Source: Rhyzopertha dominica
Taxonomy: Eukaryota; Arthropoda; Insecta; Coleoptera; Bostrichidae
Assembly: GCA_025024175.1 (NCBI GenBank)
Contig: QCXZ01000138.1
Coordinates: forward strand, 3,038,002 to 3,102,001
Direction of reading: 5' to 3'
Length of the DNA stretch: 64,000 nt
Position numbers and translations under genes: made by a program. The notes beneath the pieces are model-generated. The model did not search any database. It had not been told where the DNA came from and saw nothing but the letters and a program-made list of their open reading frames with translations. Shown here piece after piece: positions 1-64,000 of the stretch. Every line of letters starts with the position of its first letter. Within the stretch, counting starts at the first letter, position 1.

Positions 1-1529
1 TAAAACCTAATTTCTTTTGAAAACTCATTAGGTATACATTAGTCGCAAATCTTTGGACTGCCCTAAACCTAACGAAGGATATTTCTTCGAAAAACAGCAT
101 ATTTGCTATTTGCATCGCTAATTGCGATTGTCCTTTCACTGCGATAATTTTGAATCCCTTGCGCGGCGCCTCCACCATATATGACACTCGATCCCGTTTC
201 CCGTGCGGGGGAGGCCCTGTCGCTAATAAGCAGCGTCGATGTCGTATTTGCAGTGTTTTATTTGCTTTCCCATTGTCAGCGGGACCTATTGTTCTCAGTC
301 ATTTGCATTCACGCATTTTGTGCGAAATAAGCAAGGATAAGTTATTACTGAAATGAACTCGCCATTCTGACTCACACATGTGTATACAGAGAGCACGGCG
401 CGGAGTAATACTCCACTGATATAGAGTTAAAAGCTGGGATTCTGGTATTATGAACTCGGCGGTATGCGCATTAAGGGTTAACAATGGTGGCCACAAAGAA
501 ACTCCTTTAAAGCGTAACACAGCGTGTGGAGGGAGGGGGGTATGACGCGAAGTGGGTGGCTTTTTAGACGGTATACAACACTGAAAAGTGTGAGCGACAA
601 CGACAACATTCCAGCTGTTATGCAATGTGTCTGAGTCATCAGTTATCTTCGTGATTTAGTTTAAGAAACAAATAATAAGGATGGAAACGATTCCATATTC
701 TATGTCGTCATCTCTTATCTGACATTTCGCTCGGTAATGTAGCCGGCATTCTCATTGCCTTTTACATCGATACTGAGTGAATACATTCACCAAAATTGTA
801 CATCAATAAGCGTTGACGTTTTTTCAAAACTGTACCACGAACAATGGTAAAAAATGAAAGTAGGCGGTCAAAACTACTTGTAAATGACATTTTATGTATA
901 CTTTCTTAATCAATCAACAGATAAACGATTGAGTATTGGATCGGATGCTATTATAACTATGTTTATAATATCTTCCATTGTTGGTTTTCGCAAAATATTT
1001 TTGCACTGTCTCTCCTAAATCGTTGACACCTATAATAAGTGACCTGGATTTAAGAATATAATCGTTTTTCCGCATTCTAATCGTTAGTAGTTCAAAAACC
1101 AGGTTTAGGGATGTCAACGAAAAATCCTTCTTTTTTCATGTATGTTGTTCACAATCTCTTTATTTTCTTGCCGCACCCGCCACACAATTTTGTTTCAAGC
1201 AGGTAACTGATATGAATATGCAGTCTAAGCATTTATTAAAGTATGTAAGCTAGTCAACCGAAAAGTAACGACTTCTTGGTATAAAACTGACTTTGTAGAC
1301 AGTTCATTGCTTTTGACTGGCTTTTCAGGTAAAACATTTAGATAATAGAGTTTTTCTAAAATTACTTCTGATACTTCATATCTATCATGGCAGGATGTAG
1401 AAAGTCAGAAAATGGAAAGTCATCATAATACTACATTTTTGTCCCATAATTGCAATTCGCCTGGGTTTCGGTCATTAGTAACTTAATATAATGATTGGGT
1501 CGTACCGAACATACTTGTATAATATCTTG
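1..1529. other. Unassigned AT-rich DNA
   Basis: No coding region, RNA gene or repeat family could be supported here. Short open frames exist on both strands but none resembles a known domain. Positions 150-600 are somewhat richer in GC than the rest. Confidence 0.5.
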
Positions 1530-1554
1530 ATCTGTCATTAGTTGATATCTGTAA

Positions 1555-1815
1555 ACTGCGAAAACTAACAAAGACTGCTTCCGGAACTCATCCTTCAGTT
1601 TTCTGACATTATAGCGTTGTTCCTTACTAATACTGTTAACTACAAAAGACCCAGAAATATTAGTCGGCCACTGTTTCTTTCTGCAGAAATTTATTCATGT
1701 CTACGGAAAACAAAAATGTCATCTACACCGATATAAAATAATTGGCTTTACAATACCTCGAGCATTTCGTCAATAAATAGTGTATTTTTCCAGAAAGAGG
1801 TCACGCAATTCAGCA
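1555..1815 (-). pseudogene. Ty3/Gypsy-like reverse transcriptase fossil
   Basis: Read on the minus strand, one frame runs from a Trp codon at 1790-1792 through FIDEMLEVL, a stop, then SQLFYIGVDDIFVFRRHE, a second stop, and ISAER. This matches the Ty3/Gypsy polymerase order: the phenylalanine-rich (A)TFQRFMDEVL segment, the catalytic Y-x-D-D-I-x-V-F box and the following E-H. The DD pair is at 1718-1723. After a frame change the reading continues as NISGSFVVNSISKEQ, like the FLGHVVS..GI segment. In-frame stops lie at 1748-1750 and 1691-1693. No protease, RNase H, integrase or LTR was seen nearby, so this is a short dead fragment. Other YxDD retroelements are possible, but the spacing fits Gypsy best. 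Confidence 0.6.
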
Positions 1816-3831
1816 AATACAAATAATAATATGTACTTCTTTTGATACCTAATTAGAATCGTTATGCACATTACTTGTATTAATTACTTCGAGTAATCAA
1901 TCATAATCACGGAATATAAACCACTGACCTGTATTTTCCTCCTACAATAGTCAGTTCAATGCGTACGTGCAGTTTTAATTCAGTTCTTAGTGGTATGATT
2001 TACCCTATCTAATTGTCACCTGGCCTTCCTTTCCCGTGTTGCTTGTATACCTTAATTTCACTATGGTTAACAATATCTAGTGTTGAAACAAGTAGGTATA
2101 TGCGAGTATAATATGTAAATAGTACCGATTTATGTTTCAAATTAAATTCGTTCAGTCAATGGCGCAAACTAGCAGTTTTAATACTACTTGAAATCGGAAC
2201 CTACGCGAAGAAGATGATGCGTTTAACTGCTGTACTAGTGTCCCATACACGGGATCAAGCAATTCCACTAAATCCAGATAAATCAGCGAAGACTTTTATG
2301 TGCTATACTCCCCATCTCGTGAGGATCCTCTTCGGCTATTCGCCCTTTATTGTCTGAAGGCCAGATAACTTCGAATGAAATTTACACTCATAATATAGTT
2401 AGTGATAAATTTACAAATGTATCACATATATATGAGAGATACGTGGAGATATTTAGTAAAAACAAGAAACTTTTTTAATCTCCAGAAAGTACAGGACGAG
2501 CTAACGTAAACCCTTTAATTAAATAATTGTTTCACAAATAAACCAGGTACAGTTCTACAATAATATACCTACGCAATTGCTTCAAGCCTTAAGTGAACGT
2601 AAGTGTACTTGTTTGACAGCAATGCAATCAGGTAACAAACACCCATTTTTCCAATCAGCTCGAAAGCTCATTGGACAATGGAAGTCTGTGTGCTTCCTGT
2701 CCGTACTCCGTAATCCGCTGTTAGATGACGCATAACCGATTTTCATGAAGTGACCGGGCAATCGGGAATGTAGGTCTCTATACTTATAAACCGTATCAAC
2801 CTACGTCACAGGTCGTAAAGCCACCGCTAGATGACTCATTACCGATTTTCACAAAACGACTATCAGAGTGCGACGTAAGACGTCAATTTTTTTAACGCAA
2901 TCAACAGATTTCTATACACAGAACAAATAACACCTAAAAGTTAATCACAAAATAAATAAGATTGAGCTGTATACGTTTTACTATTTGTAATTCATCATCT
3001 TGTTTGTGGCTTGTTTTTCAACTTAGCAAATATAAATTTTAAACAAAGGTGTATACCTACCTGGCAGGTCGTATTTCTCCCCTACATTTCCCTAAAATAT
3101 GTGTTTATCTAGCAATGTAAATGTTGTTTGTTTCCGAAAAGAGGCCTAGATTGCCAGCGACCCTCCGAGCCATCCCTTGCAGAAAAACAAATCTTAATAG
3201 AAACCCTCTTGAACGCAAATAACATCTCAGAAAATGGGAAAAGGAACCTTCGCGAAAAGAACATCAACAAATCTCTCTGCCCGTTCCAGATAATCCAATT
3301 GGAAGCTAAGTGAAATATAAATGTCTGTAGTGTGTCAGTTCCACAGTCGATGCAAGTAGGAAATACGACAGCTGACTAAAAAGCGGAAGGAAAGAAAACA
3401 AAAAAAGGCTCAAGGTCAAGCTGCGGAATTTCTTATGATCAGATGCCGGTCACGTCTGCCGTCGGGGTTAGTGGAGGGAGAAGACAAGTGCTAGGCCCTT
3501 CGCCGATCTACAACTTACAGGGAATCGTTTGTCGAGTACCACTACTTTCGTTTATTATGAATGATCTCGACTTCTCTGCCATTCGGAATGACTAATGGAC
3601 CATCCTGTTCTTTTTCTGGTTGGCCAGCTTTGCTTTAAGCTTAGAAAAATATGTGCTGGCTATATAAACGGGCGCTCCCGTAATTAAGCTAGAATGTCCA
3701 GTTATGGTTGGCTAGTTAGCTATAGTTGCTTTTCTTAATAACAAATGCGGTGTGCTGCAGCTGTCAAAGACAGATTATACTGAAGCTACATTGCAATCCT
3801 CCATCCAAATGTATATATGTGCAGATTTTCT
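1816..3831. other. Unassigned DNA with one imperfect direct repeat
   Basis: No gene recognised. Two related segments of about 46 bp start at 2709 and 2814; both contain a TAGATGAC core followed by CCGATTTTCA. A TATATAAA box at 3661-3668 is followed only by a 13-codon frame. A 61-codon frame at 3128-3313 has no recognisable family. Confidence 0.4.
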
Positions 3832-4445
3832 ATAAATGATTCATGCGGCGTTGATGTCTGAATCCTTTGTGCCGCCTATTTGTAACTGCTGGCGAGCTAC
3901 AATAAGCACTTAGCAATTTAGGGTTTTATTTTTTATTAAAAAGGCAACAAATAACAATTAATATTGTTATAGTAGGCTTGTGGTAACCCCTATAGTCTAC
4001 ACCCTACACCCTTGCACTGTGAAAGCTTTGTGTAGTGGGAATAACATTACTACAACTTAGTTTGTGAATTTTACCATTGCGGCAGGCTCAAAACATCTTC
4101 AGTCCACCATAGTACAATTATTTAACAGGCTTACTGTAGTCACAACTTCACAAATACGATACATAACCTAAAAGTTATACGAAACCGTGTCACCCCACAC
4201 CTCTGAATTGTGAGCTTTCTGTAACCTTAAAGTTGATTATCCCACAAAACACTACAGAATGTGTTCAAAATACACACTCCCATGCGTTTTCCATTCTTAA
4301 AATATATCAAATGATTCAGCAATCGACAGATGACAAGTATACGTCAAAGCAATAGTTGTGTTCACTTTCCTGCGAGGCGGTAAACTGATTTTACTGATAA
4401 TTTCGACAAGTGCTCTGGATGCATGAATCACTTATAGAAACTCTG
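3832..4445 (+). mobile_element. Non-autonomous TA-type transposon (MITE), copy 1, eroded
   Basis: This is a diverged copy of the element at 50559-51199. It starts CAGATTTTCTATAAATGATTC and ends with the complementary ATGAATCACTTATAGAAACTCTG. The interior matches the third copy nearly throughout, including the segments around AAGCTTTGTGTAGTG, AACAGGCTTACTGTAG and TATACGAAACCGTGTC. No transposase frame is present. The TA target duplication visible at the other two copies is not preserved here. CAGG-type ends and TA flanks elsewhere point to mobilisation by an IS630/Tc1/mariner transposase. Confidence 0.8.
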
Positions 4446-6219
4446 TTCAATAGTAAGATACGCCAGGAACGATGATCGTCCAAATAAGCTGCAAATGCTT
4501 GTGGAAGTATAAATAACTTAACAGTTCGTTTCGCTGCATTCGCAGTTGAAGTATCTACCACGAGAGGGATTTGTATAAGTCGTTATGGGTTCTTAATGTA
4601 GGTACCTGTTTTTCTATTTAATGCTCTGTGTATATAGGGTTATCTTTTACAGATTACGCTTATTGAAGATAATACCCATTGGCATCGCTAGATGGCACTT
4701 TTAAAGGTAGTACAGCACAGAATGACCCTTTACAGCATATACAAGCTGAAATGTTATGTAATATAGTTGTTGAATTAAAAGCCTTCTGCTATTCGGCACA
4801 AAAAGGGAAAAAGTGTTTTGAACCCACAAAACGTTACCCTAAACAAGTGATATTAAAAGCGCAGTATAATTCCAGTATAGAAAATTAGATATGGTGTATG
4901 AATTGTTGCCGGCATAGCTTTTGTTGCCTACATGCACTACTATATATAGCTTTAGACATGCCAAAGTTATATAAAAATCATCAAATCGAAGTATTAATCC
5001 CAAAAATGACGTCGGTACTGATGATAATAATGGTTTCATCCCAATTATTAGATCAAATCATTTATATAAAAACGAATATGATATAGTTTTTGTTAAAAGA
5101 AAACAATAATTGCTAGGAAATATCACCAAAGGCTAGTAAATTGCGGTCTCATCACACCATATTTCACTTATAACACTATAGCAGCACTATTACAAGTCTA
5201 AAACTAATTCTATAATCAATAAAATGCTACCACTTTGCGTTGCCTTTTGTTTCTTTCAATCGACTGAATGCTTTCGAGCACTTGAAGCATCGCATGCTGT
5301 AGCGAACACTTGCCAGTAGCAGAGCTCTCGTAGCACGATCTAGCGCTAAATCATATTGACAGGAATCATCTTTGCTAAGTCGGATTTACGCCAAGTTCCC
5401 GATGCAGTAAAGAAAATACAGTTTGAACGCTCAAACAGGGCAGTAAAGGAAATTGAATAAGCGTATTTAAGGAGTAGAAGACATTAAGTATAATTTTGGC
5501 ATCAAAGGTTGTCTTTTTAACTATGTCAATGACTTGATTGAAAAAGGGTATTAATTTAAAACATGTTTCTAAGCAATATCCAGTGTATAAACTAAAACAC
5601 TAACATAAACTATACAACTATCGGTTTTGTGAATGACATTGTATTATGGATATACGAAAGGACGATGCTAGCCATTAGTGTTTAAATGTCTATTCTTGTC
5701 AGGCATCATATTGATATAGAAGAGTAGGTATTTTACTTGAAGTCACGGCAATGTATGCTGCATTTGCATTTGAAAGCTTAATTTTAGTAATCAAATGAAA
5801 ATTTGATTATACACACTAAGTAAGTGAAATATGAAAAGTTGAAAAGAGGAAGAAAAAGATATAGCAAAATGTGCAATAAAAAATGAAAGGGATTAATCTG
5901 TTGGCAGCATACAGAAACTGAATAATTAGTGAAATTTTCTTCCAACAAAATTAAATTTCCAAGGGAACCTGGACTTTGATGGAACTACATATCAAATGCA
6001 TCATGCGCTGATGCAGGACAGTTATATGGGTATTGTTAAAAGCTTAAGGAATATAGAGGTGCAGACATGGGAGCGGATAATTTATTAGGAAGACTACCAG
6101 TTTACCAAGGTGGCCTTCTCACCCCCAGAAAGTAAGTACTCTGTGAGAATTTAAGATGTCGATGACCTATCTCAAACAGATTGAAAGTGAATTAGGTAAC
6201 AAAATACATGAACGGCGAG
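4446..6219. other. Unassigned AT-rich DNA
   Basis: Frames at 4679-4888 and 4898-5086 show no domain and have no promoter or splice context. Nothing else was supportable. Confidence 0.4.
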
Positions 6220-7330
6220 AAAAGTCACAAACTATTAAAGATAAATGGAAAGGCCTGGAGAAGACGACACAATCTTCAGCGAAACAATAAAAGAAAAGTT
6301 AGAACTAGCGGTGAAGGTTGGTTTGACAATTAATGCACTCAAGCAGGATAAATAAATAAAAAGCAAGAGAGAAATGCTAAAGTTGGGGTCGTGGAAAATT
6401 AAAAGGTATCATAGCATACCATAACAAAGCAAACAGAGAAGAATGTTGTTTTACAAGGATCAACATGGAGCAATAGAAATGCTACAGGTTAGAGGAATCC
6501 ATTTTGAGGCATTTTTGGAAGGTCAAAAGAAGGAAGCACCAATGGACAACTCCATTGTACTCGTTCGAATGCCTAAATTGAAAAATGTGGTAGAAATAGC
6601 TGATCCCACTGTATATATACAAAAAATTTTTGACCTGGAAGAGAGCCAGACATATTATGTGGTTAACATTGAGGCACATGCAATGTTAACTGGTTTTAAG
6701 AACGCTTACTACTCAGTTGAAAGACAGTAGAGTATGCAAGCGATTGAAGTTGCAGAAAACCATAAAAATTATCCGTCTAACAGGAGTAGCACAAATAGTT
6801 GCGAAAATTAAATTGTAGATCGGTGTAAAGCATGGATATCCATTGGCATATGCGGATAACACGGCTCTTTTGGTTAGTAGCTGGAAGACGCAGCAAACAC
6901 TGAGAAGACTAAATATATTATGTTGATCTGAAGATCTAAACATAGTACGTACAGAAGAAACGGTTTACAACTTAAAAGGTCACTAAGAAAATCCAGTTAA
7001 AAAAATGACTAGCATTATTTATCTTCATGTTTTAGCAACAGAAGGCAGTAGATGTTAGGGATAGTACACAAAAGCTCATAAGCTTTTCGTTCCATTCTGA
7101 GGTCTAAAATGCTAAAAGCTAAGAGTATGTAAGACCGTACTCCGACCAGTTGTATCATACGGAGCGGTGGATATAACAATGACGACAAAACATGAGGTGT
7201 GAATCTGAATGTGAATGGGTAAGAAGGAGTAGCAAAATCGGTGTATACAGAAGCAGATAACAGTGTCTTTATAAGATTGTAATGTGCGTGGCGATTGCAG
7301 GAAGTTGCATAATGGATACAAAAGTTATTT
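6220..7330 (+). pseudogene. RTE-like LINE reverse transcriptase fossil
   Basis: Pieces of a non-LTR reverse transcriptase occur in the correct order. A 95-codon frame (6443-6730) ends LTGFKNAYYSVERQ, matching the LFIDFKQAYDSI-R motif of RT domain 3. In another frame, AYADNTALLVSS (from 6846) is the catalytic YADD box, with the second Asp changed to Asn. Exactly 96 codons further in that same frame, VLRPVVSYGAVDITMTTKHE (from 7137) matches the LRPV-YGAETWTMTxK segment that follows the RT in RTE-type elements of insects. Upstream from 6220 there are traces of the pre-RT region. Stops and at least one frameshift make it nonfunctional. No 3' tail or target duplication was found. The long minus-strand frame across 7015-7503 is a shadow of this fossil. 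Confidence 0.65.
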
Positions 7331-9000
7331 GGAGGAAGCCAGTTTCGAAAATTCGACAACAACAGCAAGGAATCACAGAAAAACGACATAGCTAAGTGAT
7401 CAGTTAAGTGACGATGAATTGAAGCCGTTGTTAAACGATTAGATAATTTCCAAAACCGCTGTGTACGTAGACGACTGTAACCAAAAGCAGGAAAAGACGA
7501 CATTTTTATAATCGGGGACGTATAAGCTTGTATTCCATTGACGTATCAGTGACTCGTAAAGCAAATTAAAATTTCCAGAGCTCGCGCAATTAACAAACAA
7601 AGTTGTCACGCCAGGTATCCCCATCTCCCTAAACGTTGATGTTAGGCTTTATTGTTGCAGTAATTTACCGCTTCATACATTATTTCAAATATAATACGCA
7701 ATAAATGTATAAATAATCCAAAACCGCCACGAGCCCAACGCAAATGTTTACCTGTCTCCGCAAACAGAGCATTAATCGTCGCAGATGGACGAAAACTGTT
7801 CTAAAACGGCCATTTATACGATTATAATACTGTACCAAATAGCATTACTGTCACGCACAAAATCCTCTTTTAACCAAAACGGAAAGGGGCCACGGCAAGT
7901 TGGCTTTATGGGTCTATAAAATTTTATTTTTTTCATGCGACACTGGCCCAGATACGTCAAGGAGACTATATATATGAGGCATTGCACATACCCGTTCTTT
8001 ATTATCATAAATTAAATTTCACGCCTGCAAAAAGCGTGCCGGGCTTTGTAAATCACCGTGCATTATCGAGGAAGGACCGAGTGATGCTTGCACAACTGAT
8101 TCGACGCCAACTTCGGATTTATCGCTACATACATACGCCCATTAATACAATTAAGTCCTAATATTGATTCGGTCCTGAACCGGGGGATTACGGTAGCATA
8201 AAACTGAGATTACTGGCACGCTATCCAAATTTATATTAATTCGAATCTACTCCGGAAACGGTTGTAATTGTACCGAGTTCCTGGTTATAAATAAGAATTT
8301 GGGGTAATCCTATTGCAGCGGGTATTTAAGGAATTTTAATAAGCCACCGTTGTCGCTTCCGCACCGACAATCCACTGCTCGCCGGACAAATATTGCCGAA
8401 ACCGGAGTTTGGAAATTAAAATTATATTGCATGCAATTTATGTGCGGAGAATTAGCGCGGCAAAATTTAGATAGAAACTAAGTACAAACTGGAGGCGGGG
8501 ATTATATTACGTGCAGTAAAGCGATCTCTCGACAGCAACAGAATGCAACTGTACGAATTTTAGCGCTGTATTTGAATCCGCCAAGGTACATTTTGCGAAC
8601 TGCTATAATTTTAAGCGTTGGCTGCATTTCCACGAACGTATTATGTATGTACTTTAATTCAGCGTCGGATCTAATGCAACGAAATAATACACGCGCGAAA
8701 CAAAGTTCTGATTGGCGCCAGTTGCATAATGAAAATGTAATTATGGAACTTAATTAAAATTAATCCGTATAAATGCCAAAACATATCGAAATGGATGACC
8801 AGCGGCTGCATTAAATTTTCCCGACAACAAAATTTAAGAAAATTAAAGTTTTTAGTAATTTGCTTCCGTGGCACTTGATCCGACATAAATATTATAATAT
8901 AAACTTTGCGTCAAATCTGATCATATAGGAAATTAAATTCCTTTAGTCTTCGGGATGCTTTCTCGTTTTTCAGTCTTCAATGGCTTATTAATTCAAGTTC
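7331..9000. other. Noncoding stretch including a GC-richer island
   Basis: From about 8040 to 8760 the sequence is richer in CpG and GC than the transposon-derived DNA around it and has no supportable frame. It carries three copies of the GGATTA/TAATCC hexamer (8185-8190, 8305-8310, 8499-8504), the core bound by lysine-50 homeodomain proteins. A conserved noncoding element is one explanation; no direct evidence of function is visible. Confidence 0.3.
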
Positions 9001-9003
9001 ATA

Positions 9004-9211
9004 TATATAAAGGGGGCAAACATTACTCACATTTAAAGTACAGAGTACAGACATGGTAGTTAAAACTAGGAACTTTGTTTTACTTCTTTTACACTTACAT
9101 ATTTTTAATTTTTTATTTTTAATTTATACACAAAACCTAGATAGGACGAAGCATTTGGAAGTACGGAGTTATACCGCCGTTCACAAAACCTTAAAGTTAC
9201 GTCATCATTAA
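9004..9211 (+). CDS. Candidate small gene: TATA box plus 52-codon secreted or membrane peptide
   Basis: A TATATAAA box at 9004-9011 precedes ATG at 9053 by about 45 bp, leaving room for a start site in the ATTACTCACATT stretch. The frame runs to TAA at 9209-9211. The product would start MVVKTRNFVLLLLHLHIF, a short basic end followed by about 17 mostly hydrophobic residues, as in a signal peptide or anchor. The remaining 25 residues (QNLDRTKHLEVRSY and on) are polar and basic, with no cysteines and no known family. Leu and Phe codons are expected by chance in AT-rich DNA, so this could be coincidence. No poly(A) signal was matched with confidence. Confidence 0.2.
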
Positions 9212-9362
9212 CGCATTTCCCTTGCTTTCATAAGATATCCGTTAGAAAACGCAGAGAGACAGAACTGATTTAAGTTGGCATCAATTTTGAATTCTGATAA
9301 ATGCGCAGTAACAAAAGACGAGACGATTAGATTTCCGCACTTTTGTCGGCGTTATATATATT

Positions 9363-9587
9363 TTGCGTGCGAATATGTCGATTTTTGAGACAATTAACCC
9401 TCATTGGTATAAAGTTGTAGAAAATTATGAAAAAGTTACTACTAGTGAAAAAACGCGAATGGTTATAACGCTACAAAATGATTCGGCACGAAAATACAGA
9501 ATTGAGAGCACTACTGGACCGAACTCATCTCAAATGCAACAAAAACTTGTAGATTTATTGGACAACATGCTCACACAGGCCATTTAA
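9363..9587 (+). CDS. Unrecognised 74-codon frame
   Basis: The frame encodes MRANMSIFETINPHWYK and later KTRMVITLQNDSARKY, ending VDLLDNMLTQAI. Its mixed, hydrophilic, amphipathic composition looks more protein-like than most frames here. No family was recognised. It could be a decayed exon or a transposon fragment; there is no convincing promoter or splice site. The rest of 9212-10072 holds nothing else supportable. Confidence 0.15.
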   Translation: MRANMSIFETINPHWYKVVENYEKVTTSEKTRMVITLQNDSARKYRIESTTGPNSSQMQQKLVDLLDNMLTQAI

Positions 9588-10072
9588 CATCATCTGAAAA
9601 CCGCGAAGGATTGTGTCTCTTACACGCGCGAATAGCTGCTTACCATAAACTGAAGTTCATTAAATAAACAAAAAAAAGGGTACCTAGGTAAATATAAGTC
9701 CCTTGTTTTTACTAGAGAGGAAAATGTTAAAACTGTAGCTATTTGTTCCCCTTTTAATGCGTGTAGAAGAAAAGAATGTTTGCTGATATATAAAGTAAAG
9801 AATCAATTTTGATCAATAACATATGTCCATCAAAAACTGCAAGGGGCGAAATTTTACCAACAGCAGATGATGACAACATTGTGTAAGCGACGACGTTCGG
9901 AGAGTCTTTTGTACGGTCAGTGTAACAACGATAAACAAAGAGTTGGCTGAGTGTGGGTTGACTAAGATCTAAATGATGTACCTGTGAAAAACTCTTACAA
10001 CATTAATTGAGAAAAATGAAATACGCATTTCAACAGTTAAACTGCTATCTCCAGGATAAGTAAACGACTTGT

Positions 10073-10156
10073 TTTGAAATATCTGGCTGGATTTAACCGG
10101 AAAATTTAGAATAATTAAGAATAATCCTCCGGTTAAGTCCAGCCAGATATTTCAAA
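10073..10156. repeat. 84-nt near-perfect hairpin
   Basis: Left arm 10073-10101 and right arm 10128-10156 are 29 nt each and complementary at 28 positions, separated by a 26-nt AT-rich loop. Arms begin TTTGAAATATCTGGCTGGA. The arms are GC-richer than their surroundings and the loop. There is no open frame and no obvious TA or longer target duplication. It may be a very short foldback element, a recent local inverted duplication or a small-RNA hairpin precursor. Confidence 0.75.
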
Positions 10157-10699
10157 GGTAGAAAATACGTACTTAGTTTTCCTAAACTAAAATGGTGAGC
10201 CTCTTTCATATATAATTTTGGGACCAAGGATGATGGTTGACTGAAAAATGATTGTCAACGATTTCAACTGCTGATTTTGCTAAAAATCATCCACTGTAGT
10301 TGCTGAATATACTGAGTATGGGAACCATAAGTTATACATATATATCATCAACGCCAAAAAATTCCACTGATATGTTCGCATATCCAATGAAAACGCAACC
10401 TACAGCAGTCATGATAGTATTCCAATATCGAGCGATGTACACTTTAGGTTCAATATTTATTTGAAACAGATTGGTAGCGTTGAGTTTGTAATATTTTGAT
10501 GTTTTATTCTTTTTCTTCTTTCGATCATTGCTTACAAACCTTTAAAACGCAAATGCTGCAAAGAGCTTGCTGGCTATACAATTTGAGATTATAATGGAGC
10601 AAAATCGAAAATTAATAATGTAAATAATAATTAACAAACTAGTGTATACGTGTGTGGATAATGATAATTAGCTATAACCTGGTATTTTTTTTTCTTAAA

Positions 10700-11075
10700 A
10701 TGTCAAAAGTTTATTCCAAATTAAAGCATGCTAATACGGTTTTTGTTTATGGCTTCTGTAATGGCAATGCCACAGCTGCTGTAGAAGAATATCGACGACG
10801 TTTTCCACGTGAGAGGGCTCCTGATAAAAACGTGTTTATTCGAGTTTTTAACAAACTTTGCGAGACTGAAAGTGCTAAAATAACATTTGGAAAAGCTGAT
10901 AGACAACCTTTAGAAGAAGTGGAAGATATTTTGGATTTAGTGGGAGAATCGCTTCACAGTGGAACACTACCTTAATTTTTGTGTGGTTAAGCAACACTTG
11001 GATGAAATGTGCAGAATTAACACCACTAGATTTTTGTTTATGGGGTTGGTTTAAAACAGAAGTTTGCTTATAAAA
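10700..11075 (+). pseudogene. Internally deleted Tc1/mariner-type transposase (DUF4817 type)
   Basis: From ATG at 10700 the frame encodes a helix-turn-helix leader of the DUF4817 type: VFVYGFCNGNATAAVEEYRR, then RFPRERAPDKNVF and FNKLCETES. This is the same domain and spacing as at 60700 (YGECKKNAPAAARLYRQRFP). The frame stops at 10973-10975. About 25 bp later another frame reads CAELTPLDFCLWGWFKTEV, the SPDLTPLDFFLWG block that carries the third catalytic acid, here with Asp replaced by Glu. The paired-like domain and the first two catalytic motifs are absent, so this is an internal deletion derivative. Clear terminal inverted repeats were not found. Confidence 0.65.
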
Positions 11076-11079
11076 AGTC

Positions 11080-12344
11080 ATAACTATTAAACAAATGTTA
11101 CCGTTATTTGTATTTTTTTTAATTACGCTATAACTTGCAAGCAAATGAGAATCGAATAAGAACATTTGAGTTTATTTCTTCATTATTTTGATGTGCAGAA
11201 TGCAGTCCTGGAGTTCAGTGCAATCCTTCGAATTCACCCAGTATACACAACAAGATCCTGAAAATTGTTTGCAAGATATGAAACTACTTCGAACTACGCT
11301 AGTTACCGATACCGTACAAGATATATACTACAAATTAGTTTTATACTCCGGGCACTCTGCTCAGGAAAACAACAAACAACCTCCCGCAAAGAAAGCCGTC
11401 AGGAGAGAAATGGAAAACCAAGCGGCGCTCGCCGCAGACCATCCCCAAAGTTAGAAGTTGTCGATTTAAGTTTACAGGAGCTATTTGTACCGATTTATTA
11501 GTTAGTGAATTTCAGGCGGGGCATGATGTAGTGGCCGCAATTTCGCAAGTTTCGCTGCGGTTTTCTTAGTCCCAGCAGCGAGATTCCCGGCCATTAATTC
11601 GGCTCATTCTAAATGCCCTCCACATAATACGTTAACGATGCGTGCGAATGTAAGCCGATATCGCCCCGGAATTAGCGCCAATGAAGCTCCTGGGGAAACG
11701 AACACTTGTCTTTACCTGCGGGCTTCAGTAGGTCTGGGATTAGCGAGGGATGGCCCAGCCAAAACATAAGGGCGAGTTGCGGATACGCGACAACTAAGCC
11801 GCTTCCCTTCTAGAAAACTTCCGCATTCGGAACATGACAACGGTAAAATCCACATCTACGGTGAGCAGGTTGACGTTTAAAGCTGCTTTGCATGATAACA
11901 GCTGATAATCTTAGTTTGTCTAATATACAAGCTGAGTTGCAGCTTGGGGTTGTAGTTGTCTGAATAGGCAGGTATAAAGTGGATTAAATGAACGGGATCA
12001 TCAAACGCACTAGCTAGATTTAAAAGACACAATATCTGCTGGTGGTTAGTACCTATCAATTCAAGTACGAGGGTAGCGCCAGAATTACCCAGCCTATTTC
12101 AATACATTTTACATATTTCCACTAATACTTCAAACCTTTAAAAAATTGCTATTTATGGTATAATTAGTACATCTGCATACAATTTGTAAAATGTCCGCAA
12201 CAAACAACTTTAAAGCGCAATATACCAAACTACCTGTTACTAAGGTATTTTTTTCAACCAGAGCCGAAACGCCTTCAATTTTGTGTATTTCATAATTGAT
12301 ATTTAAAAATTTGCACTTTTCTCTGCCTGTATGTAAAAAAAACA
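11080..12344. other. Unassigned DNA with a GC-richer island
   Basis: Overlapping frames at 11188-11454 and 11265-11501 have no recognisable domain. The stretch 11500-11870 is CpG-richer and noncoding. No RNA gene or repeat copy was identified. Confidence 0.35.
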
Positions 12345-13320
12345 ATGAGTAATGCTGAAGATACAGGGACCGAGAGCAGTGACAGTGTTGTACTCGATAT
12401 CGAGCAATCGGCGAAACTGGCAATTGATGCACTGTGTCCAGTGAAGTCCAGAGTCCAATATAGACAGCGTACATACTATTTCAAAAATGGTGTGATGAAT
12501 AGAAAATAAGGAACCCCAGCGAGAATGTTTTCTTAACATATTTGCAACAAAAATGCAAAGTTCTAAAACTACCCTCACTTTGGAGCCACTACTCAATGCT
12601 GTGTTATGTGTTATGACCGTGTTATCAAAGAATAAAAATGTTGACATTATAAAGTTTAATAATCATTGCTTTTTTGAAAAGAAAGTCCGAAGGTTAGAAA
12701 GCGAAAAATTTAGTGTTAAGTAAAGACTATATTGCAACACTTAACCACACCAAATGATGAAGGCATGAGTATAATGCATAAAGTAGTTAGTTTATTGATA
12801 AAGTAATATTTTTCAAGGTAACGCTCATCATTGGTATCGCAGATGAACCAAGCCGTATGTTAGTAGATGTTAAAGATAAGGAAAATGTTTATCTTATTGT
12901 TATACCCTCGACGAAACAATACGTTTTCGCGAATTTTTGATCACTTGTGGAAACACTGAAGGATGATTGAACTTGGTGTAGATTATACGGAAATATGTTT
13001 GTCTACGCTACGAAACTGACCATCATCGAAGATTTTTTCGTCTATCCAGATAGATGTGGTTTTGTTTCAAAGTATGCTAATATATTCTTCATCAAGTACT
13101 CTTCTTGTTCGCAGGCTATGTTGACCTCTCACTTTTAGATTAATTTGTTCTATCGGAACACTGAACCTGGTATTGTAAGTTTCCACTTTCGAGTACAACA
13201 TTTTCATATGTTCAATTTTTAGGAGCAACGAAATTACTAGTGTGAAAACTCTTGTTTCCGAAGGTCTAACTATCTCATATTAAATAATTTTTGTTCTGTG
13301 TCCTGACTATAATTTTGAAC
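12345..13320 (+). pseudogene. Crypton-like tyrosine recombinase fossil
   Basis: The ATG at 12345 opens 54 codons containing AKLAIDALCPVKSRVQYRQR, like the LLPEKSRxRYE start of insect Crypton-type recombinases. After a frameshift, one frame carries the rest in order: ENVFLTYLQQ (12521), LPSLWSHYSMLCYVL (LWS at about 12578), KVTLIIGIADEPSRMLVDV (12815), ENVYLIVIPSTKQYVF (ends 12937) and ENSCFRRSN (13244). These match the family blocks ENVLLAYF, SSLWSxYSML, KVxLIFGIAGACRxxEL, VxIPDTKT and GHxFRRS. The first catalytic Arg may be kept at 12854-12856 and the FRR Arg at 13259-13261, but the catalytic His of GHxFRR is replaced. Many in-frame stops show it is dead. Ends of the element were not identified. 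A host-domesticated copy is unlikely given the stops. Confidence 0.7.
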
Positions 13321-16300
13321 TAGAGAAGATTGATGAAGTTTTGGAAAAGCAAAAGGCGTTCATTTATTGATAGAAACAAGGTTTTCTTCTAATTAGCTTT
13401 AGAGTTTGTCACAGTAATAACGCGTAGTTTCTGACACTATTTATAACTTCTAACATCACTGTATATGCCGTCACTAAAACACATTTTTATAGCTTCCTTC
13501 TTCAATGTTTTGGGGTAAGTATACTTAATATTTACGGTTTTTAAGCTGTATTTTTTATTAAAAAAATACCAGGTTTTCACAAAAATATAAAGTCATTCCA
13601 ATAGCGCCCTCTGTAAATTAAAATACATGAAAACTTGTGATTGCTAAATATGAAAAAGTCCGCTGACATTTATAATAGCCCCTTGCGCCAAACTGTAATT
13701 GATAAAATAAAATCACTTAGACGACATTTCTACTAATATCTTTTATCGAGCTTGTATTGGTCACTTTTGCCATAATTATTTTCCCCATGAACATATACTT
13801 ATCCACGTTAATTCGGAGTACTGCATTACGGCAATAGGGATATCTATCAATGTTCGAAAATGCCAAAAGTGGGTGTTGTGTTTCGGGCGAGACCACCCCA
13901 TTCCGCGCATAATTCCAGATCCGCGCATTAGTGTCATTTTCTGCGGGCCACTACTCGCTCCCGGTTGCATTTTACAGCTTGACATGACACCACGGCCACG
14001 TCTGAATAAAACTGGTAATTGCAGAATTAATATTTGAATGCGAGCCAAGTTGACGAGCATGGCGGAGGAAGGGCAGACAAGTTGTGTGAATACTTAACAA
14101 GAGACACACAGAACGGTTGTAATAGTCGCTCGGCTGCCAACTTCCGAGCGCAATTTCGGAAATATATATGTGCCATAGCACGTGCTTCCACTGCAGGTAT
14201 ACTAATCCCTAATCTGAGTTCTGGAACGTATGAGAACGTCACAAGTGTACCGCGGTGCGGTGCAGAAATGGTGGAGGCGCCAGGATGGATGTTCCTATAC
14301 GGAGCGTGTTTCGGAGAGAGGCAGTCCGTCTTTGTGCATCGAAAAATATTCGGAATTGTAAAAAGATCGAAATAAGTTCTGACGCATAGTTGTACTTAAA
14401 ATTAAATAGTCGTTAAATTACTCAGAGTAAGTCATACTGCATTAAGAGAAAAAATCGCTTACCTGTTAGAAAACTGCCATTTACAAGTTTTTATATTGCC
14501 CGATTGCTTTTCTGTTATCTCAGAGAGTAAGATTTTTACATAATTTCATTGCACGAGTTACAAGAACCAGAATATGGGAATCAAGAGTTCTATGGCGACC
14601 TGATGTTGCACATGCATCAAATACGGACCCAGCTAAACGGCGACTTCACTCTCATTTAATTTCTCATTACGACAGTCTCTAACTTGTGTTCTTACAATAA
14701 AGTCCCATACCACAAATTTCGGAATCTTTTTTGAAATCGTCTTTTCTGACGACGAAACGAAGCGGCGCAGTCAGTAGGATTGCGATGGGCGCGTAAATCG
14801 AGGGCACATCGGTTTGTGGCCTTGTTCGACCCAGAAAAAAGTTCAAATGAAGATAATCTGCACCATCGCAGCAGATGTAAAACCACCAAAATTTCACAAT
14901 CTAAACTCTAAACCAGGACTCCTATCCCTAAAATTAGGCAATGCATTAGATTATTGGTCATTTAATAAAATTTTTGATATAACTAATGTAACTTAAGTTT
15001 TATTCACTTCAAAGTTCGTACTATCGAATCAAAAAGCTGTTCCATATTCATCTCATTCCGAAAGTATGGCAGAGAATTCTTTTATCTGGTGCCTCTAGAT
15101 TTATCTAGCCGTCAAAGAGGATATGCAGAATATATCAAATGATGCCCACCTGGAAAAATAAATTTGCTTACGTTTTATAAACATGACCAGGTATGAAAAA
15201 AACATTAATTAATTTAATTTAACTTGTAGGTGATGATCACTTTTATATTCCCAGGACTCAACCCGCTGTTTTCCAATAATTTTCCAAAAGTTTAAAAATA
15301 TAACCTATATGGTACACTTTAGAAAAACCTTTTTACCGCTTTCTATACGTAGCTGTTGTCTCATAAATAAATAATTACCAAACTAGAAAATATCGTTCGA
15401 TTTGAACGCTCAACAACGGTACCCAGTAGGTCACGTAATCTCTGGCGTAATAGCTGGAACTGCACTGACAGGTAGTTGCCATATTGGGCGACTTATAAGA
15501 TACTTACTTGGACAAATTTTTGCTGTGACGACAGGCAATGAAATGGGCGACTTTCTCTTTCTGTTATGCCAACAAGATATATATTTGTCGACCACTATAG
15601 TTCCTGGTTCGGATTTCTAATTACCATCGAAATCATAGCGTTTTGAAGATATTTTGAGCGACTTTACATCAATCTCAAAGGGTTTGCTTCCTAATCCAAA
15701 GCCTGGATTCCCCAAAAAATCTTGTGCGCACCATGTGAGATGCCTTGCATTCATTTTTAAATAAATAACAAATGTCCTTTTTGGATCAAACATAGTACTT
15801 TTATGGAGATGGAGTATGGTAGCGATATCATTTTGATACTTGGCGACATGTTGGCGATATTTTTTGGGAAAAGCTTAATTAGAGACGACAATCCGTCTAA
15901 ATCTAGCAACCCTAGTTAATGTTAGATAGGAGTAATATTTTATAATGTCGCGTTGTATTCAAGATAATGACAAAAAAAACTTGAAAATAAGTGCATTTTG
16001 TCGCCAATAATTCTACTAAGAAGTCTGTTACTCTGCCACGGGAAAAATCAAGGAGATTGAAGCTTTCTAGTGCTGCAAGAGGTGAGATGACTGTTTCTTG
16101 TGTTTTTCTGCTGTGAGAACAACATTAAACAAAAAATAAGTCACAATTTCAAACCTCAATACACGATAAATTGTTCGACGTGGCTTTTGTAAATCGTGTC
16201 GTATTCGTTAAGGAGCATACACCTATAACACACCAGAACAGGGGCTATAAAAAGCTACTCGTGACAAACATGAACAAGTAGACTAATGGAAGGAGGGGCG

Positions 16301-16595
16301 TTATTGTGCTTTTACAATGCTGCAGCATGCTGTGAGGGTCACGTGATACAAACTGTGACGACAACAATAGCTTCGATCGTTTAGCAAGCGTATTGCGATC
16401 TGGTAGAATTCTCAAACTTTTATCAATCATTTGAGGGTAAAACACGTTTTTATATTAGCGACGCTGCAAGGGTTTAGACGATTAGAATATTAGATTTTGA
16501 TTATATAGAATATGAGACCGGCTAGCCATCTCTACCCACAGTGATGAAAAAGTTATATTTAACTACGAATGCCAGTAAATTACGACCACACAAAC

Positions 16596-16627
16596 TAGAT
16601 TTTCAGAAAATCGAAACTGAAAATCTA
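16596..16627. repeat. Small palindrome
   Basis: TAGATTTTCAG (16596-16606) and CTGAAAATCTA (16617-16627) are perfect 11-bp arms with a 10-nt spacer. There is no T-tract or gene next to it that would suggest a role. Confidence 0.6.
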
Positions 16628-17440
16628 ATTTACATTTACTCAATCGTGTGGACTTAACTGGGTAGTTTGGACCTGTCTAACCGAAAGAATCTAAGTGGAT
16701 TTCTTTAGGTGGAGTGAATTTTCCAGCCCTGCTGTCGCCCCTTGTATAACAGCAAGATTTGATGGAACATCTCACACATCAAGCCCCATTTCGCTTGTTC
16801 CCGTTTCCCCCGAAATAGCCCAACCATCATCTATTCCACTGATACTAAGGTAGTTCCTTACGACATCACCGGGCCCCCCTTCGTGCAGCCCCCATGGGAA
16901 TAACGGAGCCGCGACAAGCGTACCGGTATAATGAGTGGCATGTAGCTGTTCACGCACTCGCAGCCGCGGTTATACTAATTGCGTAGTAAAGCTGAACTAA
17001 AATCTAATCTGAATTATCTAACGCGGGACGTAAACCATTTCTGAAATTGCCGTGGCGATTACGGCACCAGTTTGGGGTCCTGCATCCGAAAAGCTCACCT
17101 ACATCAAAACAGTATTTGGAACAACTTGGTTAACAAGTGCCAAAGTGGAAGGGATCCCACAAACAAGGTTAGTGCCTTCGGTGTAGGAACAACGGAGGAG
17201 GTTGCGGGTGAAGTAGGTCGACTATATCAAGAATGACAGGCGATGAATCGAACGATGTTTTCAACACACCGAAATGGACTGAGTAGCATTAATAAATGAA
17301 AATATTAACAATCTGTTTGCCTCTGCCAAAGGTACGACGAGGTGCCAATAGTGGTCAACTTTTAAAGAGATTTGGAAAATAAACCATAAGGTAAGCCTAT
17401 CGACCTTTTATATTAACTGCCCAGGGAACATAGTCAAAGA

Positions 17441-17467
17441 TAATAATAATTATTATTATTATTATTT
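17441..17467. repeat. TAA/ATT microsatellite palindrome
   Basis: Three TAA triplets followed by a run of ATT triplets form a 27-bp AT-only palindrome. Confidence 0.8.
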
Positions 17468-19079
17468 GCAGCCAGATATAAGCAGGTATTACTTTCTTAC
17501 ATTTATTAGTACGTTAATGACTATTCGCTACTTATATATCAAATTAAAGCTATTTTTTCTGTGTATGCTGGAATATCTCTAGCTATGTAGGTGTGGCTAC
17601 GAGTAGGGGTTGCTAGCTGTAAAAGATAGATTAGAGTGAAAGAGAAATAGAAGACTAAAACCTATATCTTTTAGATATCATTCAAAAACAATACAGCGCC
17701 TTATAATCTCCGCAAAAGCATTCCAATCAAGCATTAAACATTTCTTGGAGCAGTACACAACCCGAACGGTACTCTTTTATACTGAAATTGTCCATTAATA
17801 GTACGAAAGCTAGTTTTTAATTTTATGTTAATTTCATCCAGAAAGCATCTGTAATCAATTTTCAGAATATTTAAAACGAAGAAAACGTTTTCTTTGAGAA
17901 AAGTAGAGTATTTTCAATAATTTAGAGGTTACCGGCACGCTGATATACGTCCATACATGAGTTCTTTAGCTAGGTCTAAGCATCACGTATAAAATGGCTA
18001 GCTTTTCTAAATACTAACGACCCTTTGTGCTTTGTCGAGTCTGTCGATTAATATAACGTCAACTCATTAAGGAATAGCGATTTCGATTTCATGCAAGGAT
18101 AGTAATTTCCGCGCGAATGGGGTCGATATGAGCAGGTATATTGTACGTTCGACGGTAACGCACATCCGGAAGATGCCCGCACACGCAGGCAACTATTAAC
18201 GGCGGAGATAATGCTCCGCTACAAACTAAGTGCAAAACTCTGACAACCGCAGAGCGTGCCATACGATTTATGTGTGCACAAGTCAAATACAGGTACTAGT
18301 AAACACAACGGGAGATATGTAGTAGTTTGGATTGATTGTTTGACAAACAAATGTTTCATCAACATACATTTCTGAAGCGAGTCAAAGTTCAATAAAGCCG
18401 TGGAAGCTGGGCTAAATCAGTTCATTAAACACGCCGGCTTGGTAAATAAACCCATAAACATCCCTCAATGCTCATGTCTTGCGCGTAGAATTTCGACACG
18501 AGTTCGGATGTTGGCCATGCTTAGAGCCAAATCGCGCGAGTAAAGGGAATAATTCAGGACTTTTAGAAGGGTTCACACGGGAAAAGCCGGTAAAAACTCA
18601 GACAACAGACTTGCAATTATGGGAAGAGGAAAAGCACAGAATTGTTCGATCGTCAGGTTTAATCACAAAAACTATAGATTAGCAAAATTAATCTGTGTCA
18701 TGCTGTCTGCATCAGAACAATCTATAGACAGCTCTTTCGGCTTAAAAAAGTCCTCTTGGCACAACTACAGTCCCAATGAAGACAACATGGCACAGATCTG
18801 GCCTTCCTTTATATGTATACGCCGAGGTAGACGATATGTATATGGGAATAACTGTGGACGCCACTATGCCATCTATTGAGCAATTAGCAGTCACCCACCC
18901 GTCTCTGTGGGGAACCAGTATCTACACTACAAGTTGAGCTACCGTTCCGAGTACGGCTTCGCCATGTAGGCGGGTGGCCGACACTGTTAACTGCCAGTAG
19001 ATGGCAAAACTGGTGAAACAACTGTGCATATAGTCCTAATGTCATTAGGCCGCTTCTTGTGGCTTGTCCTAAAACGGGA

Positions 19080-19345
19080 AACAGAAAACAGAAGACAGGC
19101 AAGGCAGAGATACAGTTACAGAAATAGAAGGCCGACAAGTGAAAATTGATACAAGTTACCAAGAGGCTAAGGGCAAGAAAAAGTTGGTTTCGACAACTAA
19201 GGAGAGTAAAGTTGTACGTCGGTATAATTTTGCCAAGTGTGTTCCGAATTATATAAGGAATTTAAAAGAAAGCTTGCGGAAAATTGGATAATATGTCCAG
19301 GTTGTACACAATGGTTCCAACTGAAGGTCCACATTTAGTCTTTTA
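19080..19345 (+). pseudogene. Transposase-type C-terminal zinc finger fossil (pogo-like?)
   Basis: The frame from about 19229 reads FCQVCSELYKEFKRKLAENW, then IICPGCTQWFQLKVHI and a stop. The C-x2-C, 18 residues, W-x2-C-x2-C, then W-[FH]-x-L-[KH] pattern matches the PHD-like finger at the C terminus of several insect pogo/Tigger-like transposases and some retroelement proteins. The cysteine expected after WFQLK is replaced by Val. The charged, Lys/Arg-rich reading upstream (19080-19225) fits the linker usually found before this finger. No DDE domain was found, so the family assignment is an inference. Confidence 0.4.
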
Positions 19346-19414
19346 CCCGGTGCACCCCGGAAATATCATTTTAAGTTTAATTCCTTACAAAGAATATGCA
19401 AGTATAAACAAATA

Positions 19415-19500
19415 GACGGCAATGCGATCTGTCAGCCTTACACAGACATGATGACAAAGCCGCCACCTAGCTGCCACAATGGAAACTAATTCCTAAAGGA
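19415..19500 (+). repeat. Foldback repeat module A, diverged single-arm copy
   Basis: The segment beginning AGACGGCAATGCGATCTGTC, then GATGACAAAGCCGCCACCTAGC and TTCCTAAAGG, is a diverged copy of the left arm of the repeats at 42711 and 57803. Only the left module is present; there is no right arm and no hammerhead core downstream. Confidence 0.7.
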
Positions 19501-22484
19501 GATGACCTGTATTCTGTATTTAATATATGTAGGTATATTTGGATTTTGCTTTGGGTAAAAAATAAAAGTATCATTATATCCTACTTATTAACAGAGAAAA
19601 ATAAAATTAACATGTCCTCTTTGCCCGGAGCCCCCCTCTATTTTAGGATGATATTAGAAAATGATAATCTAACCCCCGAAATGAGTATCTTCAATGTACA
19701 ACAACCATAAAAGTGTTCAACGTATTACTGAAAAACTTCCCAGTTAGAAGATTTACTGATACTGCGTGATTAGAAAGCCGAATCCAGCCACTCGAGTTTT
19801 GCTCTTGTATTGAGCTCGTCAGACAAAAATGCAACAAGAAGACCAGCGCAGAACAACGCCAACTTTCCTGAAGAGCTAATAGCGAGAATGAAATTGGAGT
19901 TGCGGGATCTGGTTGCAACAATTTTTTTGAAATGGATGAATGGTTATTCGGCACACTTTATTTCGCAGTGGTTCCATTAAATTCCGCCAATTTAATCTTG
20001 AACTGACTGAAAATCAATGCAAACCAACATAATTATTATTCCAACAAGCATCATATCACTGTTGAGCCAGCTGAAGTCATTCACCCAAGACCTCCCTTGC
20101 GTCAAAAAGACAGTCGTTAGCGAACTCCATCTGCTGAAACATCTCGACATTAGCTCCGTGCACTTTCTGGTGATTCAACTAATTATGTCTGTGCTACGCA
20201 CACACGCACGTGTCGCTAGCTAAAATAATAATTTGTTCGCCGTTCATTAAACAGCGACGATGACTAAATAGGACATCATCGCCAAGGCGCTTCTTATTAG
20301 CGGCGCGCACGCTGTTAATGTGGGGCGCATGGAAGGGATGCAGTTACTTCATTTCCTGTGGAGAATTTATAAAGAGAAAACACACGCCAAATTTCAATTA
20401 GGGCCTTGCCGATTAAGTAAGGTGCCGCTTATGAGCGAAATAGCTGGAGTCAGTTTAAACATAAATCTTCCGCGGAAATAACCTTGTAGAACCGGGGATT
20501 TCTCGAAGGCCCGAATACGGTGGAAAGTACGACAGAATTAAGACGCCAAGATGCGATAATTTTATTACACGTACACCTTGTTACCCCACTAAGGGGCGAT
20601 CAATTCTCAGGCTACGAGCGCGCTATAAGCAGAAGAAAATAACTTTGATAGTGGAATGTAATATGCCAGCTCCTCGGTGCAACATTGTTATTAGATGGCT
20701 TAACGAGTGTCCCGACTAAAACGCCGGACATTTTCTTCCTTTCTTGCCCCAATCCAAGCCTGGAGGCTTACACCGAAAAGTGAACCGTTTGCCACGGTAC
20801 ACCAAAACTTTCTCCCGCAGCACACCAATGATTTTTTTTCTGGAGTTTCTAAATAAGTAGCGAATACAGATAATGTCAGTAAAACCCGCGGAAAACGCGA
20901 TTTGCAGACCATATTAAAATGGCGCCAATAAACTACGATCCACGGTGTTTGTGCGATGTTTTTGAGCAACTGATAGTACTTCAGCCTTTGATCTTTCAAT
21001 TATTTAACTGTTTTATCAATAGCATTTGTTGGTATAGTATCAAGCCACAACTACTAGAAAGCTTAGTATCGAAAGATTTTGATATCACCTACGCCAATAA
21101 ACTGATTTCTAATATCCTAAGCCTACAACAAATAACGCGTTAAAGTTAGAAACATGGAAGATTTTAACGTTCGCTATTTGAAGGCGGCCTCCCCTATACA
21201 AATCCATTCTCTGTTTCAGTGGATCTCGATGGTCTAGCTGCTCTCTTGTCAGCAGGATATTTCTGTGATTGAGAAAGTTTAGAACAAGTTCCTTGGAATC
21301 TACGCATATTAGAGCACACGACTGAAATTTCTTCAGGCTTTCTATCCGTATAGTCACTGGATGCATATCGAAAATCAATCCTCTATTATTTCTGTTTCTG
21401 AGCTTCCTCAACAATTATACTTTTGGCTGCTGCTTATTACGTTTCGAGCAAATGATGACCGCTGTACTATATTTCTTCGAGTTTATTAGTTATTGTACTT
21501 GGTTGTTGTTTTTTCTGCACGTATCATTCCAAAGAAAAGTTTTGTTCCGCAAATAAAGAATTAAAAATAATGTAGTCAAGTTTGCCCACAATTAGACGTA
21601 GTCTAAACTAATCAGCAAAAACGAAAGTAAAGCCCAATGGATACTACCAGTACTGGAATAATACGATAGGTAACAATATAAAGAAACATTGCCGTTTTAA
21701 CAAATAACAATGCAACAGAATGTTTGTTATTCTAAATGTTGCAGATGCCACTAGTTCACGAATTACTGGTCCAGCATCATAATTTTTCTTCTTCCGACAG
21801 AGATCTTTAAGCTGCGTTCATTTTCAAGGATCAGGGTTCATGTGAATCGAAATGTATTCTAAAGCTACCAGAGGGAATACAAGGACCGGAGATGCTCACG
21901 AAAATTCATTCGCTGCTCGGACTGCAAATGAAGATCCCCCGTTCAACATACGCAGCACCCATGATTATCGCAACAACTTGGATGTTCATAATAGGCAATG
22001 TTAGAAAATATCAGTCGTTAATCATTATTTTTCTAGCACTTTCTTGCAACACACCACCATATGCTTTTAGTTATTGCATATCTCCAAATTCGTCGCAATA
22101 CTGCCGTATTACACCAGATGGATGCAGTAAATACAATAAGTAATGCACCAAATAAATTGTATCTAACAGAAAAGATATATATACATATATATTACATTTG
22201 TTAAAATCACCAAATACAACAAGTGCGCAATAGTTATTACGTAAAAATATAAAACGTTTTCTTTTAAAATCTGGTGCACACCAATCCTTCCGAACTTGTC
22301 ACTGAAATGGCGACTGAACAAAATATTTTCTAACTAAAAAACCCACATTGTTAAAATAAATACAAATTCTATTAGGTTTTTCAATTTTCTTTCGTATTAT
22401 TTCATCAATAAGCTTTCATTTCTATTTATGTACAACGAAAGTACGATTTAATAATTATTTTAAAAAACTTACACAGTAATAATA
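19501..22484. other. Unassigned DNA
   Basis: Frames on both strands (for example 19691-19954 and 21109-21414 on minus, 21892-22143 on plus) show no recognisable domain. A GC- and CpG-richer island spans about 20220-20560 and another is near 20720-20940. The AT-only palindromic run near 22170-22192 is simple sequence. Confidence 0.35.
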
Positions 22485-23015
22485 ATTATTTCAATATTCG
22501 ATATACATAATGTGTTCAGAATAATCACCACCATTATCTAAACAAATTTGAACATGTCGATAAAATGTGTTTTCCACCACTTCCAGCAAAATTCGAATTG
22601 TTAATTAGAATCGTATAAACCAAACTTTTCTTGTACCCTGCAAGAAAAAATCAGACGGGTTGAGATCGGGCGATCTAGGAAGCGCGTTAAAGATCCGTTT
22701 CATCCAATTCAAAAAAACTTATTTAATCAATCGCGTACTAATCTAGCATTACGACATAGCACACCATCATGCAGGTATCACATATTTCCCCTCATATCCA
22801 GCGGTAAGTAGCTAAGTAGTTCTAAAAGAACATCATATACAAAATTTTAATACCGTTTGAACGGTTGTGGGATTATGTAAGATCCGGTAGGACGCCAACT
22901 CCAGTCCAAATAGTTAGGGAAAATTTCTGCAATATAGGGTTTTTATTTGCCCAAATGTGCATATTATAGATGTTAAAAATTAATCCTCTTATACATCCAG
23001 CTGCATCAGTAGATA
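22485..23015 (-). pseudogene. Tc1/mariner-type transposase fossil with all three catalytic regions
   Basis: On the minus strand, from high to low coordinates, degenerate blocks appear in the correct order. TDAAGCIRGLIFNIYNMHIW and ANKNP match the first catalytic SDEA-x(n)-N-x-HNxHxWxxENP block. FSLTIWTGVG matches the VNVWAGI strand. YLHDGVLCRNARLVRD matches WFQQDGAPAH with the second Asp kept and the preceding Trp now a stop. PRSPDLNPSDFFLQG is an almost intact third-catalytic block. VQICLDNGGDYSEHIM matches the C-terminal KCIxxNGGHFEHL. Frameshifts and stops interrupt it. The N-terminal helix-turn-helix was not recognised in 23016-23520. It belongs to the same broad group as the elements at 36.5 and 60.7 kb. 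Confidence 0.7.
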
Positions 23016-25768
23016 GTATCACAGCTTAACCATATACCAGCTTTTCCATTTCTGGCGTTGACCATGATCGAAATATTGTCGAAACTCCCTGATAACCTAT
23101 TTCGATCAGTACAGCGACTGAGAACGATGCGTAGTCGCAAGCGCAAAACTTAATTTTGCCTTGAGTTTCATAGCCGGTAGATGAATAAGCTATAATAGTA
23201 CGTATGATGAAAATTTTGGTTGTTAAATTACTTTTATAAGCAAGCACTTGCAAAACCGACGTTGCAGAAAAATGAACCTCTTTAAGTATTCAGTAAATTG
23301 TCATATCCGATACCCTACGATGTAGAACCATCCGTCCAGTATACCTGGCACTGGTCTCTAGCTCCAACATTCTCCAAAACAGCTTCCTTTGCCCGATCAG
23401 AATGTTGTTTTCGGCGACCGAATACTGTAGGTTAAAAAAAATCGGTTCCGAAAGATAATACATCAACAATGTTTGCGTTTCCTCAGTTATAATTTGCAAC
23501 ATTTCTTCTGTTGCATTTAGCTTTTGGCTACCGCCCCAACTACTTGTATCCTGCCAGTAGTTTTACGTTTATAATAGTTCTGGTCGGCTTGCATTTAAAA
23601 ACTCTCATGACCACCTGTGTATGTACTTTTGCGCAACCATATAAACATTCGCAAAGTTACATTATGTATTCAAATTGCCTCGTATACTAATAGAACGTGT
23701 GGACATTCTGAAGGCAACAAAGTGAATATCTTTGTTACACAACTTGAGTGCCAGACACCTGATCTTCAAATCCTTTATCCGACTGCTGGCTCGAGAGCTT
23801 CTTTAAGCTGGAAACACCAGTGGCGCAATTCACGTTGCTTGACTCTCGTCCTCAAACGTGGCCTTCTGAAAGCAGCTGAATAAGAGGTTGCACCGGTTGG
23901 TGCTCGAGGGGTAGTGCAGGGGCGTATAATGGGGGAGGGTGGAGGTTCGTCAGTGCGCCAGCCGCGCCGAGACTGCGATTTAATGAGCATGAAATCCAAA
24001 TGGTAATTTGATTTGGACTTAATTAACGCGGTACTCTAGTAAAGTCGGGTCTCGCACGATATAGCTCGATCCCCGTGTAATTTGGGAACTACACGACCAT
24101 ACCTCTTCGCGAAATCTTTAAATTTTAATTGCTTCATCATATTAAATGATCCCAGTGCGCTGTGGTGTGCGGAACCAGAGCGGAACCAAGGACGGCCATT
24201 GCCAGCCCGCGCACTGTATGTATTCGCATGGTTAACACAGTTTTAACTGTGCTGCAGTTGGAGAGAGCCGTTATCATCCAGGACCTAACTGAGGTGAAAT
24301 AGGGGTTGACGCGCACCGACAACATTCTAGATGAGCGCGGTAGTAATTTGCTTTGGTGCAAGTTTGCTAATGTGCCATCGGTGGTTTCCTTCTGTAACGG
24401 AAAACGAGATTATACTAAATTCTTTTGTTCAGTGAAACTTCAAACACTAGCTCATAACGTACAACCACGTATACATCCTCAGTATGTCGATTTCGACTAT
24501 GTGGTACAAAATGGAGTAAGCTATTTTGCAATATCACATATATCTTCAATGGTTGGTTATTGCGGTTCAAGACTATTTAAAACGAGTAGGAATAACTCAT
24601 CTTTAGTATATATGAAGTGATGTCCATTACTATAGGAACCACTGAAGTTCAAACCAGACTACAGAATATGATAACTGTAGTTGTTCTGATAACAATAAGA
24701 ACGAGACGGATTACTATCAGAATTAAAATTACTTGCACGAAAAGACAAGGTTACATTTATAGTTAATGCTTAATGTAAAGACCACCTTTAAGCTTATGAG
24801 CCTAGTAATGTTTATTTTCTTAATCAAGGTTTCGTAGAATCGGAGCATTATCATTAAAGATTGAAGAAATAACGACGCAGGTACACATGTTTTACTTGTT
24901 AGTGCCAGTCGTTAGTGTTCTTGCGAATTGAGTAAACCGTGTACATCTCTTGATGGACTCAAAATACTCATTTTTGACAAAGATACATCTGGCAGAAATG
25001 CTTCAAGAGACTCTGAACAGAAGATTTTTTGGAAACTAGATTTGTCGTCTTAGCCACGAAATATGATCTTGATGATGGAGATGTTCAACAAATCTAGGAA
25101 GAAGAAAAAACTATAACCTTTACAGACAAAATCTACATTTGTTTATCTGTACTAACTAAACCCTTGCTTTTATTACAGATTTAGATGGAACCAAACAGAA
25201 GAAGGCTTGAAATGTCTTTGAAAGCTCATGCGCACAATGGTGTTCAATATTTATCCGGTTGTCAAAATCTTACAATTTTTTATCAACTGATAGTCTATTA
25301 GCTCAAGTGGAAGAAATTTTAGGTTTTCTCTATTCTACCTTAACAAGTATGGTATATTTTTTTGTTTGCTTTAGTGATGGTAACCTATTTCGCACATATT
25401 AAAGGAAATCTATCATGGGCACCAGCCAAAAGATCCCCACAGGCAGAAGAGTTCTGCAGGAATGTAGTGTTGATGTAGCAAGAAATAACTGTTGCAACCA
25501 GTAGATATAAAATCATCGGGACAACGAAGCGCTAATTGAAGAAAAGAAGAACAGTCACTGTACGTGAATGCATGGACATAAAGTAACGTAATAAAAATTG
25601 GAAAAAACGGAGTACAAATGGTACATGTAGACACACATAATGAAAGGAGTAGCTTAAACAAAACGTTATAAACTTATTCAAGTAAAGCACAACAACAGAA
25701 GGCATACAGAAAGGCTGGACTATTATCGGAGAACAACGTTCAAATCTGAAACATTATTCTAAAGGCGC
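23016..25768. other. Unassigned DNA with a GC-richer island
   Basis: Positions 23880-24330 are GC- and CpG-richer. Frames such as 23617-23883 and 24306-24620 have no recognisable family. Nothing further was supportable. Confidence 0.35.
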
Positions 25769-26120
25769 TTGTTAAAAATATGGTTACCTATAGCAAAAGT
25801 AAGTTTTGGATGCCACACAGTATACATAATAAGTGTGCATGTTCGATCTAGCAGAGATGTAGGGACAGTATTTAACGGCCTTCGAAGAGATACGATAAAA
25901 TTACTATGGAAACCGGCATATAAATATTGCAGTTTTATTATTCGCGAATGCGGTAGTCAATAACGAAGAAAAGTTAACAGCAAAATTATGGCATGACAAA
26001 ACATTCATTAGAGGAATTAGGACACATATTAAATGTTGGGGACACATCAGAGGTGATAGATGAAAAATTTAAAAATAAATAATGTCTAGAAGACCGAGAA
26101 TCCCTAAGTTTCTATAACGT
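25769..26120 (+). pseudogene. Possible LINE 3' fragment
   Basis: The 25950-26110 stretch gives RGIRTHIKCWGHIRGDR and, in the same frame after several stops, MSRRPRIPKFL. This resembles the RxxxLRWWGHVxRMxxxR and RRxRGRPRxRW segments at the end of RTE-like LINE ORF2. The 64-codon frame at 25769-25963 lies upstream but shows no clear motif. The match is weak and could be chance. Confidence 0.25.
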
Positions 26121-26426
26121 ACCAAAACAAGTGATTCAGAGATAGAGCAATGACGCATACACTTCATATAGAAACTGATGTTTACCATGCAATCTTCCCG
26201 CCCAATCCTAAAATTTCCTTCACATGCAAACCCCTCCAACCCAGTGTAGAAATGGCCAGCTCGGTGGTATATCTGGAAGCAGCAATTCATGCTGATCGTA
26301 CGCTAGTTAAATCAATCAATCAATCAAAAATGAAGTGAGATACAGAACGCCTTTTATAATGAGTCAAGTTATTAATAACATGTAAAACTGACAAGCCACG
26401 GAACCTTGGCCACAACCTCCAAGCAG

Positions 26427-27420
26427 GATATCAAGACTATTTCTGCTTCAGAGGTTCCCTTTCTTCTTCACCCTTCTTCAAACGCCTAACCTGACACACT
26501 TACCATTTTTTTCAGTTATAACAAAAACAAAATTGTAACTATTTTTCCTTTAGCAACAACTTACGGGAGCAAGATGTCTGGAAAATATCCCTGCTTCTGC
26601 TACTAAATTCTTGCTTCATCCTATTTCAAACTCTAGATCAGCCACAATTACCGTTTGTAGTTATGATGTAAACAACAAATTGTGGCTTTTCCACATTCCT
26701 ATTCCTGCTTCTGCGGCTATGTTGTGGCTTCAAACCTTAGATGGATATCGCCATTCATACCCGTTTTTCTACAAAATTCGATATAATTAAGTACACGCAC
26801 CTACGTATAATTAAAAATACAACAAGTTTTCTTAAGTAGAAATTTAGATGGCAATGTCTCTGTCAGCATTACACTGATATAATGAAAAAACCACCCAGCT
26901 GCCATTATGGGAACTACTTCCTAAAGGAAGAGACCTGTAAGCCTGACAGGTTTTAAGTTTTCGTAGATATACAATTATAGTATAGATACAATTAAAATGA
27001 AGGACAGTATTGATTAGGAATAGAAAAAAGTATGGTTAATAATATTTGATGCTGCTTCGTTTGTAAATTCCTTATAACAACCATTATAACACTGCTATAT
27101 ACCATCTATTTTTTCTGCAATATACCACATAATGTGCAACTCCTGACGTATGTTCAGAAAGGGGGCTCAAAATAAGCAACTAATCGAAAAATGTAGTTTT
27201 CGCCGTTTAGTTTGACGGTGAGTTGTGTCTTGGTATTTAGGATTTGAAGCAGAATGAAGCGGATACCTAGTCGCAGAAGCAGGAATAGTTTCCAGATATC
27301 CTACTCGCAAATTCTGGCTAAAGGCGAAGACAGCCTCAGTTTTTGCTTTTGTCATACTTCAAGGAAGGCAAACCAGTTGATCGGGAGTTTAAAGCAGGAT
27401 GAAGCAGATAGTTTCGGGGC
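26427..27420. repeat. Diverged inverted/tandem repeat cluster
   Basis: Related units of about 80-110 bp, centred on CCTGCTTCTGC, then GCTTCAT and TTCAAA, appear on the plus strand at about 26427-26512, 26553-26655 and 26690-26750, and on the minus strand at about 27218-27325 and 27370-27420. The plus unit at 26553-26655 and the reverse complement of 27218-27325 align along their whole length at roughly three quarters identity by eye. The cluster looks like an old inverted-repeat element of about 1 kb; a copy of repeat module A lies between the arms. Confidence 0.5.
26843..26966 (+). repeat. Foldback repeat module A, single-arm copy
   Basis: It starts AAATTTAGATGGCAATG and continues CTGTCAGCATTACACTGAT, CACCCAGCTGCC and ACTTCCTAAAGGAAGAGACC, ending GCCTGACAGG. 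It matches the left arm of the ribozyme-bearing repeats at 42711 and 57803 and keeps the small CTTCC/GGAAG hairpin. No right arm or hammerhead follows. Confidence 0.75.
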
Positions 27421-27939
27421 TAAACCAATATGACCTCCCACTCTTTGAACAATTTAAAATACTTGACATTTGGGCATTTCTCAAATTAAACATATGATGG
27501 AAGTGTAGAGGTTCTGAATGTTTCTAAGGATAGATTCCTAAAATCTTCTTGACTGTTCATATACGAGAGTCACGTCATAATTCCTGTACATATCAGCTGG
27601 CAAAATTATAAAAGTCTATCATTGGGATATCACTTAGCTATATATAGAGTGCGGGTAGTTCTCTCAGTTTATGCGTAAAATATTCTGCAGTAGTTTGATA
27701 CAATGGAGTCGTGTGGGGATAGTTCAACAGTAACTTGATGAAGGAAACATTCCAGAGCGTTGGACTGAACTAGTGTTAAAGACGACCATACTGCTATCGG
27801 CAATACTTTTGCTGCTATTGTGGCTACAATAATGGAAGTAGACCTCATCAACAAACAAGGAATAGACAAGTACTAAAAGACAGATGTATTGTCTTCTTAG
27901 TAGAAAATTTAAATGCATCATTCCAAAAGTGTAGACGAG
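27421..27939. other. Unassigned DNA upstream of a mariner fossil
   Basis: Part of this may be decayed transposase sequence, but no motif was clear enough to call. Confidence 0.3.
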
Positions 27940-28272
27940 ATATGAAAGACAGCGGCGTAATTCTTTTGCAGGATGACGCTTGATCGCATAAAGCAGTGTC
28001 AGTCAAAGGAGTTTGCGAGAAGAAATGCTGTAAAATTCTCCCACATCTCCCGTGCAGCCCTGACATGAGTCCTGAGATTTTTTTCTGCTCCTCCAGTGGA
28101 AAGGAGAATTTCGTGAAGTGGAAGGATAAGAGCCCTGCAACAGCATATGCGTTCAAACTGCTGAAACATCCTGACTAGCGTATTTAACGACATTACCTTA
28201 CTGCCAAAGCGATGGTAACGTGTTTTGGATATGCAAGGGGATTATATTAAACGATTTTATTGCATTTTTTTA
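27940..28272 (+). pseudogene. Mariner-type transposase C-terminal fossil
   Basis: One frame reads VILLQDDA, a stop, then SHKAVSVKGVCEKKCCKIL, followed by PHLPCSPDMSPEIFF. This is the mariner order LLHDNARPH - (about 30 residues) - HPPYSPDLAPxDFxLF, with the second and third catalytic Asp codons still present. In a second frame LLPKRW, a stop, then RVLDMQGDYIKRF (about 28200-28250) matches the mariner C terminus LPxRWxKCIxxxGDYI. The HTH and first catalytic block were not recognised upstream. It is distinct from the DUF4817-type elements in this window. Confidence 0.65.
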
Positions 28273-28499
28273 AGTTATAGGTTTCATTTGCGAGCTGTAA
28301 TTTGTGTGCAGGAATTTTGACTTGATCCTTGTGTATATTTCAAGAACGCTCTGTCGTTAGATGCGCAGTTAAGGATGCCATTAATATGATTAGGTACCTC
28401 CACATTAACGAGCAATCGACTAATTCAGCATTTAGTGCAAGCTGCAACGCATTTTCCCGCATCGGTAAGCTACCTTGCGTCCACAATTAACGAACTGTC

Positions 28500-28760
28500 C
28501 CGTACATCATTATTACAATGAAATATACAGCTGCGGTGGAACGTAATAACACTTACAGGGACAATTGCGGTGCAGGCAGGCCACGAGTGATTACATTAAA
28601 GAATGCTAAGCAAGCAAATGTTTGTTACAGAAACAATCGTTCGCCGAGTTCAAATTGGCAAAGTTCCAACTAAGGGAAGAATTACCATCATATTACAGAA
28701 GCCAGCAGTCTGTGTCTTAACGTATAACACACTTCATGAAAATTCCAAGAGAGGTTAATA
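28500..28760 (+). pseudogene. Tc1-like transposase N-terminal fossil
   Basis: From 28530 the frame reads AAVERNNTYRDNCGAGRPRV followed by ITLKNAKQANVCYRNNRSPS. This matches the Tc1 linker: V-R-F-x-x-T-G-x-Y-x-D-R, the GRPR AT-hook (28569-28589) and T-x-x-x-D-R-x-I-x-x-x-x-x-R-N-R. The catalytic domain is missing; the DNA soon runs into a GC-richer stretch. It lies about 250 bp downstream of a mariner C-terminal fossil, but the two come from different families and need not be one element. Confidence 0.5.
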
Positions 28761-29222
28761 TTTTAAGGAAATAGTACACGTTTCCGCCTCCGCGTCTGCT
28801 TAATTTAGTTTTCAATATGGGAAACCGTATTTTTCTTCCCCTTTATGGATTCCCCAGTTTCTATTACCCATTTGCATGCTCGAAGGCCATATCGCAGAGG
28901 AGAACCTCCAACTTCGAAAGGTAATTATTCTTTCAGCAACGAAAAGAATTGAAAACTGCTTACAATAGGTGTGAAACTACACTTAGGACATTCATCAAAT
29001 TCGACTGCGATACGTATCGACGTGCATGTATCGATGTAACATAGCCGCAGCACGCAAAGAAATAATTTAAAAGTGGTATATCTAAAATGCGCCATTAGGT
29101 CCGCTTTATCGACATAATTATCCCCGACGTTTTTTAATCCCCGGAAAAGTTCGCCTAGCAATCCCATGTTTAATGCCGGTGTTCGAGGGGACCCCGATAT
29201 GAAATATATGAAACTCCTCCCA
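28761..29222. other. Unassigned DNA
   Basis: Nothing recognised. On the minus strand this would be the 3' flank of the candidate exon at 29223-29628; no clear AATAAA signal was seen. Confidence 0.3.
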
Positions 29223-29628
29223 TTACGTGTATCCTTCGAATCTAAATACGAACCCTTCAGAACCTTGAGACCCCCGGAACAATTTAGTTGCTTGTGGACA
29301 TGACTGCGGTCCTTTGTTTTTACTCAAAGCACTGCTGGACCCAGGCGGCGGGCCGACATTGCTATCTGTCACGTTTGAGATGTGTTTTTTGAGAATCCCT
29401 ACCAATGGGATTGCTTGGTCAGAAATTACATTGTTCGTGTTGTCGGCCACATTGTGCGTGGACGCAGTTTCTATCTTGACCTTTGAGACACATTTGGTGG
29501 GTAGGAAGCACTGATTTGACCAACAAAAAGGAGTATTGGTATTAAAGGCTGTTTTGTCTTGAACAGAATCAAAAACGCTGATTAACAAAACTGCAACCCA
29601 CAGAAAGCAAGACACTATTAGACTGTAA
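29223..29628 (-). CDS. Candidate terminal exon encoding about 134 residues, unrecognised
   Basis: On the minus strand a pyrimidine tract and ACAG (+ strand 29624-29637) look like a good splice acceptor. The frame that follows stays open to a stop at 29223-29225. It begins with a hydrophobic stretch (LIVSCFLWVAVLLISVF) that could be a membrane segment or part of a signal peptide, then a hydrophilic tail with four cysteines in its first half (PFCWSNQCFLPTKC and one further on), a VGPPPGSSSAL segment and ends FVFRFEGYT. Amino-acid use is balanced, unlike chance frames in AT-rich DNA. There is no ATG at the start; GTG at 29613-29615 is not a plausible eukaryotic start, so an upstream exon would be needed. 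No family was recognised. A transposon-derived ORF or chance remains possible. Confidence 0.3.
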
Positions 29629-29907
29629 AAAAGGTTGTTAGCTAAATATATGACGGACTCTAAGTGTTTGCAAAACGCTTTTACTTTTTTTCGAAGCCAG
29701 GTCTAGAACCTGCTATTGCCGGCCACCTAACTGTATGCAGTTTTTAGAACTTTAACAAGTTAGTACAACTGTGATCAGCCTATCACACTTTTTTTAGAAA
29801 GTACTGGCGATATTGTCAGGCTGTATTTGCAGAATTGTTTGTTGACTAACAGCAGGCATAAATTGCAGGATACATTGAAAATTCCAAGCTGGATGGAAAA
29901 TTTACAG
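29629..29907. other. Unassigned DNA
   Basis: Nothing recognised apart from the possible acceptor tract noted with the preceding entry. Confidence 0.3.
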
Positions 29908-29996
29908 TATACTTAGGCTTACGATGGTGAATGCTTTCAGCGCCCATAAATATAAGATAATATTTAATACATATAATATAATAATAATGTTGGTAT

Positions 29997-30527
29997 AGGT
30001 ATGTAGATGACACTTTTGTTATTTGGCCCCACGGTATAGAAGAGCTGGGTAGGTTTCTAAATCATTTGAACAGTCAAAATCCCGACATAAAATTTACTAT
30101 GGAATAAGAAAGCAATGGTAGTTTACCTTTCTTGGATGTCCAAATTTACAGAATAAACACTGGACAGTTAGGACACAAGGTTTACAGAAAACCAACACAC
30201 ACGGACAGATATTTACATGCCACATCTCACCACCCTCCTTCTCAAAAGAATAGTCTTATTAGGACGTTATTTGTTAGAGCACAAAGGATATCAGATGAAA
30301 GTTCTGTACAAAAAGAAATATATCATCTTATATCAGCGCTAGTGAGAAATGGTTATAGTAGTAAGAATATTTGGTCAGTTTTTAATAAAAGTGCTCATCC
30401 AAATCAAGTAAATTCTCAGCCACGACAAAGCAAATTGAAGTTGAGTTTGCCTTATGTACAAGGCCTTTCGGAAAAATTAAAGAGAATGCTTAGAAAACAC
30501 GATATTTTAGTTGAAAAAAAAATTTAG
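29997..30527 (+). pseudogene. Penelope-like reverse transcriptase, C-terminal part
   Basis: The frame opens at RYVDDTFVIWPHG (29997 onward), the catalytic YxDD box, continues LGRFLNHLNSQNPDIKFTME, meets a stop at 30105-30107, then ESNGSLPFLDVQIYR and GHKVYRKPTHTDRYLHATSH. The S-LPFLDV and VYRKPTHTDRYL motifs are characteristic of Penelope-like RTs (palm/thumb region). The remaining 131 codons from ATG 30132 are open to 30527, where a 9-base A run (30512-30523 region) puts the GIY-YIG part into another frame. Everything N-terminal to YVDD is absent. Confidence 0.85.
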
Positions 30528-30883
30528 ATAAAATTTTAAGTTCTACTAAAGATAAAGTACATTTAGAAAGTGCAGGTGTTTACAAAATTACTTGTTCTTG
30601 CGGAAAGTGTTACATAGGTCAAACTAAAAGAAAAGTAGGTACGCGTTTGAAAGAACACATACGTGCTACTAAGTTGCAACAGATAGATAAATCTTCCGTA
30701 GCTGAACACTCATATTTGACTAAACACATGATTGTATTTGATAAAACAAAAATTTTACATAGAGAAAAATATTATCACAAACGTCTAATAAAAGAAGCTA
30801 TAGAAATTTGTAGGAATACTAATAATTTTAATAGGGATTATGGAAATTATGAGTTAGGTGACATTTGGAAGGCTATTTTGTAG
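30528..30883 (+). pseudogene. GIY-YIG endonuclease domain of the Penelope-like element
   Basis: In the frame of the 78-codon reading at 30647-30883, but already open upstream, the sequence shows GVYKITCSCGKCYIGQTKR, then KVGTRLKEH and, further on, SSVAEHSYLTKHMIVFDKT. It ends YELGDIWKAIL. GVY...YIG, the catalytic Arg of RLKEH and the paired cysteines (C-x-C-x2-C) are the signature of the Penelope-type GIY-YIG nuclease that follows the RT and nicks target DNA. The domain is shifted relative to the RT by one base within an A run, the commonest kind of decay in such repeats. Confidence 0.85.
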
Positions 30884-31060
30884 TTATCTTTTATCAAGTA
30901 GTTCGTGTATATCTAGTAGGTAGGTTCCTTTTTCATCGTTAGGTTCCTTTTTTTATCAGGTTGGCACGTTGTTTCTATGACGTCTCGCTTCCTTGGTGAT
31001 TTGTTTATTTACTTTCAAAATTTTGTTTGAACTTGTGTCAGGCAAATTTTGAGGTTCTTC

Positions 31061-31100
31061 GTCTTTGACAAAGATTACAGGTGTAATCGAAACGTCAGAC
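31061..31100 (+). ncRNA. Hammerhead-like ribozyme motif of the Penelope-like element, altered core
   Basis: The fold is recognisable. Stem I is GTCT (31061-31064) with AGAC (31097-31100). Stem II is GATTAC (31073-31078) with GTAATC (31083-31088) and an AGGT loop. GAAA is at 31089-31092. A minimal stem III C-G follows, then the TC of the GTC cleavage triplet (31094-31096). The first core strand, normally CTGATGA, is TTGACAA (31065-31071), three transitions from consensus including invariant positions, so self-cleavage is unlikely. Minimal type I hammerheads with very short stem III are known from Penelope-like terminal repeats, which fits the host element. Confidence 0.6.
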
Positions 31101-31660
31101 TATTAACTTTTTGTCAGTGTTTTCAAGAGACAGCGATCTATCCGACAAAATATTATCTTATACTTAGGCTTTTTTGTACATTTAACAAGGTTGCTCCTGT
31201 ATGAATCCGAAATTAAAAAATTGCTAATCATCCAATGTCTGTTGTTTTGTACGCTAAAAACTGTAGGATCTACAGTGTACGACTTTCTAAAAGGCTAAAA
31301 TAGACCGCCATTTATAAATTGACTTCCTGGTAGAGCACTAGCCTGAGGTAAATTTTTGAATGAACTTTATCTATGTACACGTATTTATTGCAATCGTGGG
31401 AGATCACAAAACAGCATATCACTATGAGTTTAGATTTTATCATTTGAATCTGCTAATTCTTAAAACGAAAACTGAAGAAATAGAACGTTGCCACCATTTC
31501 CATTCAGAGAAAGCCGTATATAAAAAAGTACAAGTAAAAGTACTCATCTAGAAACCAAGAAAGATTTAAAGTGTGATTAAACAAGATGCAATAAAAACCA
31601 AAGGTTTGTTACTTAATTAAAAAGTAAATGTAAATTATGTGCTATATTGTTCTTAACCCA

Positions 31661-31684
31661 TTATTTATTTATTTATTTATTTAT
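31661..31684. repeat. TTTA microsatellite
   Basis: Six tandem TTAT/TTTA tetramers, followed by two copies of TTTATGTCGTA-like sequence at 31680-31706. Confidence 0.8.
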
Positions 31685-34329
31685 GTCGTAGCTATTTATG
31701 TCGTAAGTATATAATAATTGTGTTATCCTACAAATGGATTTTTATAGAGTTTCATAAATTCTTTCAAACTTATTTTAATAAACTTCACGTTTTCTTTATT
31801 GATCAATGATTTAAAATCGCTTGTAAAATTTTGTAGTAAAACGACAACGGTAATTATATTATATTATAACTTCACCACAAAACTAATCTTGTTTTTCATA
31901 TAATGAGATGAAAAATGATCGTCATTTTTCAAGTCCACAAATTTTAAGTTAACACACACTCTTAATTTGGATACGGATGGTTAAGAGTGTTTTTAGTGCG
32001 GTATAGTTTACCATTACAANGGCGTGCAAATAGATCTTTAACTATGATATAGATTTATTATATGCGTCATAATGCATGGTATATTATTAAAATTATCCCA
32101 CAGGTTGCCTAACGAATTTTTCAAAAGTTATAGTGAATGTCAAATTTATTTTAGGATGATTTGATCTGTTTGAGGGTACTAGCACTTATATCTATCTAAG
32201 AGTAATTAATAGTGGATAATTGAATTCAAAAGTCATTGTTGACGTAAATAGCAACTGCTGCAAACTAAAGAAGTCCTCTAACAGAATAAAATACCCTAGT
32301 AATCGATGTATGAAGGGCAAATTCTAACTATGTATCCCCATATTGGATTATCCACAAAGAGTATAAAAAATATAAGGCACTTTTTCATTCTGGAGATTTT
32401 CCGAGTACTAGTAATCGGGTTGAACGTGTCAAAAGGAAACCCAGAACCGAACCCTGGACGTGCACCCTCCCGCGACTGTTGTTTTCTTTCTGCACTTCCA
32501 GTTAAAGGGTCCGCGCGATCAATTTTGTGTGTCGCCCCGGCAAGTACGTGAAAAGTTTCCTAAACTTTGAGATGTAATTTTAAATTAGTTAGATTACAAA
32601 GTTTCTTAAACGTGCGATAAATGGATTGTCAAAATGGCTTAACTGGGTATAAATTATCGAGGAGGACGCTATTCTGGGCGGAATTCCCGTACGGAAATTA
32701 ACCCCAGCAGTTTTGAGGCACACGTAAATAATTTATTTTTATATTAAATCAAGCGGACGAGACGAGCGCGCGTTGCCGAGTTAATTTAAACGATAATAGA
32801 ATGACGGCATTCGTATCGCAAACGGACGTTTTAACGTGGCTCCTTGGAAATGATATTTTAAGCGCCCTTGCGGGGTAGGGCGTATTCTTAAGGCACGTTA
32901 CCATGTTCACGTGATGACTGTCACCAAACACTGCTTTTATGGATATATTTACACTGAAGGTTCCTCCTTGATTTAAACGTTTGTCACTAACGTCACTTAA
33001 TTGACAACTATTTAGTGCAATCTTAAATTATTACTTTAAATACATGAAACTCAAAAAATAAACTTTTGTTTGCAGATGGACAACTTTTGAGATAACTTTT
33101 TAATGGATGACGCTTATTTTCTAAAATGGGTAGACACCCTACAAAAATTTAAAATTGAACGATCTTATATGAAAGAGTGTTACTATGTATTTAGTTTTAA
33201 TATTTTTCTCTCATTGATGGAGGAATAAATAATACAATTAAACAAGATGCTCATCAAATTAATTATTTTGAACATTTTTCAGCAGAACGTATTTTTTTCA
33301 GTTAAAATAAAAACGTGTCCTTACTAGAGCCTAAAAATAAATAAAATGTTAATTAAGAATGTTACGCTATTTATGGTTTTGTGCTATTAATTTATTTCAA
33401 CTTTTAGATGGGTTTTTTATCGCGAAACTCGACGAGAATTACCTAAACAGAATACTTCAGAATTCTTCGAAACTATGACGAAAAAAATTACCGTAAATCG
33501 AATGAAGAATATTTGATTCAGCAATGGATGCACGTTGTTTTTGAATGGCCGTGTAATAAGGAAATGTTTAGACTCGAATGCGTAATTGAGGTCCAAATTT
33601 CATTGACAGGATGTTGAATAGTGGAATTTGAGAATTTGTTGCAAAGTCATGGATCTCTAAGATTTTGTTTACATTTTTCATGTAATTAAAAATGTTTTTT
33701 TTTCGCTAATATTAAAATTCTAGAACATTAAATAAAAACTATCTTGTAAAGGTATATAACAGTAGTGTCATACTTTTAACATTGATTTACTATTATTACT
33801 ATATTACTATTTACCTAGTAAATAAGTGAAAAATACCAAAACTAATTATGTACGATGAGTAGTTCCATTTATACCCCGCTACCGTCTTTGAATATTCAAA
33901 TAACTTCCTTCAATTTCGTAACCGAATCTTTATGTGAAAACTGGACATAATTTGACGAATGACTAATGTTATATTTTCTGACTTTCTTTCCAGCAAATAT
34001 TAAGAAAAGTTTCTGAATTACAGCACAGCCAAGACGTGCCACATCTTGGAAGATTTAACTATGTATTTACAATTCATAAAGGTACGTTTCAGTCGAGACT
34101 ATAAATACTAAGGCACTAATTCAGCTATCTTGGAACAGCTTTAGTAAAGTTTGTTTTACATCTTGCCAAGAACGCTAGTTGGCGAACTTGCCCAGTTCGG
34201 AAGTAATTTACAACGTTTAGATTTTGCCCCGCGTCATTCTTTATGCACCTTGCATTTTCGCGAATGTTTGAAGTTAGGTTTGTAATATCTCCTCAGTCGT
34301 ATTATACTTTTCATTTAAGTCTTATAGTT

Positions 34330-34332
<3 letters not shown>

Positions 34333-34398
<66 letters not shown>
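34333..34398. repeat. AT dinucleotide microsatellite
   Basis: Thirty-three uninterrupted AT repeats; likely to be length-variable between individuals. Confidence 0.95.
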
Positions 34399-34402
<4 letters not shown>

Positions 34403-36314
34403 CAAAATAGAAGTGCACTTCAAACCACTGATTGTTAAAGAGTAGGTATAATGTTATTTACTGTACTAGTGGAATAGAAGCATTAATATACCACGACTGT
34501 AAAGTAACTGTAATCTGATCTCATTCACTCATTTGTGATGTAGCAAACTTTATCTACATCTACTTCTGCCTAATCAAAAACCAAAGAGTCTAAATCAACA
34601 ATTCTGAATAAAAATCAAGCACACTTTCGGAGTTTGATGGCAACCAGTCAATTTGGGTTTAGTTTGAACATAGGATCTGTGCCAACTCCAGAATTCAACG
34701 TCAACATCAAAGCCATAATTTACAAAATAGATTACAGAAAATTTGGAGAGATACTGCTGGTGGATATTTGGATGTAATTTGGCTATAATTTCTCAAGTCT
34801 CTTTTTATCTGGATAAATGAAGATTTGTTCCCATTACATGTACAGATTGGAATATTTGACTGCAGCTACTCAAATTAATGTTAAAATTAACCAGAAGTGA
34901 GGTAAAATCACCAAGTTGTAAACACTGAATATAACGAAAGTTTGAGAAAATGTTAAATGCGTAAAAACAGGATAATCCAAATGTTCGATCGGAAAAAAGA
35001 AAACGCTTAAATTTCGTTACAATTTATGACGTTATACTACTCAACGCGATTCAGTCGAAGAAAATCCACATTCAGAGGTCAAAAGGAAACTCCGCCGGGT
35101 CTAAAAGGATCGTCCTGTGTATCATGGGGTTCGCGTCCTATGTAAAGCGCATTTTCATACCTAATTTAAAAAGAAAAGAGTATCGTTTAGGAAAAGCCGC
35201 GATCCGTATGCAGATGAAGTGAGATCTCTTTTCGCCGGGACACGAATGAATAAATTAATAGTGAATAATTACCGGCTCTCCAGCCATACGTCACGTATAA
35301 TATATGCGAGGACGCGGTCGGCGACGGCGTTTTTCCCGATATATCTTTTCCGCTTTGCATGGGCGATATTTCGGCCGGCCGAGCCTAACCGCGGAGATTC
35401 CGCAGGACCTTCAGACAACTGAATCAACGGAATGGCCCTATCCGTCTTTTTAAATACGCCTGTTTTATTCCGAGGGCCGGATATCCAAACGTCAGCAGCG
35501 GCCCAACGTCAGAAGGGGAAATACACATTATCCACTAAATGAAAGATTAATCAAGAAAGAGATAATTAGAATTGCTCGGGAATGAATGACATTAAGAAAG
35601 GATTCTCGAGGGGCAATACTTTTAATAAGAATGGCGGCTGGTGAGATTAGGAATTGATTGCGTTGAGAATACAATGCCGAAATCTTTGAAGTTTAAAGGG
35701 CAATGCTAGGGAAAAACTGCATTATGCGTAAAAATCTTACCCGCACAGAAACTGAACAAATGTAGCCTAAAATTAAAGAGATAGTCACTACAAATAAACT
35801 TTCTCGATATAGTCGATATAAAAGGCAACCTTCTTGTAGAAACAATAATCGCAAATAATTAGCCAAAATTGTAACCGTTATGGGTTCACAAAGCAAATTA
35901 GTTTATGTGACGTTGGCTTCTACAATATGTCCGAGATGGCGCTCTAACCTACACAAGCTATTGCATAAGAATGAACTGATAATAATGCATTGACAAATAA
36001 CCTAGTAAAGTACTTACGTATTGCTTTGTTTTGCCTTTTGTGTATGTTGTTCATTATTTGTGCCATATCGAATGAATGACTAGAACTGGTTACACACCAT
36101 TAACATTTTTTGAAAAAGTTGATGGTTTATGCAGCTTGGTCCGCAAAGAAACCCTGTAAATATTACAACATATAGATAGCCTCAACAGACACAACGGGCG
36201 CCACATCATTCGAACGTGGAAAACAGTTTTAGTCAACAAACAGGACAAAACGCGTCGAATAGAATCCAGCCGGAACGCGTCTCTGAACCGGAATAGAGCT
36301 CCTACCAACCAAGG

Positions 36315-36352
36315 TATAAATACCCGTTCTTGTCATCGGTCCATCCAGTCAG
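36315..36352 (+). promoter_or_regulatory. Candidate TATA-box core promoter
   Basis: TATAAATA at 36315-36322 is followed about 30 bp later by CCAGTCAGCAG (36345-36355), resembling the arthropod initiator TCAGT/TCAGC. The next 130 bp (to about 36485) is A/C-rich with no ATG and looks like a 5' leader, but the first open frame after it is a transposase fossil. It may be the promoter of a transposon or of an unrecognised gene. Confidence 0.3.
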
Positions 36353-36485
36353 CAGCATAACAACACTGAACTGACTAGATCTAATCAGCGAGCTCCATCG
36401 AGTTCAAAACTACAACTAAATATTTTACTAGAAGCCGAAGAAACAACATACACCAGTTAACAGTGGTTAAACTTTATCATAAGTT

Positions 36486-36925
36486 CTGAAGATGCGACTC
36501 ATCTATAAACTTCAGGACGACAATCTTGACTGGCGTTTACAATTTTGCGACGTGCTGGTAAGAAGATACTATGAAGTCCCTAACTTTTTAAGAAATATTT
36601 TGTTTTCCATCGAAGCAACTTCTGATTCAAAAAGCGCAACTAATCGTCACAACTGTCGCTATTGGGCATTATAAAATCCATAATAGATTCATAAAAGTAC
36701 ACACGCTACGTCCTCAGAAGTTTAATATTTGGGCACGCATCATTCGTCAAACGCATTATCAATAATATTCCAAAGTAAGGCAGTTGGTTCCTGCAAGATG
36801 ATGCCTATGGGATCATTTAAAAGAGTAGAGTATACGGAAACCGTCCACACATGGAAGAATCTTATTCAAGTTTATTATTCGCCATCTCGAAAGTTTCTAT
36901 ATGCGACCTTTGGAACATTTGCGAG
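36486..36925 (+). pseudogene. Tc1/mariner-type transposase fossil with mutated first catalytic residue
   Basis: The 60-codon frame from ATG 36492 encodes IYKLQDDNLDWRLQFCDVL, NFLRNILFSIEATS and NRHNCRYW. This matches the family block IQLVQELxEDDFxRRLEFCExx - DPNFLxNILFSDEATFxLNGxVNRHNCRYW. The first catalytic Asp (FSDEA) is Ile at 36609-36611. After a frameshift, WFLQDDAYGII (about 36788-36820) corresponds to WFQQDGAPAHF with the second Asp. The third catalytic block was not found. Relatives with the same domain order are at 22.5, 10.7 and 60.7 kb, but this copy is the closest to the family consensus in its first block. Confidence 0.65.
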
Positions 36926-38145
36926 TGCAAGATGATTCTTTGCTCATCTTAAACCTTGTTTATTCATCAATTGTGCAGTTACTTGATAACAAATTTTGTT
37001 TTATGTGAAAACTTAATATTTATGCACATGTTGAATAATCATTTTTTTCAATTGTGCCCATTTCAATTTATTATGTCGAACAGTTGAACAATTTAGGGAA
37101 TAAGGGCTCGAATGAAACAAAATATGCATATTGCATATATTTTTAAATCTTCAGTTACCTATTTAATTTTTTCCAATTTTTGCAAATGAAATTGCTACTA
37201 TAAGCAAATACGTTGTATAAATGACTATGCTGAACATTAAATACAGTACTATTAACACGTTTTGTAACTAAAGACTTCGGCGCAAAGGACTGGATACCTA
37301 CAAACAACATCTGCATTATTTAGTAGAGCAGTAAATCCACGAATGGCGTTAACCCAATTCCTATGATGACCCATCCACCCTGTATATTAAAGTCGAGAGC
37401 TCGGACCGTTCCAATGTTTGATCGATACGTACCGATTTTATGGGATGCGCGACCGGTTCGCGTGTTCGTCATGCGGATGACAGGAGGGAGCACGGCCCTC
37501 GAACGTCGAAATACTTCCAAGACAAGCAGAACGGTGACGGATCGAGAATGGGTATTTTATGATGTGTCACGAAAGTATTACGGCAGGGGGTTGGGAGAAG
37601 TGAGAAATTTCCGTTTCAGCCGATTTGCACCTACGTGCAGACCTGTTGTGTAATTAGTTTGAGGTGTTAAGCGAAAGAGTTGTAATAAGAGTTTCAGAGC
37701 TTCTCATGATAATTGAACAGTAATTGTAAAGGGCCTTACAAAAGCGCATTTTTTAATCAGACGCAATTTGATGCTGTCATTATGAATCGCCATACGAGAT
37801 AGAGCCACTCATACAGCCATCATGAAACTGAATATTTTATTTTCTAAAGTTGGTATTAGTAAATAAGTTTTCAACAACCTACCGCAATGTTTTCCGATAC
37901 AGTCTGAATCCAATTCTAAGCAGACCAGCTTTAAAAATTGTTACATTTCTTCATAAACGCTTCGCGAATAATGGAATGGAGTTGCATGTTACTGTTACGT
38001 TGTCAACTTAAGCATGTCAGATTAAAATTATCTAAATTTTTTATTTTTATGAAATTTCTCGTATGCGATTCAAGGACGCTCACATTGGGTCATCGTTGAA
38101 AATGGCGTGGTTGGAATTTGACTTGAATCAGACTCTTATGTCTGG
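36926..38145. other. Unassigned DNA with a GC-richer island
   Basis: AT-rich to about 37260, then a CpG-rich island at about 37360-37650 where both strands have frames of 60-100 codons with no recognisable family. Nothing else was supportable. Confidence 0.35.
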
Positions 38146-38305
38146 TATGATGTCCATTGGGAAATGAAATCCTTAAGTTTGAGAAATCATGTCCATTGGC
38201 GGACCGAATCCCTTGAATTTGGACAATGATCACCACTGACAGACTGAACGGCTTAGGTTTGCACAATGATATCCATTGGCGAATTGAACCTATAGGTTTG
38301 CACAA
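38146..38305. repeat. Four-copy 40-bp imperfect tandem repeat
   Basis: Units of 39-41 bp begin near 38146, 38186, 38227 and 38267. They share ATGTCCATTGG-like starts and end in AATTTGNACAA or GGTTTGCACAA. It lies directly upstream of the Gypsy-type fragment. Confidence 0.7.
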
Positions 38306-38308
38306 CAT

Positions 38309-38640
38309 ATGAGCAATACGCAGTGCCTGTCACCATTTTCACCCCAATTCCTTGGTCTGGTCGATTACTTTCAAAATTTCCTTTCACAGTTTGCAAAACG
38401 AACTACACCCCTAAAAAAATTATTACAAAAAGACATATGCATTATAACTATACTGCAGATTTACAATCTTAAGTTACTAACTGGAAGGCGTTCTAATGCT
38501 AATCACTAGCGGTGGCGAAAACCCTGTTCCGCATTTTAGCAAAAAAACCAATGACATTGAAAAAACTACCATTCTGTTGAGCTCCTGAGTTTTGCTGCGG
38601 GCACAGTCGCGAATACTTCAGCTACCCGTCTAAAAGAATA
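38309..38640 (+). pseudogene. LTR-retrotransposon polymerase fragment (RT thumb to RNase H)
   Basis: The 66-codon frame contains FLGLVDYFQNFLSQFAKRTT followed by PLKKLLQKD. This is the Ty3/Gypsy signature FLGLVNYYRRFIPNFAxxTxPLxxLLKKD at the RT-RNase H junction. Downstream, PVPHFSKKTNDIEKTTILLSS (about 38522-38590) corresponds to the PIxYxSRxLxxxExNYSxxExE block that begins the RNase H tether. Integrase and LTRs were not recognised. It is on the opposite strand from, and far from, the Gypsy fragment at 1.7 kb. Confidence 0.65.
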
Positions 38641-40329
38641 GACCGCACTTGTTGATTAAGGATTTATTAGTTGGTTACTGGTTAGAGTGCACATGCCTTG
38701 TCATTATGCAGCTATGAAGTTGAATAAATACCCCCCATGTCAGCTACATTCCCATCTGTTAACAAATTGGCCGAGTGCATTACGTGAGCGAATCAAAGAC
38801 GCTCACATTCAGAATTATTTTTTTAAATACATGCTTATTAAATATAAAGAGCTAGTTTTGTATTTTAATTGATTTATGTGTCAAATAACTGCCAAGAAAT
38901 GAAAATTGGCCATAGTGAAATAAAATATACATAACGGGTAAATCTAAAATTATGATAAAAATGTACAAGATAAATATTTCTTGCTTAAGCAGTAATGTTG
39001 TTCTTACTGTGCAATGAAAGCAAATATTTAATTAAAAACTTGAGCTGCGCTGATTAAATAATAAATAAAGAAGTCTTGCATTGCAACAAACTAGACTAAT
39101 TTGAACAAGCGAAATAACTGAATTTCCAGCGCAAAAGCGAGGCAAGAAATTGGTGACTAAAACACAGTAACATAGTTATCCATGGAGAAACGAGGAGAAC
39201 ACACATTGACAAATTGCGATTTAGTTTACATTTCGTTCTTTGATTATCTTGCCTACCAACGTTTCCAACCTGTATGCGCAAATGAAACAATGTACTCAAT
39301 AAACACTATATATCAGCGGTTCTTACAGGCCGCAAGCACCGCGGAATTACGGCCCTCTAATAAAACACCGCCTGCTCTGATTACACAAAATACTATAAAC
39401 CTGGGAAACAGCTGGCCGCAGCAAAGATTTGCCGCACCGGGTAAGGCAGTTATTTTAGCCCCGTCGATTTGGAAAATGCACAAAGGCAAAGGTGAAATAC
39501 AGGCTTTATCAGTAACGTGAAGGAATAATACAATAATGGTTTGTGCTTTGGTTGTTTGTGGACAATGTCGTCTCATGATGGTCGATATAGCAGAAAGAAA
39601 GAAAGAGGTATGGATGAAACAACAATTTAAATTTTGTGGGGTGGTAAACGACTACAGGAATCGTTATCAAATGAGGAAGTTGCATGAATACTAAATTCTG
39701 GTAAATGGTGTTAGCCGAAAAGAAAATCAAATTTGGATTTATCACAATATCTCGAATTAAAGCCACTCTTCTAAAATGAATCCTGATGTCACATGCCGGA
39801 CGGGTCCGAGCACGGTCAGACTCTTAGTTGCGGAATATCCTATTGCTAGCAAAGACGACTCTTTTCATTTAACTATTGACATTTGTTAATAACTGGCATG
39901 GAAAACGCAAAATTCGTTGGCTAACAACGGAATTATCCACCTAAAATCGCACCAAGCGTGGACGTAGTATTAGAGGCGTAGCTTTAATTTAAATTTCTAA
40001 TTAATATTTTGAGCTTATTTTAGGTCTGGTCGAATTTTTTGTGCCGACATATATCCTCAAATTAAAATCTCTTTCGGGTTAGCACGTTTCTGAAAATTCT
40101 GCAATTCTACATTGTGATGGTGCGATGGCAGGTAGTGAAGCCTATCTAAATAATCAAACAAAAATGGTCATTACCAACACATCGGAATTTCGGTATTATT
40201 GGTAGAAGGTATTTGTATAGTTTTTACGTTTCCAATAAAGTACGCATCTTTGCAGCTGCACGTACTACGTCTGAGACTAGATGTAGAATCACTAGAAAGT
40301 GTTCTTTCTTTTACAAGTAATTCCCGATA
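38641..40329. other. Unassigned DNA
   Basis: A 112-codon frame at 39182-39520 has a mixed composition but no recognisable domain, and its antisense frame is equally open. Nothing else was supportable. Confidence 0.3.
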
Positions 40330-40432
40330 GGTAGCTTGGTGGCTTTGTTATCACGTCAGCTTATTGCTGACCAGAACCAGTTCTACGCCACGCTGTCTGT
40401 CAGTGGACTGAATTAGACCTAAACCTAGTTTC
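40330..40432 (+). repeat. Degenerate copy of the hammerhead-bearing repeat, core lost
   Basis: GTGGCTTTGTTATCACGTCA (40340-40359) corresponds to the right foldback arm. AACCAGTTCTACGCCACGCTG (from 40376) and ATTAGACCTAAACC (40412-40425) correspond to the 5' outer strand of stem I. The sequence then departs from the other copies exactly where CTGATGA would start, so no ribozyme core remains. Confidence 0.65.
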
Positions 40433-40955
40433 AATATCGAGTGGAAGCATTCGAGACAAAGTCAGAAAGATTATCAAATTAGCTTTCGGAACACCCAGAC
40501 ATTGAAAAAGGATAGATTAGATAAAATAAGGTGTTACCTGTCCAAATTGAGAGCAGTTGTAACAAATATAATAAATAGAAGCAATCCATGAATATATATC
40601 TCTCGGTTCTTCAGCACTAAACGGTGATAATACAAACCCTTTGGGATATGGGGGGATACTATTTTATGCATTCCAAGTCTGTCAAAACTATTTGTCTCAA
40701 TAGCAACAAATGACAACCCTGTAAAGGGTAGTGGCTACGACATTATTTTTATTGTCTAAGGTGAAAACAAGAAATATATCGAAAACGAACCTTTTATTGT
40801 GTTTTATGAAAGCCCAAGCAGGATATGTGTCGCCAAGCTTTATGTGTAACAATTTGCCTTCCTTCTCAACAAGATCAATTGAGTTATAAGTTTCCAGCTG
40901 TGTAACGAGTTGTGCATCACCAAAAGCATGAAATCCTATATTACGAGTATTTAGA
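40433..40955. other. Unassigned DNA
   Basis: Nothing recognised; part of it may belong to the LINE fragment that follows. Confidence 0.3.
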
Positions 40956-41205
40956 ATGTTTTGCCTTTGGGCTTTATTTTCAACTGCTGGTGGTTATAAG
41001 GTAAACTTTAGTTTAAGGAGTAAAGAAGCCTTGATAAAATTTTCGGTTACTCTGATATGGTGTCCTGGTCAACACAGTATTACCTACTATGCCTCGTTTT
41101 GGGAAGCTGTGGGCTCCAGGTTCTCAGATTGGGTATCTACTCCTAATGGTTTTTTGCAGGGGATAGCCTGTTTTAGGTGGTACCTGTACACCAAGACCTA
41201 GGTAG
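40956..41205 (+). pseudogene. Possible LINE RNase H fragment
   Basis: In the 81-codon frame, FSVTLIWCPGQHSI resembles the VxLxWVPGHxGI block that ends the RNase H domain of I/R1-type LINEs. It is followed after a gap by VGSRFSDWVSTPNGFLQGI, like the GSxxPFxGPEPxxGI tail. The catalytic Asp and Glu residues upstream were not recognised. The assignment rests on one motif. Confidence 0.3.
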
Positions 41206-42710
41206 AAGATGCGTGCTTTCTAAGTGCCTATGCCACTGGACAGGCTTGTACGAGGTATTTGAGGAGCCCAACGACGACTAGCACTAGACGGTGCTCTAGT
41301 TCGCTAGAGCATGCACACATTTTCAGCTTATTCATACTCTGCAGGTTGCTACTTTACGGGACGTCGGTTATTTGAGGCTGTCCACTAAACGCGCTTTAAT
41401 GCGTCAGCTTTACTTTATGATATAGCCACTATACTTTAATATTCCTTAGCTATGATGATTTTCAAAGCGCCAAATCATTGGTTAGTTTGGTTAGTGAGAA
41501 AATAAGTTGGGCCAAAGCTTCTTAACGATTTCAACTTTTCAACTTGACGATTGCCAATTTTTGGTTTGGAGTATATTTTTTCGGCCTATGCTGTTTCTTT
41601 ATCTCCATCCTTTCAGTTCTGCAAGTTACAAATTCTTTGAGTAGCTTGGCACCATCAGCTAACCTTTTCAATATCTAACAAAATATTTTCTACCGATACT
41701 AACACTGATTAAAAACACTGAATGGTGTACTGATTTGCTACCCTCACGTTCTAAACGCGATGAGTTTGATAAATCACAACGCATAAAACGAAAAAAATGA
41801 GCCGCCATAAAATAACATTAAAGATGACGGGCAACGGAAAGAATTTTGGGAAACACTGTATTACCTAATTCCCATCCTGCAGAGACGCAAGGAGACCGGC
41901 TTAGCTTGGGAATATACGGCGCGAGAGATATCCTGTATTTACGACTCTCGCACAACGCGCGGGGTGTCACCATCTCTTCAGTCGCATCCATATTGGACCC
42001 GACGAAATCGCGGTCTTACTCGCCTCTATTGGTTTGCAAATCTTCTTACTTCGCATTAGAAGCATTACGGCAAATTGAGTATTATCGTCGCTCGGGGAGA
42101 GGCGCTTCTAAAATATTATGTGAATGGGCATTGCGAATGCCTTCCGCGGAGGAACTGGCTGTATAAATTTAAAATCTCTCGTTCGAGTGCGCGTCCTAAA
42201 TGGGGAGATACAGAATAAAGTGGCCCAGGTCATTTTCCTTGGATGTGGCTCGATAGAGGAAGGGATCGGTTGGTCTGAGCATTTTGAGCAAGCAATTGCT
42301 TCTATTTTCACGGACTATGTGGGTTTGTTACTGTAGTGTTCCTACACACTGAGTCAGTTTGATTGGAAGACTCTTTAAGAGACATCTGGTTCTATTTTTC
42401 CTTAATATTTTCCTGTTATTCCTGTGATGTTATACCATTTGCAAAAATTCTAGTATTGCTCTGTTAACTAATACTCATGTACTTCCTCATCATTAAACAA
42501 CAATTCCGACGTTCTTTTCGTAAAGCAGCTAGTATATATTGGCATAAAACCTATGCTACTCTTGTTATTCTTGTGCGGGACATTTTCCTTAAAGCGACAA
42601 AATTATCCCATTTAAACTGCTTATAGCAAACAGAGATGTCATCATTTCTGTATTAAGCCATGGGGGATATGAGACTCATCAAGATAAGTATTATGAAACA
42701 TGACCGTTTG
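41206..42710. other. Unassigned DNA with a GC-richer island
   Basis: The CpG-richer segment at about 41820-42330 has overlapping frames on both strands (for example 41846-42166) with no recognisable family. The rest is AT-rich and featureless. Confidence 0.35.
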
Positions 42711-43010
42711 AAAGTAAGAATTTAGGATGGCAATGTCATCTGTCAGCATTACACTGACATGATGACAAAGCCACCTAGCTGCCTTAACGGGTACTACTTT
42801 GTCATCATGTCAGTGTAATGCTGACAGATGGTATTGCCATCCTAAATTCTTACTTTCATCATACCATTGCTTTGGTATATAAGCAAAACCAGTTCTATGC
42901 CGTGTTGTCTACACTAGACCTAAACTGCACTGATGAGCTGTAATGACAGCGAAATAGTACTATCTGCAGTTGGTTGAGGTGTAGACAGCACAGCATAGAC
43001 ATGCATTTTA
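42711..43010 (+). repeat. Foldback repeat with hammerhead ribozyme, copy 1
   Basis: Left arm 42711-42770 and right arm 42797-42856 are 60 nt each and complementary at 58 positions, with a 26-nt loop. They are followed by a link that itself contains the small palindrome ATACCATTGCTTTGGTAT, then the hammerhead unit to about 43010. The same order (foldback, link, ribozyme, ATGCATTTTAAT) occurs at 57803-58172, so the whole is one mobile or amplified unit. There is no open frame. Arms match the single-arm copies at 19415 and 26843. Confidence 0.85.
42895..42998 (+). ncRNA. Type I hammerhead ribozyme, copy 1 (complete core)
   Basis: The core strands are CTGATGA (42930-42936) and GAAA (42951-42954). 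Stem II is GCTGT/ACAGC (42937-42941, 42946-42950) with loop AATG. Stem III is TAG/CTA (42955-42957, 42960-42962) with a 2-nt loop, followed by T and C at 42963-42964; cleavage is predicted after 42964. The inner part of stem I is AACTGCA (42923-42929) with TGCAGTT (42965-42971). After an internal loop, stem I continues as CTATGCCGTGTTGTCTACAC (42895-42914) with 42979-42998, 18 of 20 positions complementary. An internal loop in stem I facing loop II is the usual arrangement in natural, fast-cleaving hammerheads. The triplet is ATC rather than the commoner GTC, which is allowed (NUH). Confidence 0.9.
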
Positions 43011-43476
43011 ATGACCGTTTGAAGTCACTTCAAGACTATGAATATGGTGGCTGGAGTGATAATAATTAGGTGTCGATAAATGAATAACTGTTAGTGAACA
43101 TAAAAATTAATTATCAGAATTTGATTTGAAATCAAATATAAGATGGGTTGACCAGAAATTATCCAAAGGATAATGCTCATCTGCAATGATTGTTGTATGT
43201 TATATCGTAATCTCAATGGGTTGAGGTCTCCAAAAATATATTTCTACAACTACATTTTTAAGGTACCGCAATTTAAAAACAAAAACAACGGTTTTAAGAC
43301 TGGAATTTATTCTCTTGATACCTTAACTCCCCAACATTTTCTTCCACATCCCACCAACCTGTACAGGGTAAGGCACTTACATTCCGACAAACTTTAATTT
43401 GAATTTCCCGCCATACAATAGTTCCCTAAGCGTTTATGAAGGCCACATACGTCTAGTTTAAAGTTGCAATCTTAAT
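43011..43476. other. Unassigned DNA
   Basis: A 74-codon frame at 43173-43397 has no recognisable family; nothing else was seen. Confidence 0.3.
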
Positions 43477-43935
43477 ATGGTAAAGATGTTGAGGAAAAAT
43501 GCGGAGTACACCCGAAAAACCGCGATAATCGAATTTCACGCTGGCCGATGGGCGACTGAAATAATTGGTCAACTGTGTACGACATTGCCTTTAAATATAA
43601 TGCTACTGAGAAATCTAGGGAAGGTTCCACTAACCCGTCAAGGCAGACTCATTAGAGAAGGCATGATACAATTTCTGGCAATCGTGGAAAGGACTCGTTT
43701 TGTCCACTGTGAGCACAAAAGTTTATTTATGTAATCTGACGAATTTCGTGAAACCGTGATTATCGGATATCGCTGATATGCTCTGGTCTAAAGAGTTCTG
43801 ACCTCCTAATAGCAGGGATTTGATCTTCCTCCACTACTGTTTGGAATGGAACGAAAGAAATTCTACACATCTTCACGCACCGCTGTCAAGGTGAAGTGGC
43901 CGAAATAGACATCCATGTTTTAAAGAATAATTTCA
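43477..43935 (+). pseudogene. Mariner/Tc1-type transposase fossil
   Basis: The 85-codon frame contains RKTAIIEFHAGRWATEIIGQL, the R-x-x-I-I-E-L-H-x-A-G-R-x-x-x-E-I start of a helix-turn-helix. Later, in another frame, LWSKEF, a stop, then PPNSRDLIFLHYCLWN (43780-43850) matches WPPNSPDLNPLDYxxW. The third catalytic Asp is kept at 43817-43819. The region between, which should hold the first two catalytic residues, has largely been deleted: only about 80 bp separates the end of the N-terminal frame from the third block. Confidence 0.5.
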
Positions 43936-44070
43936 CTCTGGATACGTCACAAAACTGATACTAAAAGGACTTTTTTATTTGGTTTTTGCGGAAATTTAAT
44001 GTACTGGCTTTCAGGGCCGAGATTCAAATGATGATGTGACGTCTCCGGACTGGATGACTGGTGGATATCT

Positions 44071-44123
44071 TCTCTTGTTCCAGACGTTTCGTCTACCATT
44101 GTGGCAGGAGTCTTCAGTGGTAA
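44071..44123 (-). ncRNA. Hammerhead-like motif, Penelope-type
   Basis: On the minus strand CTGAAGA (44117-44111) is a permitted core (only the variable seventh position differs), and GAAACGTC (44090-44083) supplies the second core strand, minimal stem III and the cleavage triplet. Stem I can form as CCA/TGG, an internal loop and CTT/AAG. Stem II is poor: only the inner GCCA/TGGT pairs well, and the closing pair is C-C. The CGAAACGTC context matches the motif at 31088-31096, so this is probably a remnant of another Penelope-like terminal region; no coding part was found around it. Confidence 0.45.
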
Positions 44124-47100
44124 GTGGTAGTAGACTTCGTGGTGAACATAATATGGCCATCCAACCCGAAAACTTCACGTCATGGATAAATTTTCTTTAA
44201 AAAAGTCCAATTGGTCTGGATTTGAAAGCCGTAGGTATCCCATATAATCAAAAATCCACCTAATCTCCATAATGACCACCAACACCCAGACCAAATCTAT
44301 TTAATCATCCCCTCATCTTCATCAATCTGCTTAAAGTTCGCATCCCTTCTAACATTCTTAGGATAAATGGTGCAAATGACAGCAAGGAAGGGTCAAGTTC
44401 CTTCAACATTCTTTGTTACAAAACTGAGTTGTTTGTAAAAGATCACTATTATTATAATCTTTGAGACACATACAAATCGTCACTCCCACCATAAATAACA
44501 ATGAATACTAGATCGAATAATAATATGAAAATAACCGAGAACAGTGGGATTAATAAAATTAAACATCCGCTTTGATTAGTCCATTAGGATTCCACTATTC
44601 GAGTTTCGTCCATGTTTAGACTCATTTGGTCGAAATACCGATAAAATTAACCATCACATCACTTCATCGAACCACTGTTATCAATTTGCCAGTCGCAGAT
44701 AGATGCAAAGAAGTTATGCACATTTATCGTATTGGTTCCTACGGGAAAACTAAAATTTACAGAGATTTTGTGAAAGAGATGATTTTCCTTTTCACCAGTC
44801 ATTTCAGAACTTTTGAAAAGCTCTCATGAGAAATACAAAACTAGAATGTAATTTGCTGGTAAAATATGATACTCTATTAATAATGAGCTAATTAACTTAC
44901 TTGCAAATACAGACCGTCACAGATTTCTTGTGATTTTTTGATGGTTTCAGCTAAACGACGTTTTGTTGACTAGTTTGAATTCGCTCCTAAATTGCTCAAA
45001 CGTCAGTGTGCAAAGAATGCTAGAAATTTCCTTACAAGGAAAGTTTGCATTTTAGACAAGCATAGATGCATTGAGATTACTAATAAATTATGCCCTTATC
45101 GATTAAAAAAAATCCGTTCACTTAGATCGTTTTGTGTTCATTTTTATATGTACAAATCACGACACAAATTCCAATTTCAGACGATTCATCCCACGGGTTT
45201 AGAATCTCTGGCCGTAATACAGCATCGGGACAGTCGAAAATCCAACGCAGTAAGAAAGAGATCCGAATGTAAATAGACACATGCGGGCGGACCTTGTCTC
45301 ATCCGTCTAATGACGTTATTCCGTGCTTAATTGTAATTGTGTTAAATTTGCGAAATTAAACCAATGCGGCCCAGAGCTACCCGGCTTAACTTGTTGACGG
45401 TTTTCCGTTTTCAAGCGCTCGCGTTCTCGTGTATCGTAATTAAAAATCTACAAGTCTAATTAATATTGACAGCGGGTTCTCGAGCGCACTTGAGCCGCTC
45501 GTCACCGCATCGGCATTTCTACGTAGCAGAACTTTAAAAGTCGCTTAGTAATGAGTTCTTTGCAGCATTTGCAAACGGCACTCAAGAGGCGAATATCTGT
45601 GCGGATTTTTAAAAATGACCGATGCTACTGAATGTGTATGTCTATATTAAACATGCCAAAAACGTAAATTTCATAATGAATTCTTGATCGCAATTAGGGA
45701 CTCAATACAATCAAATAAATGGATCCAGCGACAAAAATTCCAACGCCGTATCGGACCGAAAGCTAATTTCGGTAACGAACCATCGTATTTTTTAATACTT
45801 TCTAACAAAATTGCGCAAATGACTCACCTTCGGATGCGCTCTCCTCGGAAATGCTACTTTGGGATCAATCTGGAAAAAAGAAAAAGCCATTTAGTGTCAG
45901 AACTTGCATACTATACAATTACAACTGATAAAAAAGCGCGATAGAATACGCGAGTTACCCGATTATGCTCTTAATTTTTTTGTCACCGTAACACGATTGA
46001 GTTTTATACTCCTCAAAATATATCGTTACTTAGTGAGAACAATTAGCATACAAGGTGTTTTATTGAATTAATATTTAAATTCTAATCTTGTGTCGTGTAA
46101 ATTACATAACAAGCTAAGCGTCATAATCAGATGTATGGCTATTCCATTATTGACCCGAGTGCTTGGAATGCCGTAATGTTCGTGGCCGGTAATCCACATG
46201 ATGATGTTATCGTAATGTAATCAGCATTAACTAATGCTCTCGGACTTGCATTAATAGGGAATGAAAAATACTCATACAAATTTAAGTGCAGCTTTCTTTT
46301 GTGGTGATAGAACAAGGAGTCTAGTATTTTTGCATATTTCATACAATTCGCCACAAATATCTGTGCCAATAGTTTCTTGGGTGGAGAAATACGCAATAGA
46401 ACATTCGGGTACACTACTCTTCTCGACTTGGTCTTTTCCGTTCGACCTAGTAAACGGACAGTAAACTGCATGACTGCATGACGTACCTACGTAAAAAGTT
46501 AAGTGTAGACGCACGAGATGCGATCGCATCCACTTTATGTGGCAAGAAGCTGAAAGAAATCTGCTCACTATTGGGCCTGCAAAGGTTTAAGAACGTGCGA
46601 CACGTACAAGTGTTAGTTTGACATTTTCCTTTTATACTAAAAATAAAAATAATATATTTGTGGACAATAATAATTCCATAGGCTGTTATAAGACCAAAAG
46701 GAGAAAATGAATTTTCGGCGGGTGTAAACAAAGACAAACCCTAAGATTCTTATGAAAAACAACGGCTCAGTTATCTACACAATATTAAACAATATCGCCA
46801 AAAAGTTTACCAATAGTTAACATGGATGTATATTCATAATTAAAAAACCAGGTAACGAAAACGGATTTAAACCACACTGATATTTAAATCCTAAAGTAAG
46901 ACCGGTGATTGTCGTAATAAATTAATTTTATAAATCATAAATGAATCTAAAAGAAATTAGTTCCTACCATCGAAGAGTGTTTTTGCTACAGATAATGCTC
47001 CATATAAAGCGCACTATTAGAAAAGAGAGAAAATGAGTTGGCGCGAGTTTTATATTTGTATCAAATTTTTCAACAAACTGTCTCTTCGATTTCCCTAATT

Positions 47101-48920
47101 TATACGGCGGCGGCGGTGCAATAATTCTTCGTTTTTTTTTGCTTCCCATCCACTATTATTCCAATTCAATAATGCCCAGATCTATTCAGTTGGGCGTACC
47201 TGAGGTAGGTTTGGGGATTGTCTCTTTTTGGTACAAAGTTGATGTTGATGGCTTCATACCAGTCTCTTGTGATTCTCACATATGGCACGTAGCAGGATCT
47301 GGTCAAAACATTATTTCATCATCTACATTATGCACGTTTAGAGAGACATCTTTGGATATAGCGCTCTGCGTTTGACTCTTTGCTCCGAAAAGCACCAGTG
47401 TAGGGCTGGGAAATGAAGTTAGCCTAAGAAATAGCACGCCATACCAAAATTTTGTGCTTTTCAATTTAACATCATTAGGGACATTCTCGCAATCTTCTGT
47501 GTAAAAACCATCATTGTCCTTCATCTAACTGCTGAATAATGTGAGATATTTTTCGTCTTCCATCACATTCAACTTGTTGACGAAGTGTACTCGACTCAAT
47601 ACGTTGCAACCTCTCGGAATTCTCTCTAATTGAGCTTCAATGTATTTTGGGGAGCTTCCCTCCTTTTCAGAATAACAAAAATCTTACTTGATAGGATCCT
47701 AAGCACCGTGCTTTGTCCAACATTAAATCATCTGGCTAGTCTTCGCTGACGTTCTAATTTTGTATTTAACCGCGTTTATTAGTCTGGCCTCTCTTAGTTG
47801 GTTGAAAACCTGGCGCCGATGAGTGTGCGATAAGCTGTCGATTTGCTTATGTTTTCATTTCGATTAATATTGACAATGTCGACATTCATCCAACCGGATT
47901 ATAAATACCTCGACGAAGATCAACTTTATAAGACATTATACGCAAAGCAGAAATCAAAAATATTTGCACCGTTTATTTAGATGGCATCAAGGGTGACGTT
48001 TTATTTCAATGGCCTGTTTTGTTACATGCATGTTTGTCACTCAACCCAACCAATGAAGTTTGTCCCAAAACTTTTGAATCATACATTGTCGAGAAGACAG
48101 AATATTGTGGCAATACTCTGAAGGTTGAATTTTATACTAAGACTCCAAAAATTCCATAGGCCACGATGTGTTAAGAGTTTGTCCATATTATTTCTACATT
48201 AATCTAATTGAGTTAGTCTGAGCAGCCATAAGTCAATAGTATGTAGCGGATAGAAAAAGCAATTTCACTTTAAAAACTATTGAAAAGGTGCGAAGAATTC
48301 TTTACATCATTTCTTGCAGACGAGTGGGTATCAAAGTGCCACCATCCCACCATAAACATAAATTTGAAAAACACTTCATTGAGCAAGCTTCTAATAGTCA
48401 TGGACACAATTATTTCAGACATAAACCCTTTTAAAAACGAAACGGGAAAGAAAACAAAAATTTCACTCTCAAGTTTATAGAAGGAAAAAGAGTGCGATTT
48501 AGTTTTCTTGGCAGCTTTATCACATCAATTTCTCTCTACGCTCGGATATAAAAGCAAAGATTATTATTGTATTGTCTACGATGCAACGCCAAAGTTATAT
48601 ACCAAATTCCATAATTGTGGAATTTTGCAATAAAAAGGAGCTGATACTTTCGGTCAATTGGCCCTCGTTATAATAATATCTTTTATAACGGATAGGGGAA
48701 AAGAAAAGAAAGAAAATACATAAAGTGCATTTGAAAAAGGACATAGACCACAGACTTCGCTTATAAGTCGGAAATTCTTACAATAACATCTTCTGTCCCA
48801 AAAAATCTCGAGAATTCCTAAAGTAAGGGCACTTTGTGTATATTTAAATATTGGCGGGTCAGAACAAAGCCTATGTTGCTATTTCAGTTGTCGTTTGCTA
48901 GTTAGTGAATGCAGTCAACA
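44124..48920. other. Long noncoding stretch
   Basis: Frames at 44626-44829, 44992-45276, 45684-45944 and two overlapping minus-strand frames at 46139-46568 have no recognisable family. GC-richer DNA lies near 45280-45600. A weak helix-turn-helix-like reading occurs on the minus strand near 47690-47770 (LARxFNVGQSTVLRIL) without further support. Nothing else was found. Confidence 0.35.
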
Positions 48921-49010
48921 ATGTCCGCGACAATCGTTGATCTCGCTAGTTGCAAAGTGCGAGCAGTGATTCGTTTTTTTGTGTGCACAAGGGTTCTCTA
49001 AAACTGTGAG
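48921..49010 (+). pseudogene. Mariner transposase N-terminal fragment (SETMAR type)
   Basis: From ATG 48921 the frame reads MSATIVDLASCKVRAVIRFF and stops at 48999. The ASCEVRAVIRFLxA pattern is the start of the HTH_48 domain in mariner transposases of many insects. About 26 codons survive; the rest of the element is absent. The DNA continues AT-rich to the MITE at 49221. Confidence 0.45.
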
Positions 49011-49220
49011 TAGAATATTTTTATAACGAATACTTTTTTAACGACATAACGGCCCTTATTTTATAAAAAGGTATGTCTCGTACGTTTATAGGATAGAAAC
49101 AATTCTATAATCATTTTCCCTGGATACACTCGCACCCCATCCATGATGGTACTTCCTTTTTTAATCGCTAGTCTTTTAAGGTTAAGAGAACTTGTAAATA
49201 ATTTCCTTTAACAAATAGTA

Positions 49221-49593
49221 CAGGGTTGCTACAAATGATTCATGCAACGCGGATGGCGTTGATTTCTGAATTATTTGTGCCGCCTTCTTGTAACTGCTGC
49301 TAAGCTACAATATGCACGGCGATAGTAGATCAGTTGCAGATCAGTATCACCCCACAGCTCCGAAATGTGAGCTTTCTGCAACCTTAAAGTTAATTGTCCC
49401 ACAAACCACTACAGAATATGTTGAAAATACACACTCCCTGACGTTTTTCATATTAAAGTAAATCAAATAATTCAATAACCGATAAATGACAAGTAAGCAA
49501 TAGTTGTGTTCACTTTTTTGAAAGACGGCAAATAGATTTAATCGATAAATTCCATAAGCGCCCTGGATGCATGAATCATTTATAGAAACCCTG
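49221..49593 (+). mobile_element. Non-autonomous TA-type transposon (MITE), copy 2, internally deleted
   Basis: It starts CAGGGTTGCTACAAATGATT and ends ATCATTTATAGAAACCCTG, flanked by TA on both sides (49219-49220, 49594-49595). Compared with the copy at 50559 it lacks about 270 bp of interior between the TACAATATGCACGGCGATAG region and the CACCCCAC segment. It has no open frame of its own. Confidence 0.9.
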
Positions 49594-50558
49594 TATTTTT
49601 TCCTCTGGTGTGTCACTACAGAGTAGGTTCTAAAGGTAAAAGAGAAGCTCAAAAACTAATGCATATTTTATTAAAAAAATTAAGTCTGCAAAACCCATTA
49701 AGTGAGGTAAACGCCATCCTACTTCATATTTAATATATTATTTTGTAATCCATTCTATACAAGTGTATTAATAAAGTTCGATACATGTGACGATATCGCC
49801 ACGGAATATTATTTTTTAATTGTACAATAAAGCCTTTAAGATAACCTAATTCTGACACCATGGAACCAACTTCAGGTAGAACGAAGTCATGATTATTTCC
49901 TCCAGTCTCGCTAATCATATTAATCTAAGCACAATAAGCCTTGGTTACCCACAGAAGACGAAAAAGCCTGAACAGCCGTGCGAACCAAAACATCGCTACC
50001 ACGTCAAAGGAACGAACGTCCTCCCCACAAGCAGAATAGCAAATAACGGGACAATTAACTGGCCAATTTATCCGAGGCCATAAGCGAATACTTAATTCAA
50101 ACGGGGCCGAGCGGGCTTCCTTCCTTCTCAGAAATGTAACGGCGACATTATGGGCAATCAAAAGACGGCATTTCCGACGCCACGCAAGACACGCGTCCCA
50201 AATCGACTGCCACACGTACGCNCCAAGGAAACCCACCCCTCCGGGCCCCCCCATAAGTGATCCTAATGCGAGCACCACTCCATTTACACCGCTTCCAAAG
50301 CGACCGGTGACACGGGAGTCCGTGAAAAGGCCCCAACGTCGTTTCCACTGGAAAATTCGACGGACCTCCGAAGAGATCGCTTAGTTGCGACCGATCGGGA
50401 TACACGTAGGAAAGTAAGAGCCGCTGAGAAAGGAGCAGTGGAAGTGCAGCAATTACGAGCAAAAGGAATGGGGGGAGCTGGTCTTAGAAAGAGTTTCAGC
50501 GGCTATTCGTATCCCATCACGTATACATATAAGCATGAAGTTATGTGTATTAGTAATA
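49594..50558. other. Unassigned DNA with a GC-richer island
   Basis: Between the two MITE copies, 49920-50500 is GC- and CpG-rich. Frames of 100-117 codons are open here on the minus strand, but open frames are expected in GC-richer DNA and no domain was recognised. One ambiguous base is at 50222. Confidence 0.35.
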
Positions 50559-51199
50559 CAGGGTTTCTATAAATGATTCATGCAACGCCGGCGGCGTTGA
50601 TTTCTGAATTCTGTGTGCCAGCTCTTTGTAACTGCTGCCAAGCTACAATATGCACGGCGATAGTACTGAAGATTGCAGATCAAGTTACAGTCATGAAATT
50701 GCTGGCTTTATGAAGAGTTCCCAAAAATTTACGGTTCTATTTTTCTGTCAAAGGTAAGAAATTACAATAATTATTGGTGTAGTAGGCTTGTGGTAACTTC
50801 TACAGTTTACATTTTTGCACCGTGGAAGCTTTGTGTAGTGCAGCTAACGTTACTACCTATCACTTAGTTTGTGAATTTTGCCATTGTGGCAGGCTAAAAA
50901 CATCTTTCAGTCCGTTATTTAACAGGCTTACTGTAGCCACAACATCAAAACTACGACATATACAAGTTATACGAAACCGTGTCACCCCACTGCAACCTTA
51001 TAGTTAATTATTGCACCAAATACTACAGAATTTGTTGAAAATACACCATCCCGCGCGTTTTCTCATATTAAAAAAATTGACAGATAACAAGTACACGTCA
51101 AAACAATAGTTGTGCTCACTTTCCTGAGAGGCGGCAAATTGATTTAATCGATAAATTGCACAAACGCTCTGGATGCATGAATCATTTATAGAAACCCTG
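50559..51199 (+). mobile_element. Non-autonomous TA-type transposon (MITE), copy 3, full-length reference
   Basis: Perfect 26-bp terminal inverted repeats (50559-50584 and 51174-51199) begin CAGGGTTTCTATAAATGAT. The element is 641 bp and is flanked by TA at 50557-50558 and 51200-51201. No transposase remnant is recognisable inside. The ends, CAGG with TA target, suggest cross-mobilisation by a Tc1/mariner-type transposase such as those whose fossils surround it. It lies 965 bp from copy 2, in the same orientation. Confidence 0.92.
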
Positions 51200-51284
51200 T
51201 ATAATAATGGGTGCACTAATTGAAAGTTAAAAGAAAACATACATGAACTACAAATTGATCGTGTGCTCAAAAAAGCATCAGGAA

Positions 51285-51780
51285 GACGTATAACACTTGT
51301 ACAATATACAAATGATCTAACGTAGATTATGATTAATGAACAGAACAGGACAAAAAATACTTGGAGACATTTGGATAATATTTAGAAAAGACAACGGTAA
51401 TCTATTAATGGAAAGCTACTGCGATTGATCAAACATCTATGGCCTCAAAAAATACTGCAAAATTGAACAGCGAGACAAAACAAAACGTTCAAGCTACAAA
51501 GAGGCACAATAAGAGAAACATTGATTAGATGCTTACTGTTGGGCAATTCTAAGCCAAAAGCTATGGCAACGAAAAACAATCATATTTATTATTTGTGAAT
51601 TTTAAGCAAGCCTGTGGTAGGACAGAAAGAAGAAAATTCTACAATTAGAACTGATAAAATTATATAAAACTTAATGATAATAGTAAATTCGAACTTAAGA
51701 GAAGCTGTAAACCAAGTAAAAACTAAACCAAATTCGTATACAAGCAAAACTCCGTAGTCTCTAAATTTGTTCACCGAAAG
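51285..51780 (+). pseudogene. RTE-like LINE fossil, possibly rearranged
   Basis: From about 51574 the reading LLFVNFKQACGRTERRKFYN matches LFVDFKQAYDSIxRxxLY of RT domain 3, with continuing weak similarity to about 51775. Upstream, at 51290-51330, RRITLVQYTNDLT resembles the catalytic YADDL box, which should lie downstream, not upstream. Either the fossil is rearranged or one of the two readings is chance. The minus-strand frames here are shadows. Confidence 0.45.
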
Positions 51781-54655
51781 AAGAAGGGTAACAACGGAAA
51801 GATCATGTTTACAGAACCGGAAAAGACATAATCAGGGCAAGGCGTTTACAGACCATGTTACACAAGAAAATAAGAAAAAACTGAAAAATGTGATGATCAA
51901 GCAGAGGTGAGGCAAAGAAAATAGATCTAATGATAAAACGGGGTATGGCTAGTGAGACTATTGTTGGAAAAGCAAATATGATTAAATAAGTCCATAAGGA
52001 GAAACCAGCGGAAAGCAAATTTGTCGAGTTTTGCAGATATTTATTACGTGTGGTTGAAAAGTATAGATACTGTAAAAGCTAAAAAAAATAAGCTGAGAAC
52101 TTGTCAAAGATGATTTTAAATGAAAAAATGCCGACGCGTGGAACAAAAAATCAAACGAAGAACCCAATACAGTTGCTGTAAGGAAGCATAGAGCGACACA
52201 CATTAATTAATCACATCGCAAAAGAAAAAATATGGGATTACAGATTAGGAAGAAAGGGCAACGGATAATAAGTAGTTTTAAATGAGGGCTGGACAAGAAA
52301 TTAAAAATGTAGTTAGGTATCCCTTGTTAGTAATACATGTGGTGTCCTCAAAAGACTATCATACATTATGGACACGAGTAATTTTTTTATAACACCCATC
52401 AGAACAAAAACGAATCATACGTTCGAGAGCAACGTCTTCGTCTCCAGCAAAAGAAGTGCAGCACAGTTCTTTTATGCATCAAGCAGAAAGTTTTTTCGTT
52501 TGCTACTGAGAACAAATTCAAATACCCTTTCGAGCACGATGGCCGCACGAAACCTAGAAAGCTCACGAGGAAAAACGACCAGCTCTAGCTTTCAGGAATA
52601 AATCATTCCACAATGAATAAACACCAGAGTGTCTAGCGTGTGTGGCTGGTAGAATCCCTTAATCAAAGAGAACGGTTTTAAATTAGCTTAGCGCAAGTTG
52701 CGGGGTTTTGCATGTCGGTAGCTGAAGATAGGGGCGGCGGGGCCCTCTAGCAGGACACCGCTCATGAATACCCCGGTCATAAGTCAACAGGCCTACATTA
52801 GCGCGGTCCGTGCGGCTCCCACTCAACGAAAACGCATTTTAAACGGACCGAGTTAGAGATATTGCTTTATACGCCAAACAATGCCGGCCTCCGGGCTCAT
52901 TTTTAATTCGCCCCTTTTTAATGCGCTTCTCGTTTACCCGATTTATATCGGCTTGTCGATGGTAACGGATCAAACAGCAATGAACGTCCAAACGATAAGC
53001 ATCACAAAAAGAGAGTGTAGTGATTTTGTATAATAAACAAGACGCGTTCAATTACAAATCTGTTATTTGAATATAGATTCCGCATATACTTTGGAATGGA
53101 AGGAACTTTTCGATATATAAATTCACGAAAAATTATTACTATTGTAAACAACGCGAGTGTCATCATGGAGCCGTGGAGTTAAAAGTAGCTAGACAATATC
53201 NCAGCAGATTGAATGTTAATCGAAGTAGTTTTTGACGTACCTGAAACAATACACTATCCTACGTTGGATATGCAATCTTGAATACTAGACTCGATAATCT
53301 GAAGTGCAGGTGAATGTCATGTAGAGAGCGGGGTTTCTTTAACCCTTTTTAAGGGCCCCCACTCCGTTTTATGATGCATTTAGGTTTCCTCTGCTACAAC
53401 AACTCGCAATTCAGTGTTCCAAATTCACGAACCATACTATCTATGCGAAAATGTGACACTTGCAAGAAGTTGTCAAAGCAACCGTTTGATGGCACCACCC
53501 CTCACGAGTATTATTAGACTTGCAACTGCTTAGTTATTTAACAATAACTAAACAAGGGAAACTCATTCTGTGTTTTTAAATGTATTTGAACAGGGTCAAA
53601 TGACATTCTGCTCGGGGGAAAAATTCTTTACTTGCTTTCGTTTGCTAATAAAAAATGTCAGATTTACCTTTGTTTGAAATATTTACAGGGCTGTATCTTT
53701 GTTGTATGTTGTATTTACAAATAAAAGAAAGCAGCACGGGGAAAACATAGTTTAGTTATCTCATTCTAGATGTTCTTAAGAATCTGATCTGGTAGTTTAG
53801 CTTGTCGTGAGTCATAGTGGCAGAAGAAAAATTTATCAAAGTTCTGTAAACGTTCTGTAATATTCAGACTGGTTACCCAACGTAGGATTTTGAATAGTAC
53901 TAATCTTGAAAAAACTCAGATGAAATAACCCGCCACTTTTAATAGCCATATTCCAATATGAAGCGCCCAAACCTTCCCCTTCCATAATAGCAACTAAAAA
54001 TAAGATGCTAAAAAATTATATTTCTAGATAAAACACTAATCATAAATGAAAAGATCAATAGAATAAAAGCTTTCTTCAGCGAGAAACGTTCTCAGTATAC
54101 TAGCCGTTACAAAAAAGTGTAACGATTGAACTTCTACGTCTGGGCAAACAGCTTAAAGAAACGTCATATAAAAGAGAAGTGTAACACGTTGTACATGTAC
54201 ATAATCATATCGCCTCATATTAAAGTGAGGTAGTACTGTTAAACACCAGTACGAGCACACATTTATACTTCGAAGAAATAAAGACCATGACGTTCACAAT
54301 TTAGTACAAACCTCTTCAGCACCCTAAGAGGCTTGTTACCGAATCCAGTCATCAACTTGGACCTGCATAGTCGCTAGATATAGTCTACTTCGACCATATA
54401 TCTGTTCGGAAATACATGGGCACAACAGACAAAACGACATTGCCACCAAAATTTTTTACAAGATCATTTATAAAAAACGTAGAATAACAAGGGCTCCTGA
54501 TCGGGCCCTAAATGCAAGAGCAATTGTCGATACCTTGATCTATCGGCGCTCTTTGAAATGTTAGCGTGCAGTCTTATTACACCCTATATTTTGTACCATC
54601 ACCTAAATGTCTGTATTTTAGTGATGTATTTTGCATTTAGTTACCAGAGATTCGC
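51781..54655. other. Unassigned DNA
   Basis: A Ser-rich 77-codon frame at 52368-52601 has no recognisable family. GC-richer DNA lies at about 52640-53010. One ambiguous base is at 53201. Nothing else was supportable. Confidence 0.35.
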
Positions 54656-54930
54656 TGAGAATTTAAAAATATCCTAAGAACCAAATGTAAAAGTTTCTTT
54701 CAATAACAAAATGGTAGTAGTTTTCAGTTGCAAGTCTACCATCCTTTTTAAAGACATCATGTTTTAGCTGTGTATGTTGGAAAGTGGCTATCTTCCAAGA
54801 ATTTAGTAAGAAAAAAAGAATGTGGTGCGGTTCTATAGCTAGCCTGCAAAATGTGTTAATAAAGAAGAGCATGGCATTTGGTCGAAGCCTGAGAGTATTT
54901 TTTAAGCCAATCTACTATAACGTTGGATAG
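54656..54930 (-). pseudogene. LINE reverse transcriptase fragment (Jockey/CR1/I type)
   Basis: On the minus strand LSGFDQMPCSSLL matches the K-S-x-G-x-D-x-I-P block of RT domain 0. LLNSWKIATFQH then matches FPxxWKxAxVxPIxK, and DVFKKDGRLATENYYHF matches FKKGxxxxxxNYRPIS. The catalytic YxDD part is absent. The order and spacing are right for the N-terminal RT of Jockey- or CR1-like LINEs. Confidence 0.55.
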
Positions 54931-57802
54931 CTGAACCGACACGACATCAAGATACAGAATCTGACGGAATAATGACAGTTTCTAAGTTTTAATTCTGTAT
55001 CGTCAACTGACCTGTTTTTGGGTTATCCGATATTTTCTGTAGCTGATCATGTGTGGCTTCCCGTTCTTCTTCTTAGCTTTAAGATTTGACCATTATTATA
55101 TTATTGCAATTTATCNTTAGCTTCTGTAAAGGTTTTCCCTTTAATAGGCATGGATAGGGCGTATATAATAATTACGGCGATTCGAGAGCAATTTACTTAC
55201 TAATTATTTCATATTGAAATATAATCCACGAAGAATAATGGGGGAAAAGACGAGAGTGCACAAAGGACATAGAATACTGTTTGTAAGCACAGCAAAGAAA
55301 AATGTATTACTCAGCTCTAGAGAAACATGTGCTACGGTCAAGGATACACATGATTTAGTGTATCTACTTGATCCAGGACTTTGACGTACCGAAGAAAAAT
55401 GGAGAGTCTACCTGTTTTGTCGTGTCTAGAGGAAGGATCAGCAGGCAAAATCAAACTCTTGATTAGCTGATTGAAAATTATTGGTTGGATCGCTCATTTT
55501 TCTTATGAATTAGACAGAGACAGTGTGGTATTTTCATGTCAAAAAGGTGATTAGGAAATTAACGAGTAGCTTAATTTGCAAGTCGAGGGCTGTTGTTCTG
55601 GGGCGTTTCTCGACCCCACATTTAAGTAAAACGCGGGTTAATCTGTAACTTGGATTACATTTAGTTGGATTTGAGTAGATTGTAGATTTTTTATACTGGA
55701 TGATTAAAAATATAAAATGAGAACATGACAGTTCGCGCCATGGAAGGTAGGAGAGGATCAGGATCTAACATAGAAAATTACCAAGAAGTATAACGTATTT
55801 TAGGCTTCATTCAAATTAGGAGCTCACGTTGTTTTCGTCCAGCTAATAGGAAGTGCTTTAGCGTAAAATCGAAATTTGTGTTGAATATTTAGATTAGTTT
55901 CAAACGGTGACGTAGGAAACGGGTATTTACAGCATTACATTGTGAAAAGTCGATCATATTCGCATAAACTTTTTTACCCCCCATTGCCTTGGGGTATAGC
56001 AGCAGTACCGCCTTGGTATGCAAAACCGACCGGCGGGCTTGCAAAGGTTCCAGCAGATACACAAAGCACCTCCAGCCTGCTTATAAATTTTTGCATATAG
56101 CCGACATAACTGAAGGCCTTCCGCTATTTTTTGCACTTGTACGGCAACTTCTTTTAGCGAGAGGCTCCTCGCTTCCTTTGTAGAGCGGCGTGTGTGATTA
56201 GAGATGTCTTTTCAAAGAAAACTGTAAACTCCCGCTTCCTTTTACTAAACGCGGCATTAACACATTTAAAATGCATACGAAAATAAAGCAGGATAACCTC
56301 CCCTTGTTTCGTCGTTATTTCAAAAGATTTTGCACTGATTACGATTGCTTTGAAATCGCGCCATTCTCATTTGCCGCCCCGAAGGCCGTGAAAGGAATCG
56401 GGATGATATGCGGGGCGCCGTTTAAAAATAAATATGACACCCACTACCAGTTGCCGCTGCTTTGAGATTTCCTTAAATGACGAATTAGATTCGTCGGTCT
56501 CGCGAACATTCTGACGTCCCGCGACGACCCTAAAACATGGCAATTTCCGTTTTCACACACTTACATCCTAAAATGGGGTTACGTCTAAGAGAAAAATCCT
56601 ATTACCGCCCGTAATGCCTTCAGAGTTATAAAAATTTAACGAAGAGTTTATCTTTTCCCCTGGTGTCTGGAAAGAGATGTAGGAAAATGTGAATTATTCG
56701 TCTTAGCCGGGACATTACCTTAAATTTTATTATTATTTTAATTTACAAATGCAGTCGCCTGGAAAGCGCAGATAAGTTAAATTACATCGGAGCAGTTGCA
56801 TCGCGGAATTGTAATATTTTTACGGTCTTGTTCAGCACGAAGGCATTACATTTCGCACACCACGTAACATATTTAAAAGAGATTCTTTTACGGACGCGTC
56901 AGTTCACACGATGGAGTCGCGTTAGCATAAAGGATCTAGGAAACCATGGGCGTCATACTAACTATCCAAATTCAAGAGAAACTAATAATATTAATATTTC
57001 AAGTCCAGCCTTGTTAACGAAGTTAACTTTCGTCTCTTACCAATCTTAGTACTTTGAAATCTTTCGAAATATACTGCTTCGACTTAGGATGGAGTATGCT
57101 TACATCATCTGGCAAGGTACTTGATCTAGATTGGTTTCTTTGATTCCTTTATACAGATATTCCTCCTATTTTCTTCACCAGAATTCTTTAACGAACTAAT
57201 CACTGCACATTAATAAGAATGGTAAGCATCTGTCAAAATAGACCAATATGTGCCGATCTTTTCTAGAAATACTTATACTGCGGAAATCTATTTCAAAAGA
57301 AAAATACAACAGAAATCGTTTGTAATGCCTATTATAACAACAGGACTGTAAAGGAAACTGTTTTAAAACCATGTTCACGGAGCTTTGATGTTAGTCAGTG
57401 AGATGATGAGGTTATATATAACCCGATAAAAAGTGCGCGAGGAAGTCTGATTTGAAAGGCAGTAAAGCAAGCAGACTAGGTGTTCTAAAGTATTTTAAGT
57501 GCTACTGGGTGCAGTATAGTGTTCTGAACAATGGTTTACTGGATGGTGTTATCGCAGTAGTGTTTAGAACTAATAAATTAATGTTTAGTTAATTTAGTGT
57601 ATTCTGGTATAAGTGTTTGAATAAAGTTAAGTTGCTAGAAATCCGTATCGGTTATAACGCCACAGCTGATATAAAGCCTTAATTTACCTAATCGATTTGA
57701 AGAAAATAGTGCTTGCACCAAATTTCAAAGAAAACAGAGAAGTACCTACTGCCCACTAAGGACGCACGATAATGATTTATTTGCCTCCTTGACAATCGTT
57801 TC
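54931..57802. other. Unassigned DNA with a GC-richer island
   Basis: Positions 55960-56800 are GC-richer and hold only short frames on both strands without recognisable domains. One ambiguous base is at 55116. Nothing else was supportable. Confidence 0.35.
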
Positions 57803-58172
57803 TATAGATGGCAATGCCATCTGTCAGCATTACACTGACATGATGACAAAGCCACCTAGCTGGCCATAATGGGATCTACTTCCTACAGGAAGTGACCTAT
57901 AGCCTGACAAATTGGTATGCACGTTTAGGAAATATATCCCATTATGACATCTAGGTGGCTTTGTCATCATGTCACTGTAATGCTGACAGATAGCATTGCC
58001 ACCTAGATTATTACTTACATCATACCAAGCCTTTGGTATATAGGCAAAACCAGTTCTATGCCGTGCTGCCTGCACAATACCTAAACTGCACTGATGAGCT
58101 ATAATGATGGCGAAATAGATCTATCTGCAGTTGGTTGCGGTGCAGACAGCGCAGCAGAGAGATGCATTTTAA
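57803..58172 (+). repeat. Foldback repeat with hammerhead ribozyme, copy 2
   Basis: Left arm 57803-57874 and right arm 57937-58007 (about 71 nt) pair along most of their length. The 62-nt loop is longer than in copy 1 and contains the CTTCC/GGAAG mini-hairpin and CCTGACAA segment also seen at 26843. The right arm continues through the ACCAAGCCTTTGGT palindrome into the hammerhead and ends with GATGCATTTTAAT, as in copy 1. No flanking target duplication was identified with certainty. Confidence 0.85.
58055..58159 (+). ncRNA. Type I hammerhead ribozyme, copy 2 (complete core)
   Basis: CTGATGA is at 58091-58097 and GAAA at 58112-58115. Stem II is GCTAT/ATGGC (58098-58102, 58107-58111) with loop AATG. 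Stem III is TAG/CTA with a 2-nt loop (58116-58123), followed by T-C at 58124-58125; cleavage is predicted after 58125. The inner part of stem I is AACTGCA (58084-58090) with TGCAGTT (58126-58132). The outer part (CTATGCCGTGCTG, CTGCAC) pairs with 58140-58159 with a few mismatches. Relative to copy 1, a stem II pair changes from G-C to A-T and an outer stem I pair from A-T to G-C, both keeping pairing. Confidence 0.9.
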
Positions 58173-58314
58173 TTAATTATGTTGTTACGCATTAATTAAT
58201 GTGTTTGTTAAACTTCAACTGACTATAAAAAAAACTACTACTAAGGTCCTCAACTCTATCCTTTCTGATTAGTTTCGGGCCATCTAGATTATATGAGTAT
58301 GTTGTATTTGTTTT

Positions 58315-59345
58315 CTAAAAGGTAAAGATGATTACATAACATTTGCTTATATTGAAGAACATTTTGTTTTTGTCACTGCAGGCATGTATGTTAATAAGAC
58401 CTTCTTGCAAAAGTCTGCAGTCTGTGATATTACTTATTCTTTTAAATATTTTGAAATAATCGGCGAAAAGCAAACACCTGTGATAAGTCAAGGACCTAAA
58501 TTGGCACCCTGTGGGACCCCAAAGCACATTAAAAAGCAGTTTGAATATAATTTTATCTTTGTATACTACGTATTGATCTCGATCTTTTAGGGATGATTTG
58601 AACAAATGTAATAAACTACTAGAGATGCCATGTGAGCGCAATTTCTGCAGCAAGATGTTATAATCTACTTTGTTAAAGTCACTATATGTCACGTCAAACT
58701 GCAAGCCATCCTCGAGAGCCTCTTTGACACACTGCGAGAAAGTTGAATGTGTTTTTTGGAGAATCCGTATTGGCGCTGGAAATCAAAGACTGAATGTGCA
58801 AATATATCGTATAAAAATGGATTCTAATATTTTACTTAGTATACAAATTAAGGTTACCATTTTTAAAAACTGGACACACTTTTGAGACCTTTTATTGCTA
58901 GGATAAGTAGAAGTTTTAATAATCAAATTGAAGATTATTCTTAATGACTCGAGTAATATGTTAATCCAACCCCCAAATATGTACGGTGGAATCCCATAAG
59001 GAGCAGTCGATCTTTGAGGTTGCAAGTTCTAGATAACATGTCAAATTTCATCATCAGCTACATTATTTATGAACAGGGGATGTGTTTTATTTGCTAAGCT
59101 CTCGATTACGTCATAATCCGATGGAGTGTCATGGTGTGTACTTTTAAAGTAATACACAAATTTCCAAAAAAAACGAGTGACATCATTATTTATCTTGTCC
59201 TCAATTACACTCACATAGCTAGTATAAGATCGTTTGTCACTAGCTTTAATTTTTGATTTTAAGTATCTAAACATTTGTAAGTCATATTTATTGTAGTACC
59301 TTCTATAAAAGTCTTTTACGATCGACTGAGTTAACTATAGTGGGT
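58315..59345 (-). pseudogene. LINE reverse transcriptase fossil (Jockey/CR1/I type)
   Basis: Three minus-strand frames cover successive parts. 59274-59041: YTSYVSVIEDKINNDVTRFF and WKFVYYFK, the pre-RT FWKF region. 59025-58783: YGIPPYIFGGWINILLESLR then IIFNLIIKTSTYPSNKRSQK, RT domains 0-1, followed by ILSKILESIF. 58704-58315: QFDVTYSDFNKVDYNILLQK, domain 3, then HGISSSLLHLFKSSLKDRDQ and LLFADYFKIFKRI. The catalytic box reads FADY instead of FADD (Asp kept at 58459-58461, Tyr at 58456-58458), and much of the GVPQGSxLGPLLF segment is deleted. It ends KMFFNISKCYVIIFTF, the NxxKCxVIxF block. Frameshifts and these losses make it dead. Little of the thumb region follows. Confidence 0.8.
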
Positions 59346-60528
59346 TGGCTCTGCCACTCTTAAGAGTATATAAAATATATTTTTTGATAGAAAATATCAA
59401 CAGTTTTATATTCACTTTGCTTTGATTTTTCAAGTCTGACCTGTCCATTTCACTGAAAGATCAATATAATCTATAGAAAACAGGTTTATTAAAGTTACAC
59501 TTTGGATTGAATACATTGGTTTGACTACATCGCTTGTGCTTTACATAATAAGTCAGTGAAGAGTGATGTTCGTTCTCATTTACCAAGCAAGTACCACCAT
59601 TTACCTAATGGAATATTGAACCGATTTGATAAAAATAGGAAAATTATTTTGTGAAAATTAAAAAGAAGCCAAGCAAACCAGAATTACAGATTCCTCTGAT
59701 GTAAAAAATGCTTATTGTTTACAATTTTTTTTATTTTGTGTGGTCAATTGGCCGTCGCTATTAACAAATTCTACTCTACTGGCATAATATTTTTTGTTCC
59801 TCGCTATGAAAATCAGTTTCAGTTTTCACAGTGACGTTAAAATCACTAACTGTGACAATCATATGCGTTTCTCATCTTGTCCCACTAGTTAGGAATTAAA
59901 AGCTTCAAAAGTTCACACGGTCCCAAAATAAGCAACAATGTTGCGGCAATGGATCCACCAGTAAATTTGAATGCTGCAAAGTAACAATCATTACCCTAAT
60001 AATCATACAACATGAATTGCTTGCAATGCAGTAACATCGTTACCTCGGGGCAATGTAATATTCCTGTGATAGATGGAGGCCGTTCCCTATTCATTATCAT
60101 GGGCATGCACCGGATAAAGCGGAGCCGGTGCCGGAATTTCCGGAATTGGTGACGGATTCTCTATTGTGTTATTGTAACAAGTTAGACGTGCCAACTCGAC
60201 GATTGAATTAGAATGTTTTACCTCCAAACGTTATTGTTTTAATTAGTCCCGGGTTCAAACATTTGTTTTATCCCGAACGGCGCCCTAGCCGCGCAGTGGC
60301 GCCTCGTGATTATGGACTGCCGATCTACCCGAAAATAATACGCGGTGTAATAAATTTTTCAATTATGTCTTAATCGTAATCACTTTTTTGTTACATCCCC
60401 ACTTGATTTTTACTGCTTACCTAAGCTGGCTAGTACCGCCATTTATTTTTAGGGTAATAACTAAAAAATGACACCAGCTCTTCGTATGGTGACATATTTT
60501 GTAACTTTACTTTTAGGTTCTTCATATA
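59346..60528. other. Unassigned DNA with a GC-richer island
   Basis: Upstream LINE sequence may extend a little into 59346-59500. Positions 60060-60320 are GC- and CpG-richer and noncoding. Nothing else was supportable. Confidence 0.35.
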
Positions 60529-61939
60529 CAGGATGTTTCACGAATGACAGTGACCCTGACGAAATTAAAAATGCAACTCAAAATACATTCTAATAGCCAA
60601 TGTGGTTATTTTACATAATGGTATTATTTTAAAAATAAATTGGGAATCCATGACGGCTATGCGCTATGGTTCCTATCACTGTATTTATTAAAAGTCAAAA
60701 TGTATTCAAATGATGAAAAAACAGATATGATTTTGATTTATGGTGAATGCAAGAAAAATGCTCCCGCTGCTGCCCGTTTATACAGACAACGTTTTCCAAA
60801 CAGAAGAGCTCCTGCCGATAACATCTTCAACTTTAAGGACAAAGTGGCCAACACCGAAAAAGTCAAGAGAAAGAACAGCAACAGGCCCTGACAATGAAAT
60901 TAGAGTATTGGAAATGATTGACGAAAATCCTCATATTAGTCAAAGGGTAGTCTCAAGAGCAACCAGTATTAGTCGGTCTTCAGTACACCGAATAATTAAA
61001 GGCAATCAATTTCAGCCGTATCACTTGCAATTGGTTCAGGCCTTAAAGTAGCCAGATTATCCTAAAAGATTGGTTTTGTAACTTTTTTTGGGAACAACAA
61101 AATTTGTATGTGAGATTTTATGACAACATTTCTCAGATGAAGCAAGATTTTCTAATAATTGTGAAGTTAACAAACATAACATGCATTATTATGCGCAAGA
61201 AAATCCACGTTGGATTCGAGAAGGGCATTTTCAAACTATCTACTCGACGAATGTCTGGGGCGGAATATTGGGGAATCAAGTTGTCGGGCCTTATTTTTTT
61301 CGCGATGGTTTAAACGACAATACTTATCTAATTTTTTTAAGAAACATTTTACCGGTACATCTCCAAAATGTAAATTTACAAGTAAGTCAAGATCTATGGT
61401 TCCAACAAGATGGAGAACCTGCGCATTATCATAGAATAGTGCGAAATCATCTCGATTTTGTTTTGCCTAACAGATGGATAGAAAGAGGTTCAATTAATCA
61501 TTGTCCACCGAGAAGCCCTTGGATTTTTTTGTGGGGAATGATAAAAGAGCAAGTATACCAAACACCATTTGAAAGTATAGAACATTTAGAGAATAAAATA
61601 CGTGATGCACGTAGATCCATCACTCCAGAAATTTTAATGCATGTTAAAAGATCGTTTTGGGCACGAATTCAAGCTTGTGAAGCAGCGGAGGGCGACATTT
61701 TGAGCATTTATTACATTAATTTTATTAAATAACATTCTTTAAAAATAAAATTTGTTTTACAATACCGAATTTACTTAAAGCAGATGATTGAAGTTTATGT
61801 CAAAATTTACAAATTTATACAGCTNTCTACGTTTTATATTTTTTAAGACGATGAACAATTATCAATGTTACCTCTNCAAATGTATTTTGGGTTGCATNTT
61901 TAATTTCGTCAGGATCATTATCATTCGTGAAACAGCCTG
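60529..61939 (+). mobile_element. Tc1/mariner-superfamily DNA transposon with both termini
   Basis: The 5' end begins CAGGATGTTTCACGAATGA and the complement of the 3' end begins CAGGCTGTTTCACGAATGA. The terminal inverted repeats extend about 64 bp with a few differences (60529-60592 and about 61876-61939). TA flanks both ends (60527-60528, 61940-61941). The 1,411-bp element encloses one transposase pseudogene in the same orientation. Long inverted repeats and complete ends mark it as the best-preserved transposon in the window. Three ambiguous bases (61825, 61876, 61898) lie in or next to its 3' terminus. Confidence 0.93.
60700..61732 (+). pseudogene. Transposase of the 60.5-kb element, DUF4817 plus DDE type, disabled
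   Basis: ATG 60700 starts a DUF4817-type leader (MYSNDEKTDMILIYGE, ARLYRQRFPNRRAP). A frame change near 60885 leads to a second HTH (NEIRVLEMIDENPHISQRVV, SRSSVHRIIKGNQFQPYHLQ). Stops at 61049, 61079 and 61121 interrupt the linker. The DDE domain then runs open to 61730-61732: FSDEARF with the first Asp at 61136-61138, NKHNMHYYAQENPRWIREG, NVWGGILGNQVVGPYFF, and WFQQDGEPAHYH with the second Asp at 61409-61411. The third block reads PRSPWIFLWGMIKEQVY where relatives have RSPDLTPLDFFLWG: an in-frame loss of five residues that removes the third catalytic acid. C-terminal LMHVKRSFWARIQACEAAEG is normal. This copy could not catalyse its own transposition. Confidence 0.88.
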
Positions 61940-61941
61940 TA

Positions 61942-62579
61942 TACGTTGTTCGTTAGTATTCGAAAATTAGTGCTACACGATTTTATAAAAATTTAAACAC
62001 CCGTTCTTACTGTTAAGTTTTGTTTTTTTAAGTTTAGTTTAGTTTAAGCTTTTTAACTTGGTTTCTGATGGTGCATAAGGCATGATCACATATTTCCCGT
62101 TCGAGCTGGAACACGCTAAACAACAAAAGAAATTCAGTTTTGCTGATCAGTAAGCCCGAGAGTGCTAGTTCACTCTCTTATTGATTTAAAATGATCTTTA
62201 TAAATTCGTCCTAAGTATACAAAGTATAGATACTTAACACAAACATACAAATTGAAGAGAGTACCTATTTAGTACCACTATACTAAGAGAAAAGAATAGT
62301 AACGCAATCTGGTGTGACCACCCCGAAGTATGACATGAGCTGTACCAGCAACTTGACCGCCACAAAGAAAAAAAAAGTCCAGCGAATTGTCATATTTAAA
62401 ACAGGTAACATCTGACTTGGTTTTCGATGATAATCAGAGTCCCGAGCAGCTTTTCTCTTACTACAATGAAGCTGGGTAGTAGAGCATATTATATTTACAA
62501 CAAATACCTTGCAGTCGTCACCTCCATTCGCTCCAAAAGTCTGTTTATTATTATAGAAGTACGCGCGTTATCGCTAGGC
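61942..62579. other. Unassigned DNA
   Basis: AT-rich, becoming GC-richer towards 62560. Nothing recognised. Confidence 0.3.
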
Positions 62580-62641
62580 TTATATAAAAACAATGAGCGA
62601 CAGCAGACGGAGCGGCGCGCGGGTGATTGCATCAAGTGAGT
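62580..62641 (+). promoter_or_regulatory. Candidate TATA promoter with short first exon and splice donor
   Basis: TTATATAAAAA at 62579-62590 is followed after about 25-30 bp by a GC-rich segment (CAGACGGAGCGGCGCGCGGG) and then CAA|GTGAGT at 62634-62641, a perfect 5' splice donor. The layout fits a focused core promoter with a short untranslated first exon leading into the downstream CpG-rich sequence. An ATG at 62593 lies too close to the TATA box to be in the transcript. No acceptor or coding exon could be identified before the window ends. Confidence 0.3.
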
Positions 62642-64000
62642 CCCGCCATCGACGTGAGCAATGCGCAAGAATTTATTTTGGCGCTCGTTAATTTTTTTGC
62701 AATAAGAGATGATAAAGATTTGCTATGAAGGGTAACCAGTCCTTTCACTTTCTATACCCAATATATTGCAGTTATATTTCGTGAATTACAGTCGATCGAC
62801 CTCAAAGACATGACTGAATTACTGGATCCATAATCTGTATCAAAATTGATGCATTCGACTCGGTAGGGTTGAACCTCTTCATATTATACCACCTTCCCAG
62901 TGCGTCATGGCTACTGAAACTTGAGCGAAGTAGGTATGGAAATGCGCGTGTCGTCAGTAAAATATCTTCCTAATGAGTTCCAGCGCTGCTTTCAAAGCTT
63001 GTCAAAGCAAGCAGAGGGTGCAAATGGCGGATTACAGTCGGTCCACGGCCCGCTCACAACCGGAATGACATGGACCAGACAAACAACAAATTAAATTCTG
63101 TTTGTCCAGCAGATGGTGACGGTGCTCGGGTAGGCGTCAGTACGCATGCGACGCCGACGATAATTGAAACAGTATCCTATTCAAACAAGCAGACGAAGAT
63201 TTTAATTTAGAAGCTGCGCAGCTTTTTAAATTGATATACGGTCGGCCGTGCCTCGCTAGGTATACCCGATTATTTTATCCAATTACGTGGACTATCGAAT
63301 GAGATACTGCGATATCCGAGTGACTCCGGAATACGGCAGCTGTGCATTGCGAATCAACCACCGTCGTTTGCTAATAGGATGAGTATCCAGCTTCTGTTGA
63401 GTATGCCGGGAGTTTCATTAAAATTTTCGAGCGCAGGAGTGCAGAAAAATCACGGGCCGCAGCATCGCAGCGTGCGGGGTAGCGTTCGCTGTTACGTGAT
63501 ACGTGTTATTAGAGGGCCAAGGAGGGTTTACTGTAACATATTACCGCCAAACGTAAATTAGAGGGATGTTTTGTTGGCCAGGCTGGCTTTTGGCGGTTCT
63601 AACTGAAGTTAAAAGTGCNTGTTCGNTGGAAGAGGTTACGGTCCCCGTATATTCCCTCTACAATTTTGCTTTTTTTGACTTTTGCAGCGCCATTGAAATC
63701 TACGATAATTCCTACAAATATTCAAAGCTTTATAAGCTAATAGAAGTAATGCTTTTACTAGTTCATTTACAAGGTAAGATAAAAGTAGAATGTCAAATAA
63801 CGATTTAAAAGAAATTAAGGTTGCAATGCCAGGAAAACGCGCGGAGCACTATTTTATCTGCCTATATCAGCATCTGACAAAAAAAATTCATCTAATTAAT
63901 CTTTTACAGCTGTTGACACTGTACTAGAACTACATACAAATAGTTATTTCAGGACAATAAGACCCTAATGTTTCTCTTCCATAACATACTAAAGCACTGA
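62642..64000. other. CpG-richer noncoding stretch at the window end
   Basis: This long GC- and CpG-richer stretch (especially 62900-63560) has no recognisable exon. If the promoter at 62580 is real this would be the start of its first intron. Ambiguous bases are at 63619 and 63626. Confidence 0.35.

Follow-up and report, generated by a model that had tools for sequence, protein, structure and literature searches.

The hammerhead ribozyme of the window (the whole stretch of 64,000 nt of Rhyzopertha dominica DNA that was analysed) would belong to a non-autonomous retrozyme of the animal type, inserted from two DNA ends by the machinery of Penelope-like elements (PLEs). From the sequence comparisons described below, this reading was given a probability of about 0.76. 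The features that carry it, as read in the genomic copies, are a repeat unit of 352 nt, fixed ends, parts in opposite orientation, variable junctions, target duplications, variants shared within a locus and a matching anatomy of the PLE copies read. Fixed ends, opposite parts, variable junctions, duplications and shared variants together suggest that the foldback form of the repeat is the scar of an insertion primed at two ends. The features of the window that belong to the family, or bear on it, are listed in Table 1.

Table 1. Positions of the hammerhead repeat family and of the PLE fragment in the window.
Feature	Position	Strand	Remark
Type I hammerhead with long outer helix	42895..42998	+	Predicted cut after 42964
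Stem III palindrome, possible dimer contact	42954..42963	+	
Left target-site duplication of copy 1, ATGACCGTTTGAA	42700..42712	.	13 bp, exact
Right target-site duplication of copy 1, ATGACCGTTTGAA	43011..43023	.	
Inverted part of copy 1, 84 nt	42713..42796	-	Putative cDNA from unit site B
Forward part of copy 1	42797..43010	+	Putative cDNA from unit site A
TATA-like box TATATAAG	42876..42883	+	8/8 to TATAWAAR
Older copy 2	about 57805..58171	+	Hammerhead 58056-58159
Family fragment from site B, without hammerhead	26834..26948	-	
Family fragment from site B, without hammerhead	19396..19516	-	
Degraded arm fragment of the family	40304..40371	+	
Diverged hairpin weakly related to the hammerhead, without the core	18693..18795	-	35.8 bits
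PLE fragment, RT C-terminal part and GIY-YIG, two-ended	29917..31161	+	13-bp duplication TATACTTAGGCTT

Searches and locus samples

Copies of the repeat were sought in the assembly to which the window belongs (138 contigs, 479 Mb), and 101 matches were obtained from the 40 scored of 1517 candidates. All counts given here are of the loci read; the family, with its 1517 candidates, extends beyond them. The queries were copy 1 of the window and, as an unbiased query, a ribozyme-free segment used with no selection for ends, which gave 33 distinct loci besides L009. L009 was recovered by both queries and was counted once. Because the 30 short loci were picked by the copy 1 query, their lengths and junctions are biased.

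The loci L009-L090 number 82; those sharing the left flank with an earlier locus (10) were removed, leaving 72 distinct loci, and L001-L008 and the window copies stand outside the 72-locus counts. Each locus was decomposed against the 352-nt unit, and its outer ends were assigned to the unit sites A and B. Pieces no more than 130 nt apart were merged, by which L060 is A-B (tighter merging gives one B-B piece). L057 was called B plus variable by the script, and by eye is A-B with a 13-bp duplication. L046, in which a neighbouring piece was merged, was tallied as unassigned; its short copy has both ends. L039 and L040 have common flanks and look like one event. Pattern scans of collections of viral contigs and genome contigs gave 0 matches.

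The hammerhead ribozyme

On the evidence of its sequence the hammerhead of copy 1 is genuine, and the cut given in Table 1 is its predicted position. All of the parts named by the sequence-only reading were found in place: CTGATGA at 42930-42936, stem II (GCTGT/ACAGC, loop AATG) at 42937-42950, GAA at 42951-42953, a stem III of 10 nt (ATAGTACTAT) and C17 at 42964, with the 3' strand of stem I next. The structure has the CUGANGA ... GAAA core, three stems with the opening at stem I, and an NUH triplet. The continuation of stem I into an outer helix was likewise borne out, at 20 pairs (6 + 14), and in the fold stem I has an internal loop and stem II a loop of its own.

The fold z-score of the copy 1 hairpin was -7.97, and equally stable structures were found in 0 of 200 shuffles. 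A descriptor of the complete hammerhead matched two places only in the window, 42930 and 58091. Its chance rate was 0.02 per dinucleotide shuffle in the loose form, and the strict form was matched 0 times in 200 shuffles. On the other side, 1.38 chance occurrences are expected for the short motif CTGATGA..GAAA. The second of the two places lies in copy 2, the hairpin of which differs from that of copy 1 at 14 of 104 positions and has an intact core. The claim of a type I hammerhead within a dispersed repeat is supported.

An Infernal search with the Rfam models, proposed earlier as a check, gave a divided answer. No family was matched in the window at the gathering score; a weak match below that threshold was obtained with Hammerhead_HH9, the top Rfam match of copy 1 (28.0 bits, gathering 52; E 0.0081 over the window). 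Copy 2 scored 21.8 bits with the same family (E 0.79). Covariation between copies 1 and 2 only (two double-sided pair changes, 95% of cells paired) was not above that of shuffles (120/500). The unconstrained minimum free energy fold, at -50.2 kcal/mol, has part of the core paired otherwise, and the hammerhead form with stem III open has -48.0 kcal/mol. The 10-mer of stem III is a perfect palindrome, which gives no fold alone and a duplex of -9.6 kcal/mol.

Full-length hammerhead stretches, 99 in all, are spread over 63 of the 72 loci. In 85 of them CTGATGA, GAAATAG, C17 and a stem III palindrome are intact; that stem reads ATAGTACTAT (81) or ATAGATCTAT (4), both palindromes. The two palindromic forms fit a dimer, only suggestively so in a family that is young, and action of the hammerhead as a dimer, by contact of this stem, is given an even chance. 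Cleavage by the ribozyme in vivo is probable. At L057 (1650-1759) an inversion junction was seen by eye at the palindromic stem III of a hammerhead, and looks as if a join or a template jump had used the palindrome.

Insertions read through the predicted cut site, and a single locus of the 72, L044, has an end within 1 nt of it. The forward part of L044 stops near the predicted cut, as the right end of the element, without a target duplication; it is possibly a copy of cleaved RNA, or else the result of a later deletion. That nearly all insertions cross the cut site would agree with a template of linear multimeric transcripts in place of circles, the ribozyme then trimming the RNA or being a passenger. 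PLE hammerhead mutants, moreover, insert in vitro as normally (PMC11167929). Retention of the core and of the stem III palindrome in 85 of 99 instances speaks against a linear template, although the youth of the family alone may explain it. Linear transcripts are rated as a real possibility, at somewhat under even odds.

The 352-nt unit and the copies in the window

Two genomic forms were found, one of them short (about 300 bp) and built like copy 1, the other an array with 96-100% identity to copy 1 in its ribozyme half. The period given by Tandem Repeats Finder was 352 in L009 and L010 (99% and 97% matches) and 351 in L011. The order within the unit is site B (TCATCATACC), the TATA-like box, the hammerhead and site A (ATGCATTTTA, position about 155-157), followed by about 195 nt without ribozyme, after which CTTACTT comes again. 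The longest stop-free stretch in tandem units is 98 aa, and no RT/EN frame is present. The TATA-like box of copy 1 and of the unit was equalled in 15 of 300 shuffles, and that of copy 2 (7/8) in 198 of 300. The A and B boxes of RNA polymerase III, which mark a tRNA-derived SINE, were not detected above chance, the best boxes being matched in 55 to 144 of 300 shuffles.

Copy 1 comprises 298 bp (42713-43010), its left part being an inverted repeat of its right part, and is 99.5% identical to the L009 array unit over 42797-43013. For its target duplication, a common stretch of 13 bp or longer was found in 2 of about 2000 random 71-mer pairs. Copy 2 has an inverted part at 57807-57921 and a forward part at 57924-58173; a target duplication was sought around it and none was found. 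The repeat had been described from the sequence alone as containing a foldback module. The foldback is present; as a module it did not stand, the tandem 352-nt unit being the basic form and the foldback, in the majority of insertions read, two opposite pieces of it, with junctions that mostly differ.

Ends, junctions and target duplications

In 58 of the 72 distinct loci the outer ends are site A on one side and site B on the opposite side, and the two parts, contrary in orientation, meet inside. A-A or B-B insertions numbered 0 among the 72. With the unbiased query, the script classed 24 of 33 loci as A-B inverted, 5 as B plus variable, 3 as A plus variable and 1 as other; the A-B class rises to 25 once L057 is read by eye, and the script found no inversion in the 8 loci with a variable end. 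The 8 or 9 of 33 loci that are not A-B inverted count against the two-ended rule. With the copy 1 query, A-B loci made up 7 of 9 array loci and 27 of 30 short loci, the other 3 having one end unassigned. To be detected by the unbiased query an A-A insertion would need a part of more than 254 nt started at A; such a part is present in 10 of the 24 loci, so that the query left room for A-A. Under free choice of A or B at each end, 24 mixed loci in 24 have a chance of about 6e-8.

Exact target duplications of at least 8 bp (8-17 bp) were found in 53 of the 58 A-B loci, and measured 12-15 bp in 44 of these. An exact 8-bp duplication was absent from the other five (L016, L019, L036, L037 and L045).

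Junctions placed by BLAST ends were distinct in 24 of 24 unbiased loci and in 56 of 58 overall. Finer placement in the 30 short loci and copy 1 gave 27 exact junctions in 31 copies, or 22 when those within 2 nt were merged. One junction occurs at three sites (L028, L031 and L032), and another is shared by copy 1 and L027. Body divergence was 3.59% for copies whose junctions are equal or almost so vs 3.66% for the others; since same-junction bodies are no more alike, most shared junctions look like recurrent joining at favoured places. L028, L031 and L032 differ from one another at 2-4 of about 154 positions, and may descend from a foldback copy.

A heritable foldback element with a ribozyme, SINE- or MITE-like and copied whole, would account for those exact junctions at different sites, and for the two termini that the 30 short loci (283-313 bp) have in common. 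It would not be expected to show 27 exact junctions in 31 copies selected for their similarity to copy 1, nor bodies no more alike where the junction is the same. Longer and non-inverted forms also occur, and the A/B-box matches do not exceed those of shuffles. Such an element is considered very improbable.

Joins were measured within 15 nt in 54 cases. An overlap of 1-9 nt was present in 35 (2-4 nt in 27), and a short gap or additional bases in the remaining 19. Inner-end distances range from -169 to 156 of 352. The putative cDNAs measure 41-1123 nt when started at B and 48-1015 nt when started at A; both can thus pass one unit, to about three units at most. Self-priming, in which a cDNA, or an RNA template of antisense polarity, folds back and serves as its own primer, requires near inner ends, against the spread observed, and leaves the second fixed outer end unexplained in the 58 loci with A and B ends. 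In the accessible part of PMC3846280, head-to-head pseudo-LTRs with short duplications are ascribed, with reserve, to self-priming, which is proposed there for rotifer head-to-head Penelope copies with junction palindromes and left open. For the present repeat it is rated as quite unlikely.

Opposite strands within a locus differ by 1.22% vs 2.12% when partners are swapped, and 0 of 2000 permutations were as low (31 loci). This low divergence indicates that both parts were copied from a single RNA, or else from RNAs with a common source. The shared variants fit a circle or a multimeric transcript equally.

Penelope-like elements of the same genome

The PLE fragment of the window consists of an inverted piece (about 29917-29965) with the longer 'tail' end and a forward piece (29986-31161) with the shorter end. 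Its duplication starts at 29908 and at 31159 (whole 29908-31171). Relatives of its frame carry PF26215 and, among the best 120 of 415, those that are named come mostly from arthropods and some from echinoderms. A genome search with this fragment gave 150 scored matches of 8939 candidates at 94-100% identity, some with open frames of 805-814 aa. Neighbours in opposite orientation within 4 kb formed 11 pairs among the 150, all head-to-head by eye; one PLE pair about 3 kb apart has the same direction.

Ends were compared in L091, L093 and the window PLE; L092 runs beyond the stretch examined. The PLE insertion at L091 is inverted and has a 15-bp duplication and outer ends that differ by about 30 nt, and L093 has the same two ends with a 14-bp duplication. 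Both have long head-to-head arms, 99-100% identical over 2-3 kb. The difference between the two PLE ends corresponds to the PLE 'tail', which spans the distance between two start sites of the RT (PMC11167929). Unit site B (TTCTTACTT) and the shorter PLE end (TATCTTATT) bear a weak likeness, which may be a start-site motif.

In vitro a purified PLE protein is able to cut both DNA strands and to extend them, and the start sites are alike on the top and the bottom strand (PMC11167929). Since hammerhead mutants insert in this assay and the strands are alike, neither circles nor a strict A + B rule follow from it.

With PLE derivatives the repeat shares, in the loci compared, head-to-head inverted structure, duplications and two fixed end sites. 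By blastn (E up to 0.1) the unit had no sequence in common with L091-L093, taken as autonomous PLEs for comparison. From the anatomy we infer a kinship by mechanism; the comparison gives no sign of one by descent. PLE protein matches (E up to 1e-5) lay near the element in 5 of 90 loci only (L008, L011, L017, L052 and L059), so PLEs appear to be no regular component of the loci. A hammerhead was sought in L091-L093 and none was found; all available PLE sequences are said to show one in the accessible part of a review (PMC6155905).

In L1 twin priming the second DNA end primes internally, and an inversion with a short overlap at the join results. The internal priming site of L1 varies and the inverted part is no repeat of the forward part, whereas here the forward part is repeated in the inverted part, and neither start site varies. 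Two-ended insertion driven in this manner by a LINE protein would agree with the short overlaps, and LINEs are also among the candidates of the retrozyme authors (PMC7229834, accessible part). The PLEs read in the same genome share the anatomy of the repeat, and a LINE protein as the driver is rated as unlikely.

Other features of the window

Several other interpretations of the family were tried and rejected. A MITE or foldback DNA transposon with constant terminal inverted repeats was set aside, arm lengths and junctions varying in most copies, and a functional double-stranded foldback module was dropped for its variable junctions. The core is missing from the stretch at 18693-18795, which was rejected as a third ribozyme; its 35.8 bits compare with 36.1 for the reverse strand of copy 1. 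An arm at 19.4 kb and this hairpin were not retained as a single interrupted element, the arm ending at site B like other insertions. MicroRNA and snoRNA matches on the arms were ascribed to long inverted repeats.

At 60525-61943, inverted repeats of 65 nt (91% complementary) enclose a 202-aa open frame (61124-61732), which by eye resembles a Tc1/mariner transposase; its top database relative is 61% identical. Pfam matched 0 families on this frame and on that of the window PLE. On the minus strand, 18900-19050 is tRNA-like by eye and may be a tRNA-derived SINE; ARAGORN finds no tRNA there. Another dispersed repeat family occupies 4187-4452, 49344-49600 and 50958-51206, with blocks 63-87% identical.

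Proposed mechanism

The template would be transcripts of tandem units, or circles formed after hammerhead cleavage and ligation; a circular rather than a linear multimeric template is given an even chance. At a new site the target strands would be cut about 13 nt apart. Usually each DNA 3' end would prime its own first-strand cDNA, with site A as the start of one cDNA and site B as that of its partner; priming by both strands is regarded as very probable. Joining of the two cDNAs, often via a few common bases, would then leave two parts inverted head to head, the outer ends being fixed and the inner junction variable, flanked by a duplication that mostly measures 12-15 bp. One end alone would be primed in a minority of insertions. 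The enzyme would most likely be a Penelope-like reverse transcriptase/GIY-YIG protein, and the anatomy of the copies makes a PLE the likely mobilising agent.

PLEs are named merely as a strong candidate for the mobiliser of retrozymes in the accessible part of PMC7229834. Their inverted repeats are left to be explained in that of PMC3846280, as are the steps past the first priming in PMC11167929. A young family with dozens of readable insertions makes both the mobiliser of retrozymes and the inverted repeats of PLEs testable. The pairing of A with B, with no A + A or B + B in 72 loci, is a rule that any insertion model must explain. On balance we favour a wider view, in which PLE-type insertion would generally be two-ended, with A and B starts of which the tail and the inverted pseudo-LTRs are the trace, and the hammerhead repeat would be a parasitic ribozyme circle. 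The reading as a parasite of PLE machinery, if true, answers what moves animal retrozymes.

Comparison with known systems

Type I hammerheads are carried by other animal repeats, among them the Sm-alpha repeats of Schistosoma, the satellite of Dolichopoda cave crickets and newt satellite 2. These repeats are cited in PMC7761336 and PMC6155905. To our knowledge a two-ended insertion anatomy has not been described for these three.

A kinship with animal retrozymes, suggested by the sequence-only reading, holds for unit size, ribozyme type, GC, duplications and self-pairing, the features tested. The tandem units of 352 nt fall within the range of about 150-450 bp, each with a type I hammerhead (the window copies are not tandem). 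GC is 0.44 (<50%), the duplications of 8-17 bp in 53 of 58 loci are longer than 4 bp, and in a circular fold 0.71 of the unit is self-paired (about 70% or more in retrozymes). Like the unit, animal non-LTR retrozymes carry a type I hammerhead in tandem repeats (150-450 bp each), are low in GC and lack an LTR; their target duplications are large and their RNA is strongly self-paired (Cervera and de la Pena 2020, PMC7229834; features were also drawn from PMC4918200).

The departures from animal retrozymes, as read from the sequences, are the two-ended insertions and, possibly, the TATA-like box. A review sees no promoter in animal retrozymes (PMC7761336, accessible part), whereas the unit has a TATA-like box. 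The unit loci are mostly head-to-head inverted with two fixed ends, a form absent from the retrozyme description in the accessible text of PMC7229834. No description of two-ended insertion for retrozymes was found in the accessible parts of PMC7229834, PMC4918200 and PMC7761336, nor in any title among the matches listed by literature searches that lay mostly outside subscription journals.

The unit differs from PLEs in having no RT/EN frame and no similarity to L091-L093, and its end sites are about 155 nt apart vs about 30 in PLEs. Like endonuclease-containing PLEs, as described in PMC11167929 and the accessible part of PMC3846280, it has head-to-head inverted repeats with short target duplications. 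It also resembles them in an optional tail between two start sites, and may do so in its TATA-like box, PLEs having a TATA box in the pseudo-LTR.
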